Shown one piece after another: positions 1-55,890 of a stretch of DNA of 55,890 bases (its first letter is position 1; each line of letters opens with the position of its first letter). The notes beneath the pieces are model-generated. The model searched no databases. It saw only the letters and a program-made list of their open reading frames with translations, and was not told where the DNA came from. A program made the translations under genes and the position numbers. This stretch comes from Mogibacterium sp. Lineage in GTDB: Bacteria > Bacillota > Clostridia > Peptostreptococcales > Anaerovoracaceae. Where the stretch lies: positions 1 to 55,890 of the forward strand of contig JAFRGC010000088.1 of the NCBI GenBank assembly GCA_017434025.1, given 5' to 3'.

Positions 1-35
1 GCAATGTTTATATGCAATTTCATTATTCCCAAATA

Positions 36-83
36 ACAAAACAGCACACCCTTAGGAATTGTCCCATGCAGATGTGCTGTTTT
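36..83 (-). terminator. Rho-independent terminator of putP
   Basis: The sequence AACAGCACA (from about 39) pairs with TGTGCTGTT (ending about 81). Read on the minus strand the hairpin is followed by a T-rich run (GTTTTGTTATTT). It lies about 90 bases past the stop of the symporter gene. Confidence 0.7.
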
Positions 84-173
84 ATTCGATTTGCCCCTTA
101 ACAGTCATCTTAACTTAATGACATTGAGCGAGCGCTGCCCCTTTTATCGTTCTGTGTAATTGTCCGATGATCA

Positions 174-1688
174 CTATTCAGCAAGTGCGTCTCTTTCTCT
201 TGCCTTGTCGAATACTGCTCTTTCCTTGTCAAGTGTCGGAGTGACTTTAGCTACGATGAATGCTACAAGTCCGCCTGCAATGAATCCAGGCAGCAGCTCG
301 TAAACACCTGTCGAAGCGGAGAGTCCGCCGAACAGCCAGCCAAGGTCAACAGCAAAGCCTGCAACAATACCTGCGATAGCTCCCTTATAGTTGAACTCTC
401 TCCAGAAGAGTGACAGGATGATGACCGGTCCGAACGAAGCGCCGAATGCACCCCATGCGTTCTCTACCAGGTTCATGATAGCCTGTGCTCCGGCTCCCTT
501 GGAAGAAGCGATCAGGTAAGCGATGACAGCGATGACTACTACTACGATACGTCCTACCATTACTGCTTCCTTCTCGCTGACATCCTTCTTGAAGTTTGCG
601 TACAGGTCAGATGTGAATGAGCTGGATGCTACGAGCAGCTGTGAGTCTGCAGTGGATACTGAAGCTGCGATGATCGCTGCGAGCAGCAGTCCGGAAACAG
701 CAGCCGGGAAGTATTTCCTTGCCATTGTGATGAATACGATCTTCTGCATTCCGATCGGGAGCAGTTCATCAGCTACCAGCATTCTGCCCATGTAAGCGAT
801 GAGGCATGCACTGCCGAGTGAGATCAGTACCCAGATGATAGCGATCGTTGATGCCTTCTTGATTTCCTTTGGCTTCTCGATCGACATGAATCTTACGATG
901 ATGTGCGGCATACCGAAGTATCCGAGACCCCAAGCCATACCTGTTGCGATATCCTGCCAGCTTGCGCTGAAGAGTCCGCCGCCGAAGTCGCATGTCACAA
1001 CTGCGCCGCTCGCGTCTGTGTACTCATATACCTGGCTGAGAAGCGATGTATCGAGGTTCTGGTGTGTAGCGAGAACTGTGATAGGAACTGCCATCAGAGC
1101 GATCATCATCAGCATGCCCTGGAAGAAGTCTGTCCAGCATACTGCGGTGAATCCTCCGAAGATCGTATAGAATACGATCAGCAGTGCGAATACGACCATC
1201 GCAAGTGTTGTCGAGATTCCCGGGAACAGTGTTCCGAATACTGTAGTTCCTGCTACGAAAGCAGAAGCTACATAGATCGTGTAAGCAAACAGGAAGATCA
1301 GAGCGCAGATCACCTGCAGTGTCTTAGTATCTGCATCAAACCTGTTAGCGAGGAACTGAGGGATAGTGATCGAGTCATCAGCTTCCTCAGAGAATACTCT
1401 CAGTCTTCTTGCACAGAGGATCCAGTTGAGTGCTGTACCGAGAGCAAGTCCGATACCGATCCAGATCTGGCCGAATCCGAATGCCAGGATCGATCCCGGA
1501 AGTCCCATCAGCAGCCATGCTGACATATCTGATGCCTGTGCCGAAAGTGCTGTTACCCATGGTCCCATCTGACGTCCGCCTAGGAAGTAATCTTCCTGGC
1601 TTCTCTGCTTATCCTTGATGTAGAAGTAAATTACTACTCCCATCAGCGCGACGAAGTAGAGAATAAAGGTTAACATTTCAGAATTCAT
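174..1688 (-). CDS. putP: Sodium/proline-type symporter (SSS family)
   Basis: The 504-residue protein is an inner-membrane secondary transporter that would use the sodium gradient to import proline or a similar solute. It has the family's usual length and many hydrophobic segments. The ALSAQASDMSAWLLMGLPG stretch near residues 47-66 and the later AASVSTADSQLL segment match regions around the Na+ site in PutP/SSS proteins. The N-terminal YFLGGR motif is also typical. AGGAG sits 6 bases before the ATG. The gene is monocistronic, with its own promoter (-35 at 1847-1852) and terminator. The substrate is inferred from the family; pantothenate or another amino acid cannot be excluded. Confidence 0.9.
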   Translation of the reverse strand: MNSEMLTFILYFVALMGVVIYFYIKDKQRSQEDYFLGGRQMGPWVTALSAQASDMSAWLLMGLPGSILAFGFGQIWIGIGLALGTALNWILCARRLRVFSEEADDSITIPQFLANRFDADTKTLQVICALIFLFAYTIYVASAFVAGTTVFGTLFPGISTTLAMVVFALLIVFYTIFGGFTAVCWTDFFQGMLMMIALMAVPITVLATHQNLDTSLLSQVYEYTDASGAVVTCDFGGGLFSASWQDIATGMAWGLGYFGMPHIIVRFMSIEKPKEIKKASTIAIIWVLISLGSACLIAYMGRMLVADELLPIGMQKIVFITMARKYFPAAVSGLLLAAIIAASVSTADSQLLVASSSFTSDLYANFKKDVSEKEAVMVGRIVVVVIAVIAYLIASSKGAGAQAIMNLVENAWGAFGASFGPVIILSLFWREFNYKGAIAGIVAGFAVDLGWLFGGLSASTGVYELLPGFIAGGLVAFIVAKVTPTLDKERAVFDKARERDALAE

Positions 1689-1735
1689 AAATACTCCTTT
1701 TCTGTTGCCATCTCCCCTATCATATCGTTAATAAT

Positions 1736-1760
1736 TTCACGGTCTTCCCGGATCCGTGAA
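1736..1760 (-). promoter_or_regulatory. Inverted repeat in the putP leader
   Basis: TTCACGG (1736-1742) and CCGTGAA (1754-1760) form a 7-bp stem with an 11-base loop inside the untranslated leader of putP, about 50 bases before the start codon. It could be an RNA hairpin or an operator. No riboswitch class was recognised. Confidence 0.3.
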
Positions 1761-1823
1761 TCCCCAAGATGTGCAGAAGCACACCTGATGAGGCTATCAT
1801 ATGGCAACTATAATTATGTATAT

Positions 1824-1852
1824 ATTATCGGTGTATTCATGCTTTAAGTCAA
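1824..1852 (-). promoter_or_regulatory. Predicted putP promoter
   Basis: On the minus strand TTGACT (1847-1852) is followed after 17 bases by GATAAT (1824-1829). This gives a leader of roughly 130 bases. Confidence 0.5.
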
Positions 1853-1948
1853 TCTTAAAGTGATATTAAGTTATCATTAATACGGCAGTATAACACCGAT
1901 TTTCTTATGTGAAGAATTGGTGAAGCTTTGAAATTTCAACGATATACG

Positions 1949-1998
1949 GCTTTAACAAATTGTTAAAGCGCGAAAGCATTTTGTTAATTATATAACAA
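1949..1998. promoter_or_regulatory. Two neighbouring palindromes upstream of putP
   Basis: The first site (1949-1969) is a perfect palindrome with arms GCTTTAACAA and TTGTTAAAGC around a single A. Twelve bases on, TTGTTA (1981-1986) and TAACAA (1993-1998) form a second inverted repeat with the same half-site. The pair lies about 100 bases upstream of the putP -35 box, in an otherwise AT-rich gap of about 600 bases (1689-2291) where no convincing gene was seen. The sites look like operators for an unidentified dimeric regulator. Confidence 0.35.
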
Positions 1999-2219
1999 CG
2001 TACTCCCCAGTTTTGTACCCCAAACCATGTGATTTTCCCTTCAGATCATGCTCCAAAATGCATTTTTATACTTTGCATCAAATAATTACACGCACTTTCA
2101 TACTCCAAATGATCCGGAAAAAGAAATGTGATATCTGTCGCTATACCGTTATTTTTTTATCAATTGCTGCGTGGAGGAGCCGCTCCTTGAGATCCACACG
2201 CGATATTTTGAGCAAGCAG

Positions 2220-2255
2220 AAAAAGAGGTGAGCAGATATTCGGTCTGCTCACCTC
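2220..2255 (-). terminator. Terminator of the GntR-ABC operon
   Basis: GAGGTGAGCAGA (2225-2236) pairs perfectly with TCTGCTCACCTC (2244-2255) across a 7-base loop. On the minus strand it is followed by CTTTTTC. It closes the transporter operon that ends at 2292. Confidence 0.85.
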
Positions 2256-2291
2256 CTGTATTTGCATCAGATCCGTGGATCCTCAGATCTG

Positions 2292-3050
2292 TTAATTCAG
2301 ATTGAGTTTCTTCTCCATCAGATAATTGCAGATGAAGAAGTATATCACTCCGATCGCTATGGTAACTACTAATGCGATCAGCATCGTCATGCGGAAGCCG
2401 GCTATGCTGTTGAACACGTCGTAAAATTTGAAAGACATAACTTCTGTGACTCCTCTGCCTACGAATGTTTCTGCAATCATCAGCCCGATATACGCGCCAA
2501 TAGCGGCAAGTGTCGTGTGCTGCTTAGCCTGGCGTCCTATTGTGATCGCTGCGTAGATCTGCAGAACGCTTTGCGTGATGCCGAATACAGTCACAAGCAG
2601 AACCAGGATCACGGTCAGCCAGTCGACCTTAGACAGGAACTCAAGCCAGTTCACTTTGAAGATATCCAGGAAATGTCCGCTGAACATTGCGATGATGATT
2701 CCTGTCACCGCCATTGCTACCATTGACAGCAGGACCCACAGCATCGCTGAGATCGTCTTGCTTGCGATATGCTGCGAAGCTGTCACCGGAAGGACCTGAT
2801 TGAAGTACGCCTCATCGCCGAGCAGGCTGTTGTTGTATCTCTGGATTATCATCACTACAGCCATAACAACTACCGCAGTAGCTGCGGCTGTGTAAAGCAG
2901 TGCGGAGATCACAATCATGAACTCCGACTCCTTCTGGAGCGGGCCAACCATGAGCCCGAGAAGCGCTGCAGTTGCGATCCAGCCTATATACAGCGGCACA
3001 AGTCTGCGTCCCAGTGCCGGGATCTCATATTTTAACAGTTTGCCTAACAT
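2292..3050 (-). CDS. ABC-2 type transporter permease
   Basis: The 252-residue integral membrane protein has about six hydrophobic segments (near residues 18-36, 42-67, 100-125, 145-165, 180-195 and 222-245), as in ABC-2 permeases. It overlaps the upstream ATPase gene by 7 bases, which suggests coupled translation and a complex of the two. With the adjacent GntR regulator the set resembles the YtrA-controlled exporters of Bacillota, which often respond to cell-envelope-active compounds. The substrate is not visible from the sequence. Confidence 0.8.
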   Translation of the reverse strand: MLGKLLKYEIPALGRRLVPLYIGWIATAALLGLMVGPLQKESEFMIVISALLYTAAATAVVVMAVVMIIQRYNNSLLGDEAYFNQVLPVTASQHIASKTISAMLWVLLSMVAMAVTGIIIAMFSGHFLDIFKVNWLEFLSKVDWLTVILVLLVTVFGITQSVLQIYAAITIGRQAKQHTTLAAIGAYIGLMIAETFVGRGVTEVMSFKFYDVFNSIAGFRMTMLIALVVTIAIGVIYFFICNYLMEKKLNLN

Positions 3051-3739
3051 CTGAATACCTCCCTGAAGAGCTTGTCGACGCTCTCACCTGTCTCCTCTCT
3101 TATCTCCTCTGCCTGCTTATGCAGCACCACTCTGCCTTCCTTGAGGAAGACCACATCATCCAGTACGGATTCGATATCGGAGATGAGATGTGTAGATATG
3201 ATGACTACCGCGTCCTCGTTATAGTTCGAAATGATTGTCCTGAGTATGTAATCTCTGGTTGCCGGGTCGACTCCGCCGATCGGCTCGTCCAGCAGGTAGA
3301 CCTGCGCATCCCTCGCCATGACCAGACACAGCTGGAGTTTCTCTTTGGTCCCCTTGGACATCTTCTTCATCGGCTGGTTGATGTCAAGGCCAAGATCCTT
3401 GACCATCTTCACTGCCTTGCTGCGGTTGAAATCCACGAAGAAGTCTTCGTACAGATCCATCAGCTGCTTCGTGTTCATGTAATCCGGCAGTGCGTTCCTA
3501 TCCGGCAGATAAGCGACGACCTTCTTGGTCTCGACGCCCGGATCCATACCGTTGATCTTAACGGATCCCGCCGTTGGGGTCAGCAGCCCGTTCATGATCT
3601 TGAGCAGTGTGGTCTTCCCGCTCCCATTTGGACCGAGCAGACCAACGATCTGTCCCTTCTCCAGCTGGAGCGCAACACTGTCAAGAGCAGTCAGGCTTCC
3701 GAATTGCTTCGTAAGATGATTGATTTCTATTCTTGCCAT
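3044..3739 (-). CDS. ABC transporter ATP-binding protein
   Basis: The 231-residue ATPase subunit pairs with the permease encoded just downstream. Motifs in order are Walker A GPNGSGKTT, a Q-loop region, the signature MSKGTKEKL (a common variant of LSGGQ in BcrA-type exporters), Walker B VYLLDEP, and the switch histidine in IISTHL. The reading frame extends 14 codons further upstream. The ATG at 3739 is chosen because TAAGGAGG stands 8-9 bases before it, whereas the longer start overlaps the regulator gene and has no ribosome site. Confidence 0.85.
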   Translation of the reverse strand: MARIEINHLTKQFGSLTALDSVALQLEKGQIVGLLGPNGSGKTTLLKIMNGLLTPTAGSVKINGMDPGVETKKVVAYLPDRNALPDYMNTKQLMDLYEDFFVDFNRSKAVKMVKDLGLDINQPMKKMSKGTKEKLQLCLVMARDAQVYLLDEPIGGVDPATRDYILRTIISNYNEDAVVIISTHLISDIESVLDDVVFLKEGRVVLHKQAEEIREETGESVDKLFREVFRC

Positions 3740-3756
3740 TACTACTGCCTCCTTAC

Positions 3757-4128
3757 CTATGCCTGGATATCTTCGAGCCATCTCTTCACAGCTCCGGTGA
3801 TCTCCTCACCTGTCATTCCTATCTTGCGGAGTTTGTTTGCAAACTCCTCGAAATATCTCTTAGCGAGTTCTTCATGCAGACCTTTCAAGACTTTCTCCTC
3901 CTTAGTTACGAATCTGCCGCTGGTACGTTCCGAGAAAACCAGTTCCCTTCTCTCAAGCTCGGCCAGCGCTCTCTGCATCGTGTTAGGATTGACTCCCGCG
4001 TCCATTGCCAGATCTCTGACTGACGGAAGCTTCTCGCCGGGACTGTACGCCCCGCTCGCGATACGCATCGTCAGCTCATCTATGATCTGGGAATAGATTG
4101 GAACCCCGTTCTTAAAATTCCATTCCAT
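3757..4128 (-). CDS. GntR-family repressor, YtrA type
   Basis: The 123-residue protein has an N-terminal winged helix-turn-helix with the GntR signature (IYSQIIDELTMRI ... GEKLPSVRDLA ... NPNTMQRALAELE). It has only a short helical tail of about 50 residues instead of a large effector domain, which is the YtrA layout. It is the first gene of the operon with the ABC transporter, so it most likely represses its own promoter and responds to the exporter's substrate or to membrane stress. The ligand is unknown. Confidence 0.85.
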   Translation of the reverse strand: MEWNFKNGVPIYSQIIDELTMRIASGAYSPGEKLPSVRDLAMDAGVNPNTMQRALAELERRELVFSERTSGRFVTKEEKVLKGLHEELAKRYFEEFANKLRKIGMTGEEITGAVKRWLEDIQA

Positions 4129-4220
4129 CTTTCCGTCCTTTCTCTATTGATCAGTACCGCTGTATGTTCTTTCACATACAGCAGCGGATTTGCTGAAGTG
4201 CTTCTGTACTCTGTGTTACT

Positions 4221-4254
4221 GTATTAATCACTTAGTACAATAATACATTAATAC
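4221..4254. promoter_or_regulatory. Candidate GntR operator
   Basis: GTATTAAT (4221-4228) and ATTAATAC (4247-4254) are perfect inverted half-sites 18 bases apart. The second one overlaps the predicted -10 region of the regulator-transporter operon, a typical position for autorepression. Confidence 0.45.
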
Positions 4255-4273
4255 AATCTTATATCCTTGTCAA
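4245..4273 (-). promoter_or_regulatory. Predicted promoter of the GntR-ABC operon
   Basis: The minus strand carries a perfect TTGACA (4268-4273). A 17-base spacer leads to TAATGT (4245-4250), a weak -10 box inside the inverted repeat. Confidence 0.45.
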
Positions 4274-4363
4274 CACCTTTTTTGATATTTTCGTAACTTT
4301 CGTAAATGATTTGGTTCGCACTGCGTCTCTGTCGGAAAGAGTTTGTAGCGATCGGCGCCGTGC

Positions 4364-4393
4364 TTGACCGCCTGCGGGCAACTGCAATATAAT
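4364..4393 (+). promoter_or_regulatory. Promoter of the DUF1461 gene
   Basis: TTGACC (4364-4369), an 18-base spacer and a perfect TATAAT (4388-4393) place transcription start near 4400. This also rules out the TTG at 4399 as a start codon. Confidence 0.65.
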
Positions 4394-4434
4394 CGGAATT
4401 GGTTTTAACGGGAGTACGGGAGATATACTGGATC

Positions 4435-5214
4435 ATGAAAATCAAAGGGAAAGGTTACAATGAATATGCCGCTGCGTTCTTCTGCGGTATATTTCTGCTC
4501 ATAATCCTGCTCATAACTTCGACGCAGGCTGTCTGCTACTGGATACCGGACTGGTGGAGGACGGAATATGCCAAATACAACACGCCGCAGTATGTGACCG
4601 GTGAGATGTCACTGGATGATGCTGTATATATTACAGATCAGATGCTGGAGTACTGCATCGGCAGGCTTGACACGCTTGAGGACACAGAGGCGACGATCGA
4701 CGGAGTTACTGCTCCGTTCTTCACAGAACGGGAGAAGCTCCATCTTGCTGATTGCCGTGTCATTTTCCTCGGTGCAGTCAGAGTCAGGCTGATCCTGATC
4801 CTGGTCATTATCGGACTGCTCTTCGCTGTATGGTTCTCGATCAGGAGCAGGCATGCAAAAAGATCCGGAGATGATGCCATCGATCCGGATCTCATGTCCT
4901 ATGTCGGCAGACGGTTCTCGCGCACACTTGCGTGCGGATATCTCGCCGCCCTTATTGTACTGCTTGTTGCAGCATTACTGATCGTATTGATGGGAATGGA
5001 GGACTTCACCCTCCTGTTCACCAGGTTCCACCATGTATTCTTCGACAACGATCTGTGGATACTGGATCCACGCCACGATAACCTGGTCAATGTCATGCAG
5101 GAATCTGTCTTCGCGGACGCTGCGATCTGGATCGGCAGCATCTGGGCAGCTTCCGCTGTACTGCTCGCTGTTATCAGCGGTGTGATCCTCGGGAAAACAT
5201 CCGATGTGAAATGA
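4435..5214 (+). CDS. DUF1461 / TIGR01906-type membrane protein
   Basis: The 259-residue protein has about four hydrophobic segments (residues 12-34, 113-138, 164-190 and 233-250). The long outer loop carries the family-like motifs FTEREKLHLAD and FHHVFFDNDLWILDP, which match the pattern of the DUF1461 integral membrane family; no biochemical role is established for it. The ATG is preceded by GGGAGA 11 bases away. The gene is divergent from the GntR operon. Its stop codon directly abuts the stop of the convergent lipoprotein gene. Confidence 0.7.
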   Translation: MKIKGKGYNEYAAAFFCGIFLLIILLITSTQAVCYWIPDWWRTEYAKYNTPQYVTGEMSLDDAVYITDQMLEYCIGRLDTLEDTEATIDGVTAPFFTEREKLHLADCRVIFLGAVRVRLILILVIIGLLFAVWFSIRSRHAKRSGDDAIDPDLMSYVGRRFSRTLACGYLAALIVLLVAALLIVLMGMEDFTLLFTRFHHVFFDNDLWILDPRHDNLVNVMQESVFADAAIWIGSIWAASAVLLAVISGVILGKTSDVK

Positions 5215-6552
5215 TCACTGGATATCTTCTCCTGCCCCCAGTTCAGACCTAGCCTGAGAGACCTCAGATTCGCTGAATACGCCGCTATACAGCCTGTTGC
5301 AGAGGCTGATGCCATAATACAGTTTCTCGCTGTCAGAGCCGTTAACAGCAGCCTTAGGAACGACGATGATCTCAGGGTCCAGGAGGACATTGCCCTCCTC
5401 GTCTTTGAGGCGGTCCTGCATTTCTGACTTCGCCGCAGATGCGTTATCCATGCTGTTCACCACTATTATGATATAGTCCGGTGCCCAGCTTATTATTTTG
5501 TCGTCAGTAACTGTCTTATCTTTCGATCCTGCGACGTTATTCGCTTTCGCCATGTTGAGCAATGCGCTCTTGCCTGTCGTCTCGTGATCACCGATCTCAA
5601 TGTAGCAGTCTGCCTTATCTGAGTCGCTGATGTTCACATAGCTGAGCTGTGTATCCCAGTATTTGTACGCGTTATACTCCCAATGCGCGTACAGTGTCAT
5701 ATCTGAGTCGCTGTCGAAGATATCTTCCTCTGATACCTGTGTGCCGCCTTCCGGCTCAGTGAACCATCCGATGAGCTCATATCCGTCATATGCCGCTCCT
5801 GGGAACGATCCGTAAGCATCACCCTTCCGGACAGTCTTCGTGCTGTCACCAGAGCTGATCGAACCGCCATTAGGGTCAAATGTCACTCTAGCCGAAGCCT
5901 GCGGTATCGCCTTCCAGTGCGCGTACAAAGTGACGGTTCCGCTGCCGGTGACTTTGGTTTCCGCGGTCACCTTCTCGCCGCCCTCTGCTTCTGTGTACCA
6001 GCCTTCAAAAGTATATCCTTCCATCTGCGGAACAGGCAGTTCTCCCAGAAGATCTCCCTCTGAACGTGTGAATTTCCCTCCGGATACTGTACCACCATTG
6101 GCGTCAAGCGTCACTGTGACGGTCTTGATCTCAGGCAGTTTGCCGCCGCCTCCGCCACCGCCGTTCCTGCGCGGTACTCTCGGTGTGCCCTGCCTGTTGC
6201 CGCCCTGCTGGTTCTGGCTGGTATCTTCCGGTCCCTCCGGCTCCTCTATCGTCTCCGGATCGTAGTTCTCCATCTCGCTCTCGAAGTTCTCGTCGTGGAA
6301 TTCCTCTTCCTCTTCCTCAGGCTGACCGCTGAAATCAAAGCGCGAGAATACTGACTCCTTCGTCTCCGTGAGTCCCAGCTCGTCCCGCCTCATCTCGTAT
6401 TCATCTCTCAGCAGGCCATCTTCGTCAGGCACCGTCCTGGAATAGTTGGTGTTGTCAGTGACGCGCACTCTGCATCCGCACAGAAGCAGCATGCACAATA
6501 CGATAGATGCGAGGCATAATATTCTGATGTTTGCTGTTCTCTTATAATGCAT
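5215..6552 (-). CDS. Lipoprotein with two InlB-type repeats and a binding-protein-like C-terminus
   Basis: The 445-residue protein begins with a lipoprotein signal peptide ending in LLCGC (lipid-carrying Cys 27). An acidic, glycine-rich linker with a GGGGGGG run follows. Next come two copies of the roughly 70-residue InlB B/Listeria-Bacteroides repeat, recognisable by LDANGG...GYTFEGWYTE...TLYAHW and FDPNGG...GYELIGWFTE...TLYAHW. The last 150 residues (SWAPDYIIIV..., DPEIIVVP) resemble half of a metal-type periplasmic binding protein. It is the last gene of the MoxR operon, overlapping the preceding gene by 11 bases. It is probably membrane-anchored and exposed on the surface. The ligand is unknown. 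Confidence 0.7.
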   Translation of the reverse strand: MHYKRTANIRILCLASIVLCMLLLCGCRVRVTDNTNYSRTVPDEDGLLRDEYEMRRDELGLTETKESVFSRFDFSGQPEEEEEEFHDENFESEMENYDPETIEEPEGPEDTSQNQQGGNRQGTPRVPRRNGGGGGGGKLPEIKTVTVTLDANGGTVSGGKFTRSEGDLLGELPVPQMEGYTFEGWYTEAEGGEKVTAETKVTGSGTVTLYAHWKAIPQASARVTFDPNGGSISSGDSTKTVRKGDAYGSFPGAAYDGYELIGWFTEPEGGTQVSEEDIFDSDSDMTLYAHWEYNAYKYWDTQLSYVNISDSDKADCYIEIGDHETTGKSALLNMAKANNVAGSKDKTVTDDKIISWAPDYIIIVVNSMDNASAAKSEMQDRLKDEEGNVLLDPEIIVVPKAAVNGSDSEKLYYGISLCNRLYSGVFSESEVSQARSELGAGEDIQ

Positions 6553-7888
6553 ATCTGAAATGTGCTCTCAGCTTGTCCTTCCAGTTCATTTTATTTCTTG
6601 CTGCCGCCATCGTTTCCTTGAGGAAGGATGACATCTGCTGTCTGTCTTCATCAGTCATAGAGTGATCACTGTACACAGCTTCTTTCCAGATCTCAAGCAT
6701 TGCGGAATACTTCGCCGCATATTCGTCTGCCAGCTCTCTTCTGACATTTTCCTGCATCGCTGAGAAAGCCGGCTCTTCCGGACTTATCCCGCAGGCTTTG
6801 AGCCAGCGTACAGCGTATGGGAACATCGCGCCTATCGATCTGTTAGGGTCATCGCTGTCAAGGCCTGCTCTGACAGCCTTCCGGCGCTTGCTGAGCCTCC
6901 TGTGCAGCAGGTACAGCACCGCAGCTATTGCGAGCACTACAGCCGCCAGTCCAGCCCACGCAGTAACCGAAGCCTCATGACCGGCTTCTCCGCGCAGCAC
7001 ATCGATAAGGCTCTCATTGCTGCGTTCTCTCTCCTCCGGCTCCTGCAGATCGGTTATATCCTGCTCTCCGCCTTCTATGTATGCGCTCCTGAGAGCGAAC
7101 ATATCTCTCAGGTTCTCATTGGCGCGGGATACCGCGTAGTTCTCGCCGGGATCCGCAAACACGACCGCCCCGAAAACAAGTGCGACAGCCAGCAGTATCG
7201 GAAGCGCTGCTCCGATCCTGCCGTTGGCATAGGACAGCAGGAGCGTCAATATCATAGCGATCAGGCATGGTACGGAAGGGATGACCCCCAGATACGCAAA
7301 CAGGATCATGACTACGATAAACAAGCCGGTGTTGACTGCCCTGCGGTATGCTGCAGGAGGCAGTGCCGCGATAAATCCAATCAGTGCCGATCCCCACACT
7401 GCCGCGAGTCTCAGACACATCTCAGGATCTTCTTCGCCTTGGGCTCCCACTGAGAGCATATCATATACGTATGCCTGCGACATCTCCGACTGTTCGAATA
7501 TGCTGTTGATGATCAGCGCCATTCCATTGCCTATATATTTGCGCAGCAATACGGCTGCCGCTATGAGCAGTACCGCTATGAGGATCCTGAGCCCCATTCT
7601 CAGCCTCTCATCGAGACCTGCCATCGCGGTCCCCGTCAGCATGAACATGAGGAATCCCGGCAGGACGAACGGCAGCAGCATGATGTCACCGGTCATGATG
7701 ACAAACGATGCAATCGCAGCCGTGACAAACAATGCCGAAACGATATCAAGCCCCAGCCGGCCTCTGATGACTCCAGGTTCGCCCTTCCTGAGCCCGATCA
7801 TCGACTCAGTATTACGGACGCTGACAGTAAAGGTGTCAGCCGGAATGTCTCCTACTATGAAAATGTCAGAGCCTGTCGTCTCCTTCAC
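6542..7888 (-). CDS. Multi-spanning membrane protein of the MoxR-DUF58 operon
   Basis: The 448-residue protein has about eight hydrophobic segments between residues 48 and 255. A loop of about 55 residues follows, then one more membrane segment near 308-330 and a soluble, charged C-terminus. The position after moxR and a DUF58 gene is where many bacteria encode a membrane-bound transglutaminase-like protein. Here no Cys-His-Asp transglutaminase core is visible, so only the membrane scaffold and C-terminal part seem to be kept. The GTG start has AGAAGAGG upstream. Function unknown. Confidence 0.6.
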   Translation of the reverse strand: MKETTGSDIFIVGDIPADTFTVSVRNTESMIGLRKGEPGVIRGRLGLDIVSALFVTAAIASFVIMTGDIMLLPFVLPGFLMFMLTGTAMAGLDERLRMGLRILIAVLLIAAAVLLRKYIGNGMALIINSIFEQSEMSQAYVYDMLSVGAQGEEDPEMCLRLAAVWGSALIGFIAALPPAAYRRAVNTGLFIVVMILFAYLGVIPSVPCLIAMILTLLLSYANGRIGAALPILLAVALVFGAVVFADPGENYAVSRANENLRDMFALRSAYIEGGEQDITDLQEPEERERSNESLIDVLRGEAGHEASVTAWAGLAAVVLAIAAVLYLLHRRLSKRRKAVRAGLDSDDPNRSIGAMFPYAVRWLKACGISPEEPAFSAMQENVRRELADEYAAKYSAMLEIWKEAVYSDHSMTDEDRQQMSSFLKETMAAARNKMNWKDKLRAHFRYAL

Positions 7889-7903
7889 TCTGTACCTCTT
7901 CTG

Positions 7904-9043
7904 TTAAATCTCTAATTCGGACAACTCCGATGTATACGAATTCTCGTCTATCCTGATGATATTCGCGCCTGCCTCGTTGCGGCCCTCTCTGGCCGCATCA
8001 TACATCAACAGCGTGACCTGACATCCGTTCGAGATCGATTCGATTCCCGAAGGCATCTTCGAACCTACTATGATGAGGTGCGCAAATCTGCTGTCCACGG
8101 TACCTCTCTCGATCACTTCGAACGCACTGTTCGAGACAGCCGGGACTGACAGATACGCGTCGGCGATGCTGAGGAGTTCCTCTTCATTGGTCACTTTGGC
8201 ATATACCGGCTCCCTGGTCTCAGGATCCGTCCACCCTGCTGTGAAATCCACGCCTGCAGCCCAGAGACTGTTCATGACTGACGCGAACACCGATGCGATC
8301 ACATCCAGCGCATACGGGTTGAGGCCGACATCTGCGGCGTTGTCAAGAATGACCAGAACCTGACCTGTTACAGGAGTTCCGAGCTCCTTGACCAGCATCT
8401 TGTCGACCTTCTCGGAAAGCTTCCAGTGGATGTTCCTGACCGGATCTCCCACGATATACTCGCGCAATCCCCTCACATCTCCCGGATCGCTGCCTCTTCT
8501 GTCATCCCGATAGATATCACTTTCAGGCATCGACGCTGAGCTGCTGGTGAGCTGCAGGTCCATGTCGAACAGTTCAGGCATGACAGTAATATAGTGCCGG
8601 TCACTTACAGCCTTGTTCCTTGACCACAGATGCAGCGGATCAGAGATCCTGACATTATCTACAGCCACCTCATACCTGCCTGCATGGCCCGGATTGATGA
8701 CAAGCTGTTCCTCGGAACGCCCTTTAGGCCTCAGGTGTCTCAGGACATTGATCGTATCGACTTCACCGGTCCTCAGATTGGTGCACCTGACCTCCGCCTC
8801 AGCGCCTGCTACAGGCATCAGATCAGGGTTGTGGAGGATCAGTCTGATGCTGTTCGCGTCAGCGGTATCCTGCAGGAGCGAAGCTTCTACATGTTTGCCG
8901 GAGATCGACGCAGCAGCCAGCGACAGCAGCGGTGCAGCAATAAGCGCAGCAAGCAAAGCAACTGTACCTGTTCCGTTAGCAAACAGATACAGTACCGCCG
9001 CGAACAATATCAGCAGAACTACCGCTACTCTTCTTCTGATCAT
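7904..9043 (-). CDS. DUF58 domain protein
   Basis: The 379-residue protein has two hydrophobic segments in the first 50 residues. A beta-rich region is followed by the DUF58 hallmark near residues 190-220 (LREYIVGDPVRNIHWKLS...). The C-terminus has a von Willebrand-A-like fold pattern (LVILDNAADVG). Proteins of this family are encoded next to MoxR ATPases and are thought to act with them in assembling or maturing envelope complexes. The start lies 2 bases after the moxR stop, so translation is probably coupled. Confidence 0.8.
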   Translation of the reverse strand: MIRRRVAVVLLILFAAVLYLFANGTGTVALLAALIAAPLLSLAAASISGKHVEASLLQDTADANSIRLILHNPDLMPVAGAEAEVRCTNLRTGEVDTINVLRHLRPKGRSEEQLVINPGHAGRYEVAVDNVRISDPLHLWSRNKAVSDRHYITVMPELFDMDLQLTSSSASMPESDIYRDDRRGSDPGDVRGLREYIVGDPVRNIHWKLSEKVDKMLVKELGTPVTGQVLVILDNAADVGLNPYALDVIASVFASVMNSLWAAGVDFTAGWTDPETREPVYAKVTNEEELLSIADAYLSVPAVSNSAFEVIERGTVDSRFAHLIIVGSKMPSGIESISNGCQVTLLMYDAAREGRNEAGANIIRIDENSYTSELSELEI

Positions 9044-9045
9044 AA

Positions 9046-10071
9046 CTATACAGAGTAAGGACCTTTCACAGTCTTGAGGATCTGTCCGAGCACCTCAGCT
9101 GCCGTCTGACGGGCAGCACGGGATTTCTGTGTCAGGATGATCCTGTGCGCGCAAACGTCGCAGAACACTTCTCTGACATCGTCTTCTGTTACATAATCTC
9201 TTCCGTTCATGAGTGCGCAGGCTTTAGCCATATGGCTGACAGCGATAGAACCTCTCGGGCTGATGCCGAGCTCGATCCTCGAATCCTCTCTGGTCGCTGT
9301 GACAAGATCTGTGATGTAAGCAACGATCTCATCCTTGAGAGTCACCTCAAGAGTTGCTGCCTGCAGCGACGAAACGAGGTCGGCGCTCATGATACGTCTC
9401 ATCCCGGCATATGGATCCAGCGTCTGGCGTTCCTTGATCACCTTCATCTCGCTGTCCTTATCCGGGTATCCGATGGTAAGTCTGGCAAGGAATCTGTCCA
9501 TCTGAGCATGCGGAAGTATCTGCGTACCCGCGGTGCCGACCTGGTTCTGTGTAGCGATCACGATAAACGGATCTTTGAGTCTGTATGTCTTACCGTCGAC
9601 AGTCACCTGTTTCTCCTCCATGGCTTCGAGGAGCGCTGCCTGTGTCCTGCTCGAAGTACGGTTGATCTCGTCAGCGAGCAGCAGGTTGGTATCGTTGATG
9701 ATACCCGGCATATACGTAAACTTGTCGGTTTCCTTATTGTAAATGGTAAACCCGACGATATCCGAAGGCAGTACATCAGGCGTGAACTGGATCCTGTTGT
9801 ACGCGATGCCGAGCACCTTGCCAACAGCTACCGCGAGCGATGTCTTACCAACGCCCGGGACGTCGTCGATCAGTATATGGCCATTCGCCATGATGCACAT
9901 CATCACCTTGCGGACCACGTCCTCCTTACCGATTATTACTTTATTCATTTCTGCGACTGCCGTCTGAACGGCATTATGGATCGCCTGTATGGTTTTCTCC
10001 TCCACAGCTGTCAGCCTCCTGGTATCTATCAGATAGTTATTCGATTCTGCATGATCTGTTTCCAGATCCAT
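9046..10071 (-). CDS. moxR: MoxR-family AAA+ ATPase
   Basis: The 341-residue cytoplasmic chaperone-like ATPase has Walker A DDVPGVGKTS near residues 74-83, Walker B LLADEINR, sensor motif VIATQNQ and the arginine finger region QMDRFLARL, all typical of MoxR proteins. It heads an operon with a DUF58 protein, a membrane protein and a lipoprotein, and so probably remodels or activates partners in the membrane. The start codon has no ribosome site and lies only 14 bases from a perfect TATAAT. Confidence 0.88.
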   Translation of the reverse strand: MDLETDHAESNNYLIDTRRLTAVEEKTIQAIHNAVQTAVAEMNKVIIGKEDVVRKVMMCIMANGHILIDDVPGVGKTSLAVAVGKVLGIAYNRIQFTPDVLPSDIVGFTIYNKETDKFTYMPGIINDTNLLLADEINRTSSRTQAALLEAMEEKQVTVDGKTYRLKDPFIVIATQNQVGTAGTQILPHAQMDRFLARLTIGYPDKDSEMKVIKERQTLDPYAGMRRIMSADLVSSLQAATLEVTLKDEIVAYITDLVTATREDSRIELGISPRGSIAVSHMAKACALMNGRDYVTEDDVREVFCDVCAHRIILTQKSRAARQTAAEVLGQILKTVKGPYSV

Positions 10072-10085
10072 TTCATATCTTATGA

Positions 10086-10094
10086 ATTATACCA
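10086..10094 (-). promoter_or_regulatory. Extended -10 promoter of the moxR operon
   Basis: TGGTATAAT on the minus strand is an extended -10 element. No clear -35 is seen. The predicted mRNA leader is only about 7-8 bases. Confidence 0.55.
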
Positions 10095-10142
10095 TATATC
10101 ATACATCGTGAATTGTGAAGAAATGATTAATATTAAGGACAT

Positions 10143-10168
10143 AAAAAGCCGCCCTGCCAGAGGGCGGC
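10143..10168 (-). terminator. Terminator of the dehydratase-like operon
   Basis: GCCGCCCT (10148-10155) pairs with AGGGCGGC (10161-10168). On the minus strand TTTTT follows. It lies about 35 bases past the stop of the 56-residue gene. Confidence 0.85.
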
Positions 10169-10202
10169 ATTTCAGTTGTCTGATCAGATCATGAACAGCT
10201 GT

Positions 10203-10373
10203 CTACAGATGCTGGTTCCTTGGGATCCTGTCATAGTGCTTGAGCAGGAACGGCTCTATCATGGAAGTCAGCTTCATATCCAGATTGAAGAAGTAGACTG
10301 TGAATGTCACTACAAACAGTCCGGATACTGTAAGAAGCAGATACAGAAGTGCTTTGAGTGCTTTCTTTTTCAT
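10203..10373 (-). CDS. Tiny single-pass membrane protein in the dehydratase-like operon
   Basis: This 56-residue reading frame has a clear GGAGG 9-10 bases before its ATG. It encodes a short basic start (MKKKALKAL), one hydrophobic helix at about residues 9-29 ending in VYFFNLDMKL, and a polar tail with KHYDRIPRNQHL. It begins 24 bases after the large dehydratase-like subunit and stops just before the operon terminator, so it belongs to the operon. The layout suggests an inner-membrane peptide with a cytoplasmic or exposed 27-residue tail. No function is recognised. Confidence 0.75.
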   Translation of the reverse strand: MKKKALKALLYLLLTVSGLFVVTFTVYFFNLDMKLTSMIEPFLLKHYDRIPRNQHL

Positions 10374-10397
10374 TGTGTGTTCGCCTCCTATTGCATT

Positions 10398-11996
10398 TTA
10401 CCATGAATTCTCGTCATCAAGGAACTCGAGTGTAGGATCGAGCGGTTCTTCCTGCATGACTGTTCTCATATACTGGTTGACCTGGTCTCTGACTCCCTGT
10501 CTCGATACGACACGAGGGTCGAAGAGCTGATGGTCTACCCAGATCAGAGGAATTCCGAGCTCTCTTGCTCTGTCCTCGAACATGCCGTGCATGCCGTCCA
10601 GAGCCTTGCAGGTGATGTGCTCCCAGAGAATGATCATGTCAGCATTGTACTCCTCGACAAATCTGAAGAGGTCGTTGAGCAGTACCTTATAACCGCCGTG
10701 TGTACGGTTACGCATGATCATTTCCTCAGTCAGCATCGCCATATCGTAATAAGCCTGCTCTCTGTTCTCCGGAGTATCGGTCTCTGCGATCATCTCAGTA
10801 TTGATGCAGGAGAGCATGTCTGTCAGCGGGACGATTCCCCAGCAGTTGAGCAGCCATACGAGGAAGTCCATGTAGAAGTGCGACTGTACACCCCATACGA
10901 TCGCTCTGTGGCGATACTCAGGAGCTGCCATTCTGCGCTTCTTGTAAGCCTGCTCAGCCAGCTTCATGAGCTTCTTGTCGCATTTCTCGAAGTCAGGAAC
11001 TTTGCCGCAGATAGCCATGTAGTTGGTCTCTGTGTAGAGTGCGAGGTTGCCGCCGAAGATCTGCGGATAATCAGTCTTGTTCATATCCAGCCATTCGTTA
11101 CGGCATCTCGTAGCGATATTGACTCTGCGAGCGCATTCGAAGTAGTAATCCCAGTCCCACTTGTGGCCTGTATGTTCTTCGATGAACTTGATCGCTCTGC
11201 GGATCTCTTCAGCAGCATAGTCCTGAACATCATCTTGTTTGTGGCGAAGAGGTGCAGGCAGCTGGAATACAGGGATACCGTCTTCCTTCTCAAGTCTCTC
11301 GGAGATGACTCCGTTGCCGAGAAGTGAACCGTCGCAGGTCGTGTTGCACTGTACGGCGCATGCACCGAGGATCGGAGCGTCATCGTCGATCGAAACGCCT
11401 GCCTCTGCCTCTGGCATCGGACATACGTCTCCGGCAAGTCCGAATTCCTGTGCAACGTCGATGTAGTGTTCAGCAGCATGCTGGTTGAGCAGTACAGAAA
11501 CGTAGGTCGATGGAGTTTCACGGCTCGTGCACTTGAGGTTAGGGAATCCCATCATGACTGCCGTCATCTCATTCTCGTCTACGAGGACGTTGATCTTGGA
11601 GAACTCTTCATCATTGCCGATCCTGCGGTCACCGCGGAAGAGCGTGTTGAGCAGTTTGGCTACGTCTATGATGATGAGGTCCTGTTCCTCATGAGCCATC
11701 CTGAGGTATTCACCTCTGAGGCCCTGTGTGAAACGGTCAACCATCATCGGTACTGCCAGATAGTTCGCCATCCAGCGATATCTGAACATAGCCTTGACAT
11801 TGCGCGGTACCATTACGAATTTGCCCAAAGTCATCATGATACCGAGCCAGCGCCAGTAATCGTACAGGGTGTCCTGCACGCCGCGCCACTCACGGCGCTT
11901 ACGTACTTTGCCATGAGGCTTGTACAGGTCGCCGTATCTGGTGTCGCCCTTGATCTTCTCAGGGTTTACCATTGTTTTGAATTTCTTGACTGCCAT
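10398..11996 (-). CDS. 2-hydroxyacyl-CoA dehydratase-like protein, larger subunit
   Basis: The 532-residue protein looks like an HgdB/benzoyl-CoA-reductase-type protein (HGD-D family). Cysteines that may bind a [4Fe-4S] cluster are at 156 (LKCTSRETPS), 192 and 213-221 (GACAVQCNTTC). A second Rossmann-like half holds VWGVQSHFYMDFLVWLLNCWGI and ADMIILWEHITCKALDG. It is longer than the usual 370-440 residues because of about 100 extra N-terminal residues rich in Arg and Trp. It overlaps the smaller subunit gene as TAATG, so a heterodimer is likely. The substrate is unknown; classical members dehydrate 2-hydroxyacyl-CoAs by a radical route. Confidence 0.75.
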   Translation of the reverse strand: MAVKKFKTMVNPEKIKGDTRYGDLYKPHGKVRKRREWRGVQDTLYDYWRWLGIMMTLGKFVMVPRNVKAMFRYRWMANYLAVPMMVDRFTQGLRGEYLRMAHEEQDLIIIDVAKLLNTLFRGDRRIGNDEEFSKINVLVDENEMTAVMMGFPNLKCTSRETPSTYVSVLLNQHAAEHYIDVAQEFGLAGDVCPMPEAEAGVSIDDDAPILGACAVQCNTTCDGSLLGNGVISERLEKEDGIPVFQLPAPLRHKQDDVQDYAAEEIRRAIKFIEEHTGHKWDWDYYFECARRVNIATRCRNEWLDMNKTDYPQIFGGNLALYTETNYMAICGKVPDFEKCDKKLMKLAEQAYKKRRMAAPEYRHRAIVWGVQSHFYMDFLVWLLNCWGIVPLTDMLSCINTEMIAETDTPENREQAYYDMAMLTEEMIMRNRTHGGYKVLLNDLFRFVEEYNADMIILWEHITCKALDGMHGMFEDRARELGIPLIWVDHQLFDPRVVSRQGVRDQVNQYMRTVMQEEPLDPTLEFLDDENSW

Positions 11997-13192
11997 TACT
12001 CTCCCTCCTTCTGGATCTTCTTGATATCGATGCTTTCCATGAACGCCTGTACACGGGTGCGCATCTGTCCGGAGGAGCCGATAGCGTATGGACGGTCAAC
12101 GGAGAGTACCGGATGACCGTATCTTGCTCTGAGTATGTGCGATCCCATCATCTTCTCATAAGCCCATGGGTCGCAGAATTTCATCTGCTGATAGATGATG
12201 CCGTCAGCCTTGTATTCCTTGGCCAGCTTGTCAACGTATTCACGTCTTGCATCCATCTTCTGAGTATTCATGTAACGAGGGCATTCGCCTCTGTACATAT
12301 ACTGCCTGCAGATCTGTGTCAGAGCATCCTCTTCATCATTGAGTTCGATCGGGTCTCTGCCCGGCAGTGAGCCGTAGCAGAATCTGTCAGCACATACGAA
12401 CGCGCCGCTGTCCTCGACGAGTTTGATGAAGTCGGTGTCATCGACCTCGGACCCAACTACGAGTACTCTTGCCTTGAACCATGGTTTCGGATCCGGTTCT
12501 CTGGTCTTGAGTTCTTCGAGGGTCTCCTCGAGTTTGTCGATGATCAGGTACTTAGGTGCTGCATATGATGCGAGACACAGCACATTGTACTCATATCCTG
12601 TGATCGTCGGATTGTCAAGCTTACGGAAATCTCCGATCGCTCTGAGCAGTTCACAGACATGATTGTGTTCAGCTACAGCCTGGCGGATAGCAGCATCGCT
12701 GATATCGATGCCGTAGTTCTCTGCCAGAGGCTTGAGAATGTGGTTCTTACACTGTACGACATAGAGATCCAGGCCGTTGTAGTCAGCCTTCATAGGGATC
12801 TCCATGTAGTCGAAGAAAAATCCTTCTTTGTCAGCGCCCATCGCTTTGAGGAGTTCCATATTCTCAACGCAGCGGTTGAGCATGGAGCATCCATCAGGAG
12901 TGATCATGGCATCGAGAAAATTGAACCCCCCTTCCAGCGCTCTCTCGAGCATCGCTCTTGAGTACTCGCAGAGAAAACTGGTCAAATAATAAGTCCCTAC
13001 GTCTATTGAACCTGTTCTCGGTGCACGGAGTCTCGCGGAGAAGCATCCCGGCAGATTGAGGAGTGGCTCAGGAACGTTCTCGCACATATAGCCTATGCAC
13101 TTCTTCCCCTCTTCCTGTGCCTGCCTGATAAGATCGTTATTAGCTTCCTGCAGCAGGTCTTCAAAATAAATCAGATGTTTAAGGTCTTTCAA
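11996..13192 (-). CDS. 2-hydroxyacyl-CoA dehydratase-like protein, smaller subunit
   Basis: The 398-residue protein is a recognisable member of the HgdA/HgdB/BcrB/C family. Cysteines that could ligate a [4Fe-4S] cluster are Cys37 (MCENVPEPLL), Cys75 (FLCEYSRA) and Cys102 (PDGCSMLNR), at the spacing the family uses. The C-terminus has the family signatures ADGIIYQQMKFCDPW and GQMRTRVQAFMES. The length is normal. It is translated just before the 532-residue partner. No ATP-dependent activator (HgdC/BadF type) is encoded nearby, so the electron source is uncertain; the iron-sulfur flavoprotein of the same operon is the obvious candidate. Confidence 0.82.
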   Translation of the reverse strand: MKDLKHLIYFEDLLQEANNDLIRQAQEEGKKCIGYMCENVPEPLLNLPGCFSARLRAPRTGSIDVGTYYLTSFLCEYSRAMLERALEGGFNFLDAMITPDGCSMLNRCVENMELLKAMGADKEGFFFDYMEIPMKADYNGLDLYVVQCKNHILKPLAENYGIDISDAAIRQAVAEHNHVCELLRAIGDFRKLDNPTITGYEYNVLCLASYAAPKYLIIDKLEETLEELKTREPDPKPWFKARVLVVGSEVDDTDFIKLVEDSGAFVCADRFCYGSLPGRDPIELNDEEDALTQICRQYMYRGECPRYMNTQKMDARREYVDKLAKEYKADGIIYQQMKFCDPWAYEKMMGSHILRARYGHPVLSVDRPYAIGSSGQMRTRVQAFMESIDIKKIQKEGE

Positions 13193-13224
13193 ACCTGTAC
13201 CTCCTGTGAATTATCTTCAATTGA

Positions 13225-13452
13225 CTACCACAGCTTGTCTATAGCATCTGCGATCCTCTTGCCCTGCTCAGCGTTGAGCTTGCATCTGAGCTGTCTCTTG
13301 ACCTCTCCCATTGGATATTCTTTGGCTTTTCCTTCTTCAATACGTGCAAGGATAGCCTTCTTAGCCTCCTCACTCATCGAACCATCGCCAGGAAGGCCTT
13401 TGAGGATCAGTTCCAGTTCTTCCATACTGATATCCATTTTATATAGTGTCAT
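13225..13452 (-). CDS. Small conserved-looking protein of the dehydratase-like operon
   Basis: The 75-residue protein has AAGGAGG 7-8 bases before its ATG. It is predicted to be helical, charged and soluble (MDISMEELELILKGLPG..., KRQLRCKLNAEQGKRIADAI). It contains a single cysteine and no membrane segment. It lies between another tiny gene and the smaller dehydratase-like subunit, 32 bases from the latter. The family is not recognised. A role as a small subunit or assembly factor is only a guess from position. Confidence 0.7.
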   Translation of the reverse strand: MTLYKMDISMEELELILKGLPGDGSMSEEAKKAILARIEEGKAKEYPMGEVKRQLRCKLNAEQGKRIADAIDKLW

Positions 13453-13485
13453 TACTATTTCCTCCTTGGTCCTTTCTGTCTGTTA

Positions 13486-13677
13486 TTACTTCTTGTTCTT
13501 CTTTACTTCAGCGGCAAGCATCTTCTCGAGTCTTTCAAGTGCCTTTGCGTCGAGAGCATTGTCATCTCCCGCAAAGAATGCTTCGAGATTCGGCAGGCGG
13601 ATGCCGGCTTTGTAATTCATCTTGAACATCTCAACACCAAGAGACTCTTTGATGTTGCGCATTTCCTGTTTGGTCAT
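13486..13677 (-). CDS. 63-residue protein of the dehydratase-like operon
   Basis: A perfect AGGAGG five bases before the ATG at 13677 fixes this start. The frame is open 59 codons further upstream, but that part overlaps the HypA-like gene. The product is small, basic and probably helical (MTKQEMRNIKESLGVEMFKMNYK..., ending EVKKNKK), with no cysteine and no membrane segment. It sits 33 bases before the 75-residue gene. No family is recognised. The strong ribosome site suggests it is well expressed. Confidence 0.7.
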   Translation of the reverse strand: MTKQEMRNIKESLGVEMFKMNYKAGIRLPNLEAFFAGDDNALDAKALERLEKMLAAEVKKNKK

Positions 13678-13708
13678 ATTAACCTCCTTATATAAAAGGC
13701 AGCTGTCG

Positions 13709-14074
13709 CTAAGGCGTATCCTCGCCGGGATCTTCGACCTCGATCTCCTTGATCCGCATCTCATTGCCGCGGAGCAGCCATGTGTGTCCGCTGCCGCAGT
13801 GAGGGCAGGTCTTGCCGTACTTGATCGTCGAATAAGTGATCTTGCAGTCATCACACCATGTCACCGCAGGGATCTCTTCGCATTTGAGCTTAGATCCCTC
13901 GAACAGCGGGAATTTCTTGGTATACCAGTCCCAATAGTTATACAGATAGGACGTGACGATACCCGAAACCTCGCCAAATTCAAGCGTGACAGAGCTGATC
14001 TTGCTGACGTGATTCTCCTCAGCGATCTTGCTTACCTCTTTTACTACATAATTTACAAGTCCCAGTTCGTGCAT
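13709..14074 (-). CDS. HypA-like metallochaperone/zinc protein
   Basis: The 121-residue protein has the HypA layout. His2 and Glu3 form the N-terminal nickel-binding start (MHELGLVNYV), followed by an alpha/beta core with LEFGEVSGI. The zinc ribbon has Cys74/Cys77 (CDDC) and Cys90/Cys93 (CPHC). HypA normally delivers nickel to [NiFe]-hydrogenase, but no hydrogenase or other hyp gene is in the window. It lies 17 bases after the iron-sulfur flavoprotein gene and is followed by dehydratase-like subunits, so it may serve metal insertion or complex assembly for this system. The assigned role is an inference. Confidence 0.75.
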   Translation of the reverse strand: MHELGLVNYVVKEVSKIAEENHVSKISSVTLEFGEVSGIVTSYLYNYWDWYTKKFPLFEGSKLKCEEIPAVTWCDDCKITYSTIKYGKTCPHCGSGHTWLLRGNEMRIKEIEVEDPGEDTP

Positions 14075-14091
14075 ATGATTTCGATTATCCT

Positions 14092-16875
14092 CTATCTGCC
14101 TGCAACTTTATTCTTGATGATTCTGGTAACACGGCCCGGCATGTTCTTGCCGATTCCGATGAACTTATCCTCAGCACGCATCATTCTGGAGTACAGATCT
14201 CCATCCGGACGGCGGATCAGGTGGATAGCGTCGAACTTGCACTGTACGGTACACATTCCGCAGCCGATGCACTTATTCTGATCAACTACGCTGCGTCCGC
14301 ACTTGAGACATCTCTCAGCTTCCTTCTTGATCTGCTCTTCGCTGAACTGCTTGATCTCGTAATCCATCGTGAGCTTCTTGCTCTCGTCGATAGCTCTTAC
14401 CTGACGTGCAGGCTTCTTGTATTCATTCGGAGGAAGTACGATATCATCCTTGTCGAGCATTGTGAACTGACGTGTATTTCTGTGGATCATCAGGTGCTGT
14501 CCTTCGTTGACGAACCTATGGAGCGATACAGCGCCTTCACGTCCCATAGCGAGTGCGTCTACGACGAACTTCTGGCCGCTTACGCTGTCGCCGCCTGCGA
14601 AGATGTCCTTCTCTGCTGTCTGCAGTGTGACAGGATCTGCAACGATGAATCCTCTCTGTGTCAGCTCGACCTTGGTGCCTTCGAAAAGTTTACCGTAATC
14701 AGGCTTCTGGCAGATGCTGAAGAGAATGGTGCTGCACTTCTGCTCTGTGGTCTGAGCATCATCGAATGTAGGAGCGAATCTTCCCTCTGCATTCTTGACG
14801 CTGAGGCACTTATGGAACTTGATGCCTGCAACCTTGCCGCCCTTGGTAACGACTTCTGTCTGGCCCCATCCATCATGGATAACGATGCCTTCGTTCTTGA
14901 GGAATTCCTGATCCTCTTCGCCCATCGGCATCTCGTCATAGGACTCGAGGCAGTACAGATGTACGCTCTTAGCGCCCTGACGGATAGCTGTACGAGCTAC
15001 GTCGGCACCGATGTTGCCGCCGCCGATAACGACTACGTCACCGCTCAGTTTGGCAGCTTTGCCGAGTGTTACATTCTTTACATAGTCAACACCGCCGATG
15101 ACTCCTTCAGCGTCATCGCCAGGGATGCCGAGTCTTCCGCATGCCTGCAGACCTGTTCCGACGAAGAATCCCTTGAAGCCCTGCTCTCTGAGCTGCTGGA
15201 TGGTAACGTCCTTACCGACTTCTACGCCGCATCTGATCTCAACGCCCATTGCCTTGAGGACGTCGATCTCAGCGTTGACGACCTTCTTGTCAAGTCTGAA
15301 GTTAGGAATACCGAGTGTCATCATTCCGCCAGGCATCTCCTGCTTCTCGAATACTACAGGCTTGTAGCCTTCGATAGCGAGGAAGTAAGCGCAGGACAGT
15401 CCCGCCGGACCGGAACCGATAATAGCGATCTTCTGATCGAACGGCTCTCTTGTGGTCGAAACCATTGGTGGAATGTACTTGTGCTCATCCTCGAGATCCT
15501 TAGCTGCGATGAATGCCTTGATGTCGTCGATAGCAAGAGCGTCATCGACTGTGCCTCTTGTACACTCGAGCTCGCAGTACTTATGGCAGATAGCTCCGCA
15601 TACTGCAGGGAACGGGTTGTCTCTCTTGATCAGCTCGAGAGCAGCTCTGTACTCTCCTCTGCTTGCCATGTCAATGTAGCCCTGGATCGCGATGTGGAGC
15701 GGGCATGCAGACTTACAAGGTGCTGTACCTGTAGGCCATGTCTGGATGACGCCGTTCTCGTTCTTGTAGTTCCAGTTCCACTTCTCCTCAGGCCAGACGT
15801 TGCTTTCAGGCAGTTCCTGCTTAGGATATACGATGTCACCGTGCTTGGTGCAGAGCTTCTGTCCGAGTCTGACAGCGCCAGCCGGGCAAACCTCTACGCA
15901 CTTGCCACATGCTACGCACTTCTCAGGGTCAACTTCGGATGCGTATGCAGATGCTGACATGTTCGGTGTATTGAAGAGCTGTGATGTACGAAGAGCGTTG
16001 CAGACGCCGACAGCGCAGTTGCAGATCGCGAAGATCTTGTTCTCACCGTCGATGTTTGTTACCTGATGTACATAGCCCTTATCTTCAGCCCTTTCGAGTA
16101 CTTCGAGCGCTTCTTCATAAGTGATGTCATAGCCCATGCCGGTCTCTTTGCAGTAGTCAGCGAAATCGCCGAGACCCATGCACCAGTACTGCATGATATC
16201 TCCGGATCCCTCGCCTCTCTCTGTCTGCTGCTTACGGCAGGAGCAAATTCCGAGACCGATCTGGCCTTCGTATTTCTTGAGCCAATACGAGATGTGCTCG
16301 ATATCGAGCGACTCGCACTCTGCAGGGATAGCCTTCTCTACAGGGATGACGTGCATTCCGATACCGTTACCGCCCTTGCCTACCATCTGTGTGATGCCTG
16401 CAAGCGGCAGATATGTCATACGCTCGAAGAAATCAGCGATCTCAGGAGTCTCAGGCATGATCTGATCTCTCATGACCATGATCTCTGCTGCACCAGGTAC
16501 GAACATATCCAGAACGTAACGTCTCTCGTGCTGAGGGTTCTTGCCGTCCTCATTCTCATTGTTCCATTCAACAAGACCGAACTGGCCGAGTGCCTCAAGA
16601 ACTGTCTTCAGATGATCGTCATCATATCCTGTCAGTTCTTTCATCTTCGCGAAGGTCTTCGGCTTGCGCTTACCCATCTTAAGAGCAGTATCAAGACAGT
16701 CTTCAGCGATGTCTTTGCCATATCTCCTGACGATGTATTGATAACCGCAGTCAAATCCCCAATACTCCGGAGAATCCTTGGAAGGCTTCTCGAGTCCGAG
16801 GAGAATTTCCTTGCGGTCAGTGATGATCTTCGTAAGTTTGAAGATCTTCTCATCATGTGTCAGTTTTTTTGCCAT
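14092..16875 (-). CDS. Multi-cluster Fe-S/FAD oxidoreductase (GltD/BzdV-like)
   Basis: The 927-residue protein is first in the operon. Domains in order are: a helical N-terminal part with a winged-helix-like segment (residues 70-105); a cysteine-rich region with CSC near 211-213 and CNC near 285-287; a 4Fe-4S site CVACGKCVEVCP (320-331); a GltD/DPYD-type cysteine linker (387-438); an FAD motif IGSGPAG (486-492); a pyridine-nucleotide motif IGGGNIGAD (617-625); and a C-terminal ferredoxin-like pair (CLKCG at 856, CIGCGMC at 869). It should move electrons from NAD(P)H through flavin to iron-sulfur clusters. In context it is the likely electron donor to the two dehydratase-like subunits. Confidence 0.8.
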   Translation of the reverse strand: MAKKLTHDEKIFKLTKIITDRKEILLGLEKPSKDSPEYWGFDCGYQYIVRRYGKDIAEDCLDTALKMGKRKPKTFAKMKELTGYDDDHLKTVLEALGQFGLVEWNNENEDGKNPQHERRYVLDMFVPGAAEIMVMRDQIMPETPEIADFFERMTYLPLAGITQMVGKGGNGIGMHVIPVEKAIPAECESLDIEHISYWLKKYEGQIGLGICSCRKQQTERGEGSGDIMQYWCMGLGDFADYCKETGMGYDITYEEALEVLERAEDKGYVHQVTNIDGENKIFAICNCAVGVCNALRTSQLFNTPNMSASAYASEVDPEKCVACGKCVEVCPAGAVRLGQKLCTKHGDIVYPKQELPESNVWPEEKWNWNYKNENGVIQTWPTGTAPCKSACPLHIAIQGYIDMASRGEYRAALELIKRDNPFPAVCGAICHKYCELECTRGTVDDALAIDDIKAFIAAKDLEDEHKYIPPMVSTTREPFDQKIAIIGSGPAGLSCAYFLAIEGYKPVVFEKQEMPGGMMTLGIPNFRLDKKVVNAEIDVLKAMGVEIRCGVEVGKDVTIQQLREQGFKGFFVGTGLQACGRLGIPGDDAEGVIGGVDYVKNVTLGKAAKLSGDVVVIGGGNIGADVARTAIRQGAKSVHLYCLESYDEMPMGEEDQEFLKNEGIVIHDGWGQTEVVTKGGKVAGIKFHKCLSVKNAEGRFAPTFDDAQTTEQKCSTILFSICQKPDYGKLFEGTKVELTQRGFIVADPVTLQTAEKDIFAGGDSVSGQKFVVDALAMGREGAVSLHRFVNEGQHLMIHRNTRQFTMLDKDDIVLPPNEYKKPARQVRAIDESKKLTMDYEIKQFSEEQIKKEAERCLKCGRSVVDQNKCIGCGMCTVQCKFDAIHLIRRPDGDLYSRMMRAEDKFIGIGKNMPGRVTRIIKNKVAGR

Positions 16876-16976
16876 ATACTAACCACCTCTCCATTATCTC
16901 TTACTATTATTACTACAAATTAAGGAGTTGTTTCCGTGTACCGCCGGGCACACTTCCACATACTACTATTGGTAGA

Positions 16977-17006
16977 ATTTTATCATGTAACTGACCACTC
17001 GTTCAA
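16977..17006 (-). promoter_or_regulatory. Predicted promoter of the oxidoreductase-dehydratase operon
   Basis: On the minus strand TTGAAC (17001-17006), an 18-base spacer and TAAAAT (16977-16982). The leader is about 95 bases and contains a GAGAGG near the start codon. Confidence 0.5.
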
Positions 17007-17028
17007 GTAAAATGGACTTGAAATTGCA

Positions 17029-17057
17029 CAAAAAAGCATCCCCGTACAGGGGATGCT
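17029..17057 (-). terminator. Terminator of the copper operon
   Basis: AGCATCCCC (17035-17043) pairs perfectly with GGGGATGCT (17049-17057) across a 5-base loop. On the minus strand TTTTTT follows. It lies about 38 bases past the copA stop. Confidence 0.9.
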
Positions 17058-17094
17058 TATCACACCGATAAAATGATCGTTTGCCGATGTCTGA

Positions 17095-19188
17095 TCAGTC
17101 GAATTTAATAAGATTGAGCCTCAAAGCGTTCGTGCAGACGCAGAAAGATGAGAGGCTCATCGCAGCTGCCGCGATCATCGGGCTGAGTGTCCAGCCGCCG
17201 AAAAGTCCTGTATATGCACCGGCTGCCAGAGGTATCAGCAGGACATTATAGAAGAATGCCCAGAACAGGTTCTCGTGGATATTGCGCAGTGTCTTGCGGC
17301 CGAGCCTGATCGTCTTGACTGCGTCGGCGATGCTGCTGTTGACCAGGACGACGTCCGCGGCGTCCAGGGCAACATCAGTCCCGGCGCCGATCGCGATCCC
17401 GACATCTGCGCGAGTCAGCGCCGGTGCATCGTTGATGCCATCGCCGACCATCGCAGTTTTGCCCTGCTCCATCAGCTTTCTGATCACTTCTTCCTTGCCG
17501 TCAGGCAATACCTCTGCCACGACTTCATCCACACCGACTTCAGCAGCAATAGCTTCCGCCGTCTTCTTGCGATCTCCGGTGAGCATGACTGTCCTGATGC
17601 CGAGCTCTCTGAGCTTGCGGACGGCTTCCTTGCTGTCCTCCCTGACAGCGTCAGCGAGAGCCAGCACGCCGAGCAGTCGACCGCCCTTCTGGAAGTAAAC
17701 GGAAGTCTTGCCCGCGTTGGCGAACTCAGCAGTTTCCTTCTGCAGCCTGTCAATGTCAGCAGTGGCTACGCCGTTTTCCTTCATAAACGCAGCATTGCCT
17801 CCGGCCAGGCTCACAGCCCTGCTGCCATCCCAGGTATAAGCCCTTACACCGCCTCCGGCAAACTCCTGATAATCACTGATACGGAGCGTAGTATTGCCGA
17901 GATGCGAGATGATCGCTTTGGCGAGCGGATGCTCCGATCTCGACTCCACAGCCGCAGCGACCTCAAGCAGTTCGTCCTTGCTGACGCCATGGCAAGGGAA
18001 CACATCAGTCACAGACGGGTTCCCTCCGGTGATCGTTCCGGTCTTGTCCAGGGCAATGATCTCGACCCTGCCCGTCTCTTCGAGTGCGGCGGCGGTCTTG
18101 AACAGGATACCATTTCTGGCACCGACGCCGCTCCCGACCATGATAGCAACAGGCGTTGCCAGTCCGAGCGCGCACGGGCAGCTGATGACCAGCACAGCGA
18201 TCGCGCGCTCGAGCGCGTAGGCCGTTCCGTGCCCAAGCAGCATCCATATCACGAATACCAGCGCTGCAATTCCTAGAACGCATGGCACGAAGATCCCTGC
18301 GATCTTATCCGCAGTCCGCGCGATAGGAGCTTTGGTCGCTGCCGCGTCACTGACGAGATCAATGATCTGCGCGAGAGTCGTATCCTCGCCTACTCTTGTC
18401 GCTTTGGCCCTGATAAAGCCGGACTTGTTGATCGTCGCGGCACTGACCTGATCTCCGACCTTCTTGTCTACAGGCATGCTCTCGCCTGTAAGCGCCGATT
18501 CATCTACAGCGGTAGAACCTTCGATAATCACTGCATCGACAGGGATCCTGTCTCCCGGACGGATCACGACGACCTCGCCCTCACGGACATAGTCGATCCC
18601 GACTGTCAGCTCCTCGCCGCCCCTCTCGACCTGAGCAGTCTCCGGTACGAGGCTGATGAGCGAACGGAGCGCGTCAGTGGTCTTCCCCTTGGATCTCGCC
18701 TCGAGCATCTTGCCGACAGTGATCAGTGTCACGATCATGGCAGCTGATTCGAAGTACAGGCCGTGCACGACTTCCATGCCTTCAGCATATCCTGCGCCGC
18801 CTGCTCCGCTGAACAGCCCGGCCAGCACATACAGGCTCCACAGGAACGATACTCCGGATCCCATCGCGACAAGCGTATCCATATTAGGCGCTCCGTGCAT
18901 GAGTCCCTTGAATCCATTGACGAAGAACGCCCTGTTGATATACATGATGACCGCAGCGAGTACCATCTCGATGAGCCCAATGACTCCTGCGCTGACATTC
19001 TCAAGCGGTCCGATCGGCCAGCCCCACATCATGTGCCCCATCGAGAAGTACATGAGTATCAGGAGCAGCACAACAGAACGGATCAGTCTCTTCTTAAGCC
19101 GTGGCGTCTCTGTATCCTGCAGTGCCTCTTCCTGTTTCCTGACCTTCTCCAGATACTGTCTATCTACTGGGAGAGTCTGTCTCAGCAA
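17095..19188 (-). CDS. copA: Copper-exporting P1B-type ATPase
   Basis: The 697-residue ATPase exports Cu(I) across the membrane. It has the TGE motif at 234-236, the metal-binding CPC at 337-339 (ISCPCALG), the phosphorylation site DKTGT at 381-385, the HP motif in SRSEHPLAKA, and the hinge motif GDGINDAP. The usual N-terminal metal-binding domain is absent from this frame. It is encoded in the overlapping upstream frame. The only upstream start is a TTG at 19188 without a ribosome site, inside the chaperone gene. Translation may therefore rely on coupling or on a +1 frameshift. Confidence 0.9.
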   Translation of the reverse strand: MLRQTLPVDRQYLEKVRKQEEALQDTETPRLKKRLIRSVVLLLILMYFSMGHMMWGWPIGPLENVSAGVIGLIEMVLAAVIMYINRAFFVNGFKGLMHGAPNMDTLVAMGSGVSFLWSLYVLAGLFSGAGGAGYAEGMEVVHGLYFESAAMIVTLITVGKMLEARSKGKTTDALRSLISLVPETAQVERGGEELTVGIDYVREGEVVVIRPGDRIPVDAVIIEGSTAVDESALTGESMPVDKKVGDQVSAATINKSGFIRAKATRVGEDTTLAQIIDLVSDAAATKAPIARTADKIAGIFVPCVLGIAALVFVIWMLLGHGTAYALERAIAVLVISCPCALGLATPVAIMVGSGVGARNGILFKTAAALEETGRVEIIALDKTGTITGGNPSVTDVFPCHGVSKDELLEVAAAVESRSEHPLAKAIISHLGNTTLRISDYQEFAGGGVRAYTWDGSRAVSLAGGNAAFMKENGVATADIDRLQKETAEFANAGKTSVYFQKGGRLLGVLALADAVREDSKEAVRKLRELGIRTVMLTGDRKKTAEAIAAEVGVDEVVAEVLPDGKEEVIRKLMEQGKTAMVGDGINDAPALTRADVGIAIGAGTDVALDAADVVLVNSSIADAVKTIRLGRKTLRNIHENLFWAFFYNVLLIPLAAGAYTGLFGGWTLSPMIAAAAMSLSSFCVCTNALRLNLIKFD

Positions 19189-19375
19189 GCTCGCAGCCGT
19201 AGCCGGCGTCTTCGACAGCCTTGATCACTGCCTCCGGAGAAGCGCTGCCCTCAACATTCATAGAGTTGGTCAGCAGGCTTACAGCGACTTCTGTGACGCC
19301 CTCTACGCCCGAAACAGCCTTCTCAACTCTTGCGGAACAAGCCGCACATCCCATGCCACTTACTGAATACTTCAT
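19160..19375 (-). CDS. copZ: Heavy-metal-associated domain protein (CopZ-like)
   Basis: The 71-residue protein is a single HMA domain with the Cu(I)-binding GMGCAAC motif at residues 8-14 and the usual beta-alpha-beta pattern up to AGYGCELAE. GGAGG lies 8 bases before the ATG. Its end overlaps the copA frame by 29 bases in a +1 relation. In many Clostridia this domain is the N-terminus of CopA itself. Here it could be a free chaperone, the N-terminal part of a frameshifted CopA, or both. Confidence 0.8.
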   Translation of the reverse strand: MKYSVSGMGCAACSARVEKAVSGVEGVTEVAVSLLTNSMNVEGSASPEAVIKAVEDAGYGCELAETDSPSR

Positions 19376-19419
19376 TTTCTTTCCTCCTCTGAGATCATCA
19401 TCTCAATTCACATGTAAAA

Positions 19420-19731
19420 CTATTTCATCATCTTCTGAAGAGTCGCGACGAGCTCGTCCACGACCTCATCATTGCCCTCTCTGATGTCATTCGTAACGCA
19501 GGTGCGTATGTGGTTGGCCAGAAGCACCTTGCTGAAGCTGTTCAGCGCTGCGTTGACAGCAGATGTCTGAATGAGAATGTCCGGGCAATATGCGCCCCGC
19601 TCTACCATGGCCTTGATACCGCGGACCTGCCCCTCTATCCTACTCAGTCGGTTGATAAGATCTCTGTATTCCTCAGGACTGCGGTCTTTTCTCTTCTCGC
19701 TGCATGCACAGCATTCTTTCTCTCCTGACAT
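19420..19731 (-). CDS. csoR: CsoR copper-sensing repressor
   Basis: The protein has 103 residues counted from the ATG at 19731, which has GAGGCGGG a few bases upstream; the longer frame lacks a ribosome site. It is the all-helical CsoR fold (LINRLSRIEGQVRGIKAMVERGAYC). It keeps the three Cu(I) ligands in the order Cys (GAYCPDIL), His and Cys (ANHIRTC). The N-terminus adds a Cys-rich CCACSEK segment. Binding of Cu(I) would release it from the two operators just upstream and switch on csoR-copZ-copA. Confidence 0.9.
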   Translation of the reverse strand: MSGEKECCACSEKRKDRSPEEYRDLINRLSRIEGQVRGIKAMVERGAYCPDILIQTSAVNAALNSFSKVLLANHIRTCVTNDIREGNDEVVDELVATLQKMMK

Positions 19732-19803
19732 TTCCCGCCTCACTTTGAACTGTCTGCTACGGCTTACTGCTCCGACCATCACGTATGGCATTCCGGATCG
19801 GGC

Positions 19804-19823
19804 GTATACCCCATAAGGGTATC
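19804..19823. promoter_or_regulatory. CsoR operator 2 (downstream site)
   Basis: GTATACCCCATAAGGGTATC is an imperfect CsoR box. It lies downstream of the predicted start point of the copper operon, 32 bases (centre to centre) from the main box. Confidence 0.75.
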
Positions 19824-19832
19824 TATAGCTGT

Positions 19833-19861
19833 ATTGTATACCCCCTAGGGGTACATGTCAA
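19833..19861 (-). promoter_or_regulatory. CsoR-controlled promoter of csoR-copZ-copA
   Basis: On the minus strand a perfect TTGACA (19856-19861), a 17-base spacer and TACAAT (19833-19838). The palindromic CsoR box GTATACCCCCTAGGGGTAC (19836-19854) fills the spacer, so bound repressor would block RNA polymerase directly. Confidence 0.88.
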
Positions 19862-19864
19862 CAT

Positions 19865-19897
19865 AAAAAAGAGACCGTTTCTTCCGAAGCGGTCTCT
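19865..19897 (-). terminator. Terminator of gdhA
   Basis: AGAGACCG (19870-19877) pairs with CGGTCTCT (19890-19897). On the minus strand it is followed by TTTTTTATG. The T-run ends a few bases before the -35 box of the copper promoter. Confidence 0.85.
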
Positions 19898-19959
19898 CTC
19901 TTGATTGTTTGATTGTCGGTCTGGCGCGGTGCGCCATAGGTCAATTGTACAAGGTTATC

Positions 19960-21327
19960 TTATACAAGACCCTGAGCCATCATAGCCTCTGCAACTCTCT
20001 CAAATCCAGCGATGTTAGCACCAGCAACAAGAGCGTTCTTATCGCCATAGTACTTCTGGCCGGCATTAGCACAAGCGTTGTAGATGTTCTTCATGATCTG
20101 ATGGAGCTGATCATATACAGCCTGATGCTGGAATGCAGTGTGTCCGGCATTCTGTCCCATCTCGATGCAGGAGCAAGCTACGCCGCCAGCGTTAGCTGCC
20201 TTAGCAGGACCAACTGCGATGCAGTTATCCATGAGGAACTTAAGAGCATCATTGGTTGTAGGCATGTTAGCGCCTTCGCAGTAGAACTTGCAGCCGCCCT
20301 CAACGATCTGCTTAGCATGCTCCATGTGAACGTCGTTCTGCATAGCGCATGGGATGAACATATCGATCTTGCAGCCTGTATCCTGGAATACGCCCCAAGG
20401 CTTCTTGCCAGGGAAGAACTTAGCGTTAGGGAACTTCTCTGCGTATGGAGCGCAGATGTTCTTGCCGGATCCTCTGAGCTCGAGGAGGTAATCAACCTTC
20501 TCCTGTGTTGTGATTCCGTCTGGATCGTAGATGTATCCGTCTGGTCCGGAGATTGTTACGCACTTAGCTCCGAGCTCCCAGAGCTTCCAAGCTGTACCCC
20601 AAGCAACGTTACCGAAACCGGAGATAGCAACATTCTTGCCCTTGAAGTCTTCGCCGTTAGCCTTGAGCATTTCCTCAGCATACCATACGATACCGAATCC
20701 GGTAGCCTCTGCTCTTCCGAGAAGTCCGCCATAAGGGATTCCCTTACCTGTCAGAACGCCTTCATACTTGTCAACTATTCTCTTGTACTGTCCGAAGAGA
20801 TATCCGATCTCTCTAGCGCCTACACCGAGGTCACCAGCAGGAACGTCTGTGTTAGCTCCGATGTGTCTGTAGAGTTCTGTCATGAATGCCTGGCAGAATC
20901 TCATAACTTCAGCATCGCTCTTTCCGTTAGGATCGAAGTCGGAACCGCCCTTGCCGCCGCCGATCGGAAGTCCTGTCAGGGAGTTCTTGAAGATCTGCTC
21001 GAATCCGAGGAACTTGATGATTCCAGGATATACGTTTGGAGCGAATCTCAGGCCGCCCTTGTAAGGTCCGATAGCGCTGTTGAACTGATATCTGTAGCCC
21101 TTGTTAACCTGAACTTTACCTTCATCGTCAACCCATACAACTCTGAAAGTAACTCCTCTTTCAGGCTCTACGAGTCTCTCAAGAAGTGCAGCCTTCTCAT
21201 ACTTAGGGTTAGCATCCATAACTGGAGCCAGAGAAGTAAGAACTTCTTCTACTGTCTGGTGGAACTCAACCTCGCCAGGATTGTTCTTCTTGCACTGCTC
21301 GATGACTCTTTCTACATAATTTGCCAT
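19960..21327 (-). CDS. gdhA: Glutamate dehydrogenase
   Basis: The 455-residue cytoplasmic enzyme interconverts glutamate and 2-oxoglutarate plus ammonia with NAD(P). It shows the hexameric-type signatures PIGGGKGGSDFDP with the catalytic lysine, PAGDLGVGAREIGYLFGQYKR, and a Rossmann turn region ISGFGNVAWGTA. The ATG at 21327 is preferred because AGGAGAG sits 10 bases upstream; the GTG three codons earlier would be too close to that site. The gene stands alone with its own promoter and terminator. Coenzyme preference cannot be read with confidence. In amino-acid-fermenting anaerobes this enzyme feeds 2-hydroxyglutarate routes. Confidence 0.92.
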   Translation of the reverse strand: MANYVERVIEQCKKNNPGEVEFHQTVEEVLTSLAPVMDANPKYEKAALLERLVEPERGVTFRVVWVDDEGKVQVNKGYRYQFNSAIGPYKGGLRFAPNVYPGIIKFLGFEQIFKNSLTGLPIGGGKGGSDFDPNGKSDAEVMRFCQAFMTELYRHIGANTDVPAGDLGVGAREIGYLFGQYKRIVDKYEGVLTGKGIPYGGLLGRAEATGFGIVWYAEEMLKANGEDFKGKNVAISGFGNVAWGTAWKLWELGAKCVTISGPDGYIYDPDGITTQEKVDYLLELRGSGKNICAPYAEKFPNAKFFPGKKPWGVFQDTGCKIDMFIPCAMQNDVHMEHAKQIVEGGCKFYCEGANMPTTNDALKFLMDNCIAVGPAKAANAGGVACSCIEMGQNAGHTAFQHQAVYDQLHQIMKNIYNACANAGQKYYGDKNALVAGANIAGFERVAEAMMAQGLV

Positions 21328-21399
21328 TGGTACCACTCTCCTTATGTACTCTTATTTAATAAATAAAGTGAATTCGGTGCACAATAACACCTGCACTTA

Positions 21400-21427
21400 A
21401 ATTCTAACACTTGTTATAAAAAAGTCA
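21400..21427 (-). promoter_or_regulatory. Predicted gdhA promoter
   Basis: On the minus strand TTGACT (21422-21427), a 16-base spacer and TAGAAT (21400-21405). The leader is about 65 bases. Confidence 0.5.
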
Positions 21428-21592
21428 ACCGCTGTCGACTTGCGGAGATCATTAATTAGGTATTTTATTTGTACAAATCGAAGCCATCTGAAGGCTTCAT
21501 CCGGCGCCCCATCCCACCCTCATTTTCCGTGTGTTTTCCGCGGATATTTTTGAATGCAATCACCGATTCGCTGGGTAATGGCCGGGCAAATG

Positions 21593-21601
21593 TGATAGAA
21601 T
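21593..21601 (+). promoter_or_regulatory. Extended -10 of the pcrA-ligA operon
   Basis: TGATAGAAT is an extended -10 element that ends only 9 bases before the pcrA start codon. No good -35 and no ribosome site are present. A small hairpin (GAAGCC/GGCTTC, about 21480-21498) further upstream has no T-run. Confidence 0.5.
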
Positions 21602-21610
21602 GAATTATCT

Positions 21611-23941
21611 ATGGCTACCAGTTTAAACAGTGAACAGAATAAGGCGGTAAGGCATATCGACGGCCCGGTCCTGATCCTCGCGGGAGCAGGTTCCGGCAAG
21701 ACCGCAACGATGACTCACCGCATGGCATACATGATCTCGCAGGGTATCGATCCGCACAATATCCTCGCCGTGACTTTTACCAACAAAGCCGCTAACGAGA
21801 TGAGGAGCCGTGTCGCCGATCTCGTCGGAGACATCGGAGGGATGTGGATCATGACTTTCCATTCGATGTGTCTTCGCATGCTCAGATATTCAGGTGAAGT
21901 CCTTGGCTACAAACCGGGTTTCACCGTCTATGACGAGACTGACAAGAAGACACTGATCCGCAAGATCTGCAAAGAACTCGGCACTGACGAGAAGATCACC
22001 CCTGTATCTATGCTGATCTCTGTCATCAGCAAGTGCAAGGAGCAGGAACAGGGTCCGGACGACTATCTCGCGACTACACCCGGCCTGCCCGTACACAAGG
22101 CAATCTATGGGGTGTATGCCCGTTACCAGCACGAACTCATGGCGGCGAACGCAATGGATTTTGACGACCTGCTGTGGAACGGCGTCAGGCTGCTCGAGCA
22201 GTCGCCGGACGTCCGCAGGTATTATTCAGACAGATTCAGGTACATCATGGTCGACGAGTACCAGGATACGAACTACCTGCAGTACAAACTCATACACATG
22301 CTGGCTTCCCGCCACGGCAACCTCTGCGTTGTCGGCGACGATGACCAGTGCATATACCAGTGGAGAGGCGCGGATATCCGCAACATACTGGATTTCGAGA
22401 ACGATTTTCCGAATGCTTTCACAGTCAGGCTTGAGCAGAATTACCGGTCGGACGGCAACATCCTGAGACTGGCGAATTCGGTCATCAGGAACAACAAGAA
22501 CCGCAAGACCAAAGCCCTCTGGACAGACCGCCAGGACGGCTGCAAGATCACCTACCGCAGGCTCGAAGACGAGAAGCAGGAAGCCTACTGGATCGGTGCG
22601 GAGATCGAGGATCTTCACGCGCAGGGTTACGCTTACAGGGATATTGCGATCCTGTACCGCAAGAATGCCCAGTCGAGAAGTTTCGAAGAGAAGTTCAGCT
22701 TCCGTGGCATTCCATACAGGGTTCTTGCCGGACTCCGCTACTATGACCGCAAAGAGATCAAGGACGTCATGGCCTACCTGCGGCTCATCGAGAATCCGGG
22801 AGAAAATGTTTCGATGCTGAGGATCATCAACGAGCCAAAGCGAGGCATCGGTGCCAAGACTCTTGCTGCAGTCGAAGAGTACGCGAGAGCGTACGGTATC
22901 AGCATCTATGACGCGCTTTGCGAAGATGCGCTGCAGGCTAACCTCAGCAACAAATGCAGGATCGCTGTCCGGGAGCTCATCGCGATGATCCGCGATATCA
23001 GGGCTGAGCAGGACAACCTGTCGATCCTGGATATCTATGACAACATGCTCAGCCGTTCAGGCTATCTGCAGGCGCTCGAAGATGCGCACACCGTAGAGGC
23101 GGACGGCCGTATAGAGAACATCATGGAATTCAAGTCTGTTATCGCCGAATTCGAGAAAGGTCTCGAAGACGGCACAGTACAGGCTCTGCGCGAAGAAATG
23201 AAGCAGGAGCGGCTCGCGCTTCTCGGCGAAGGCCTTGAGGCTGCAGACCCTACCCCGCTCGGAGCTTTCCTCGAGCAGATCACCCTGATGTCCGATATCG
23301 ACAACCACGACGAAGACGAAGACGCTGTCGTGCTCATGACACTCCACTCGGCCAAAGGTCTGGAATTCCCTGTCGTCTTCATGCCGGGCATGGAGAACGG
23401 TATGTTCCCGGGTGTCGCGGCATTTGACGAGACAGAGAAGATGGAAGAAGAACGCCGCCTGTGCTATGTCGGCATCACCAGAGCGATGAAGAAGCTCTAC
23501 CTCACCGGTGCACAGGTACGGACTGTTTACGGCAGGACAGATTTCCAGATGGAATCGATATTCCTTGACGAGATGGACAAGGACTGTCTCGACGGCGACC
23601 GTACCGTCAAAGACAGAGTGCGCAGCGAGAGCGGACTGCGCGGTGAAGGCGGATGGCTCGGAGATTACATATTCAGCGGCCGCGCTCACGGTACGGCTGA
23701 CGGGTATTCGGGCATTCCTAAGACCAAACCTTTTGACAATCTCAACGCAGCGCGCAAGTCGGCGCACCGCAGAGAGACAATACATGAAGATTTCCAGGTC
23801 GGAGATATCCTCAGGCATCCTAAGTTTGGCGAAGGCATGCTGATAGAGCAGGACGACAAGACCATGACAGTAATTTTTGACGAATACGGCCAGAAGAAAC
23901 TCGGCAAGGGCTTCGTCAAGATGGAGAAAGTCGAACAATGA
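21611..23941 (+). CDS. pcrA: ATP-dependent 3'-5' DNA helicase PcrA (UvrD family)
   Basis: The 776-residue superfamily 1A helicase acts in repair and in removing proteins from DNA. Motifs are Walker A AGAGSGKT (24-31), VTFTNKAANEM, the Walker B-type VDEYQDTN, QNYRSD, TLHSAKGLEFPVVF and YVGITRAMKKLYLTG. The length is normal, with a C-terminal tail ending in a DILRHPKFGEGML segment typical of PcrA. It overlaps ligA by ATGA, which implies co-translation. The start codon has no ribosome site and lies almost at the predicted transcription start. Confidence 0.93.
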   Translation: MATSLNSEQNKAVRHIDGPVLILAGAGSGKTATMTHRMAYMISQGIDPHNILAVTFTNKAANEMRSRVADLVGDIGGMWIMTFHSMCLRMLRYSGEVLGYKPGFTVYDETDKKTLIRKICKELGTDEKITPVSMLISVISKCKEQEQGPDDYLATTPGLPVHKAIYGVYARYQHELMAANAMDFDDLLWNGVRLLEQSPDVRRYYSDRFRYIMVDEYQDTNYLQYKLIHMLASRHGNLCVVGDDDQCIYQWRGADIRNILDFENDFPNAFTVRLEQNYRSDGNILRLANSVIRNNKNRKTKALWTDRQDGCKITYRRLEDEKQEAYWIGAEIEDLHAQGYAYRDIAILYRKNAQSRSFEEKFSFRGIPYRVLAGLRYYDRKEIKDVMAYLRLIENPGENVSMLRIINEPKRGIGAKTLAAVEEYARAYGISIYDALCEDALQANLSNKCRIAVRELIAMIRDIRAEQDNLSILDIYDNMLSRSGYLQALEDAHTVEADGRIENIMEFKSVIAEFEKGLEDGTVQALREEMKQERLALLGEGLEAADPTPLGAFLEQITLMSDIDNHDEDEDAVVLMTLHSAKGLEFPVVFMPGMENGMFPGVAAFDETEKMEEERRLCYVGITRAMKKLYLTGAQVRTVYGRTDFQMESIFLDEMDKDCLDGDRTVKDRVRSESGLRGEGGWLGDYIFSGRAHGTADGYSGIPKTKPFDNLNAARKSAHRRETIHEDFQVGDILRHPKFGEGMLIEQDDKTMTVIFDEYGQKKLGKGFVKMEKVEQ

Positions 23942-25896
23942 ATCCGGAAGACAAGATCAGGAGAATAGATGAATTAACGGAAAAGCTCAACGAGGCATCG
24001 CGCGCGTACTACGCGGACGGCATCGAGATCATCACCAACTACGAGTATGACGCGATGTACGACGAACTGCTCGCACTCGAAGATGAGACCGGATATGTCC
24101 GTGATGACAGTCCGTCGATCAATGTCGGTTATGAGACTGCTGCCGGGCTGCCTAAGATCGTTCACGAGATCAAGATGCTGTCCCTCAACAAGACCAAGGA
24201 TCGGGAGGAGCTCAGAGCATGGCTCGGTGAGCAGAAAGGCCTCCTGTCGTGGAAGCTCGACGGCCTTACGGTCGGACTGACGTATGAGAACGGAAGACTT
24301 GTACAGGGCGTAACGAGAGGCAACGGTACCGAGGGCGAGCTCATCACAGCCAATGCTCTCGCCTGCCGCAATATCCCTAAGATCATCCCGCACAAAGGCA
24401 GGGTGATCGTCAGAGGTGAAGCTGTCATCAGATATTCCGATTTCGAGAAGATCAATGAGGCGATCGCTGATGCAGACGCCAAGTATAAGAACCCAAGGAA
24501 TCTCTGCAGCGGCAGTATCCGCCAGCTCGATCCCAAGGTCACAGCTGAGAGAAGTGTCAATTTCTACGCTTTCACGCTGACGCTGGCTGAAGGGACTTCC
24601 TTCGCAACCAGACATGAGCGCATGGAATGGATGAAGAGCCAGGGCTTCGAGATCGTGGACTACGTCATCGTCGACAAGAACAGTCTCATTGACGAGATCG
24701 ACCGTTACGAAGCTGCCATTCCTGAATTTGACATCCCGTCCGACGGATTGGTGCTGACGCTGGATGACAGCGCGTATGCTGCCACCCTCGGTGCGACGGC
24801 CAAATTCCCGAGAGACGCTATCGCTTTCAAATGGCGTGATCAGCAGGCGGAGACCGTTCTCCGCGAGATCGAATGGAGCCCGTCCAGAACAGGACTGCTC
24901 AATCCGGTCGCGATCTTCGATCCGGTCGAGCTCGAAGGTACTACGGTTTCGCGCGCTTCGGTCCACAATCTCAACATCATGGATGATCTTGCCCTGGGCA
25001 TCGGAGACACTATCCGCGTTTATAAAGCGAACATGATCATTCCTCAGCTCAGTGACAACCTCACCAGGAGCGGCAATATTGAGATCCCAGAGGTCTGCCC
25101 TGTCTGCGGAGGCAGGACGCAGATCCGCGATGATGAAGGCACCCGGACGCTTGTCTGCACCAATCCGGACTGCCTGGCCAAGCACGTCAAGAAATTCTCG
25201 CATTTCGTATCGAGAGACGCGCTCAATATCGAAGGCCTGTCGGAATCAGGTCTGCTCAAGCTCATCGGGATCGGCGCTATCAGGACATTCCCTGACCTCT
25301 TCAGACTCGAAGGCCACCGAGACGCGATCATCAGCCTTGAAGGATTCGGCAGGAAGTCTTACGACAATCTCGTGGCTTCTGCTGCCAGGGCTTCGCACAC
25401 GACACCCGCGAGACTGCTGTATGGTCTCGGCGTACCGGGCATCGGCGTAGCGACCTCCGGACTTATCGCCAGAGCGTGCCGCAACAGCTGGAAGGAGATC
25501 GAATCGCTCGATGAATCAGCACTGACGGACATCGACGGCATTGGCGATGTGATGTCGAGAGATTACGTCAGGTATTTTGCCGATGAAGAGAACCGTGAGG
25601 TGATCGCTGACCTCCTCACCTGCCTCGAGCTCGATGAGACTTACGAAGCAGCCGGCACGGATCTCGAGGGTATGACTTTCGTCATCACAGGTAGCCTCGA
25701 ACACTATGCTAACCGCAAGGATCTCAAGGCAGAGATCGAGTCACAGGGAGGCAAGGTCGCCGGTTCGGTATCCGCTAAGACAAACTACCTTATCACGAAC
25801 GATCCTAATTCAGGGTCATCCAAGAACAGAACTGCACGTGAGCTGGGCGTCGCGATCATCACTGAAGATGAGGTCCGCGCTATGCTCGGCCACTGA
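23938..25896 (+). CDS. ligA: NAD-dependent DNA ligase
   Basis: The 652-residue enzyme seals nicks during replication and repair. Visible elements are the Ia domain (NYEYDAMYDELLALE), the adenylation motif WKLDGL with active-site Lys106, an OB region, a four-cysteine zinc finger (CPVCGG...CTNPDC), helix-hairpin-helix repeats (IEGLSESGLLKLIGIG...), and a C-terminal BRCT domain (MTFVITGSLEHYANRKDL). The sequence around Lys106 is of a divergent clostridial type (NGTEGE in place of the usual GDG...GEDVT). It shares four bases with pcrA. Confidence 0.93.
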   Translation: MNPEDKIRRIDELTEKLNEASRAYYADGIEIITNYEYDAMYDELLALEDETGYVRDDSPSINVGYETAAGLPKIVHEIKMLSLNKTKDREELRAWLGEQKGLLSWKLDGLTVGLTYENGRLVQGVTRGNGTEGELITANALACRNIPKIIPHKGRVIVRGEAVIRYSDFEKINEAIADADAKYKNPRNLCSGSIRQLDPKVTAERSVNFYAFTLTLAEGTSFATRHERMEWMKSQGFEIVDYVIVDKNSLIDEIDRYEAAIPEFDIPSDGLVLTLDDSAYAATLGATAKFPRDAIAFKWRDQQAETVLREIEWSPSRTGLLNPVAIFDPVELEGTTVSRASVHNLNIMDDLALGIGDTIRVYKANMIIPQLSDNLTRSGNIEIPEVCPVCGGRTQIRDDEGTRTLVCTNPDCLAKHVKKFSHFVSRDALNIEGLSESGLLKLIGIGAIRTFPDLFRLEGHRDAIISLEGFGRKSYDNLVASAARASHTTPARLLYGLGVPGIGVATSGLIARACRNSWKEIESLDESALTDIDGIGDVMSRDYVRYFADEENREVIADLLTCLELDETYEAAGTDLEGMTFVITGSLEHYANRKDLKAEIESQGGKVAGSVSAKTNYLITNDPNSGSSKNRTARELGVAIITEDEVRAMLGH

Positions 25897-25967
25897 TTTG
25901 CATATAGCTGCGTCAGAGCAGCCACCCGTTATTTCACGATGTTTCACCGGAAAGGAGGAAGAGGCCT

Positions 25968-27365
25968 ATGGAGAACTCCAATATCGTCATCGATATGGAT
26001 CAGGCTTACGACGAGTCGATAGAGAAGATATACGACTTGCTCGAAGAGAAGAAATACTTCAGATGCAGAGATGAGCTTCTCAAGCACAATGAAGTTGAGA
26101 TCGCAGAAATGCTGGTAGATATCCGACGAAAATTCGATCTCCAGCGCATGGTCGTCCTCTTCCGCGCACTGCCGAAAGACGTTGCTGTTGATGTTTTCGC
26201 CGAACTCAGCACTGATGACAGGCTCGACATCATCGACATCATCACCGATCCCGAGCTCAAGTACATCCTTGATGAGCTAGACTTCGATGATATGATCGAC
26301 GTACTCGAAGAGCTGCCGTCCAACATCGTCAACAAGATCCTCGACAAGACACCTAAGAGTGAGCGCAAGCTGATCAATACCTTCCTCAAGTACAAGGAAG
26401 ACAGTGCGGGATCCCTGATGACCCCGGACTACATCAATCTCAGCAAGAACAACACGGTACGCGAGGCCCTCGATCATATCAAGGATGTCGGTCTGGACTC
26501 AGAGACAATATACACCTGCTACGTGCTGGACATGGGACGCAAGCTGATCGGCGTAGTTTCGCTCAAATCGCTGGTCATCTCACCTGACAACACGCTCGTC
26601 GCAGATATCATGCATGATGATCCGGTCGTCGCTCATGTTGACGATGACCAGGAGGAAGTATCCGAGCTCTTCACCCGATTCGGTTATCTGGCTATCCCTG
26701 TGGTCGACAACGAATTCAGGCTCGTCGGTATCGTAACTGTCGACGACATCCTGGACGTCATCGAAGAAGAGACCACAGAGGATATCGAGCGTATGGGCGG
26801 TGTCATCGACACCCAGGACAGAGAGTACCTCGATATGTCCGTCTTCCAGCATGTCCGCGCCAGACTGCCGTGGCTCTTCCTGCTGATGTGTTCGTACTTC
26901 ATCACAGGCGGCATCCTGCAGACTTTCGAAGATGCCATGTCAGCCGTTATTGCTCTCGTCATCTACATGCCGATGCTGATGGGTACCGGCGGTAACTCGG
27001 GATCGCAGTCATCAACACTGGTCATCCGTGGTATGGCGACAGGCGAGCTCGAACTCCGGGATTTTATCAAAGTCATGTGGAAAGAGATCAGAGTCGGTGT
27101 CATCGTAGGTATTTGTCTCAGTATCCTGAACTACTTCAGGATCGTATATCTCGATCACAATCCTCCGCTGGTAGCGCTGACCGTCTGCGTCTCAATGATC
27201 CTCATCGTGATCATCGCCAAACTGATCGGTTCCATGCTGCCGATGCTGGCGAAGAAGATCGGTATCGACCCTGCTCTGATGGCAGGCCCGATGATGGCCT
27301 CCATCACAGATATGATATCGCTGTGCACTTATTTCATCATGGCAGGACTGTTCCTTCACATATAG
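25968..27365 (+). CDS. mgtE: Magnesium transporter MgtE
   Basis: The 465-residue protein is a Mg2+-gated channel of the inner membrane. It has the acidic N-domain with superhelical repeats (residues 1-140), two CBS domains (about 140-265, with LIGVVSLKSLV and LVGIVTVDDILDVIEEE), and five membrane segments with the pore signature MLMGTGGNSGSQSSTLVIRG near residues 335-355. AAAGGAGG precedes the ATG. The 70-base gap after ligA holds no visible M-box riboswitch, so control is probably at the protein level. Confidence 0.93.
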   Translation: MENSNIVIDMDQAYDESIEKIYDLLEEKKYFRCRDELLKHNEVEIAEMLVDIRRKFDLQRMVVLFRALPKDVAVDVFAELSTDDRLDIIDIITDPELKYILDELDFDDMIDVLEELPSNIVNKILDKTPKSERKLINTFLKYKEDSAGSLMTPDYINLSKNNTVREALDHIKDVGLDSETIYTCYVLDMGRKLIGVVSLKSLVISPDNTLVADIMHDDPVVAHVDDDQEEVSELFTRFGYLAIPVVDNEFRLVGIVTVDDILDVIEEETTEDIERMGGVIDTQDREYLDMSVFQHVRARLPWLFLLMCSYFITGGILQTFEDAMSAVIALVIYMPMLMGTGGNSGSQSSTLVIRGMATGELELRDFIKVMWKEIRVGVIVGICLSILNYFRIVYLDHNPPLVALTVCVSMILIVIIAKLIGSMLPMLAKKIGIDPALMAGPMMASITDMISLCTYFIMAGLFLHI

Positions 27366-27389
27366 GGGATCATTATGTGAGAATATAAG

Positions 27390-27420
27390 AAAAGGCCGCT
27401 CATCGAGCGGTCTTTATTTC
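27390..27420. terminator. Bidirectional terminator between mgtE and the nucleotidase remnant
   Basis: GGCCGCT (27394-27400) pairs with AGCGGTC (27406-27412). TCTTTATTTC follows on the plus strand and a TTTTC run on the minus strand, so it can serve both converging units. Confidence 0.75.
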
Positions 27421-27801
27421 TATTGTTTCTCTCCTCTACAGGTATCATCTCCCACTTCCAGTGGTCTATCATGTGTTTGTCCTCATCATACCAGAAGTCA
27501 AATCTGCCCAGATGAGTATTCTCCATGCCCGCCTGCAGCACAACGATCCCGTTCTCAACAGCCGGCTCGTCAATGTATGTATGCGAGTGACCGCCCACGA
27601 TAATATCGACACCCAGCGAAGGATCAAGGTTCCTCGCCAGCTCCAGACCGTGTCCGGGTTTTCCGCTTTGGCATTTGCGACATAGCCTCCTACCTGCGCG
27701 ATATTGCAGGTCAGCATGCCATTCTCGTCGGTCTTGCCGGCAAACGTTCCGTGGATATCATTGGAATGAAGTATCGTAATCTTTCTTAACTGATCACTCA
27801 C
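27420..27801 (-). pseudogene. Broken 5'-nucleotidase/metallophosphoesterase gene
   Basis: The 5' part (GTG start at 27801, AAAGGTG upstream) encodes the family's first motif, ITILHSNDIHG, and continues to about ENPDTV. After that the frame is lost. A second frame carries ELARNLDPSLGVDIIVGGHSHTY, with the metal-binding GGHSHT motif that normally lies over a hundred residues later. The 3' end runs into the shared terminator. The gene has therefore lost an internal block with a frameshift and also its C-terminal part. It follows the flavodoxin-like gene by 12 bases. Confidence 0.75.
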
Positions 27802-27813
27802 CAGATCACCTTT

Positions 27814-28440
27814 CTATTTTCCGTCCGGGAAGCTCGTGAAATCACCACTCTCCACCTGCGGCATGCCGTATTTTTCCCTGGCGTCTGCGATCGCTTTGAT
27901 CATGAATGCCATGTTGTGTGCCAGATTTCTCATCGTCTGCAGGCCTTCGCGGTCCTTGAGGACGTCCTCTGCGCTGAAGCCGTGCACCTGATTCCAGTAC
28001 GTCGAAGTCGCGATCGGCATCCCGCTGATGCTGAAATACTTGTTGAGCACATCGAACGAAGCGGTGTTGCCTCCCCTTCTCGCGCTGACTACTGCCGCTC
28101 CGACTTTCATATGCATATCGTACGGCGCGCTGTAGAACAGTCTGTCCATGAAAGAGATGATCGTGCCGTTCGGCGATGAATAATAAACCGGGCTGCCGAC
28201 GATCAGGCCGTCAGCCTTCTCGAGTTTGGCGCTGACCTCATTGACAAGGTCATTGAAGACGCATCTGCTGTTCTTCTCACAGAAACCGCAGGCGATGCAT
28301 CCGTGAATATCTTCTTTGCCGACATTGATGATCTCAGTTTCGATACCGTCAGCCTGCAGTGTCTTTGCTGCTTCCTTGAGTGCGGTCGCTGTGCAGCCAT
28401 TCGCTCTTGGGCTGCCGTTCAGTAATAATACCTTTGCCAT
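27814..28440 (-). CDS. NADPH-dependent FMN reductase / flavodoxin-fold protein
   Basis: The 208-residue protein has the flavodoxin-like start LLNGSPRANGCT for FMN phosphate binding. It has the two-cysteine pattern IHGCIACGFCEKNSRC seen in iron-sulfur flavoproteins and related quinone/disulfide reductases, followed by SPVYYSSPNGTIISFMDR. It is probably a cytoplasmic FMN-dependent reductase. The substrate is unknown. It lies 22 bases downstream of addA on the same strand and may be cotranscribed with it. Confidence 0.8.
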   Translation of the reverse strand: MAKVLLLNGSPRANGCTATALKEAAKTLQADGIETEIINVGKEDIHGCIACGFCEKNSRCVFNDLVNEVSAKLEKADGLIVGSPVYYSSPNGTIISFMDRLFYSAPYDMHMKVGAAVVSARRGGNTASFDVLNKYFSISGMPIATSTYWNQVHGFSAEDVLKDREGLQTMRNLAHNMAFMIKAIADAREKYGMPQVESGDFTSFPDGK

Positions 28441-28462
28441 ATCGTTCCTCCCAGTTGATATA

Positions 28463-31400
28463 TTACTTCAGTCTCAGGGCTTCTCCCGTTGCCAGCAGGT
28501 AGAGATAAGACTCGCCTACCTCCCTGCCGGTGCCCTTCTCTATTGCCTCTTCATAGAGCTCTACCTGCACCCGGTATTCGTTCCTGATGCGTTCCAGCTC
28601 CTCTTCATGTCCCAGATCCGGCCTGACATAGCCGGATTTATAATCTATCAGTATCATCTTGCCCGCCTCTTCGAAGCAGCAGTCGATGACTCCCTGTACC
28701 AGTATCGCGCGTCCCCCGCGCTCCGTTTTAAGTGTAAAAGGCTTCTCCCTGCGCAGCGTCCCTCTGCGGGCTGCTTCTGCCGCGCGTCTGCCGATATCGC
28801 TGGCAAAGAATCCTTCGATCCTGCCTGTATCGATCTTCCGGTAAACTTCATCCGGGATCGATCCGTGTTCTGCGAGGAATCCCGCCCTCTCAGCGATATA
28901 CTCGCTGTCGACCGTTCCGTCCGCTCTGACAGCTTTGGCAAAATCGACAAATTCCATGATCCTGTGATATGCAGTACCGATCTCCGCAGCAGTGACCTTC
29001 CGGTCCGCCGGCGCGCTCACGCGCCACCTCTCACGGATGCTGTCCGGCACTTCGTTCGTGTCAGAGCCTTCGATCTCCGCAGTATCAGGCTTCTCTGCCT
29101 CGAGCTCATTGCGGCGTATCTCGCTGACCGAATATTTCGCTTTGGCAGTCAGCAGATCTTCATCCGGATATCGGAACGTGAATCTCCGGTCGATCTCTCT
29201 GTATACCGGATCAGACTCAGCAGGCTTCGCGGCTCTGGCAGATTCCACAACACTCAGCGCTCTCGACAGCTTCCTTGCGGTATCAGTCCGCTCTAGCGGT
29301 GAGATGTGATACGTGTTGCATGGAGTCCTGAGAACATCTCTCATCACCTCCAGGAATGTCTTCGGTCTCGGCGTATACTCCATCAGTTTGGCTTCACTCT
29401 TGCACGTCCCTACCAGGATCAGCCTGTTGCGGGCTCTGGTCATGGCAACGTACAGGATGCGGAGTTCCTCGCTGTAGCTGTCCCTGTGAGATTTTTCAGT
29501 AATGACTCTCTGCATCAGAGTCGGACGCCAGTACCTCCTCGAAGGGTCGATATAAGGCATACCAACACCGATCGATGAGTCGAAACTGAACTTCTTCTCG
29601 CTGGAGTCCATTTGGAAACCATGTCCGAGTCCGCCGACTATCACAAATGGGTATTCCAGACCTTTGCTCTTGTGGATCGTCGATATGCGTATGACATCAT
29701 CATCGCTGCCTACGGTCTGTGCCTGACCACTGCTGATCTTCTTCTTTCTCATCACATCCAGGAAGGAAATGAAAGAGCTGAGAGAAGAAATCGACTCACG
29801 GCTGTATTTGCCGGCTCTGTCCGCCAGCACCCGGAGATTTGCCTGCCTCCTCGCACCGCCGTTCATGGCACCGGCCAGTCTGTATAAGCCGGAGTCGACG
29901 AGGACTTTCCATACAAAATCATCCAACGGCATCATCCTCGACAGTCTGCGCCACTCTGTTATCTTAGCGGCTGCAGCCCCTGCTTTCTCACGGAGTTCAC
30001 CTTCAGGTCCTGCGATGCGCAGCCATTCGAGTGCCTCCCAGAATGCCGGCCTGATATATGGGCCTGCTTTCTCCCCGTTATGTGCAGCCTGTTTCATATA
30101 TTCGCTGTGCAGGATCCTGACCATCGCCAGCTCTTCCGGAGACCAGCCAAAAACTCCTGAATGAAGTGTCGCTATGAGCGAGACGTCCCGCTTCATGTTG
30201 TCAATGCAAGACAGTAGTGACAGCGCGACGCTGATCTCTACAGTATCGAAGTAATCGTCAGCTTCTTCGACATGAGGTTCAATGCTTCGTGCCCGCAGGG
30301 CTCTCGCCATGATATCTCCACGCACTCTGACAGCGCGGAACAGTATCACGATATCGCGGGCAGTCGCTTTGCGTATTTCTTTGGTCTTCGTATCATGGAA
30401 TTCAGTCCCGATGAGCCCCTGCGCGATATCGGCGATGTATGCGGCCTCAGCCTCTTCCTTGCTGAGGTTGATGGTCTCCTCATCGATCACTTCCTCTGTC
30501 TCGGTGTCATCGGTCTGTCCTTCATCGGTAAGGATGTGCACTTCCGGTATGAAATCATATTCCTCGTTGCAGCTGCACCCGGTATACAGTCTTGCGCGTT
30601 CATCGTAGCCATCCATGACCTCCTCGAAAACGCGGTTGATATACCTGACTGTAGCATCGTTGCTGCGGAAGTTCATGCTGAGATCGATCGTTATCCCATC
30701 CTTGCATGCGGGATCTGAATACTCCCGGTACACTTTGCTGAAGAGCTCAGGCTCAGCCTGTCTGAATTTATAGATGCTCTGTTTGATATCCCCGACCTTG
30801 AAAACATTATCCGGCCTTGAGACTCTGCCGATCAGGTATTCCTGGATATTGTTGGTGTCCTGATACTCATCCACGAATACATATCTGAAACGGTTCCTCA
30901 GTATCTCTGCTGCCTGCCCGCTGCCGAGGATCCTCACGGCATTGTGCTCCATATCCGCAAAATCCATGATCCTGCGCTCTTTCTTCTTCTCCGCGTACTT
31001 CTTCTCGAACTCCTCGAGCAGCCTGATGTAGTACAGAGTATATCTGTACGTATCATTCATCTCCTCGAGTCTGGAAGCGAAGTCCGGGGTCAGATATCTT
31101 GCCGTCCAGGCTTTAATCTCATCTTTATATGCCTGGCGGATCTTCTTGATGGTATCACGGATCGGAGCGTATCGTTCCTCTTCGATCTTTCTGGCTCTGA
31201 GCTGCGGATATGATATCGTCCGGATGAGGTTCATCACATCATCATCCAGTCTGCCGGCCTCCAGTTTCTCACAGATGTCGGTGATGGCAGTTACCTCAGG
31301 CAGCAGTTTCGCTTCGTACATCTCAGCGAGGTCGGCCTCATACAGCAGCGTTCTTACTCTGCATACCGCCTCATAAGCTCTGCCCATCGTCGCCCTCGCG

Positions 31401-32086
31401 TCTTCCAGCATCGCATCGTGCAGTGCTGACCCGGCAAAACTTTCCTCCGTGACGCGCAGTTCTTCCGCTCTGGCCCTCGCCCACGCGAAGTAATCAGGCA
31501 TCGTCCTCAGTTTGGAATACGCAGACATCAGGTCTTCCTTGAACCCCTCTTCTGTACGCTCTTCACTGTACAGTCTGAGGAACGCTCTGAAGCCTATGTC
31601 TCTGATCGCCTCGTCCCCGTCACGGCTGATAAACGCGTCGTCCTCGAAGCCTTCCTCGAACAGCGCATTCACCGCCTCACGCCTCAACAATTCACCCTGC
31701 ACCTCATCGCAGGTGCCGAAATCCGGCTCTATATCTGTTTCATAGAAGAACTCTCTTATTACTCTCAGCGCAAAACTGTCTATCGTCGATATGTACGCGC
31801 GGTAGAGTCTGCCGAGCTGATCCTTCATGCGCCGGCTGTCCTCGGGATGCTCCTGCATCCTCCTGCGGATCGCACTTGCCAGCCGGAGCTTCATCTCTGC
31901 GGCAGCTGCTTTGGTGAAAGTCACGACAAGCATCTCATCCACGTTTGCTTTGCCTTCAAGGATGATTCTCAGTATCCTCTCGATCAGCACAGCCGTTTTG
32001 CCTGAGCCCGCTGCGGCGGACACCAGGATCGACTTGTCGAGAGTCTCTATAGCTCTTCTCTGTTCGTCTGTAAATTTCATTGCCAT
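28463..32086 (-). CDS. addA: ATP-dependent helicase/nuclease subunit A
   Basis: The protein has 1207 residues from the ATG at 32086 and is the helicase-nuclease subunit of the AddAB double-strand-break repair complex. Motifs are Walker A SAAAGSGKT (23-31), VTFTKAAAAEM, YVFVDEYQDTNNIQ, STIHKSKGLEYPFVI and YVAMTRARNRL. A C-terminal Cas4/RecB-type nuclease domain has ILIDYKSGYV. The upstream partner addB, usually adjacent, is not here. Two in-frame ATGs (32086 and 32080) lie directly after a TATAAT box with no ribosome site. A longer frame beginning at 32167 would start upstream of the promoter and is rejected. Confidence 0.9.
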   Translation of the reverse strand: MAMKFTDEQRRAIETLDKSILVSAAAGSGKTAVLIERILRIILEGKANVDEMLVVTFTKAAAAEMKLRLASAIRRRMQEHPEDSRRMKDQLGRLYRAYISTIDSFALRVIREFFYETDIEPDFGTCDEVQGELLRREAVNALFEEGFEDDAFISRDGDEAIRDIGFRAFLRLYSEERTEEGFKEDLMSAYSKLRTMPDYFAWARARAEELRVTEESFAGSALHDAMLEDARATMGRAYEAVCRVRTLLYEADLAEMYEAKLLPEVTAITDICEKLEAGRLDDDVMNLIRTISYPQLRARKIEEERYAPIRDTIKKIRQAYKDEIKAWTARYLTPDFASRLEEMNDTYRYTLYYIRLLEEFEKKYAEKKKERRIMDFADMEHNAVRILGSGQAAEILRNRFRYVFVDEYQDTNNIQEYLIGRVSRPDNVFKVGDIKQSIYKFRQAEPELFSKVYREYSDPACKDGITIDLSMNFRSNDATVRYINRVFEEVMDGYDERARLYTGCSCNEEYDFIPEVHILTDEGQTDDTETEEVIDEETINLSKEEAEAAYIADIAQGLIGTEFHDTKTKEIRKATARDIVILFRAVRVRGDIMARALRARSIEPHVEEADDYFDTVEISVALSLLSCIDNMKRDVSLIATLHSGVFGWSPEELAMVRILHSEYMKQAAHNGEKAGPYIRPAFWEALEWLRIAGPEGELREKAGAAAAKITEWRRLSRMMPLDDFVWKVLVDSGLYRLAGAMNGGARRQANLRVLADRAGKYSRESISSLSSFISFLDVMRKKKISSGQAQTVGSDDDVIRISTIHKSKGLEYPFVIVGGLGHGFQMDSSEKKFSFDSSIGVGMPYIDPSRRYWRPTLMQRVITEKSHRDSYSEELRILYVAMTRARNRLILVGTCKSEAKLMEYTPRPKTFLEVMRDVLRTPCNTYHISPLERTDTARKLSRALSVVESARAAKPAESDPVYREIDRRFTFRYPDEDLLTAKAKYSVSEIRRNELEAEKPDTAEIEGSDTNEVPDSIRERWRVSAPADRKVTAAEIGTAYHRIMEFVDFAKAVRADGTVDSEYIAERAGFLAEHGSIPDEVYRKIDTGRIEGFFASDIGRRAAEAARRGTLRREKPFTLKTERGGRAILVQGVIDCCFEEAGKMILIDYKSGYVRPDLGHEEELERIRNEYRVQVELYEEAIEKGTGREVGESYLYLLATGEALRLK

Positions 32087-32096
32087 ATCAAATAAT

Positions 32097-32126
32097 ATTA
32101 TACAATCACACTGTTCAAAATGCCAA
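32097..32126 (-). promoter_or_regulatory. addA promoter with almost no leader
   Basis: On the minus strand TTGGCA (32121-32126), an 18-base spacer and a perfect TATAAT (32097-32102). The first ATG is 10 bases downstream of the -10 box. Confidence 0.65.
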
Positions 32127-32140
32127 TGATGCCTTCTATG

Positions 32141-32149
32141 TGGTATACT
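32141..32149 (+). promoter_or_regulatory. Extended -10 promoter of gpmI
   Basis: TGGTATACT fits TGnTATAAT in five of six -10 positions. It gives a leader of about 50 bases and is divergent from the addA promoter. Confidence 0.5.
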
Positions 32150-32207
32150 ATAGTGTAATGATTGCAAGAAGGATGATCATCTGACATCTAAATACAGGAG
32201 AAATATA

Positions 32208-33728
32208 ATGAAACACAGACCAGCAATGCTGATGATCCTGGATGGCTTCGGGATCAGAAAGAACACTTACGGCAACGCGATTGCCGCAGCGAACACCCCG
32301 GTCCTCGACGAACTGTTTTCAAAATACCCATTCATCACTATCGATGCCAGCGGCGAGCCTGTCGGACTCCCGGCAGGACAGATGGGTAACTCAGAAGTCG
32401 GACACCTTAATATAGGTGCCGGAAGTGTCGTATACCAGAACCTTCTCAAGATCTCCAGATCGATCAGATCCGGTGAATTCTTTGAGAACAAAGAACTCGT
32501 CAAGGCAATGCAGAATGCCGCTGAAGGACACGCCCTGCATATCATGGGGCTCGTTTCGGACGGAGGCGTCCACAGCCACCTCGACCATCTCAAGGCCGTC
32601 ATCGACATGGCGAAGAAATTCGGTGTCAAAGAAGTCATAGTCCACTGCTTCCTCGACGGCAGAGACGTACCGCCTAGGAGCGCCATGGATTACCTCGGAC
32701 CTCTCGAGGATTATCTCAAGGAAGTCGGAGTCGGCAGGATCGGCGTGATCTCCGGAAGATTTTACGCTATGGACAGAGACAAGAGATGGGAGAGACTCGT
32801 CAGAGCTTATGACGCTCTCACGCTCAGTGAAGGTCTGATGGCATCCTGCTCACAGGAAGCGATCGACAACTCCTACGCCAAGGGCGAGAATGATGAGTTC
32901 GTGCAGCCTACCGTTGTTACACCGGTTCCGGTCAAGTCAGGAGATTCCGTGATCTTCATCAACTTCAGGCCTGACAGAGCCAGAGAGATCACAAGAGCGT
33001 TCGTAGATCCTGAGTTCGACGACTATGGATTCAAGCGCAGAGCCAAACTCACCGATCTGACTTACGTCTGCATGGCAGAGTACGATGCGACAATGCCTAA
33101 TGTAACGGTCGCTTTCCCTCCTGAAGATGTCGATCCGACACTCGGAGGCACGATCGCGAAACTCGGACTCAAGCAGCTGCGTATCGCAGAGACTGAGAAA
33201 TACGCGCACGTCACGTTCTTCTTCAACGGCGGAGTCGAGGAACCTAATGAGAACGAAGACAGGATCCTGATCCCTTCACCGAAGGTCCCTACATATGACA
33301 TGCAGCCGGAGATGAGCGCACCGCTTGTCGCAGAGACAGTTATAGAGAAGATCAAAGAAGATACTTATGATCTGATCATTCTGAACTTCGCAAACCCTGA
33401 CATGGTCGGTCACACGGGCGTATTCGATGCAGCTGTCAAAGCGATCGAGACTCTCGACGGACTGATCGGACAGATCAGAGACGTGATCCTTGCCAAGGAC
33501 GGACAGATCCTGCTGACAGCAGATCACGGCAATGCTGACTACATGATCGATAAGAACGGAAATACTGTAACCAAGCACAGCACTTCCAAAGTTCCGCTCT
33601 GCCACATCTGCAATGAGCCGATGCCGTTCAAGAAGGATACCGGCAAGCTGGCCGACATCGCTCCTACACTGCTGACTATGATGGGACTCGAAGTTCCGGA
33701 AGGCATGCAGGGAGACGTACTGGTTTAA
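32208..33728 (+). CDS. gpmI: 2,3-bisphosphoglycerate-independent phosphoglycerate mutase
   Basis: The 506-residue glycolytic enzyme converts 3- to 2-phosphoglycerate using two metal ions. It shows the N-terminal metal motif MILDGFGIRKN, the phosphorylated serine in QMGNSEVGHLNIGAG, DGRDVPPRSA, and the C-terminal metal site LLTADHGNADYM with the following TKHSTSKVPL. The length is normal. AGGAG stands 7 bases before the ATG. It is a single-gene unit, divergent from addA, and ends at a strong hairpin shared with the convergent aro gene. Confidence 0.95.
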   Translation: MKHRPAMLMILDGFGIRKNTYGNAIAAANTPVLDELFSKYPFITIDASGEPVGLPAGQMGNSEVGHLNIGAGSVVYQNLLKISRSIRSGEFFENKELVKAMQNAAEGHALHIMGLVSDGGVHSHLDHLKAVIDMAKKFGVKEVIVHCFLDGRDVPPRSAMDYLGPLEDYLKEVGVGRIGVISGRFYAMDRDKRWERLVRAYDALTLSEGLMASCSQEAIDNSYAKGENDEFVQPTVVTPVPVKSGDSVIFINFRPDRAREITRAFVDPEFDDYGFKRRAKLTDLTYVCMAEYDATMPNVTVAFPPEDVDPTLGGTIAKLGLKQLRIAETEKYAHVTFFFNGGVEEPNENEDRILIPSPKVPTYDMQPEMSAPLVAETVIEKIKEDTYDLIILNFANPDMVGHTGVFDAAVKAIETLDGLIGQIRDVILAKDGQILLTADHGNADYMIDKNGNTVTKHSTSKVPLCHICNEPMPFKKDTGKLADIAPTLLTMMGLEVPEGMQGDVLV

Positions 33729-33765
33729 TTCAGAACGCAGAACGCAATATATGCGCATGGCAAAA

Positions 33766-33799
33766 GCCGGCGGCAGTCTGATGACTGGCCGCCGGCTTT
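33766..33799. terminator. Terminator between gpmI and aroE-aroK
   Basis: GCCGGCGGCAGTC (33766-33778) pairs with GACTGGCCGCCGGC (33783-33796) with one bulged G. Short T-runs flank both sides, so it probably works for both convergent genes. Confidence 0.75.
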
Positions 33800-33815
33800 G
33801 TGATTACTGCTGTGA

Positions 33816-35189
33816 TTATGTCCAGCGGTTGTCAGCAAGATCGTTCATGTATTTCTCGATCTTGCGCGCGATGTAGAAAACAAAACCTTTGAGTTCGAAA
33901 TTATAGGTGTTGCCCTTACCCGTGAGCTTGAGCTCTCCGCCGAAGATCCTGGAGTTGAGGATCGACATGTCCGCGACTTTGCGATAGATCCTGTCGCGTT
34001 CACCGAACAGCTCATCCACTCCGATCTTGATGCTGAGAGGCCGGCCTTTGACATCGAGCATGTCCAGAGGCCGCTTTACATAGACCACGATCCCGTTGCT
34101 CCTCAGAAAATCCCTGTTGAGCGGGTTGAGCACGGTGCCGCCGCCTGTAGCGATGACTGCGCCGTTGTGCTTGCAGGCTTCCTTGACTGCCTGATGCTCC
34201 ATAGCTCGATAGTAGTCCATTCCGGTCTCGCCCAGTGCCAGCATCTCCGGCATTGTCGCACCGATGAGCTTCTCTGTGCGTTCGTCGGTGTCTATGAATT
34301 CAAGACCCATCTCATATGCATATCTGCGGAATATCGTAGTCTTGCCGCTCCCCGGCATACCTACCGCGATGATGTTGAGCTGGTCGTCGAGGATCTTCCT
34401 CTTGACCGATACCACAAGCCTCTCCAGAGCTTCCTGGTCGGTATCCTGCCCATCCCAAACGTATTTGGACTCTACCGCCTGAACGATCAGCATCTCCAGG
34501 CCGGACTTGGTATGACACCCGGTGAGGCGCCTGGCATCCTGGAGGAATTTGGTCCTGTACGGGTTGTAGATCAGATCGACTGCAAGCTGCAGCTTGGAGA
34601 AGAGCCTCACAGTCAGACGTTCGTCTGTTATTGGCGAATGCTCTATATCAGGCATCTGGCCTACAGGTGTCGCATTGATCAGGACATCCGCATCGTAATG
34701 CAGATGCAGCCTGTTGTATCCGATCACCTTGTGATCTCCGCCCAGTCTCTCCGCAGCAGCAGCGGGATCTCTGGAGACCAGAATGATCTCTCTCGCACCA
34801 AGTTCTCTGAGCACTGCAGCGCAGCTCCTTGCCGAACCTCCTGTACCCAGTATCACGCACTTCCTGTCTTCGACCAGACCTCTGACCGTATATCTGAATC
34901 CTTCGAGCTCTGCATTATATCCCTTGAGCCTTCCATCCGGAAGTCTCTTGACGACGTTGACCATGCCCGTCCTGCGGGCATCATCAGACAGCTCATCAAG
35001 ATAGCTGACCACATCCGTCTTGTACCGACCGGAGATGTTGAATCCGCTGTAGGATTTATCCGCCAGGACTCTGGCAAACTCTTCCGGGTCTTCCGTCTGG
35101 ATGAGATTGTAGTCATAATCGCCTATCAGAACATGGACCTTACGGGTCTGGCTTTGCAGCAGACTGCTACCTATGAGCCCATACTTCAT
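33816..35189 (-). CDS. Fused shikimate dehydrogenase-shikimate kinase
   Basis: The 457-residue protein joins two steps of the shikimate pathway. Residues 1-245 are AroE-like: GLIGSSLLQSQT replaces the usual HSxSP, the catalytic Lys57 is kept (GRYKTD), Asn78 and Asn92 are kept, and the NADP turn is LGTGGSARS. The residue matching the catalytic Asp of GxNTDxxG is Glu94 (GYNAELEG). Residues 270-457 are AroK-like, with Walker A GMPGSGKTT (277-285), FIDTDERTEK, Arg328 and ATGGGTVLN. GGGGGAT precedes the ATG. The dehydrogenase half is diverged, so its activity is less certain than that of the kinase. Confidence 0.82.
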   Translation of the reverse strand: MKYGLIGSSLLQSQTRKVHVLIGDYDYNLIQTEDPEEFARVLADKSYSGFNISGRYKTDVVSYLDELSDDARRTGMVNVVKRLPDGRLKGYNAELEGFRYTVRGLVEDRKCVILGTGGSARSCAAVLRELGAREIILVSRDPAAAAERLGGDHKVIGYNRLHLHYDADVLINATPVGQMPDIEHSPITDERLTVRLFSKLQLAVDLIYNPYRTKFLQDARRLTGCHTKSGLEMLIVQAVESKYVWDGQDTDQEALERLVVSVKRKILDDQLNIIAVGMPGSGKTTIFRRYAYEMGLEFIDTDERTEKLIGATMPEMLALGETGMDYYRAMEHQAVKEACKHNGAVIATGGGTVLNPLNRDFLRSNGIVVYVKRPLDMLDVKGRPLSIKIGVDELFGERDRIYRKVADMSILNSRIFGGELKLTGKGNTYNFELKGFVFYIARKIEKYMNDLADNRWT

Positions 35190-35228
35190 CTATGCATCCC
35201 CCTCTTACTGTTCTCTCCTAATACAACA

Positions 35229-35254
35229 GGATGGAAACTTTGCAGTTCCCATCC
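35229..35254 (-). terminator. Hairpin between rpoZ and aroE-aroK
   Basis: GGATGGAAAC (35229-35238) pairs with GTTCCCATCC (35245-35254), with one G-T pair on the RNA. On the minus strand TGTTGTATT follows. It may be a partial terminator or attenuator between the two units. Confidence 0.45.
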
Positions 35255-35275
35255 CGGCATATCGTACTGTCTTCC

Positions 35276-35482
35276 CTATTCAAGGCCCTGAGGGCGGGAG
35301 TATGTCACGAGATCATCTGCGATCTCTCTGGCCGCCTGGCTGACCGGTCTCTCGCTCTCTTCTTCTGTGAGTGCCGGCTTACCGTCGATGAGATCTCTTG
35401 CTCTCTTCGCTGCAAGGATCACCAGTGAATATCTGCTGTCTGTCTTCTCCTGAAGCTTGTTGACTGATGGGTAAAGTAACAT
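35276..35482 (-). CDS. rpoZ: RNA polymerase omega subunit
   Basis: The 68-residue protein matches omega: YPSVNKLQEKTDSRYSLVI is followed by AAKRARDLIDG and a helical tail. It helps assemble RNA polymerase. The gene lies 6 bases after gmk, with its ribosome site inside the gmk end. The order yicC-gmk-rpoZ is conserved in Bacillota. Confidence 0.9.
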   Translation of the reverse strand: MLLYPSVNKLQEKTDSRYSLVILAAKRARDLIDGKPALTEEESERPVSQAAREIADDLVTYSRPQGLE

Positions 35483-35488
35483 GTTATC

Positions 35489-36115
35489 CTATTCTCCCTT
35501 CTCCTGTTCCTGTTCGTATTTCCTGATTATCGGTCTGACCTTGTCCGGGACCTCGCATGTCTCCGCGATAAGGATCGCTTTCGCCTTGGAAACAGCTGTC
35601 TCGATGTCATCATTCACTATGTAATAGTCATATTCCCCAATGAATTTGATCTCATTGAGGGCTTTGCTCAGTCTCTTCTCCACTATCTCAGGCGACTCAG
35701 TATTGCGCCCAATAAGCCTCTTCCTGAGCTCTGCCAGGCTCGGCGGCAGTATGAATATGAGAACTGCATCCGGCATCGAAGCCTTGACATTGAGTCCGCC
35801 CTGGACATCGATATCCAGAATCACATTGCGGCCTCTCTCGAGTCTCTTGATCACCATGTCCTTAGGTGTCCCGTAGAAATTGTCGAAGACGGTCGCATGC
35901 TCCAGGAAATTGCCCTTCTCTACATTCTCCAGGAACTCTTCCCTGCTGACAAAATAATACTCTCTGCCGTGGACCTCGCCTTCTCTCGGAGCTCTGGTGG
36001 TCATCGATACGGAGAACTCATTGTTGATATCCTTGAGCAGCTCCGCACAGATCGTGCCCTTGCCGGTTCCCGAAGGACCGGATATGACGTAAAGTTTGCC
36101 CTTGCTGTGGCTCAT
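35489..36115 (-). CDS. gmk: Guanylate kinase
   Basis: The 208-residue enzyme phosphorylates GMP to GDP. It has the P-loop GPSGTGKGT at residues 13-21, the GMP-binding region TTRAPREGEVHGREYYFV, and the lid and Asp motif VILDIDVQGG. The length is normal. It lies between yicC and rpoZ. The remA gene that often stands between yicC and gmk is not found in the 98-base gap. Confidence 0.94.
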   Translation of the reverse strand: MSHSKGKLYVISGPSGTGKGTICAELLKDINNEFSVSMTTRAPREGEVHGREYYFVSREEFLENVEKGNFLEHATVFDNFYGTPKDMVIKRLERGRNVILDIDVQGGLNVKASMPDAVLIFILPPSLAELRKRLIGRNTESPEIVEKRLSKALNEIKFIGEYDYYIVNDDIETAVSKAKAILIAETCEVPDKVRPIIRKYEQEQEKGE

Positions 36116-36213
36116 AACTACCTCGCCTCAATCTGTGATCTGTCAAATAACTGCGTTATCAAAAAGTAAGTATATCATATCCGTCAAGCTTATGGCATCC
36201 TAAGATGCTTGCC

Positions 36214-37104
36214 TTATTCGATATTCTGCACCTGTTCTCTGATCTTCTCGATCTCAGCTTTGAGATCCAGCATCATTGCAGTTATCTCTTTGTCATTGGA
36301 CTTGGATCCTATCGTGTTGGCTTCTCTGTTCATCTCCTGGATCAGAAAATCGATCTTCTTGCCGATCGAATCTTCTCTGCCTTTGAGGAATTCCCTGAGC
36401 TGGATGATGTGGCTGTCGAGCCTTACAAGTTCCTCAGTGATGTTTGCCTTGTCCGCAAAGACCGCTGCTTCGAGTGCGACTCTCTCTTCCGGCACTTCGT
36501 AGACTCCATCGAGGAGTTCTTCGATCCTCGCCCTGAACTTCGCGGCATATTCTTTCTCGAGTTCAGGTGCTCTCTTCTCGATCCGGCTCCTGATATCTGA
36601 AATGATATCCGCTCTCATCGAGATGTCCTCGACGAGTTTGGCGCCTTCTGTTTCTCTCATAGTGCAGATATCTGCAACTGCCCTGTCTGCAGCATTCATG
36701 ATGCATCTCATCATCTCTTCTTCGTCTTCCTCAGCTGGTGCTGTTCTGATAACATCCGGCATCTTCGCAAGCAGGCTGAGTGAGATCCCGGTAAGTTCCC
36801 CGATCTCGAATGTCTCGCTGAGTTCGCTCAGCGCTTTGTAATACTTAGCAGCAAGGTCCTTGTCCAGCCTGACATCGGCATCGCTCTGTCCATAGTTATC
36901 TACCGCAACCGACACCTCGATCTTACCTCTCGACAGTCTGTTCTTGACTGCTGCCTTGATCTTCTCCTCTGCAAAGGAATACTTCCTCGGCATCTTGACG
37001 AAAATATCGCAGTAGCGGTGGTTGACCGCTCTGATCTCGACTGTGATCTTCCTCACATCGTCTACGTATTCGCCTCTGCCGAAGCCTGTCATACTTCTTA
37101 TCAT
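36214..37104 (-). CDS. yicC: YicC-family endoribonuclease
   Basis: The 296-residue protein starts with the family signature MIRSMTGFGRGE and continues with EIRAVNHRYCDIFVKMPR. The C-terminal DUF1732 part has GKKIDFLIQEMNREANTIGSKS. Members cleave RNA and, in enteric bacteria, act on small RNAs. AGGAGG lies 12 bases before the ATG. It is probably the first gene of yicC-gmk-rpoZ. Confidence 0.92.
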   Translation of the reverse strand: MIRSMTGFGRGEYVDDVRKITVEIRAVNHRYCDIFVKMPRKYSFAEEKIKAAVKNRLSRGKIEVSVAVDNYGQSDADVRLDKDLAAKYYKALSELSETFEIGELTGISLSLLAKMPDVIRTAPAEEDEEEMMRCIMNAADRAVADICTMRETEGAKLVEDISMRADIISDIRSRIEKRAPELEKEYAAKFRARIEELLDGVYEVPEERVALEAAVFADKANITEELVRLDSHIIQLREFLKGREDSIGKKIDFLIQEMNREANTIGSKSNDKEITAMMLDLKAEIEKIREQVQNIE

Positions 37105-37158
37105 TATCCCGAAAGCCTCCTGTTATTCATTATCGCTTCTGATCTTTCGCGCCAGTAC

Positions 37159-37187
37159 AGTTTACCACGCACACAGCACTTTGTCTA
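37159..37187 (-). promoter_or_regulatory. Predicted promoter of yicC-gmk-rpoZ
   Basis: On the minus strand TAGACA (37182-37187), a 17-base spacer and TAAACT (37159-37164). Confidence 0.4.
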
Positions 37188-37216
37188 CTCGGGTCTTCTT
37201 TCCCGTTCCTCTATAC

Positions 37217-37246
37217 TTGCAGCCTGCAGCTTGTGAATGTTATTAT
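37217..37246 (+). promoter_or_regulatory. rqcH promoter, leaderless arrangement
   Basis: TTGCAG (37217-37222), an 18-base spacer and TATTAT (37241-37246). The start codon is 8 bases after the -10 box and has no ribosome site. Confidence 0.5.
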
Positions 37247-37254
37247 TAATTGTT

Positions 37255-39003
37255 ATGGCTTATGATGGAATAATTACTTATGCAATAACACGCGAACTGC
37301 AGGACAGGATCACACTGGGCAAGATAGAGAAGGTCTATCAGCCGGGTCCTGAAGAGCTTGTCGTGCTCATACATACCCGGAACGGCAATGTCCGGCTGTT
37401 CATCTCGTGCAACAGCCAGTCAGCCAGAGTATGCCTGACTACAGGTTCCTACACCAATCCGGATCAGCCTCCGACATTCTGCATGCTGCTGAGGAAACAT
37501 CTACAGGGCGGCAGGATCACGGAGATCAGGCAACGCGGTTCGGAGCGCATCATCGAGATCGATATCGAAGCGCAGAACGAGCTGGGTTTCTCAGTCAGCC
37601 GCCGGCTCATCGCAGAGATCATGGGCAAGCACAGCAATATCGTGCTGATCGATATCGAATCCGGCAAGATCATCGATTCGATCAAGCGCATTTCTATAGA
37701 TGTCAACAGGTACAGACAGCTCCTTCCTGGATTCGTCTACCAGTATCCTCCGGAACAGGACAAGCTGCCATTCCGGGCAGTCACTTCAGAGACTGCCCTG
37801 CCTCATGACGACAGAGCACTGATGAGCAGGATCGGAGGGATCTCTCCATCGATCAGCCGGGAACTGCTGGCAGAGTGCACTGAACAGCATAATTCATCTG
37901 TCACTTCCACTGAGCCGGCGATGAAACTGGTCCGCATCTTAGCTGCCATTGACAGCGGGACTGCCGTCCCGCGTGTCTACCTCGATGACAGCTCTGCTGC
38001 AGCGAATCGGATCTCCGGAAGCGCAGGCGTACCCAAAGAGTTCCACATTACCGATCTGACGGAATACGAAGGGCTGACGAGACTTGATTTTGCAGGTATT
38101 TCAGAGTGCGTCGACTATTTTTACTCGAACCGCGAAACTTCTAACATGGTCCGCCAGAAGTCGATGCCTCTGCTCAAGACCGTACAGGCTGCGCACAGCA
38201 AGGCTCTGCTCAAGAAGAAGAAACTTTCCGAAGACCTGTTGAGTGCTGAGAATTCAGACAAGTTCAGGCTGTACGGCGAGCTTCTGACAGCCAACATACA
38301 CAATGTCAGGCCGGGCGCGCGCAAAGCCACTGTCACCAATTACTATGATGGCAGTCTGATCGACATCCCTCTGGATGAGAAGATCAGTGCCAGCGCCAAT
38401 GCCCAGAGATACTTCAAGAAGTATTCCAAGGCCAGGACTGCGATCCATGAGAAGCAGGCCCAGCTGGAGGACAACGAGCGCGATATCGCGTATCTCGAGT
38501 CTGTTATGCAGAATATCGAATCCGCGCAGACAGTACCTCTGCTTGAATCGATACGCGACGAACTCGAACAGACCGGTTACGTGAAACGGCGTGCCAAAGC
38601 ATCGCAGCGCAAGCGCAAGCCTTCACGGCCGGAACCGTACAGATATAAACTGCGCGACGGCACGACTGTGCTTGTCGGGCGCAACAATATTGAGAACGAT
38701 TATCTTACGACCAAACTCGCTGCCAAGACCGACGTCTGGCTGCACACCAAGGATATACCGGGATCGCATGTCATCATCCGCCTTGAAGACGGACGTACAC
38801 TTGCGGATCTTCCGGCAGAGATCATCTACGAAGCCGCTTCAATTGCCGCTTATCACAGCAAGGCAGGCAGCGGCAGCAACGTCCCTGTCGATTATGTCGC
38901 AGTGAGATATGTCAAGAAACCCGCGGGGTCCAAGCCGGGGATGGTGATATTCACACACAATTCGACCGTTTATGTCGACCCTAAGATCCCGGAAAGCAAA
39001 TAA
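37255..39003 (+). CDS. rqcH: Rqc2/RqcH-type ribosome quality control protein (NFACT family)
   Basis: The 582-residue protein binds stalled large ribosomal subunits and directs alanine tailing. The NFACT-N domain starts MAYDGIITYAITREL; the position of the Asp-Arg pair needed for tRNA recruitment in Bacillus reads Glu97-Arg98 (GSERIIEI). A helix-hairpin-helix and long coiled coil (about 285-430) follow. The NFACT-R domain has KTDVWLHTKDIPGSHVIIR and AAYHSKAGSGSNVPVDY. The ATG at 37255 is chosen over one six codons upstream, which falls inside the promoter. It heads rqcH-lspA-rluD. Confidence 0.9.
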   Translation: MAYDGIITYAITRELQDRITLGKIEKVYQPGPEELVVLIHTRNGNVRLFISCNSQSARVCLTTGSYTNPDQPPTFCMLLRKHLQGGRITEIRQRGSERIIEIDIEAQNELGFSVSRRLIAEIMGKHSNIVLIDIESGKIIDSIKRISIDVNRYRQLLPGFVYQYPPEQDKLPFRAVTSETALPHDDRALMSRIGGISPSISRELLAECTEQHNSSVTSTEPAMKLVRILAAIDSGTAVPRVYLDDSSAAANRISGSAGVPKEFHITDLTEYEGLTRLDFAGISECVDYFYSNRETSNMVRQKSMPLLKTVQAAHSKALLKKKKLSEDLLSAENSDKFRLYGELLTANIHNVRPGARKATVTNYYDGSLIDIPLDEKISASANAQRYFKKYSKARTAIHEKQAQLEDNERDIAYLESVMQNIESAQTVPLLESIRDELEQTGYVKRRAKASQRKRKPSRPEPYRYKLRDGTTVLVGRNNIENDYLTTKLAAKTDVWLHTKDIPGSHVIIRLEDGRTLADLPAEIIYEAASIAAYHSKAGSGSNVPVDYVAVRYVKKPAGSKPGMVIFTHNSTVYVDPKIPESK

Positions 39004-39024
39004 TCCCAGGAAAGGAATCATGCC

Positions 39025-39483
39025 ATGTTCCTGTATCCTCTTATTGCAGCGGTGATCATCGCTGCTGATCAGGCAACCAAATACTTAGTGCGCACATCCA
39101 TGCAGCCTGGCGACAGGATCCCTGTCATCGGCGACTGGATGAGCATTTACTATGTCCGCAACACCGGAACTGCATTCAGTATGTTCTCAGGCAACAAGAT
39201 GATTACCATTGTTCTGACGACAGTTCTGATCATCGCCTGTATCATATTTCTGATCAAGGAAGCTCGCAGCGGATCCAGGATCACCGCTCTCTTCCTGACG
39301 ATGATCGCTGCCGGAGGCCTGTCCAACCTGATCGACCGGCTCGTTCTCGGATATGTTACAGATATGATATCCTGCTGGAGTTTCGCAGTATTCAACGTTG
39401 CTGACATATTCGTTACCTGCGGGTGCTTCCTGCTGGTGATCTATCTGTTCTTCACGATGAAAGACGAGGAGGCAGGAAAGTGA
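39025..39483 (+). CDS. lspA: Lipoprotein signal peptidase (signal peptidase II)
   Basis: The 152-residue inner-membrane aspartic protease removes lipoprotein signal peptides. It has four hydrophobic segments and the conserved blocks RNTGTAFSMFSG, GGLSNLIDRL and FAVFNVADIFV, the last two holding the catalytic aspartates. AGGAAAGGA precedes the ATG. It overlaps the rluD start by four bases (GTGA). A substrate, the InlB-repeat lipoprotein, is encoded elsewhere in the window. Confidence 0.93.
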   Translation: MFLYPLIAAVIIAADQATKYLVRTSMQPGDRIPVIGDWMSIYYVRNTGTAFSMFSGNKMITIVLTTVLIIACIIFLIKEARSGSRITALFLTMIAAGGLSNLIDRLVLGYVTDMISCWSFAVFNVADIFVTCGCFLLVIYLFFTMKDEEAGK

Positions 39484-40463
39484 ACGGACTGAATGATCTG
39501 GACCGTGAACTGAATGAAAATGATTCCTCAGTGCTGACTGTTACCGCCGGCGCGGAAGATGCAGGATCCAGGCTCGATGCTTTCATCGGATGCAACACCG
39601 ATGAACTGTCGAGGAGTTATGCTGTGCGTCTGATCGAGCAGGGACAGGTGACTGTCAACGGGACACCGGTCACTTCCAAGAAGCACAAGCTCTCCGACGG
39701 TGACGTCGTGACTATCGATGTGCCGGAGCCGGAGTCCCTGAATATCGCGGCAGAGAACATTCCTCTTGAGATCATCTACGAAGACAGCGATGTCATAGTA
39801 GTGAACAAGCCTCGTGGAATGGTTGTCCACCCTGGTCCTGGCAACTGGTCCGGGACTCTCGTCAATGCCGTGATGTTCCACTGCGGGAATTCCCTGTCAT
39901 CGATCAACGGAATCATCAGGCCGGGCATTGTCCACCGGATCGACAAAGACACCAGCGGTCTTCTCATGATCGCCAAGAATGATCACGCGCACGAATCGCT
40001 CGCAGAGCAGCTGCGGATCCACTCGGTAACAAGAGAATATACCGCACTATGCTATGACAACATCCGTGAAGATGAACTGACGATCGACGAACCGATCGGC
40101 CGCGACGAGCACAACCGTCTGCGGAGAGCAGTGCGGGGTTCCGGTCAGCGCGAGGCAGTGACACATATCCGGGTCCTGGAACGTTTTGGCAGATATACAC
40201 TGATCAGAGCAAGGCTCGAGACCGGACGCACTCACCAGATCCGTGTCCATATGGCTTACATCAAGCATCCTCTGGCGGGTGATGAACTGTATGGGCCACG
40301 CCGCCAGACCGGCAGCATCGAAGGAATCAAAGTCAGCGGTCAGCTGCTTCACGCCGGCACACTCGGATTCGTCCACCCATCAACCGGAGAATACATGGAG
40401 TTCCACTCAGATCTTCCGGAAGTGTTCGATCAGGTACTGGAACGGCTGCGCAGCAAGGAGTAA
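39480..40463 (+). CDS. rluD: 23S rRNA pseudouridine synthase, RluD type
   Basis: The protein has 327 residues from the GTG at 39480, which overlaps the lspA stop. The S4 RNA-binding domain (residues 30-95, RSYAVRLIEQGQVTVNGTPV) is followed by the catalytic core with RIDKDTSGLLMIAKN containing the active-site Asp, then LETGRTHQIRVHM. It makes pseudouridines in large-subunit rRNA. The frame is open 19 codons further upstream inside lspA, but the GTG has GGAGG at the right distance. Confidence 0.9.
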   Translation: MNGLNDLDRELNENDSSVLTVTAGAEDAGSRLDAFIGCNTDELSRSYAVRLIEQGQVTVNGTPVTSKKHKLSDGDVVTIDVPEPESLNIAAENIPLEIIYEDSDVIVVNKPRGMVVHPGPGNWSGTLVNAVMFHCGNSLSSINGIIRPGIVHRIDKDTSGLLMIAKNDHAHESLAEQLRIHSVTREYTALCYDNIREDELTIDEPIGRDEHNRLRRAVRGSGQREAVTHIRVLERFGRYTLIRARLETGRTHQIRVHMAYIKHPLAGDELYGPRRQTGSIEGIKVSGQLLHAGTLGFVHPSTGEYMEFHSDLPEVFDQVLERLRSKE

Positions 40464-40468
40464 TACGA

Positions 40469-41062
40469 ATGAAGATCACATCGAAAACAGGTCCTCTCAT
40501 GGCCCCGCTCCCTACCGTCATGGTGAGCTGCGGCGACATGGAGAACAGCAACATAATAACGATCGCCTGGACAGGCATCATCAATTCCAATCCGCCGATG
40601 ACATATGTTTCGGTACAGAGATCCCGCCACTCGCACGATATCATCGCTGAGAGCGGTGAGTTCGTGATCAATCTGACGACAGTGGAACTTGCCAAAGCGA
40701 TGGACTTCTGCGGTGTCAGATCCGGCCGGGACATCGACAAGTTCACTCATCTCGGTCTCACGCGCGAAGCCGGTGATCACGTCAGCGCGCCGATGATCGC
40801 AGAGTCACCGGTCAATCTGGAATGCAAAGTCACGGAGATGAAGTCATTCCCGACGCACGACATGTTCATCGCAGAGATCGTGGCGATACACATCGATGAC
40901 AAGTACGTTGACGAGAAGGGCGCTTACGATTTCGGCAGCATGGATCTCGTATCGTTCACTCACGGGAAATATTACAGGCACAAATCAACAGAACTGGGAT
41001 TCTTCGGCTACTCAGTCATGAAGCCTAAGACGGCAAAGCGCCGCAGGAAGAAAGGCAAATAG
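40469..41062 (+). CDS. Flavin reductase-like FMN-binding protein
   Basis: The 197-residue protein has the flavin reductase-like barrel. PTVMVSCGDMENSNIITIAW is the FMN-binding start, SVQRSRHSHDII follows, and GEFVINL and DFCGVRSGRDIDKF are typical of the flavoredoxin-like branch found in anaerobes. It ends with a very basic tail (KPKTAKRRRKKGK). GGAG stands 10 bases before the ATG. It is the last gene of the rqcH operon. The partner and electron donor are unknown. Confidence 0.82.
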   Translation: MKITSKTGPLMAPLPTVMVSCGDMENSNIITIAWTGIINSNPPMTYVSVQRSRHSHDIIAESGEFVINLTTVELAKAMDFCGVRSGRDIDKFTHLGLTREAGDHVSAPMIAESPVNLECKVTEMKSFPTHDMFIAEIVAIHIDDKYVDEKGAYDFGSMDLVSFTHGKYYRHKSTELGFFGYSVMKPKTAKRRRKKGK

Positions 41063-41091
41063 CTGCGAAGCGGATCGTTGCTGAAAGAAAT

Positions 41092-41143
41092 AAAACACAT
41101 TGCAACGTCAGCCCCTAAGGGCCGGCAGTGCAATGTGTTTTTG
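41092..41143. terminator. Bidirectional terminator between the rqcH and divIVA operons
   Basis: AAAACACATTGCA (41092-41104) pairs with TGCAATGTGTTTT (41129-41141) around an inner GC-rich hairpin. T-runs flank both sides (TTTTTGG on plus, TTTTATTT on minus). Confidence 0.88.
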
Positions 41144-41191
41144 GTTAGTGTTGAACGGGTCGGCCGGATGTGATCCGGCTCCCCTGCAGGA

Positions 41192-41869
41192 TTACTTGAG
41201 GATGATCGTGTCAGTGATCGCTGCAGGTTCCTCTGCCATCTTCTTAAGTCCCTCGGAGAGATCAGAGATGGTAGCCTGTCCGAGATCTGTTACAGGCTCT
41301 GCTGCTGCCTCGACCTCTTCCTTGCTGATAACGATAGTAGGAGCCTTGTGGTCCCCTGTTGTAACGGTCTCAGGGATCTCACTGTTGAGGGATGCAATAC
41401 CTGCTGTGTCAAGATCTGCAAGGATATCAAACGGATCCTCATCAAGGCTGTCAAGCTCTGCCTGCAGCATCTTGCGGAACTTATCTCTCAGTCTGTCGAT
41501 CTTGCTGCTGAGTACAGCGTGCTCGTCATTCAGCTTCCTTACGGATACCTTAGCGTCGAGGAGCATATTCTCTGCCTCGAGCTCAGCATCTCTCATCATG
41601 AGCTCAGCTCTTCTCTCAGCACTTGCGGAGATGTCTGCCATGAGCTTCTTAGCTGTCTCAAGAGTCTCAAGCATAGCATTGTCATCCTTCTGAGCCTCTT
41701 CGAGCTGCTTCTCCAGAGCCTTGATCTTATGAGCCATGGATCTGTTGTCGTTCAGTATCTTCTCGTAATCCGCAACGATCAGATCAAGGAACTCATCGAC
41801 TTCCCTTGAATTGTATCCTCTCTTGTCACGGCTGAATTCTTTCTTGTCAATGTCAATAGGCATTATCAT
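41192..41869 (-). CDS. divIVA: DivIVA cell-division/polarity protein
   Basis: The 225-residue protein has the DivIVA N-terminus that binds curved membrane (PIDIDKKEFSRDKRGYNSREVDEFLDLI). Coiled coils at about 35-75 and 85-140 are followed by a disordered, acidic tail. AAGGTG precedes two close ATGs (41869 and 41863). It is the last gene of a division block with sepF and yggS and directs septum placement or polar protein location. Confidence 0.9.
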   Translation of the reverse strand: MIMPIDIDKKEFSRDKRGYNSREVDEFLDLIVADYEKILNDNRSMAHKIKALEKQLEEAQKDDNAMLETLETAKKLMADISASAERRAELMMRDAELEAENMLLDAKVSVRKLNDEHAVLSSKIDRLRDKFRKMLQAELDSLDEDPFDILADLDTAGIASLNSEIPETVTTGDHKAPTIVISKEEVEAAAEPVTDLGQATISDLSEGLKKMAEEPAAITDTIILK

Positions 41870-41927
41870 GATATTAGCACCTTACCTTTCCTGATTTAGT
41901 TATATCTTATTCTCAATGATTCTCTTA

Positions 41928-42464
41928 TTATTTCCACGGATTGGAGTTGGCAGGCTTGCCGGCTTCGGTGGCCCTGTCAACCAATGCCTTGATGTTTACG
42001 TTGTTAGGAGCAAAAATGTAGATGTTAGGGTTGATTCTCTGGACTGTTCCCGACAGTGCGTAGGTAGCGCCGCCAAGGAAGTCGAACATCTTGCGGGCAA
42101 GATCGGTCTCAACTTTCTCGAGATTGATGATGACCGGCTTGCGCGCTCTGAGATTATCTACCAGTTTGCGGCATTCGTCAAGACTCTTTGGCTCGATTAC
42201 TACCATTTTGAATGGACCGGACTGGTTCATCGAAGCCTTGGCATTCGGTGTGCTCTTAGGCATCGCTGTCATCGGCGGAGCTACATCTCCGAATCCTCTC
42301 GGGCTGATAGAGCTGCTCGGAGCAGGCTCATCGCTGTACGAAGGAGCTGCCGCGCTCATCTTGCTCTTGTAGTTATCGATCTCCTCCTGAGTGATATCGA
42401 AGTCATCATCATCGTATACATCCTCAATACCGACGAGATTCTTCATTTTGTCCATGAAACTCAT
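41928..42464 (-). CDS. sepF: SepF, FtsZ-associated division protein
   Basis: The 178-residue protein has an N-terminal amphipathic membrane-binding helix (MSFMDKMKNLVG), an acidic and Pro/Ser-rich linker, and the C-terminal SepF domain (VVIEPKSLDECRKLVDNLRARKPVIINLE...ARKMFDFLGGATYAL). SepF tethers and shapes FtsZ polymers at the membrane. GGGAGG lies 7 bases before the ATG. It stands between yggS and divIVA, as in other Bacillota; ylmG and ylmH are missing. Confidence 0.93.
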   Translation of the reverse strand: MSFMDKMKNLVGIEDVYDDDDFDITQEEIDNYKSKMSAAAPSYSDEPAPSSSISPRGFGDVAPPMTAMPKSTPNAKASMNQSGPFKMVVIEPKSLDECRKLVDNLRARKPVIINLEKVETDLARKMFDFLGGATYALSGTVQRINPNIYIFAPNNVNIKALVDRATEAGKPANSNPWK

Positions 42465-42477
42465 TTCTGCATCCTCC

Positions 42478-43176
42478 CTATCTATAGTTACGCGGCCCGA
42501 ATATCGAGCTCCCGACTCTGACTATTGTTGATCCTTCTTCGACTGCTACCTCGAAATCTCCCGACATACCCATTGAAAGTACGTCCGGGCAAAATCTTTC
42601 TTCCGGAAGATCCCATGTCTTCATCTCTTCGAAGAGCTCCCGCGCCTCGATGAAATACGGTCTTGCGTCTTCCGGTTCGACCGCCATCGGCGGTATACAC
42701 ATCAGACCTCTTACTCTGACGTTCGCGCATTCAGCAGTGATACTGCTGACCAGCTCACGGAGATCTCCGGAAGCTATTCCGGATTTGGTCTCTTCCATCG
42801 CCGAATTGATTTCTATCAGAATATCCATGACAAGTCCGGCAGCGGCAGCTCTCTTATTGATCTCCTGCGCCAGTCTCAGTGAATCCACAGAGTGGATCAT
42901 GACGACCTTGTCTATGATGTTCTTGACTTTGTTGGTCTGAAGGTGGCCGATCAGATGCCACCTTACGGGTTTGACCTTGTCATATTTCTCCAGAAGCTCC
43001 TGTACACGGTTCTCACCTATATCAGTCGCTCCGGCATCGATAGCCTGATTGATCTCCTCCGGTGTATGAGTCTTGGTCACTGCCACCAAAGTGATATCTT
43101 CAGGCTTCCTCCCGCTTCTGGCTGCTGCCTGGTGTATGCGGGAAACTATCTCTGTATATCTGTCCTGAATGCTCAT
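42478..43176 (-). CDS. PLP homeostasis protein (YggS/PLPBP family)
   Basis: The 232-residue single-domain barrel protein binds pyridoxal phosphate through Lys35 (LVAVTKTHT). It has the family motifs GENRVQEL, WHLIGHLQTNK and SMGMSGDFEVAV. It balances PLP and amino-acid levels rather than catalysing a known reaction. Its start overlaps the preceding stop as ATGA. The link with sepF and divIVA is a conserved Bacillota arrangement. Confidence 0.92.
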   Translation of the reverse strand: MSIQDRYTEIVSRIHQAAARSGRKPEDITLVAVTKTHTPEEINQAIDAGATDIGENRVQELLEKYDKVKPVRWHLIGHLQTNKVKNIIDKVVMIHSVDSLRLAQEINKRAAAAGLVMDILIEINSAMEETKSGIASGDLRELVSSITAECANVRVRGLMCIPPMAVEPEDARPYFIEARELFEEMKTWDLPEERFCPDVLSMGMSGDFEVAVEEGSTIVRVGSSIFGPRNYR

Positions 43177-44276
43177 TCCTTGTTGTTCAGTTCCTGAATG
43201 TCTTCTGCTGTAGGTTCGGCAACGATCTCATCATATGGTTTGATCGTCTCCACGAAGTTGCCTCCCTCGTCGACATAGATGTCTGAGTAGGCAGCACATT
43301 GCTCACCATCATCTGCCATGATGGAAACCGGTTTGAACCGGTGCTCTCCGAGCTTGTTCTTGACCAGTACTCCTTTCTTGCCATCCATCTCAATGATGCT
43401 GGAATCACGGAGGATCAGTCCCTCTGCGCTGGCGACAGTTATCGTCGCATCCAGAGTGCGGATGTCTGTAAAACCTTCCCAGAAAGTCTTGCACTCAATT
43501 GCGACTCTCGTAACATCCTTGCCGGTTTCAACATCAGCGATCTTGACCTTGATGTCTTCTCCGCCGGCGTTCATCGTAACGGTGCGTCCGGCAGTATACT
43601 TCGCTCCTGCCTTGAGATCAAGATAGAAGACAAGATACCATTTGCGGTTCCTGACGATCTTGTAGACAGGCTCTCCCTTGGAACATCTGCCATTCTCAGT
43701 CTCTACATGCCTGAGCTTGGTCAGTTTGTTGAGATCATCACGGTTGAGATTGCCTAACTCAGCTGTCGAGAGCTTGGCCTCTGCGCCATCGACGAAATAG
43801 CAGATATAGCCGGCATATCTGTTGATGCCTTTGGATGCCTCCAGATAGTTGCCGTCAAGATTCTCCAGGATGGATGCATACTTGTGGCTGACATTGCCTT
43901 CATCTTCCTCTTCTTCCGGCTCTTCTGCTGTCTCAGTCTGTCCTTCTTCGGAGGCCTCCTGTTCTGCTGCCGCCTCTTCTTCCGCGCGCTCCTCTTCGGA
44001 AAGTACAGGAGCGAGCTCGACGATCTGTGTCCCTGCTTTGATCAGTTTGCCTTCCGGGGCAAGTCTGTTGACCTCGCAGTCTTCTGCCGCAACATAAACG
44101 ACCTCGTCTCTGACGATGTATCCAGACACATCATCCTTGAGCTCAATACTGCCGTATTCTGTTACATAAGTCTTCTCGAGAAGCCCTTTGACAGAAGGCA
44201 CAGCATATACGACGATGATGCATATTATTATCAGTGCGATGTAAATAATTAATGCTGCTAACCACTTTTTTCTCAT
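43173..44276 (-). CDS. Membrane-anchored HlyD-like protein of the division cluster
   Basis: The protein has 367 residues from the ATG at 44276, with GAGGG 6 bases upstream. One membrane helix (residues 6-28) is followed by an outer domain. That domain starts with a biotinyl-lipoyl-like half (YGSIELKDDVSGYIVRDEVV, KAGTQIVEL) and is interrupted by a 45-residue Glu/Ala-rich coil. It ends with beta-rich segments (GVLVKNKLGEHRFKPVSI) like membrane-fusion adaptor proteins. No partner transporter is nearby. Its place before yggS-sepF-divIVA suggests an envelope or division role. Confidence 0.7.
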   Translation of the reverse strand: MRKKWLAALIIYIALIIICIIVVYAVPSVKGLLEKTYVTEYGSIELKDDVSGYIVRDEVVYVAAEDCEVNRLAPEGKLIKAGTQIVELAPVLSEEERAEEEAAAEQEASEEGQTETAEEPEEEEDEGNVSHKYASILENLDGNYLEASKGINRYAGYICYFVDGAEAKLSTAELGNLNRDDLNKLTKLRHVETENGRCSKGEPVYKIVRNRKWYLVFYLDLKAGAKYTAGRTVTMNAGGEDIKVKIADVETGKDVTRVAIECKTFWEGFTDIRTLDATITVASAEGLILRDSSIIEMDGKKGVLVKNKLGEHRFKPVSIMADDGEQCAAYSDIYVDEGGNFVETIKPYDEIVAEPTAEDIQELNNKE

Positions 44277-44294
44277 ATGGGCCCTCTTCGCTAA

Positions 44295-44342
44295 ATTATA
44301 CAATACAAGAGCCCCGGGTTACAATATGTATTTACCGGGGCT
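44295..44342 (-). promoter_or_regulatory. Promoter embedded in a hairpin before the HlyD-like gene
   Basis: On the minus strand TTGTAA (44319-44324), an 18-base spacer and TATAAT (44295-44300). AGCCCCGG (44310-44317) and CCGGGGCT (44335-44342) form a hairpin whose loop holds the -35 box. The hairpin is probably the terminator of the trmD operon, though its T-run is weak. Confidence 0.55.
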
Positions 44343-44410
44343 TCGAAAATTACTATATTTTGTGCCTAGCCTTTTCCAGTTCTGTCCGTACGATGACCGT
44401 TCCGGGAGCT

Positions 44411-45139
44411 TTATCGTCTGTATTTGTCGAGGATGGCACGCTCTTTGCGGGTCAGTTCATGCGGTCTGTCCTGATACTCTTTCATGAGATCCGGTCTTCT
44501 CTCAGAAGTGATCCTGAGTGACTCTTCCCATCTCCATCTGTCGATCTCCTGATGGTTGCCCGAGAGCAGCACGTCAGGGACTGTCATTCCCTCATATTCT
44601 CTCGGTTTGGAATACTGAGGGTACTCAAGCAGTCCTGAATAGATGGATTCATCCATTACGGATTCTTCGCTCGCAAGGACTCCCTCGATGAACCTCGCGG
44701 CAGTATCTATCAGCACCATCGCAGGGAGTTCTCCGCCGGTCAGCACATAGTCTCCGATAGAGATCTCTCTGGCATTGAGGCGATCCAGCACGCGCTGATC
44801 CACGCCCTCATAATGCCCACAAAGTATCGTGATTTCCGGCATGGCAGCTATCTCGCGCGCGAGTTCACCGCTCAGCAGTTCACCCCTCGGAGACATATAG
44901 ATCACCTGCCCGCCAAATCCACTCTGCCTGTATGCGTCGAGGATCGGCTGGACCTGCATGACCATGCCTGCTCCGCCGCCGTATGGCGTATCGTCAACGC
45001 GGTTATGTCTGTCTTGCGTATATTCGCGTATGTCCGTGATATCAAGCTCGATTATTCCGTTGTCTATTGCTCTTCCCAGCATGCTGGCCCTGAGGGGCTC
45101 GAACATCTCAGGGAAGATCGTAAGGATATTGATCTTCAT
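44411..45139 (-). CDS. trmD: tRNA (guanine-N1)-methyltransferase
   Basis: The 242-residue SPOUT-class enzyme methylates G37 of tRNAs with S-adenosylmethionine. It has the trefoil-knot motifs ILTIFPEMF, PYGGGAGMVMQ, LCGHYEGVDQRVL and ISIGDYVLTGGELPA. The start lies 4 bases after the rimM stop, so translation is coupled. The rplS gene that usually follows trmD is absent. Confidence 0.95.
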   Translation of the reverse strand: MKINILTIFPEMFEPLRASMLGRAIDNGIIELDITDIREYTQDRHNRVDDTPYGGGAGMVMQVQPILDAYRQSGFGGQVIYMSPRGELLSGELAREIAAMPEITILCGHYEGVDQRVLDRLNAREISIGDYVLTGGELPAMVLIDTAARFIEGVLASEESVMDESIYSGLLEYPQYSKPREYEGMTVPDVLLSGNHQEIDRWRWEESLRITSERRPDLMKEYQDRPHELTRKERAILDKYRR

Positions 45140-45143
45140 ATCT

Positions 45144-45689
45144 TTAATCGATAAAACCCGGAATGAGTTCGACTTCTATGACTTCGTTCTCGTCATCGAT
45201 CCTGCGCAGGAACGCATCAACAACCGGGATCAGCACTGATTTCCCTTCAGGCGTCCTGACATCGAAAATATCCTGGGCAGTATTCTGGATCACATCCTGC
45301 AGCACTCCGACATCTCTGCCGCTCGCAAGGTCTGTTACCCTGTAACCGAGCAGATCTCTGACGTAGTGCTCGCCTTCCTGCAGTTCTTCAAGATCGCTGG
45401 CATAGATATATAGTTCCATGCCTCTGAGTGAGTCCGCGGCATCTCTGTCGTTAAATCCTTCTATCCGGATGACCGGCCGGCCATTCTGCAGTCTGACTGA
45501 CGCGCAGGCTGCACGGACTTCCTTCCCGCGAGCCGCTGCTTCACCTGCATGCTTAAGAAGGAGGACTTTGCCCTCCTTCAGATTGTCCGAATCCGATGCA
45601 TACAGATTGACTCTGACTTCACCTCTGAGTCCGACACTGCTGCCGATCCTTCCGATATTAACTATCTCTCCGGCTTCCCTATTCTTCAA
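45144..45689 (-). CDS. rimM: Ribosome maturation factor RimM
   Basis: The 181-residue factor helps to assemble the head of the 30S subunit. It has the N-terminal barrel (NIGRIGSSVGLRGEVRVNLYASD) and the C-terminal PRC-barrel (YVRDLLGYRVTD...ILIPVVDAFLRRID style blocks). It overlaps the KH-protein gene by 11 bases and precedes trmD, in the conserved rpsP operon. Confidence 0.93.
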   Translation of the reverse strand: MKNREAGEIVNIGRIGSSVGLRGEVRVNLYASDSDNLKEGKVLLLKHAGEAAARGKEVRAACASVRLQNGRPVIRIEGFNDRDAADSLRGMELYIYASDLEELQEGEHYVRDLLGYRVTDLASGRDVGVLQDVIQNTAQDIFDVRTPEGKSVLIPVVDAFLRRIDDENEVIEVELIPGFID

Positions 45690-45912
45690 CGATCTCCACC
45701 GTGACTCTCAGATTCTGCTTGATTGCTGCAGCCTTGACTACTGTCCTGATCGCCTTGGCGATGCGGCCTGACTTGCCGATGATCTTACCGATATCCTCAT
45801 CAGCGACCTGCAGTTTAACCAGGATGTTCTTTCCGTCGATTTCTTCAGTTACCTTTACCTCGTCAGGCCTGGACACAAGAGCTCTAGCAATTACTTCTAC
45901 TAGATTTCCCAT
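45679..45912 (-). CDS. khpA: KH-domain RNA-binding protein KhpA
   Basis: The 77-residue protein is a single KH domain with the GxxG loop GKSG inside KIIGKSGRIAKAIRTVVKAA. It binds RNA and in related bacteria pairs with KhpB to affect cell elongation and RNA stability. It sits between rpsP and rimM, the usual position in Bacillota. Confidence 0.93.
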   Translation of the reverse strand: MGNLVEVIARALVSRPDEVKVTEEIDGKNILVKLQVADEDIGKIIGKSGRIAKAIRTVVKAAAIKQNLRVTVEIVEE

Positions 45913-45926
45913 TGTTCCTTCCTTCC

Positions 45927-46169
45927 CTATTCGATAGCGCCGGACTTCTTGAGGAGAGCCTTAACGGTATCTGTAGGCTGTGCGCCGTTAGCGAGCCATC
46001 TCTGAGCAGCTTCGTTGTCGATCTTGATCTCCGAAGGGTTCTTCAGCGGATCATAAGTTCCGATTTCCTCGATGAACTTGCCGTTTCTCGGTGTTCTGGA
46101 ATCTGCTACTACTACTCTGTAGAAAGGCTTCTTGTGTGCTCCCATTCTCTTAAGTCTGATCTTAACCAT
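45927..46169 (-). CDS. rpsP: 30S ribosomal protein S16
   Basis: The 80-residue protein has the S16 signature [21 protein letters not shown] followed by GTYDPL. A strong AGGAGG stands 6 bases before the ATG. It follows ffh after a 92-base gap and may have its own promoter there (AT-rich TTATATAAAG stretch); no clear -35 was found. Confidence 0.96.
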
Positions 46170-46261
46170 AATTTCCTCCTAAATGTACTGTTTGTTTATT
46201 GTTCTGTTAATGATTGTTTGCTTTATATAATCCACCGCTGTCGGCGGGATCTATAACTGAT

Positions 46262-47605
46262 CTAAAATCCGAAATTCCTCATCATATCTCTTGCCTTGCG
46301 TGAATTCGGATTCGCCAGGACCTTGGTCATCTTCTTCATCTCTTCGTACTTCTTGATGAGCTGATTGATCTCCTGGACTGTGTGGCCTGAGCCTGCTGCG
46401 ATACGCTTGCGTCTCGATGCATTGAGGATGTTCGGGTCTCTTCTCTCCTTAGGTGTCATCGAGAGGATGATCGCTTCCCACTTCTTCAGCTCACTCTTGC
46501 CCTGTTCGAAATCGATGTTCTTCCTGTCGGCAGCAGAGATACCCGGGATCATGTCGATGAGCTTAGCAAGGCCGCCCATCTTGTTGATCTGTCTCATCTG
46601 GCCGAGGAAGTCATCCAGGTCGAACTTGTTCTTCCGGATCTTCTCCTCGAGCTTCCTGGTCTCCTCTTCGTCAAAAGCGTTCTCCGCCTGTTCGATGAGT
46701 GTCATCACGTCGCCCATGCCGAGGATCCTCGAAGCGATCCTGTCAGGATAGAACGGTTCGAGAGCATTATACTTCTCACCGGTACCCATGAACTTGATCG
46801 GCTTGCCCGTGACAGCTTTGACCGAAAGCGCAGCACCGCCGCGGGAGTCACCATCCATTTTGGTCATGATGATTCCGTCCACTCCCAGCGCGTCATTGAA
46901 GCCCTTCGCGATATTGACTGCGTCCTGACCTGTAAGTGCATCGACTACCAGCAGGATCTCATGAGGTCTGACGGCCTTCTTGATATCCTTGAGCTCGTTC
47001 ATCAGTGTCTCGTCGATCTGCAGACGGCCCGCCGTATCGATGACCAGAACGTTGCAGCCTCTCCTCTGAGCTTCTTTGACAGCGTCGGACGCGATCTTCA
47101 CAGCATCATGCGAATCTCTGTCCACATATACAGGAGTGTTGACTGCCTTGCCGACGATCTCCAACTGGTCGATAGCAGCCGGTCTGTAGATGTCGCAAGC
47201 TGCGAGCATCGGGTGCTTGCCGGTCTGCTTAAGATAGGAAGCAAGCTTGCCGGCTGTGGTCGTCTTACCTGTACCCTGCAGTCCTACCAGCATCAGTATT
47301 GTGAAGCCGCTAGGCGAATAGGTGAGCTTGGAACCGGTGCCGCCCATCATGTCGACGAGCTCGTCTCTGACGATCTTGACTACCATCTGATCCGGTGTCA
47401 GGCTCTTGAGCACTCCTGCTCCCAGAGCTTTCTCCTTGATCGTAGCGACGAAATCCTTGACGATCTTGAAGTTGACATCTGCCTCGAGAAGCGCCATCTT
47501 GACAACTCGCATCGCGTTGTCAAAATCCTTCTCGGTTACGACGCCCTGGCCCTTGAGGTCCTTGAATGCTCCCTGTAATTTTTCAGAAAGTCCTTCGAAT
47601 GCCAT
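46262..47605 (-). CDS. ffh: Signal recognition particle protein Ffh
   Basis: The 447-residue GTPase targets nascent membrane proteins. It has the N domain, the G domain with LQGTGKTTTAGKLA, DTAGRLQ and the TKMDGDSRGG motif, and the methionine-rich M domain at the C-terminus (KMTKVLANPNSRKARDMMRNFGF). GGAGA precedes the ATG. It lies 10 bases after ylxM. Confidence 0.95.
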   Translation of the reverse strand: MAFEGLSEKLQGAFKDLKGQGVVTEKDFDNAMRVVKMALLEADVNFKIVKDFVATIKEKALGAGVLKSLTPDQMVVKIVRDELVDMMGGTGSKLTYSPSGFTILMLVGLQGTGKTTTAGKLASYLKQTGKHPMLAACDIYRPAAIDQLEIVGKAVNTPVYVDRDSHDAVKIASDAVKEAQRRGCNVLVIDTAGRLQIDETLMNELKDIKKAVRPHEILLVVDALTGQDAVNIAKGFNDALGVDGIIMTKMDGDSRGGAALSVKAVTGKPIKFMGTGEKYNALEPFYPDRIASRILGMGDVMTLIEQAENAFDEEETRKLEEKIRKNKFDLDDFLGQMRQINKMGGLAKLIDMIPGISAADRKNIDFEQGKSELKKWEAIILSMTPKERRDPNILNASRRKRIAAGSGHTVQEINQLIKKYEEMKKMTKVLANPNSRKARDMMRNFGF

Positions 47606-47615
47606 AGTGTCTCCG

Positions 47616-47960
47616 TTACTCTGTTATCTTCTCTATACTCGAGATCAGCTCATCCCTTACCGTCTGACCGATCTCAAGATTTCCGATCATATCGTGCGCC
47701 TTGTCTGCCAATGTCTGATTATATCTGTAATTCCTGATCAGGCCCAGCCGGTCTTCATACTCTTCCAGCGCGCGCTCAGCCTTCTTGAGTGTGTAGTGGA
47801 CAGCCTGTCTCGTCATCCCGAGTTCGGCAGCGATCTCCGAGAGGCTCAGATTGTCCTCATGGTACAATGCCATCACCTCGTTCTGGCTGTTGCTGAGCAG
47901 TGATCCGTAGAAATCATACAGCATGCTCGCATATTCAACTGTCTTAAGGTCTTCACTCAT
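47616..47960 (-). CDS. ylxM: YlxM-type helix-turn-helix protein
   Basis: The 114-residue protein has a sigma-70 region-4-like helix-turn-helix (YHEDNLSLSEIAAELGMTRQAVHYTLKKAERALEEYE pattern). It is the constant upstream partner of ffh in Bacillota and influences SRP function. It is the first gene of ylxM-ffh. Its promoter has its -35 box inside the terminator of the gene before it. Confidence 0.92.
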   Translation of the reverse strand: MSEDLKTVEYASMLYDFYGSLLSNSQNEVMALYHEDNLSLSEIAAELGMTRQAVHYTLKKAERALEEYEDRLGLIRNYRYNQTLADKAHDMIGNLEIGQTVRDELISSIEKITE

Positions 47961-48016
47961 TCCAGCATTCCGTTTCTGTCAGCCGCCCGAATACGGCAGC
48001 GAACTCGTGCCGGATA

Positions 48017-48066
48017 ATACTAACACAATACAAAACGGGTGTCAAATAATATACTTGACACCCGTT
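48017..48066 (-). promoter_or_regulatory. Overlapping terminator and ylxM-ffh promoter
   Basis: AACGGGTGTCAA (48034-48045) pairs perfectly with TTGACACCCGTT (48055-48066), and on the minus strand TTTTGTATTG follows: a terminator for the secreted-protein gene. The 3' arm of the hairpin holds a perfect TTGACA (plus-strand 48040-48045), spaced 17 bases from TAGTAT (48017-48022), which is the likely ylxM promoter. Confidence 0.7.
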
Positions 48067-48074
48067 GTTCTTTC

Positions 48075-48095
48075 TGTCAAACAATTTGCTTGACA
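48075..48095. repeat. Second TGTCAA...TTGACA inverted repeat
   Basis: TGTCAA (48075-48080) and TTGACA (48090-48095) repeat the inner part of the terminator hairpin at 48040-48060. Spacing is the same and the core is similar (AATnTnC), 35 bases further on. It directly abuts the stop of the secreted-protein gene. Confidence 0.5.
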
Positions 48096-49598
48096 CTACT
48101 TCTTTGTCTTGCCTGACTTGATTTTACTGTCATTGGACGACATGTAGTAGGATTCGCCGCCTTGCTTGATCTTCTTGAAGGTGCTCATCCTCACATAATA
48201 TGTCTTGCCGCCTGCAAGATTCTTGATCGTTTTGGTTCTTCCCTTCTTAAGAGCTTTCTTCGATACCTTGATCAGCTTGTAGCCCTGGGTGAAATTCCTG
48301 TCCTGCGCGACTTCGATATACATTCCATCGATTTTCTTGAGCTGGGACTTGGTAAACTTCTTCCATTTCACCGTGAGCTTCTTCTTGCCGCCCTTGACCT
48401 TAGTGATTTTAGGGGTCTTCGGGCCGATAGCGAAGTCAGCCGTGATAGAATCAACATACTTATTCTTGTTCTTGAACCTGATCTCGATCGAATACCATCC
48501 AAGGTTCTTCTGTTTCTTCCATGTATAGGTATACTCGCTTGCAGGGATCACCTTGTTATTGCTGTCCTTGACAACGAGCTTCTTAGCAAAAGCTTTCTGG
48601 GTGATATACTTTCCGATGTAGTCGAAGATCGGCCAGTTTGCATACGCATAGCGTTTCGTAGCTGTTATATTGACAGTAAGCTGCAGTACAACAGTTTTAT
48701 CGCTGTTCGGAGCATATGCGTAGAACGGGAGTGTTACCTTGTTCACACCTTCCTTGAGATACACCTCACGAGACATGTTGCCGTCAAACATCAGTCTCTC
48801 ATATTCAACGTTGCCGTTATCGTAGAAACCTTCCTTAACTCCGTCTGAAAGCTTTTTCTTCACATAACGATACTCCGGATAGTATGTGCCTATCTCCGTT
48901 TTATCGTCACCAACTGCAACCAGATATTCGGTGTCTATTACAAACTTGTTGCCGGCTCCATAGAAGAATGATTCATCTATGTAGTTGTATCCCACAAAAC
49001 CTTCCAGCTTCTTTCCCGGAGCTGGCTCAAAGTGGACAGCGACCGGTTTCTCATAACCGCACCACACACCAACATCCGCGAACATGTTCTGAGCCTGAAC
49101 TGTCTCAGCGCCGGTGCTTTCTTCCTTTACAATATACGGAACATTGACGAGCAGCTGGACACCGTAATTGTATCCGGTCTTGAAAACCATGTTATCATAG
49201 TTCTCATCGTTATATACTTCAGCCTGCAGATAATCCGCCTCATCCGGAGAAACATCCCCATGATAGTCTCCGTCTTTGTCACGGAAGAACCCTTTGTACG
49301 CGTGAGCTACGCCGTTGCTATCCTTATATGAGCCTGTCAGATATTCAAAGAATACTTCGCTTCCATCGCTGTAATTGACATAGAATCCGAAGTTCTCTGT
49401 ATACAGATTTGTAATTGTGTTTGTCCCTTCAATGCCTTCGAGACTTCCGGAGAACGTTACGTCCACAGGCAGAACTGCGCTGACAGGATCATCAGTCGCA
49501 GCTGCTCCCCCGTCTTCCGCAAATGCCATAGCAGGCATATATGTCAGCACCATGGCCATAGCCATGATCAGAGCCAATAGTCTTTTCTTCACATCCAT
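48096..49598 (-). CDS. Secreted protein with C-terminal Fn3-like domain
   Basis: The protein has 500 residues from the ATG at 49598, which has AAGGAAGG 7-8 bases upstream; a GTG two codons earlier is too close. A signal peptide (MDVKKRLLALIMAMAM...AFAED) is followed by a large beta-rich region (30-330) of no recognised family, an Ig-like stretch, and a lysine-rich fibronectin III-like C-terminus (PKTPKITKVKGGKKKLTVKWKK, YYVRMSTFKKI). No sorting motif or membrane anchor is seen, so it is probably released or bound to the wall by charge. It follows the NlpC-like gene by 34 bases. Confidence 0.7.
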   Translation of the reverse strand: MDVKKRLLALIMAMAMVLTYMPAMAFAEDGGAAATDDPVSAVLPVDVTFSGSLEGIEGTNTITNLYTENFGFYVNYSDGSEVFFEYLTGSYKDSNGVAHAYKGFFRDKDGDYHGDVSPDEADYLQAEVYNDENYDNMVFKTGYNYGVQLLVNVPYIVKEESTGAETVQAQNMFADVGVWCGYEKPVAVHFEPAPGKKLEGFVGYNYIDESFFYGAGNKFVIDTEYLVAVGDDKTEIGTYYPEYRYVKKKLSDGVKEGFYDNGNVEYERLMFDGNMSREVYLKEGVNKVTLPFYAYAPNSDKTVVLQLTVNITATKRYAYANWPIFDYIGKYITQKAFAKKLVVKDSNNKVIPASEYTYTWKKQKNLGWYSIEIRFKNKNKYVDSITADFAIGPKTPKITKVKGGKKKLTVKWKKFTKSQLKKIDGMYIEVAQDRNFTQGYKLIKVSKKALKKGRTKTIKNLAGGKTYYVRMSTFKKIKQGGESYYMSSNDSKIKSGKTKK

Positions 49599-49632
49599 TT
49601 TCACATCCTTCCTTACGATCTGATCATCAGTA

Positions 49633-51993
49633 TCAGTTGAAAATTCTCTTCATCTTGATCGTACTCTCAGGATATCCATACTTGCCGCCGCTGCTGACAG
49701 GCTTGATCAGTTCATCGATCGTTGAAGTCTCGACTTTGCCTGTAGCAAGGCTGGCGTGTATGATCTTACCCAATCCCAGATAGATCGCTACATGTCCGTA
49801 AACACCTTTGGATGTCTCGAAGAAGATCAGATCTCCGCGTGTCATGTTGCGATGATCGCTGGTGTATGTGACATTCGCAAGTTTGGCACTCATGAGTTTA
49901 GGGACGCAGTTTGTCGGTCTGGTTGAAGGACTGATCGGCCACAGGTCCACACCGGCTCCGTAGCACGACTGAATGACCAGCCCGGAAGCATCGATGCCCT
50001 TGCCCGGAGCTCCGGAGCTGCCGTTTACGTACTTGTCGCCTTTGTACTTGTTGGCTGTCGTGATCAGTGCTTCGATATGATCGGATTTGGTGCTGTTGCT
50101 GTTGACCAATACCTTGGAAACGTAATAGCTGTAACCGTGCTTATCAATCTTATCGCCGATCTGGACATATTTGCTCGGATTCTGATACTTCCTCGTAGCA
50201 GTGAGCGTAAGCGTCTTACTCGTATAGGCTTCTGATGATGCATTTGATGGTATCATCAGTCTCCACTTTGTCGTGTCACCCCACCAGTCATCCGGGAAGG
50301 TGAGCTTGACGGATGCTTTGCCTGCGCCGGCAGGAAGCGTGATCGTCTTCATGGTCTCCCATTTACTTCCGTCCAGCATCTGCAGGCTGGCTTTCCTGGA
50401 GGTAGGAGATGTTACCGTAATGGTGAAGCTGCATGTTGTACCGCTTTTGACCGATTTCGTTGTCGGCCAGCCAGTCACAGTAGTAGCGCGGCGCTTGATC
50501 TCAGCTCTCTGCAGGACAGCATTTGAATTGCCGCTCCTTGCAGTATATTTGCCGTTGATATTCACCGACACGACTATGAATCTATACAGCTGACCCTTAG
50601 TGAGTCCTGTGACTGTCTTGCTGGTTCCGGTCACGCGGATTGGGCTCTGCCAGTTCGTACCGTCATCAGAGACATAAACATCATACGCTTTTGCGAATTT
50701 CGCGGCATTCCATATCAAAGTTACGCTGCTTTCAGTTGCGATATCTACGCTGACCTTAGGTGCTGCAGGCTTGTAGGCTCCGATAACAGTTACTTTGCAT
50801 GTTACATCACTACCGCTTGCAAGTCTTCCCCTGATCGTTGTAGTACCAGGAGCGACGGCTGTGACAACACCCTTTGACACTTTCGCGACCTTGCTGTTGT
50901 CTGAAGACCAGCGAACACTGTTAGGGTTGAAGGTCTTCTTAGGTTTTTTGTGTGTGATCTTAAGTGTCAGTTTGCCGTTACACTGTATAGTTGCATTCTT
51001 ATAGTTGATATTTGCAGTATACGCATTCTTCAGCTTGCTCTTGGTCGTCTGGCCGGATGCCCAGTCAGAGCAATGGGAAAGATATGTATATCCATCCTGC
51101 ACCACATAGGTAACGAGCAGATATGTGTATGCGGTGTTCTTCTTCTTCGCAGTCGTGTCAACGAACGTATTCTTGGCTGACCAGCCTCCGGAAGTCTTGA
51201 ACGGGATCCTCTTGATCTCCTTGTATACAGTGGACTTTCCGTCTTTACGCAGGATGATCACGCCGTCAACCTTCTTGAGATTCTTCGGTACCGACCATAC
51301 GAACTTCATGCTCGTCTTGGCGCCCTTGACCCATGTGCGGGTGATCCGGGCATTGTTCATGAAAGCCGCAATACCCCTCGCGACATTGGTCTTGAACTGC
51401 AGCTTGTTTCCATCCAGCGTGATCGCTTTAGCTACAGAAGGTGCCTGCTTGCGAGGGATCACCTCTTCTCTGGTTCCTCCACAGTTCGAACAAGTATATG
51501 TTCTCTTGCCAGCCTTAGCTACCGTTGCCGCGACCTCAGCAGTCTTCTGCCACTTGTGTCCCAATGCAGGGATCACCAGGCTCTGGAAGTCGACTTCTGT
51601 GTCTGCCGTTGCATCATAGATGACCTGGCATTTGGAGCACTGCCTGTATGCCTTATGCCCGGAGCTCTCACAAGTGGCTGCTACTTCAGCAATACTCATC
51701 CACTCGTGTTCACAGGCAGTGGCAGAAGCATCACGGGTAGGCTCGGTCACATCGCCGCTCGCCTGCGAAGTTACAAGGCCACCAGATTCCGCACCCTGCA
51801 CGACTTCCGCGACAGGCTCTTCAGCCGGTTCTTCGGCCTGAAGAATTGCAGCTTCCTCCTGAGCAGTATCCGGCGCTATATCAGCAGGATCGCCTTCCGC
51901 CGCAAATGCTGACATCGGCATCAATGCAATACAAAGCCAGATAGAGAGTAATACAGATAAAACTCTGCTCTTTTGATTCTTGTAGTTTCTCAT
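49633..51993 (-). CDS. Exported multidomain protein with inactive-looking NlpC/P60 domain
   Basis: The 786-residue protein has a signal peptide (1-32, ending SAFAAE) and an acidic linker. Two short Cys/His modules follow (residues 94-123 and 146-172, each HxW...AEVAAT...CxxC). Then come an Fn3-like region (190-320), a Big_2-type Ig domain (325-403, VRWSSDNSKVAKVSKGVVTAVAPGT core), an Fn3 domain (410-500), a beta domain (500-600) and a C-terminal NlpC/P60 fold (640-786). In the latter the catalytic Cys of DCSGLV is Ala669 (DASGLV), while His734 and His746 are kept. It probably binds rather than cuts peptidoglycan. Confidence 0.8.
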   Translation of the reverse strand: MRNYKNQKSRVLSVLLSIWLCIALMPMSAFAAEGDPADIAPDTAQEEAAILQAEEPAEEPVAEVVQGAESGGLVTSQASGDVTEPTRDASATACEHEWMSIAEVAATCESSGHKAYRQCSKCQVIYDATADTEVDFQSLVIPALGHKWQKTAEVAATVAKAGKRTYTCSNCGGTREEVIPRKQAPSVAKAITLDGNKLQFKTNVARGIAAFMNNARITRTWVKGAKTSMKFVWSVPKNLKKVDGVIILRKDGKSTVYKEIKRIPFKTSGGWSAKNTFVDTTAKKKNTAYTYLLVTYVVQDGYTYLSHCSDWASGQTTKSKLKNAYTANINYKNATIQCNGKLTLKITHKKPKKTFNPNSVRWSSDNSKVAKVSKGVVTAVAPGTTTIRGRLASGSDVTCKVTVIGAYKPAAPKVSVDIATESSVTLIWNAAKFAKAYDVYVSDDGTNWQSPIRVTGTSKTVTGLTKGQLYRFIVVSVNINGKYTARSGNSNAVLQRAEIKRRATTVTGWPTTKSVKSGTTCSFTITVTSPTSRKASLQMLDGSKWETMKTITLPAGAGKASVKLTFPDDWWGDTTKWRLMIPSNASSEAYTSKTLTLTATRKYQNPSKYVQIGDKIDKHGYSYYVSKVLVNSNSTKSDHIEALITTANKYKGDKYVNGSSGAPGKGIDASGLVIQSCYGAGVDLWPISPSTRPTNCVPKLMSAKLANVTYTSDHRNMTRGDLIFFETSKGVYGHVAIYLGLGKIIHASLATGKVETSTIDELIKPVSSGGKYGYPESTIKMKRIFN

Positions 51994-52074
51994 TGTCTCT
52001 CTTACCTCACTATGCGCTTTGCCCGCAAAACGGGGCGGTGCGCAGCTACTCCAATAAAGTTGAATATTGCTTAT

Positions 52075-52083
52075 ATTATATCA
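52075..52083 (-). promoter_or_regulatory. Extended -10 promoter of the NlpC-like gene
   Basis: TGATATAAT on the minus strand is a perfect extended -10, with a leader of about 75 bases. No clear -35 is seen. The rest of the 230-base gap holds only the terminator at 52170-52203. Confidence 0.55.
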
Positions 52084-52169
52084 ATTGCAGACCGGTTCTT
52101 CCATGGAGCAGCAGCATTAATATGTATATTATCCCAAGGTTTTTCTCATGTATTTCATTTCTTTACAAA

Positions 52170-52203
52170 GAAACAGGGAGTTAGTTCCTCTGACTAACTC
52201 CCT
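52170..52203 (-). terminator. Terminator of the repeat-protein gene
   Basis: AGGGAGTTAGT (52175-52185) pairs perfectly with ACTAACTCCCT (52193-52203). On the minus strand TTTCTTTG follows. Confidence 0.85.
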
Positions 52204-52223
52204 GCTGTATGATTATTGGTTAT

Positions 52224-55200
52224 TTATGCAGCCTTGCTTGCGAAGTGAGCGATCGCGTGAACAAGTGCTACGCCACCGAGGATACCGAATGCTACCCATG
52301 GAGTTGCTCCGACGAGAGAACCTGCAATACTGGAGAATTCCGTTCCTGCGCTTGTTCCGAGAGCAACTGCAGCCCCGCCTGCTGCTGCTGAGAGCAGTGC
52401 GCTGACTCCGGCACCCTTATTCTTCTTGAGGAAGGACAGGATCGCTGCGAGTAATGCGAGAGCTGCTGCTCCGAGTCCTGCTGCAGTACCGATCGCTCTG
52501 TTAGTGATCTCCTTAGTGACCAGAACGCCGGAATCTGCCTGATAGCCTCTTCCGACTTCTACAGCTTCAAGACCTTCATCAAGTTCAAGGTGGTTGTCGC
52601 CATTATCAAAGTCATCATCGCCGTTGCGTCTGTCAAGGATGCTCACCAGTCCGCCGTCAGGTTCCGTTCCCATTACGGTTGCGAGACCGTCTCTTACCTG
52701 CTGTTCGCCATCCTCGTACTCAGCGAGTTTAGCGCGTCCGTCAGCGAGCTGTGCACGACCGTCAGCAAGCTGCTTCTCAGCGTCAGCGAGTTTCGCACGT
52801 CCATCAGCCAGTTTGGCCGGTGCTGCTGCGTAATCAGCAAGACCCTGCTTGTAATCTCTGACACCCTGCTCATATGTTCCGAGAGCGTCTGCCAGCTCCT
52901 TGTATGTTGCAGGAAGCGCTCCGACCATGCTGCCGAATCCCGCATTCTTGAGAGTATTGACGATGTTCTTGTATGTCTGGCCGTTGCTGTTGCCCTTCTG
53001 GGATGTCAGCTTATCTGTGAATCCATCAAGCATGTTGAGGCTTGCGAGAGCAGATGTAAGAGCCTTATACGATGTGACACCGCTGTTCTTCAGCTTCTGC
53101 TGTGTAGCCTTATCCTGTGTGCCGACTGCTGTCTTCAGAGCCTGGTCACTGTTCATGCCTGTGATACCATCAGTTCCTGCTTTGAGAGCATTCAGGTTGT
53201 CCTTAGTATCTCCTACACTCTTGATAGCATTTGTCAGTGCAGAATACTTGGTGCCATCGATACCTTGCGCTTTCAGTGCAGCCTTCTCCTCTGCTGAGCG
53301 AGTTGAATAAACGAAGCCAAGTGCCTTGTCGCCGTTTGCCTTATCAAGGAATGCAGCGCCCTCATCTACAGTCTTCTTACCTTCACTCAGGGCTGTAGAT
53401 TTCTCTGTAAGTGTTGCGTAATCATTGATTCCTGCCGCAGCAAGATCTTCATTCGAAGCTACTAGTGCATTCTTAAGATTATCACCGCCGAGTTTGGACA
53501 GTGTATCTACCTGTGCCTTACCTTGCGTAAGAGCTGCAGATTTTCCCGCAAGTGTTGCGTAATCATTGATTCCTGCTGCAGCAAGGGTCTCATTTGAAGC
53601 AACAAGTGCATTCTTCAGGTTATCTGCACTCATTCCTGCAAGTCCATCGATCTTATCCTTGCCTCCGGACAGCTGGCTGACTTTGCCTGCAAGTTCTTCG
53701 TATGAGGCGAAACCGTTCTGCTTTGCAAGAGCATCCTTTCTCTGCTCCGCACTCAGTGGAGCGAGAGCACCAACCTGCTCATCGATCTTGCCTTTGCCTG
53801 TATTGAGAGCGCTAAGGGTACCTGTCAGCTCCGCATAAGTATCAAATGGCAGATCCGCATTGTTCTTAACAACATAGTCCTTGAATGCGCTTTCGTTACC
53901 TGCCAGCGTATCGATCTGAGTCTTGGCCTTCTGAAGGTCTTCATTCTCCGGATATGCTGCAGCTGCAGCTTCAAGAGCAGCATAACTCTCAAAGCCCGCA
54001 CCTTTCGCTAAAGTTTCTTTTCTGCTCTGCTCAGTCGCGGCAACAGCGTCTACCTGACCCTTCGCTCCGCTAAGCGCTGTGATCTTTCCTTCCAGCGCAG
54101 CATAGGAATCAATACCCGAGATACCAGCTTCCTTTACGAAAGCATTCTGCATTTCAGCTTCTGTCATTCCGGCGATCGCATCGATCTTAGCTTTTCCTGT
54201 TGATGCTGCTGTCAACGCGCCTTCCAGTTCTGCATATGTTGTGATACCAGCAGCTGCGAGCGCCTCGTTCTCTGCTACAAATGCATTCTGGCGCTCACCC
54301 TCGCTCATACCAGCGATCTTATCGATCTTAGCTTTTCCTGCGCTGAGGAGAGCCTCATTCTGTGCAAGAGCTGCATATGTTGTGATACCAGCTTTTTCAA
54401 GATCCTCAGATGCCTTGACAAAGTACTCCTTCTTCTGATCCTCAGTCATTTCCTTGGTATCTCCAGCGACCTTGTCGATCTTCTTCATTCCTACCTTAAG
54501 CGCTAATTCCTTCTCTGCAAGCGTCTCGTAATCCTCGATTCCTGCTTTCGCAAGATCTTCACTCTTGCCGACAAGAATATCTTTCAGCTCTTCCTCTGTC
54601 TTGCCTGTGAGGTCATCTACATTCTTCTTGAGAGTCTTCAGCGATGCCAGACCTCCATCAGCCTGTGCAATAGCAGCCTTAAGTGCAGCGTAGGAAGTAA
54701 CACCGTTGGCCTTCAGTCTCTTCTGTGTTGCTGCATCCTGCGAAGCTACAGCTGTCTGGAATGCCTTCTCGCTGTTCATACCGGTGATGTTATCGACATT
54801 CTGTTTGAGATAATCGAGATTACCGAGTGTTTCCTCCATATCATTGTAGGATGCCGGTACTCCGCTGACACCCGCCTGAGACAGAAGTCCCTGGATAATG
54901 CCAAACGCGCCTTTGTTGGAAAGCCCCTTCGCTGCCTTGTCAACAACTTCTTTGAAAGCTTTACCTTTCTTATACGAATCAGTATTTGCATCCAGCTTAG
55001 CTTTACCATCAGCAAGCTTGCCAGGTGCAGCTGCATAATCAGCTTCGCCCTGAGCAAGGGTCTTCTGGCCTTCTGCATAAGCAGCTTCGCCATCTGCCAG
55101 TGTTTTCTCGCCTTCAGCAAGCTGATCTATACCATCAAGATAAGCCTGTTCATTTTCTTTAAGTTGATTGATACCATCTTCCAGCTTATTGAAATTAGCT

Positions 55201-55325
55201 GTGGTCTCTTCACCTTTCTGTTCCCAATAATCCTTGCATGCAAGCACATCGTTCAGGTTGACAGCTCCGCCGTAGAACCCGAAAAGTGCCGCAGCAATAA
55301 GAAGAACGCTTAGTCCTTTTTTCAT
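52224..55325 (-). CDS. Large membrane-anchored helical repeat protein with mirrored ends
   Basis: The protein has 1033 residues from the ATG at 55325, with GGAGAGGG upstream. An N-terminal hydrophobic helix (4-25) is followed by a LADGE-type coiled coil (60-112). Twelve copies of a roughly 45-residue helical repeat with the core AGI-x-x-YAxL and KIDxIAGM span 180-760. A second LADGR coiled coil (820-870), an acidic linker and about three membrane segments (944-965, 972-992, 1009-1026) complete it. Matching N- and C-terminal blocks occur in mirror order. The layout resembles YhgE/Pip/EsaA-type proteins, whose long outer helical stalk folds back to the membrane. No homolog is named with certainty. 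Confidence 0.75.
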   Translation of the reverse strand: MKKGLSVLLIAAALFGFYGGAVNLNDVLACKDYWEQKGEETTANFNKLEDGINQLKENEQAYLDGIDQLAEGEKTLADGEAAYAEGQKTLAQGEADYAAAPGKLADGKAKLDANTDSYKKGKAFKEVVDKAAKGLSNKGAFGIIQGLLSQAGVSGVPASYNDMEETLGNLDYLKQNVDNITGMNSEKAFQTAVASQDAATQKRLKANGVTSYAALKAAIAQADGGLASLKTLKKNVDDLTGKTEEELKDILVGKSEDLAKAGIEDYETLAEKELALKVGMKKIDKVAGDTKEMTEDQKKEYFVKASEDLEKAGITTYAALAQNEALLSAGKAKIDKIAGMSEGERQNAFVAENEALAAAGITTYAELEGALTAASTGKAKIDAIAGMTEAEMQNAFVKEAGISGIDSYAALEGKITALSGAKGQVDAVAATEQSRKETLAKGAGFESYAALEAAAAAYPENEDLQKAKTQIDTLAGNESAFKDYVVKNNADLPFDTYAELTGTLSALNTGKGKIDEQVGALAPLSAEQRKDALAKQNGFASYEELAGKVSQLSGGKDKIDGLAGMSADNLKNALVASNETLAAAGINDYATLAGKSAALTQGKAQVDTLSKLGGDNLKNALVASNEDLAAAGINDYATLTEKSTALSEGKKTVDEGAAFLDKANGDKALGFVYSTRSAEEKAALKAQGIDGTKYSALTNAIKSVGDTKDNLNALKAGTDGITGMNSDQALKTAVGTQDKATQQKLKNSGVTSYKALTSALASLNMLDGFTDKLTSQKGNSNGQTYKNIVNTLKNAGFGSMVGALPATYKELADALGTYEQGVRDYKQGLADYAAAPAKLADGRAKLADAEKQLADGRAQLADGRAKLAEYEDGEQQVRDGLATVMGTEPDGGLVSILDRRNGDDDFDNGDNHLELDEGLEAVEVGRGYQADSGVLVTKEITNRAIGTAAGLGAAALALLAAILSFLKKNKGAGVSALLSAAAGGAAVALGTSAGTEFSSIAGSLVGATPWVAFGILGGVALVHAIAHFASKAA
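53410..53625. repeat. Recent 141-bp tandem duplication inside the repeat protein
   Basis: The blocks starting near 53410 and 53551 share long identical stretches (for example AGTGTTGCGTAATCATTGAT in both) at a 141-base spacing, or 47 codons. They encode the two most similar repeats (DNLKNALVASNE, AAAGINDYATL). Confidence 0.8.
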
Positions 55326-55399
55326 AATTTCCCTCTCCTGTAAATCAATACATTCAGTAGAATCCGTACGCGGACATACGAACTCACAATATTGAGAAT

Positions 55400-55429
55400 A
55401 TTTTATCACTAACCACTTGGAAATGTTAA
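55400..55429 (-). promoter_or_regulatory. Predicted promoter of the repeat-protein gene
   Basis: On the minus strand TTAACA (55424-55429), an 18-base spacer and TAAAAT (55400-55405). From here to the rRNA terminator (55430-55552) only AT-rich sequence was seen. Confidence 0.5.
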
Positions 55430-55552
55430 CGTTTATTAAGATTTACCATTTGTAAGCTTGGACTATTTTCAGTACAAAACTGACTATTGTTCAAATTGCA
55501 ATATTTTGTTACTTGTTCTTGTTAAGAACTACAAAATCTAGTATCAAGAATA

Positions 55553-55587
55553 TGAAAAAAGCAGTTCACCTTTCAAAGTGAACTGCT
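55553..55587 (-). terminator. rRNA operon terminator
   Basis: AGCAGTTCAC (55560-55569) pairs perfectly with GTGAACTGCT (55578-55587). On the minus strand TTTTTTCA follows, about 22 bases past the 5S gene. Confidence 0.9.
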
Positions 55588-55608
55588 CATTAATATACAA
55601 AAGAAAAA

Positions 55609-55725
<117 letters not shown>

Positions 55726-55782
55726 TTAACAAGGGTCTGTACCCTCAAAATTGAATAACACTCAAGTTTCTCAAAACCATCT

Positions 55783-55890
55783 GGTCAAGTTATCGACCTA
55801 TTAGTATCAATCAGCTGAACACGTTACCGTGCTTACACCTTTGACCTATCAACGTGGTAGTCTCCCACGGGTCTTACCTTGCGGAGGAAA
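55783..55890 (-). rRNA. rrl: 23S ribosomal RNA, 3' end (partial)
   Basis: The minus strand ends with the typical large-subunit 3' sequence (ACTAATAGGTCGATAACTTGACC). It runs off the window edge, so only the last roughly 108 bases are present. A 57-base spacer without a tRNA separates it from 5S. Confidence 0.92.

Follow-up and report, generated by a model that had tools for sequence, protein, structure and literature searches.

A Mogibacterium operon that combines an IsrA-type oxidoreductase with a double-cubane reductase-like pair

What brings a pair of dehydratase-like subunits together with a 927-residue Fe-S flavoprotein, a HypA-like protein and three tiny proteins in a single operon? The question arises from the window analysed here, i.e. 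the whole 55,890-nucleotide stretch of contig JAFRGC010000088.1 from Mogibacterium sp. (assembly GCA_017434025.1).

Architecture of the operon

Seven open reading frames, all on the minus strand, were confirmed within positions 10203..16875. The intergenic gaps in gene order are 17, 31, 33, 32, -1 and 24 nt, in agreement with an earlier note on this DNA that had proposed a tightly spaced seven-gene operon with one promoter and one terminator. An intrinsic terminator (8-bp stem, 7 G-C pairs, T-run) is located at the 3' end of the operon (10148..10168, minus strand), and terminator-like sites in the window number 13 versus 6.2 ± 2.4 in shuffles. A second intrinsic terminator is found at 17058-17034, upstream of the first gene, P0001. 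The promoter is plausible only: a hexamer scan located TTGAAC-N18-TAAAAT with a TG before the second hexamer (16977..17006, minus strand), but the number of such sites does not exceed the chance level (9 versus 8.3 ± 2.8 in shuffles).

The three tiny proteins of the earlier note are, from their substitution patterns, genuine genes under purifying selection. Compared with two or three relatives each, pN is well under pS for the 63-residue protein S63 (pN 0.14-0.18, pS 0.80), the 75-residue protein S75 (pN 0.30-0.31, pS 0.69-0.74) and the 56-residue P0007 (pN 0.13-0.17, pS 0.58-0.75). Two modules, each of which is also found without the other, make up the operon. Module A comprises P0001, HypA, S63 and S75, while module B comprises the 398- and 532-residue proteins and the 56-residue one-helix membrane protein. 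No description of module B or of the combination of both modules was found in the open literature searched.

The P0005/P0006 pair and its activator

P0005 (398 aa, TTG start; 11996..13192, minus strand) is a BzdN-like subunit according to its PF06050 match (294.9 bits) and its alignment with BzdN, and P0006 (532 aa; 10398..11996, minus strand) is a BzdO/HadB-like catalytic subunit whose structure model matches the fold of both HadB and BzdO. The alignments identify the pair as a predicted heterodimer whose cluster ligands are those of class I benzoyl-CoA reductases (BCRs) such as BzdNO(PQ) and MbdON(PQ). As in these enzymes, one subunit carries all six predicted [8Fe-9S] double-cubane ligands (C37, C75, C102, C272, C304 and C340 of P0005, matching 6/6 BzdN ligands), and these are kept in 81-82 of 82 rows, where repeat copies of own-genome loci are counted in as they are for P0001 and P0006. 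The catalytic subunit P0006 provides the three predicted [4Fe-4S] ligands C192, C221 and C463 in alignments to BzdO-type subunits; the stretch around C221 aligns cleanly with the double-cubane protein DCCP and with MbdO but is shifted relative to BzdO.

The pair nevertheless differs from class I BCRs in several respects. The identity of P0006 is only 14-16% in fold alignments, and both subunits score under the NCBI equivalog cut-offs (TIGR03190, 89.7 of 453.8; TIGR03191, 14.6 of 448.6). P0006 has about 90 extra N-terminal residues, the module includes a one-helix membrane partner, relatives have CooC- and ACS-like partners, and the operon is devoid of its own two-subunit ATPase activator genes. 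Moreover, Tyr97 of BzdO is replaced by Met194, and Ser224 is the simplest counterpart of His131 in a weak alignment that differs between two comparisons; the chemistry may thus differ from benzoyl-CoA reduction.

The six ligands in P0005 are consistent with the earlier proposal of a reductase akin to double-cubane proteins. P0005 keeps every double-cubane ligand of DCCP (6eno, 7yyl), and NF040772 is its best NCBIfam model, although neither P0005 (137.1 bits) nor P0006 (37.1 bits) reaches the cut-off of 350 bits. Module B differs from DCCP in its predicted heterodimeric make-up, with three conserved ligand cysteines retained by the second subunit. In partial alignments of that subunit the remaining three were not seen. 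A separate DCCP (491 bits) is encoded elsewhere in the same genome (C60).

A dehydratase role is unlikely because HadC of (R)-2-hydroxyisocaproyl-CoA dehydratase (HadBC) has lost two of the six ligands, C37 and C272 of P0005 aligning with P and A. An ordinary 2-hydroxyacyl-CoA dehydratase, to which the common superfamily (PF06050) and the match of the P0006 model to HadB besides BzdO would point, is very improbable also in view of the HadB and HadC model scores, which lie far under cut-off (31.6 of 750 and 87.3 of 700). HadBC and HgdAB have a linked CoA-transferase and activator, neither of which is present in the operon, and at C82 the genome encodes another HadB/HadC-like pair, which is accompanied by an activase and a CoA-transferase.

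The lack of activator, CoA-transferase and CoA-ligase reported in the earlier note holds for the operon but not for the genome, where PF01869 matches 6 times in 5 open frames, with 5 above cut-off. A BadF activator adjoins a paralogous HGD pair at C83, a locus that retains CooC, BadF and TM proteins, and BadF is found within 8 kb of 28 of 89 P0006-type (HGDl) copies. An activator-free function is thus not supported; activators, whose constant presence elsewhere the earlier note had named as counter-evidence, stand beside many relatives, if not always. In a midpoint-rooted HGDl tree, whose 'neither' labels include contig ends, BadF is close to most of the early-branching rows, whereas it is lacking near 54 of the 55 rows in the derived clade that includes the window pair. 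This suggests that the window pair has probably lost its local activator and is now served in trans.

PlsA and PlsR belong to the same superfamily as P0005/P0006, and we take a 1441-aa BadF-containing protein in this genome (C11) to be PlsA-like. Plasmalogen synthase was considered as a function and discarded, as nothing supported it for the window pair.

P0007 (56 aa; 10203..10373, minus strand) is predicted from hydropathy and homologues to form one membrane helix (peak mean hydropathy 2.23 over 19 residues) followed by a conserved tail, NLDMKLT..EP..YD..RD.HL (consensus over 62 rows). Of 89 HGDl copies, 85 have a TM homologue within 8 kb. Other partners are less frequent: a CooC-type ATPase with a conserved CxC is found within 8 kb of 21/89 copies, and 22/89 have an ACS-like protein nearby, in which C216, C219, C225 and H235 are invariant. 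The CooC-like ATPase of the relatives' operons has its best PDB match in CooC1 (3kje, 2e-17). The match of the ACS-domain protein (6e-5) is confined to one stretch of acetyl-CoA synthase, and its few conserved cysteines (C216, C219, C225) form a set of their own. CODH, of the CODH/ACS system, was found in 5 of 54 module-bearing genomes; such genome-level counts cover 50 of the best 80 loci plus five further genomes (G223 and G313 are one genome, duplicate removed). The literature searched yielded no description of this accessory set of one-helix membrane protein, CooC-type ATPase, ACS-like protein and BadF.

The IsrA-type oxidoreductase and its nickel chaperone

P0001 (927 aa; 14092..16875, minus strand) is assigned as an IsrA-type oxidoreductase by Pfam and NCBIfam matches, by its invariant residues and by the available part of the published IsrA description (PMC10134865). 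IsrA, a putative isoprene reductase, is encoded in the isr operon of Acetobacterium wieringae ISORED-2; its activity and nickel content are proposals of the source paper, as far as the available text goes (PMC10134865). Both P0001 and IsrA are FAD/NAD(P)H/Fe-S proteins of about 900 residues with an uncharacterised N-terminal region of about 270 residues harbouring six cysteines, two CxC motifs among them. In P0001 these are C211xC213, C232, C285xC287 and C292, which, together with H270, are invariant in 38/38 rows from 35 loci. The domain order, an N-terminal domain devoid of Pfam matches followed by Fer4, Fer4_20 (DPYD domain II), the FAD/NAD(P) domain and a C-terminal Fer4, is that of IsrA clade 9 as described in the available text (PMC10134865).

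P0002 (121 aa; 13709..14074, minus strand) is a HypA-type metallochaperone (PF01155, 108.7 bits, cut-off 28.9). Its MHE and CxxC-CxxC motifs are present and H2, C74, C77, C90 and C93 are kept in 46/46 rows, although it remains under the hypA equivalog cut-off (TIGR00100, 74.1 versus 88.1 needed). Two small proteins under purifying selection travel with the IsrA-HypA unit, namely P0003 (S63; 13486..13677, minus strand; homologues in L037, L043 and L121) and P0004 (S75; 13225..13452, minus strand; homologues in L037 and L121). HypB is encoded away from the operon, as two tandem genes at C24 in the same genome. In the isr operon, too, HypA adjoins the oxidoreductase and the host has no NiFe-hydrogenase; it differs in containing two HypA, HypB and a ferredoxin, and the available part of its description names no HGD-type subunit (PMC10134865). 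In the window, by contrast, the two small proteins, the HGD pair and the membrane protein follow.

P0001 and HypA fit the known partnership of IsrA with HypA/HypB, separate from module B. The HypA-like protein and flavoprotein that the earlier note had read as an assembly and electron route for the dehydratase-like pair are real genes, but we reassign them to this partnership. HypA is present in 33 of 37 module-bearing genomes that lack NiFe-hydrogenase, compared to 21 of 243 module-lacking ones. That HypA serves some ordinary nickel enzyme was considered and rejected: neither NiFe-hydrogenase nor CODH gave a match in this genome (84% complete), and the only urease-like match is below cut-off.

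Linkage of the modules and a possible shared pathway

Module B belongs to a strongly conserved lineage of at least 539 relatives; HGDl is sparse in the class, where 5 of 291 genomes have a match at E<=1e-60. The hosts among the matches listed are gut and rumen Clostridia, Erysipelotrichaceae and Treponemataceae, a habitat statement biased by our 80 loci being the best 80 of these relatives and rich in ruminant-gut genomes. The loci are partly redundant (L079/L081 and L087/L091 are near-copies, L102 and L134 one locus), and as the gene caller missed some genes, listed loci were re-checked by tblastn positions.

Of the 16 IsrA proteins in the clade of P0001, 15 are encoded beside HGD genes, once divergently, and these members come from Anaerovoracaceae, Lachnospiraceae and Oscillospiraceae. 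Thus, chance does not account for the operon. Several IsrA clades show the linkage, the others having a different gene order, and its recurrence points to a shared function of IsrA and module B. That the modules are mere neighbours with no joint function is therefore quite unlikely, even though no gene for BadF, CooC, IsrA, HypA, HypB or an ACS-like protein is near 13 of the 38 well-flanked HGDl copies and the halves lie apart in the near relative G291 (IsrA-HypA-S63-S75 at L121, HGD-HGD-TM at L031). The splitting of the group, which the earlier note had named as counter-evidence, thus occurs in G291 but not in the 15 clade members. The relatives do not represent independent lineages, and a single gain with several losses could account for the linkage.

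IsrA-HypA-HypB units also occur in other genomes with no HGD genes nearby, including 11/11 fetched genomes of the class (without HGDl at E<=1e-60 or NiFe-hydrogenase, with full-length HypA), and a same-strand IsrA within 8 kb is lacking for 18 of the 38 well-flanked HGDl copies. Each is therefore probably an enzyme in its own right. Coupling is not obligatory, as the HGD pair also occurs in G202, a 100% complete genome that lacks both HypA and HypB.

These solitary units bear on a possible, if less probable, alternative in which P0001 is no second reductase but the electron supply: it would draw on NAD(P)H and feed P0005/P0006 via BadF, possibly with flavin-based bifurcation. Class I BCRs need a low-potential electron donor, and the FAD/NAD(P) and Fer4_20 core of P0001 is common to Nfn- and DPYD-type proteins. 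However, a pure carrier would not need HypA or a six-cysteine site, and the solitary units occur where no HGD gene is close by.

Alternatively, HypA, joined in relatives by HypB and CooC, might bring nickel to P0005/P0006 itself, which would make the pair a nickel-containing BCR-family member. HypA does lie between IsrA and the HGDs in the window, CooC-type and ACS-like proteins accompany relatives as given above, and most module-bearing genomes keep HypA and HypB while few have NiFe-hydrogenase, CODH or urease. We consider this unlikely, as HypA/HypB accompany IsrA where no HGD gene is near, with co-occurrences with IsrA homologues of 0.73 for HypA and 0.56 for HypB in the available text (PMC10134865), and as all BCR-type Fe-S ligands are present and no known nickel site was recognised. 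HGD terms paired with HypA, HypB or CooC returned no relevant report in the open literature, and Mlp gene clusters (PMC10418091), whose available text holds no dehydratase, nickel or HypA terms, were set aside as unrelated.

We thus favour, with a probability of about one half, two anaerobic reductases in one pathway that act on a shared lipophilic compound, either unsaturated or aromatic. The domains, aligned cluster ligands, hydrophobic helix, genomic activator and recurrent linkage are read from the sequence, whereas a pathway common to P0001 and module B is our inference. NAD(P)H would reduce the FAD of P0001, and electrons would move through [4Fe-4S] clusters to the six-cysteine site, to which HypA and the distantly encoded HypB may deliver the presumed nickel. 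P0001 could then hydrogenate an unfunctionalised, probably conjugated, C=C bond. A BadF-type ATPase, putatively that of the C83 locus acting in trans, would load the [8Fe-9S] cluster of P0005 with low-potential electrons, from where they would pass to the [4Fe-4S] site of P0006 and reduce an aromatic or isolated double bond. P0007 may tether P0005/P0006 to the membrane, so that the substrate would probably be lipophilic.

To our knowledge few double-cubane enzymes have a known job, and the repeated pairing with IsrA-HypA offers a means to test what both enzymes act on. An aromatic substrate would imply a membrane-bound Birch-type reductase; with an unsaturated lipid, the pair could help to name anaerobic biohydrogenation enzymes. 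A more specific and doubtful reading is unsaturated-lipid hydrogenation, in which the IsrA-type nickel enzyme would act on conjugated dienes (e.g. conjugated linoleic acid) and the membrane-tethered ATP-driven double-cubane enzyme on the remaining isolated or aromatic double bond. If so, the relatives with CooC, BadF and ACS-like proteins would represent a new branch of nitrogenase-like alkene reductases. The available part of a paper on conjugated linoleic acid (PMC13365329) holds nothing on the P0005/P0006 pair.

A few observations hint at such lipid hydrogenation. Oleate hydratase adjoins IsrA homologues in A. woodii according to the available text (PMC10134865). Proteins resembling the P. 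acnes fatty-acid isomerase are encoded 1.2-3.3 kb from IsrA in four fetched loci (L126, L128, L140 and L141), with E values to 2b9w of 1.8e-137 (L126) and 7.3e-42 (L141); the isomerase-linked IsrAs fall outside the window's IsrA clade, and the genomes of L126 and L128 carry the HGD pair. The HGD pair and the TM protein are also present in Butyrivibrio, a biohydrogenating genus.

Linkage of the two modules

The seven genes lie on the minus strand (16875-10203) with gaps of 17, 31, 33, 32, -1 and 24 nt, confirming the tight single-strand arrangement proposed earlier. Of the transcription signals claimed with it, the terminator 3' of the last gene stood, while the promoter is plausible but statistically unremarkable. 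All three small ORFs show purifying selection (two or three comparisons each). The host assembly comprises 2.2 Mb (84% complete), and its closest relatives among the fetched loci include Mogibacterium-like Anaerovoracaceae, several of ruminant origin.

The 927-residue flavoprotein P0001 carries six N-terminal cysteines, invariant in 38/38 rows, and agrees in these and in domain order with IsrA, a proposed isoprene reductase of Acetobacterium wieringae, as described in the available text of PMC10134865. In a 50-row tree the window's IsrA falls into a clade of 16 (support 100/100), of which 13 are HGD-adjacent by label (L080 being divergent), with L098 and L106 added by tblastn. The exception is locus L121 of genome G291, a genome with an HGD pair elsewhere (L031). 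Because L121 keeps IsrA-HypA-S63-S75 apart from that pair, the small proteins S63 and S75 seem to belong with IsrA. Over the tree the HGD label needs 9 changes, compared with 16.7 in shuffles, and HGD-linked IsrAs form separate clades: the window/Oscillospiraceae type, the Roseburia type (with CooC, BadF and the ACS-like protein) and L033/L034/L036. Either the linkage formed more than once or it is old and was repeatedly lost; both histories fit a shared function better than chance.

Distribution of the BadF activator

Around 89 copies of the larger dehydratase-like subunit, HGDl, which come from 88 loci and take in those of the window and its own genome, we counted, on the same strand and no more than 8 kb away, the TM protein at 85, HGDs at 84, IsrA at 32, the ATPase activator BadF at 28, HypA at 26, the ACS-like protein at 22, CooC at 21 and HypB at 9. 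Where HGDl is flanked by 5.5 kb or more on each side (38 copies), the figures are IsrA 20, HypA 18, BadF 11 and CooC 8, and 13 have none of BadF, CooC, IsrA, HypA, HypB or ACS-like. In a tree of HGDl, built by a quick method with a midpoint root and showing long basal branches, early-branching rows are mostly BadF-linked, the others being L154_5457, the own-genome C35 copy, L107, L103 and L065, the last two on loci ending near the HGDl gene. The window's 55-row clade has a single BadF-linked row (L076). From this pattern we infer that the lineage lost its local activator and is served in trans.

The genome itself holds six BadF-domain matches in five open frames, five above cut-off. Contig C83 carries paralogues of both subunits (HGDl 38%, HGDs 55%), and its genes run small TM protein, HtpG, CooC-type ATPase, HGDs, HGDl, BadF, small TM protein, ACS-like; the HtpG (Hsp90) gene within this activator-bearing operon (L022:11688-13601) may be a sign that folding or assembly needs help. 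A third HGD pair, on C35, is without C83-type partners, and a further partial pair lies at the contig end. On C60 (L026, 6442-8858) a double-cubane reductase (491 bits against an NCBI cut-off of 350) is accompanied by a small protein and its own BadF-type activator, so that this genome also has, judged by sequence, a DCCP operon distinct from the window's. C82 (L028, 905-5344) encodes a 2-hydroxyacyl-CoA dehydratase-like set: a CaiB-type CoA-transferase, an activase, and HadC- and HadB-like subunits that score 386 and 471 bits, short of their equivalog cut-offs. On C11 (L029, 4778-9103) the BadF domain is matched twice within one protein of 1441 aa, possibly a PlsA-type plasmalogen synthase.

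Among the accessory proteins, BadF keeps C128 and C167, which we take to be its cluster ligands, in 34/34 rows; the CooC-like ATPase (best PDB match CooC1, 3kje, 2e-17) keeps C114 and C116 in 23/23; and the ACS-like protein, matching PF03598 (1.4e-9) and acetyl-CoA synthase chains (6e-5), keeps C216, C219, C225 and H235 in 24/24. The 56-aa P0007 has a single hydrophobic helix (mean hydropathy 2.23 over 19 residues).

HypA, HypB and nickel

According to the available text of PMC10134865, 73% of 988 IsrA homologues have HypA in their vicinity and 56% have HypB, and IsrA is proposed as the nickel target; in its main text, so far as available, the words 'dehydratase' and '2-hydroxyacyl' are absent. 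Our counts agree with it on HypA and HypB near IsrA. Among 21 class genomes with HypA and without HGDl (E<=1e-60) or NiFe-hydrogenase, 11 have full-length HypA (E<1e-20), and each of these has HypB and a homologue of IsrA beside it (L139-L146, L149-L151); nine show them at most 170 nt from HypA, while in the other two one DUF5692 gene intervenes. From the ten with weaker HypA four loci were fetched: no IsrA was seen in L155-L157, and in L158 (G280, 5237-7303) a 385-aa protein resembling the IsrA N-terminal domain and ferredoxin clusters alone adjoins HypB and an 84-aa shortened HypA-like protein. DUF5692 membrane proteins lie within or beside HypB-IsrA-HypA units at L139, L140, L141, L150 and L151, as likewise noted in the available text of PMC10134865.

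At genome level, the 54 distinct module-bearing genomes (50 from 80 loci plus five G handles, minus one duplicate) contain HypA in 50, HypB above cut-off in 48, NiFe-hydrogenase in 17 and CODH in 5 (four above cut-off, one split across two contigs); urease exceeds its cut-off in 1 of 55 genomes searched, in a broken frame. HypA and HypB are both present in 27 of the 33 with neither NiFe-hydrogenase nor CODH. In NiFe-lacking genomes HypA occurs in 33/37 with the module versus 21/243 without (Fisher p 2.6e-24, kinship ignored), the module set being picked by similarity and HypA standing in for IsrA. Against coupling count G202 (100% complete), which has an HGD pair and in which neither HypA nor HypB was found, and G007, G333 and G340, which gave no HypA match. 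HypB keeps C95 in 54/54, H96 in 50/54 and C127 in 54/54 rows. Two tandem HypB genes occupy C24 of the window's own genome (L119, 338-1711), which gave no NiFe-hydrogenase match; tandem HypB also occurs in other module-bearing genomes (L120, L122, L127, L129-L132).

Proposed reactions and a fatty-acid lead

BadF would hydrolyse ATP to reduce a putative [8Fe-9S] cluster of P0005, from which the electron would pass to a [4Fe-4S] site of P0006, the subunit predicted to reduce a double bond that is either aromatic or isolated. P0001 would hydrogenate a conjugated C=C, using NAD(P)H, FAD and its six-cysteine site, which possibly bears nickel. Birch-type reduction yields a diene, hypothetically a natural substrate of IsrA. 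The TM protein suggests that the substrate is lipophilic.

Fatty-acid-isomerase-like genes lie 1.2-3.3 kb from IsrA at L126, L128, L140 and L141, i.e. 4 of 65 loci with an IsrA match (repeat copies included). These IsrAs fall outside the window's clade, and HGDl matches were found in 0/4 of the loci. The isomerase-like proteins match 2b9w (E 1.8e-137 for L126, 7.3e-42 for L141), named putative aminooxidase in the PDB and, we assume, a polyenoic fatty acid isomerase.
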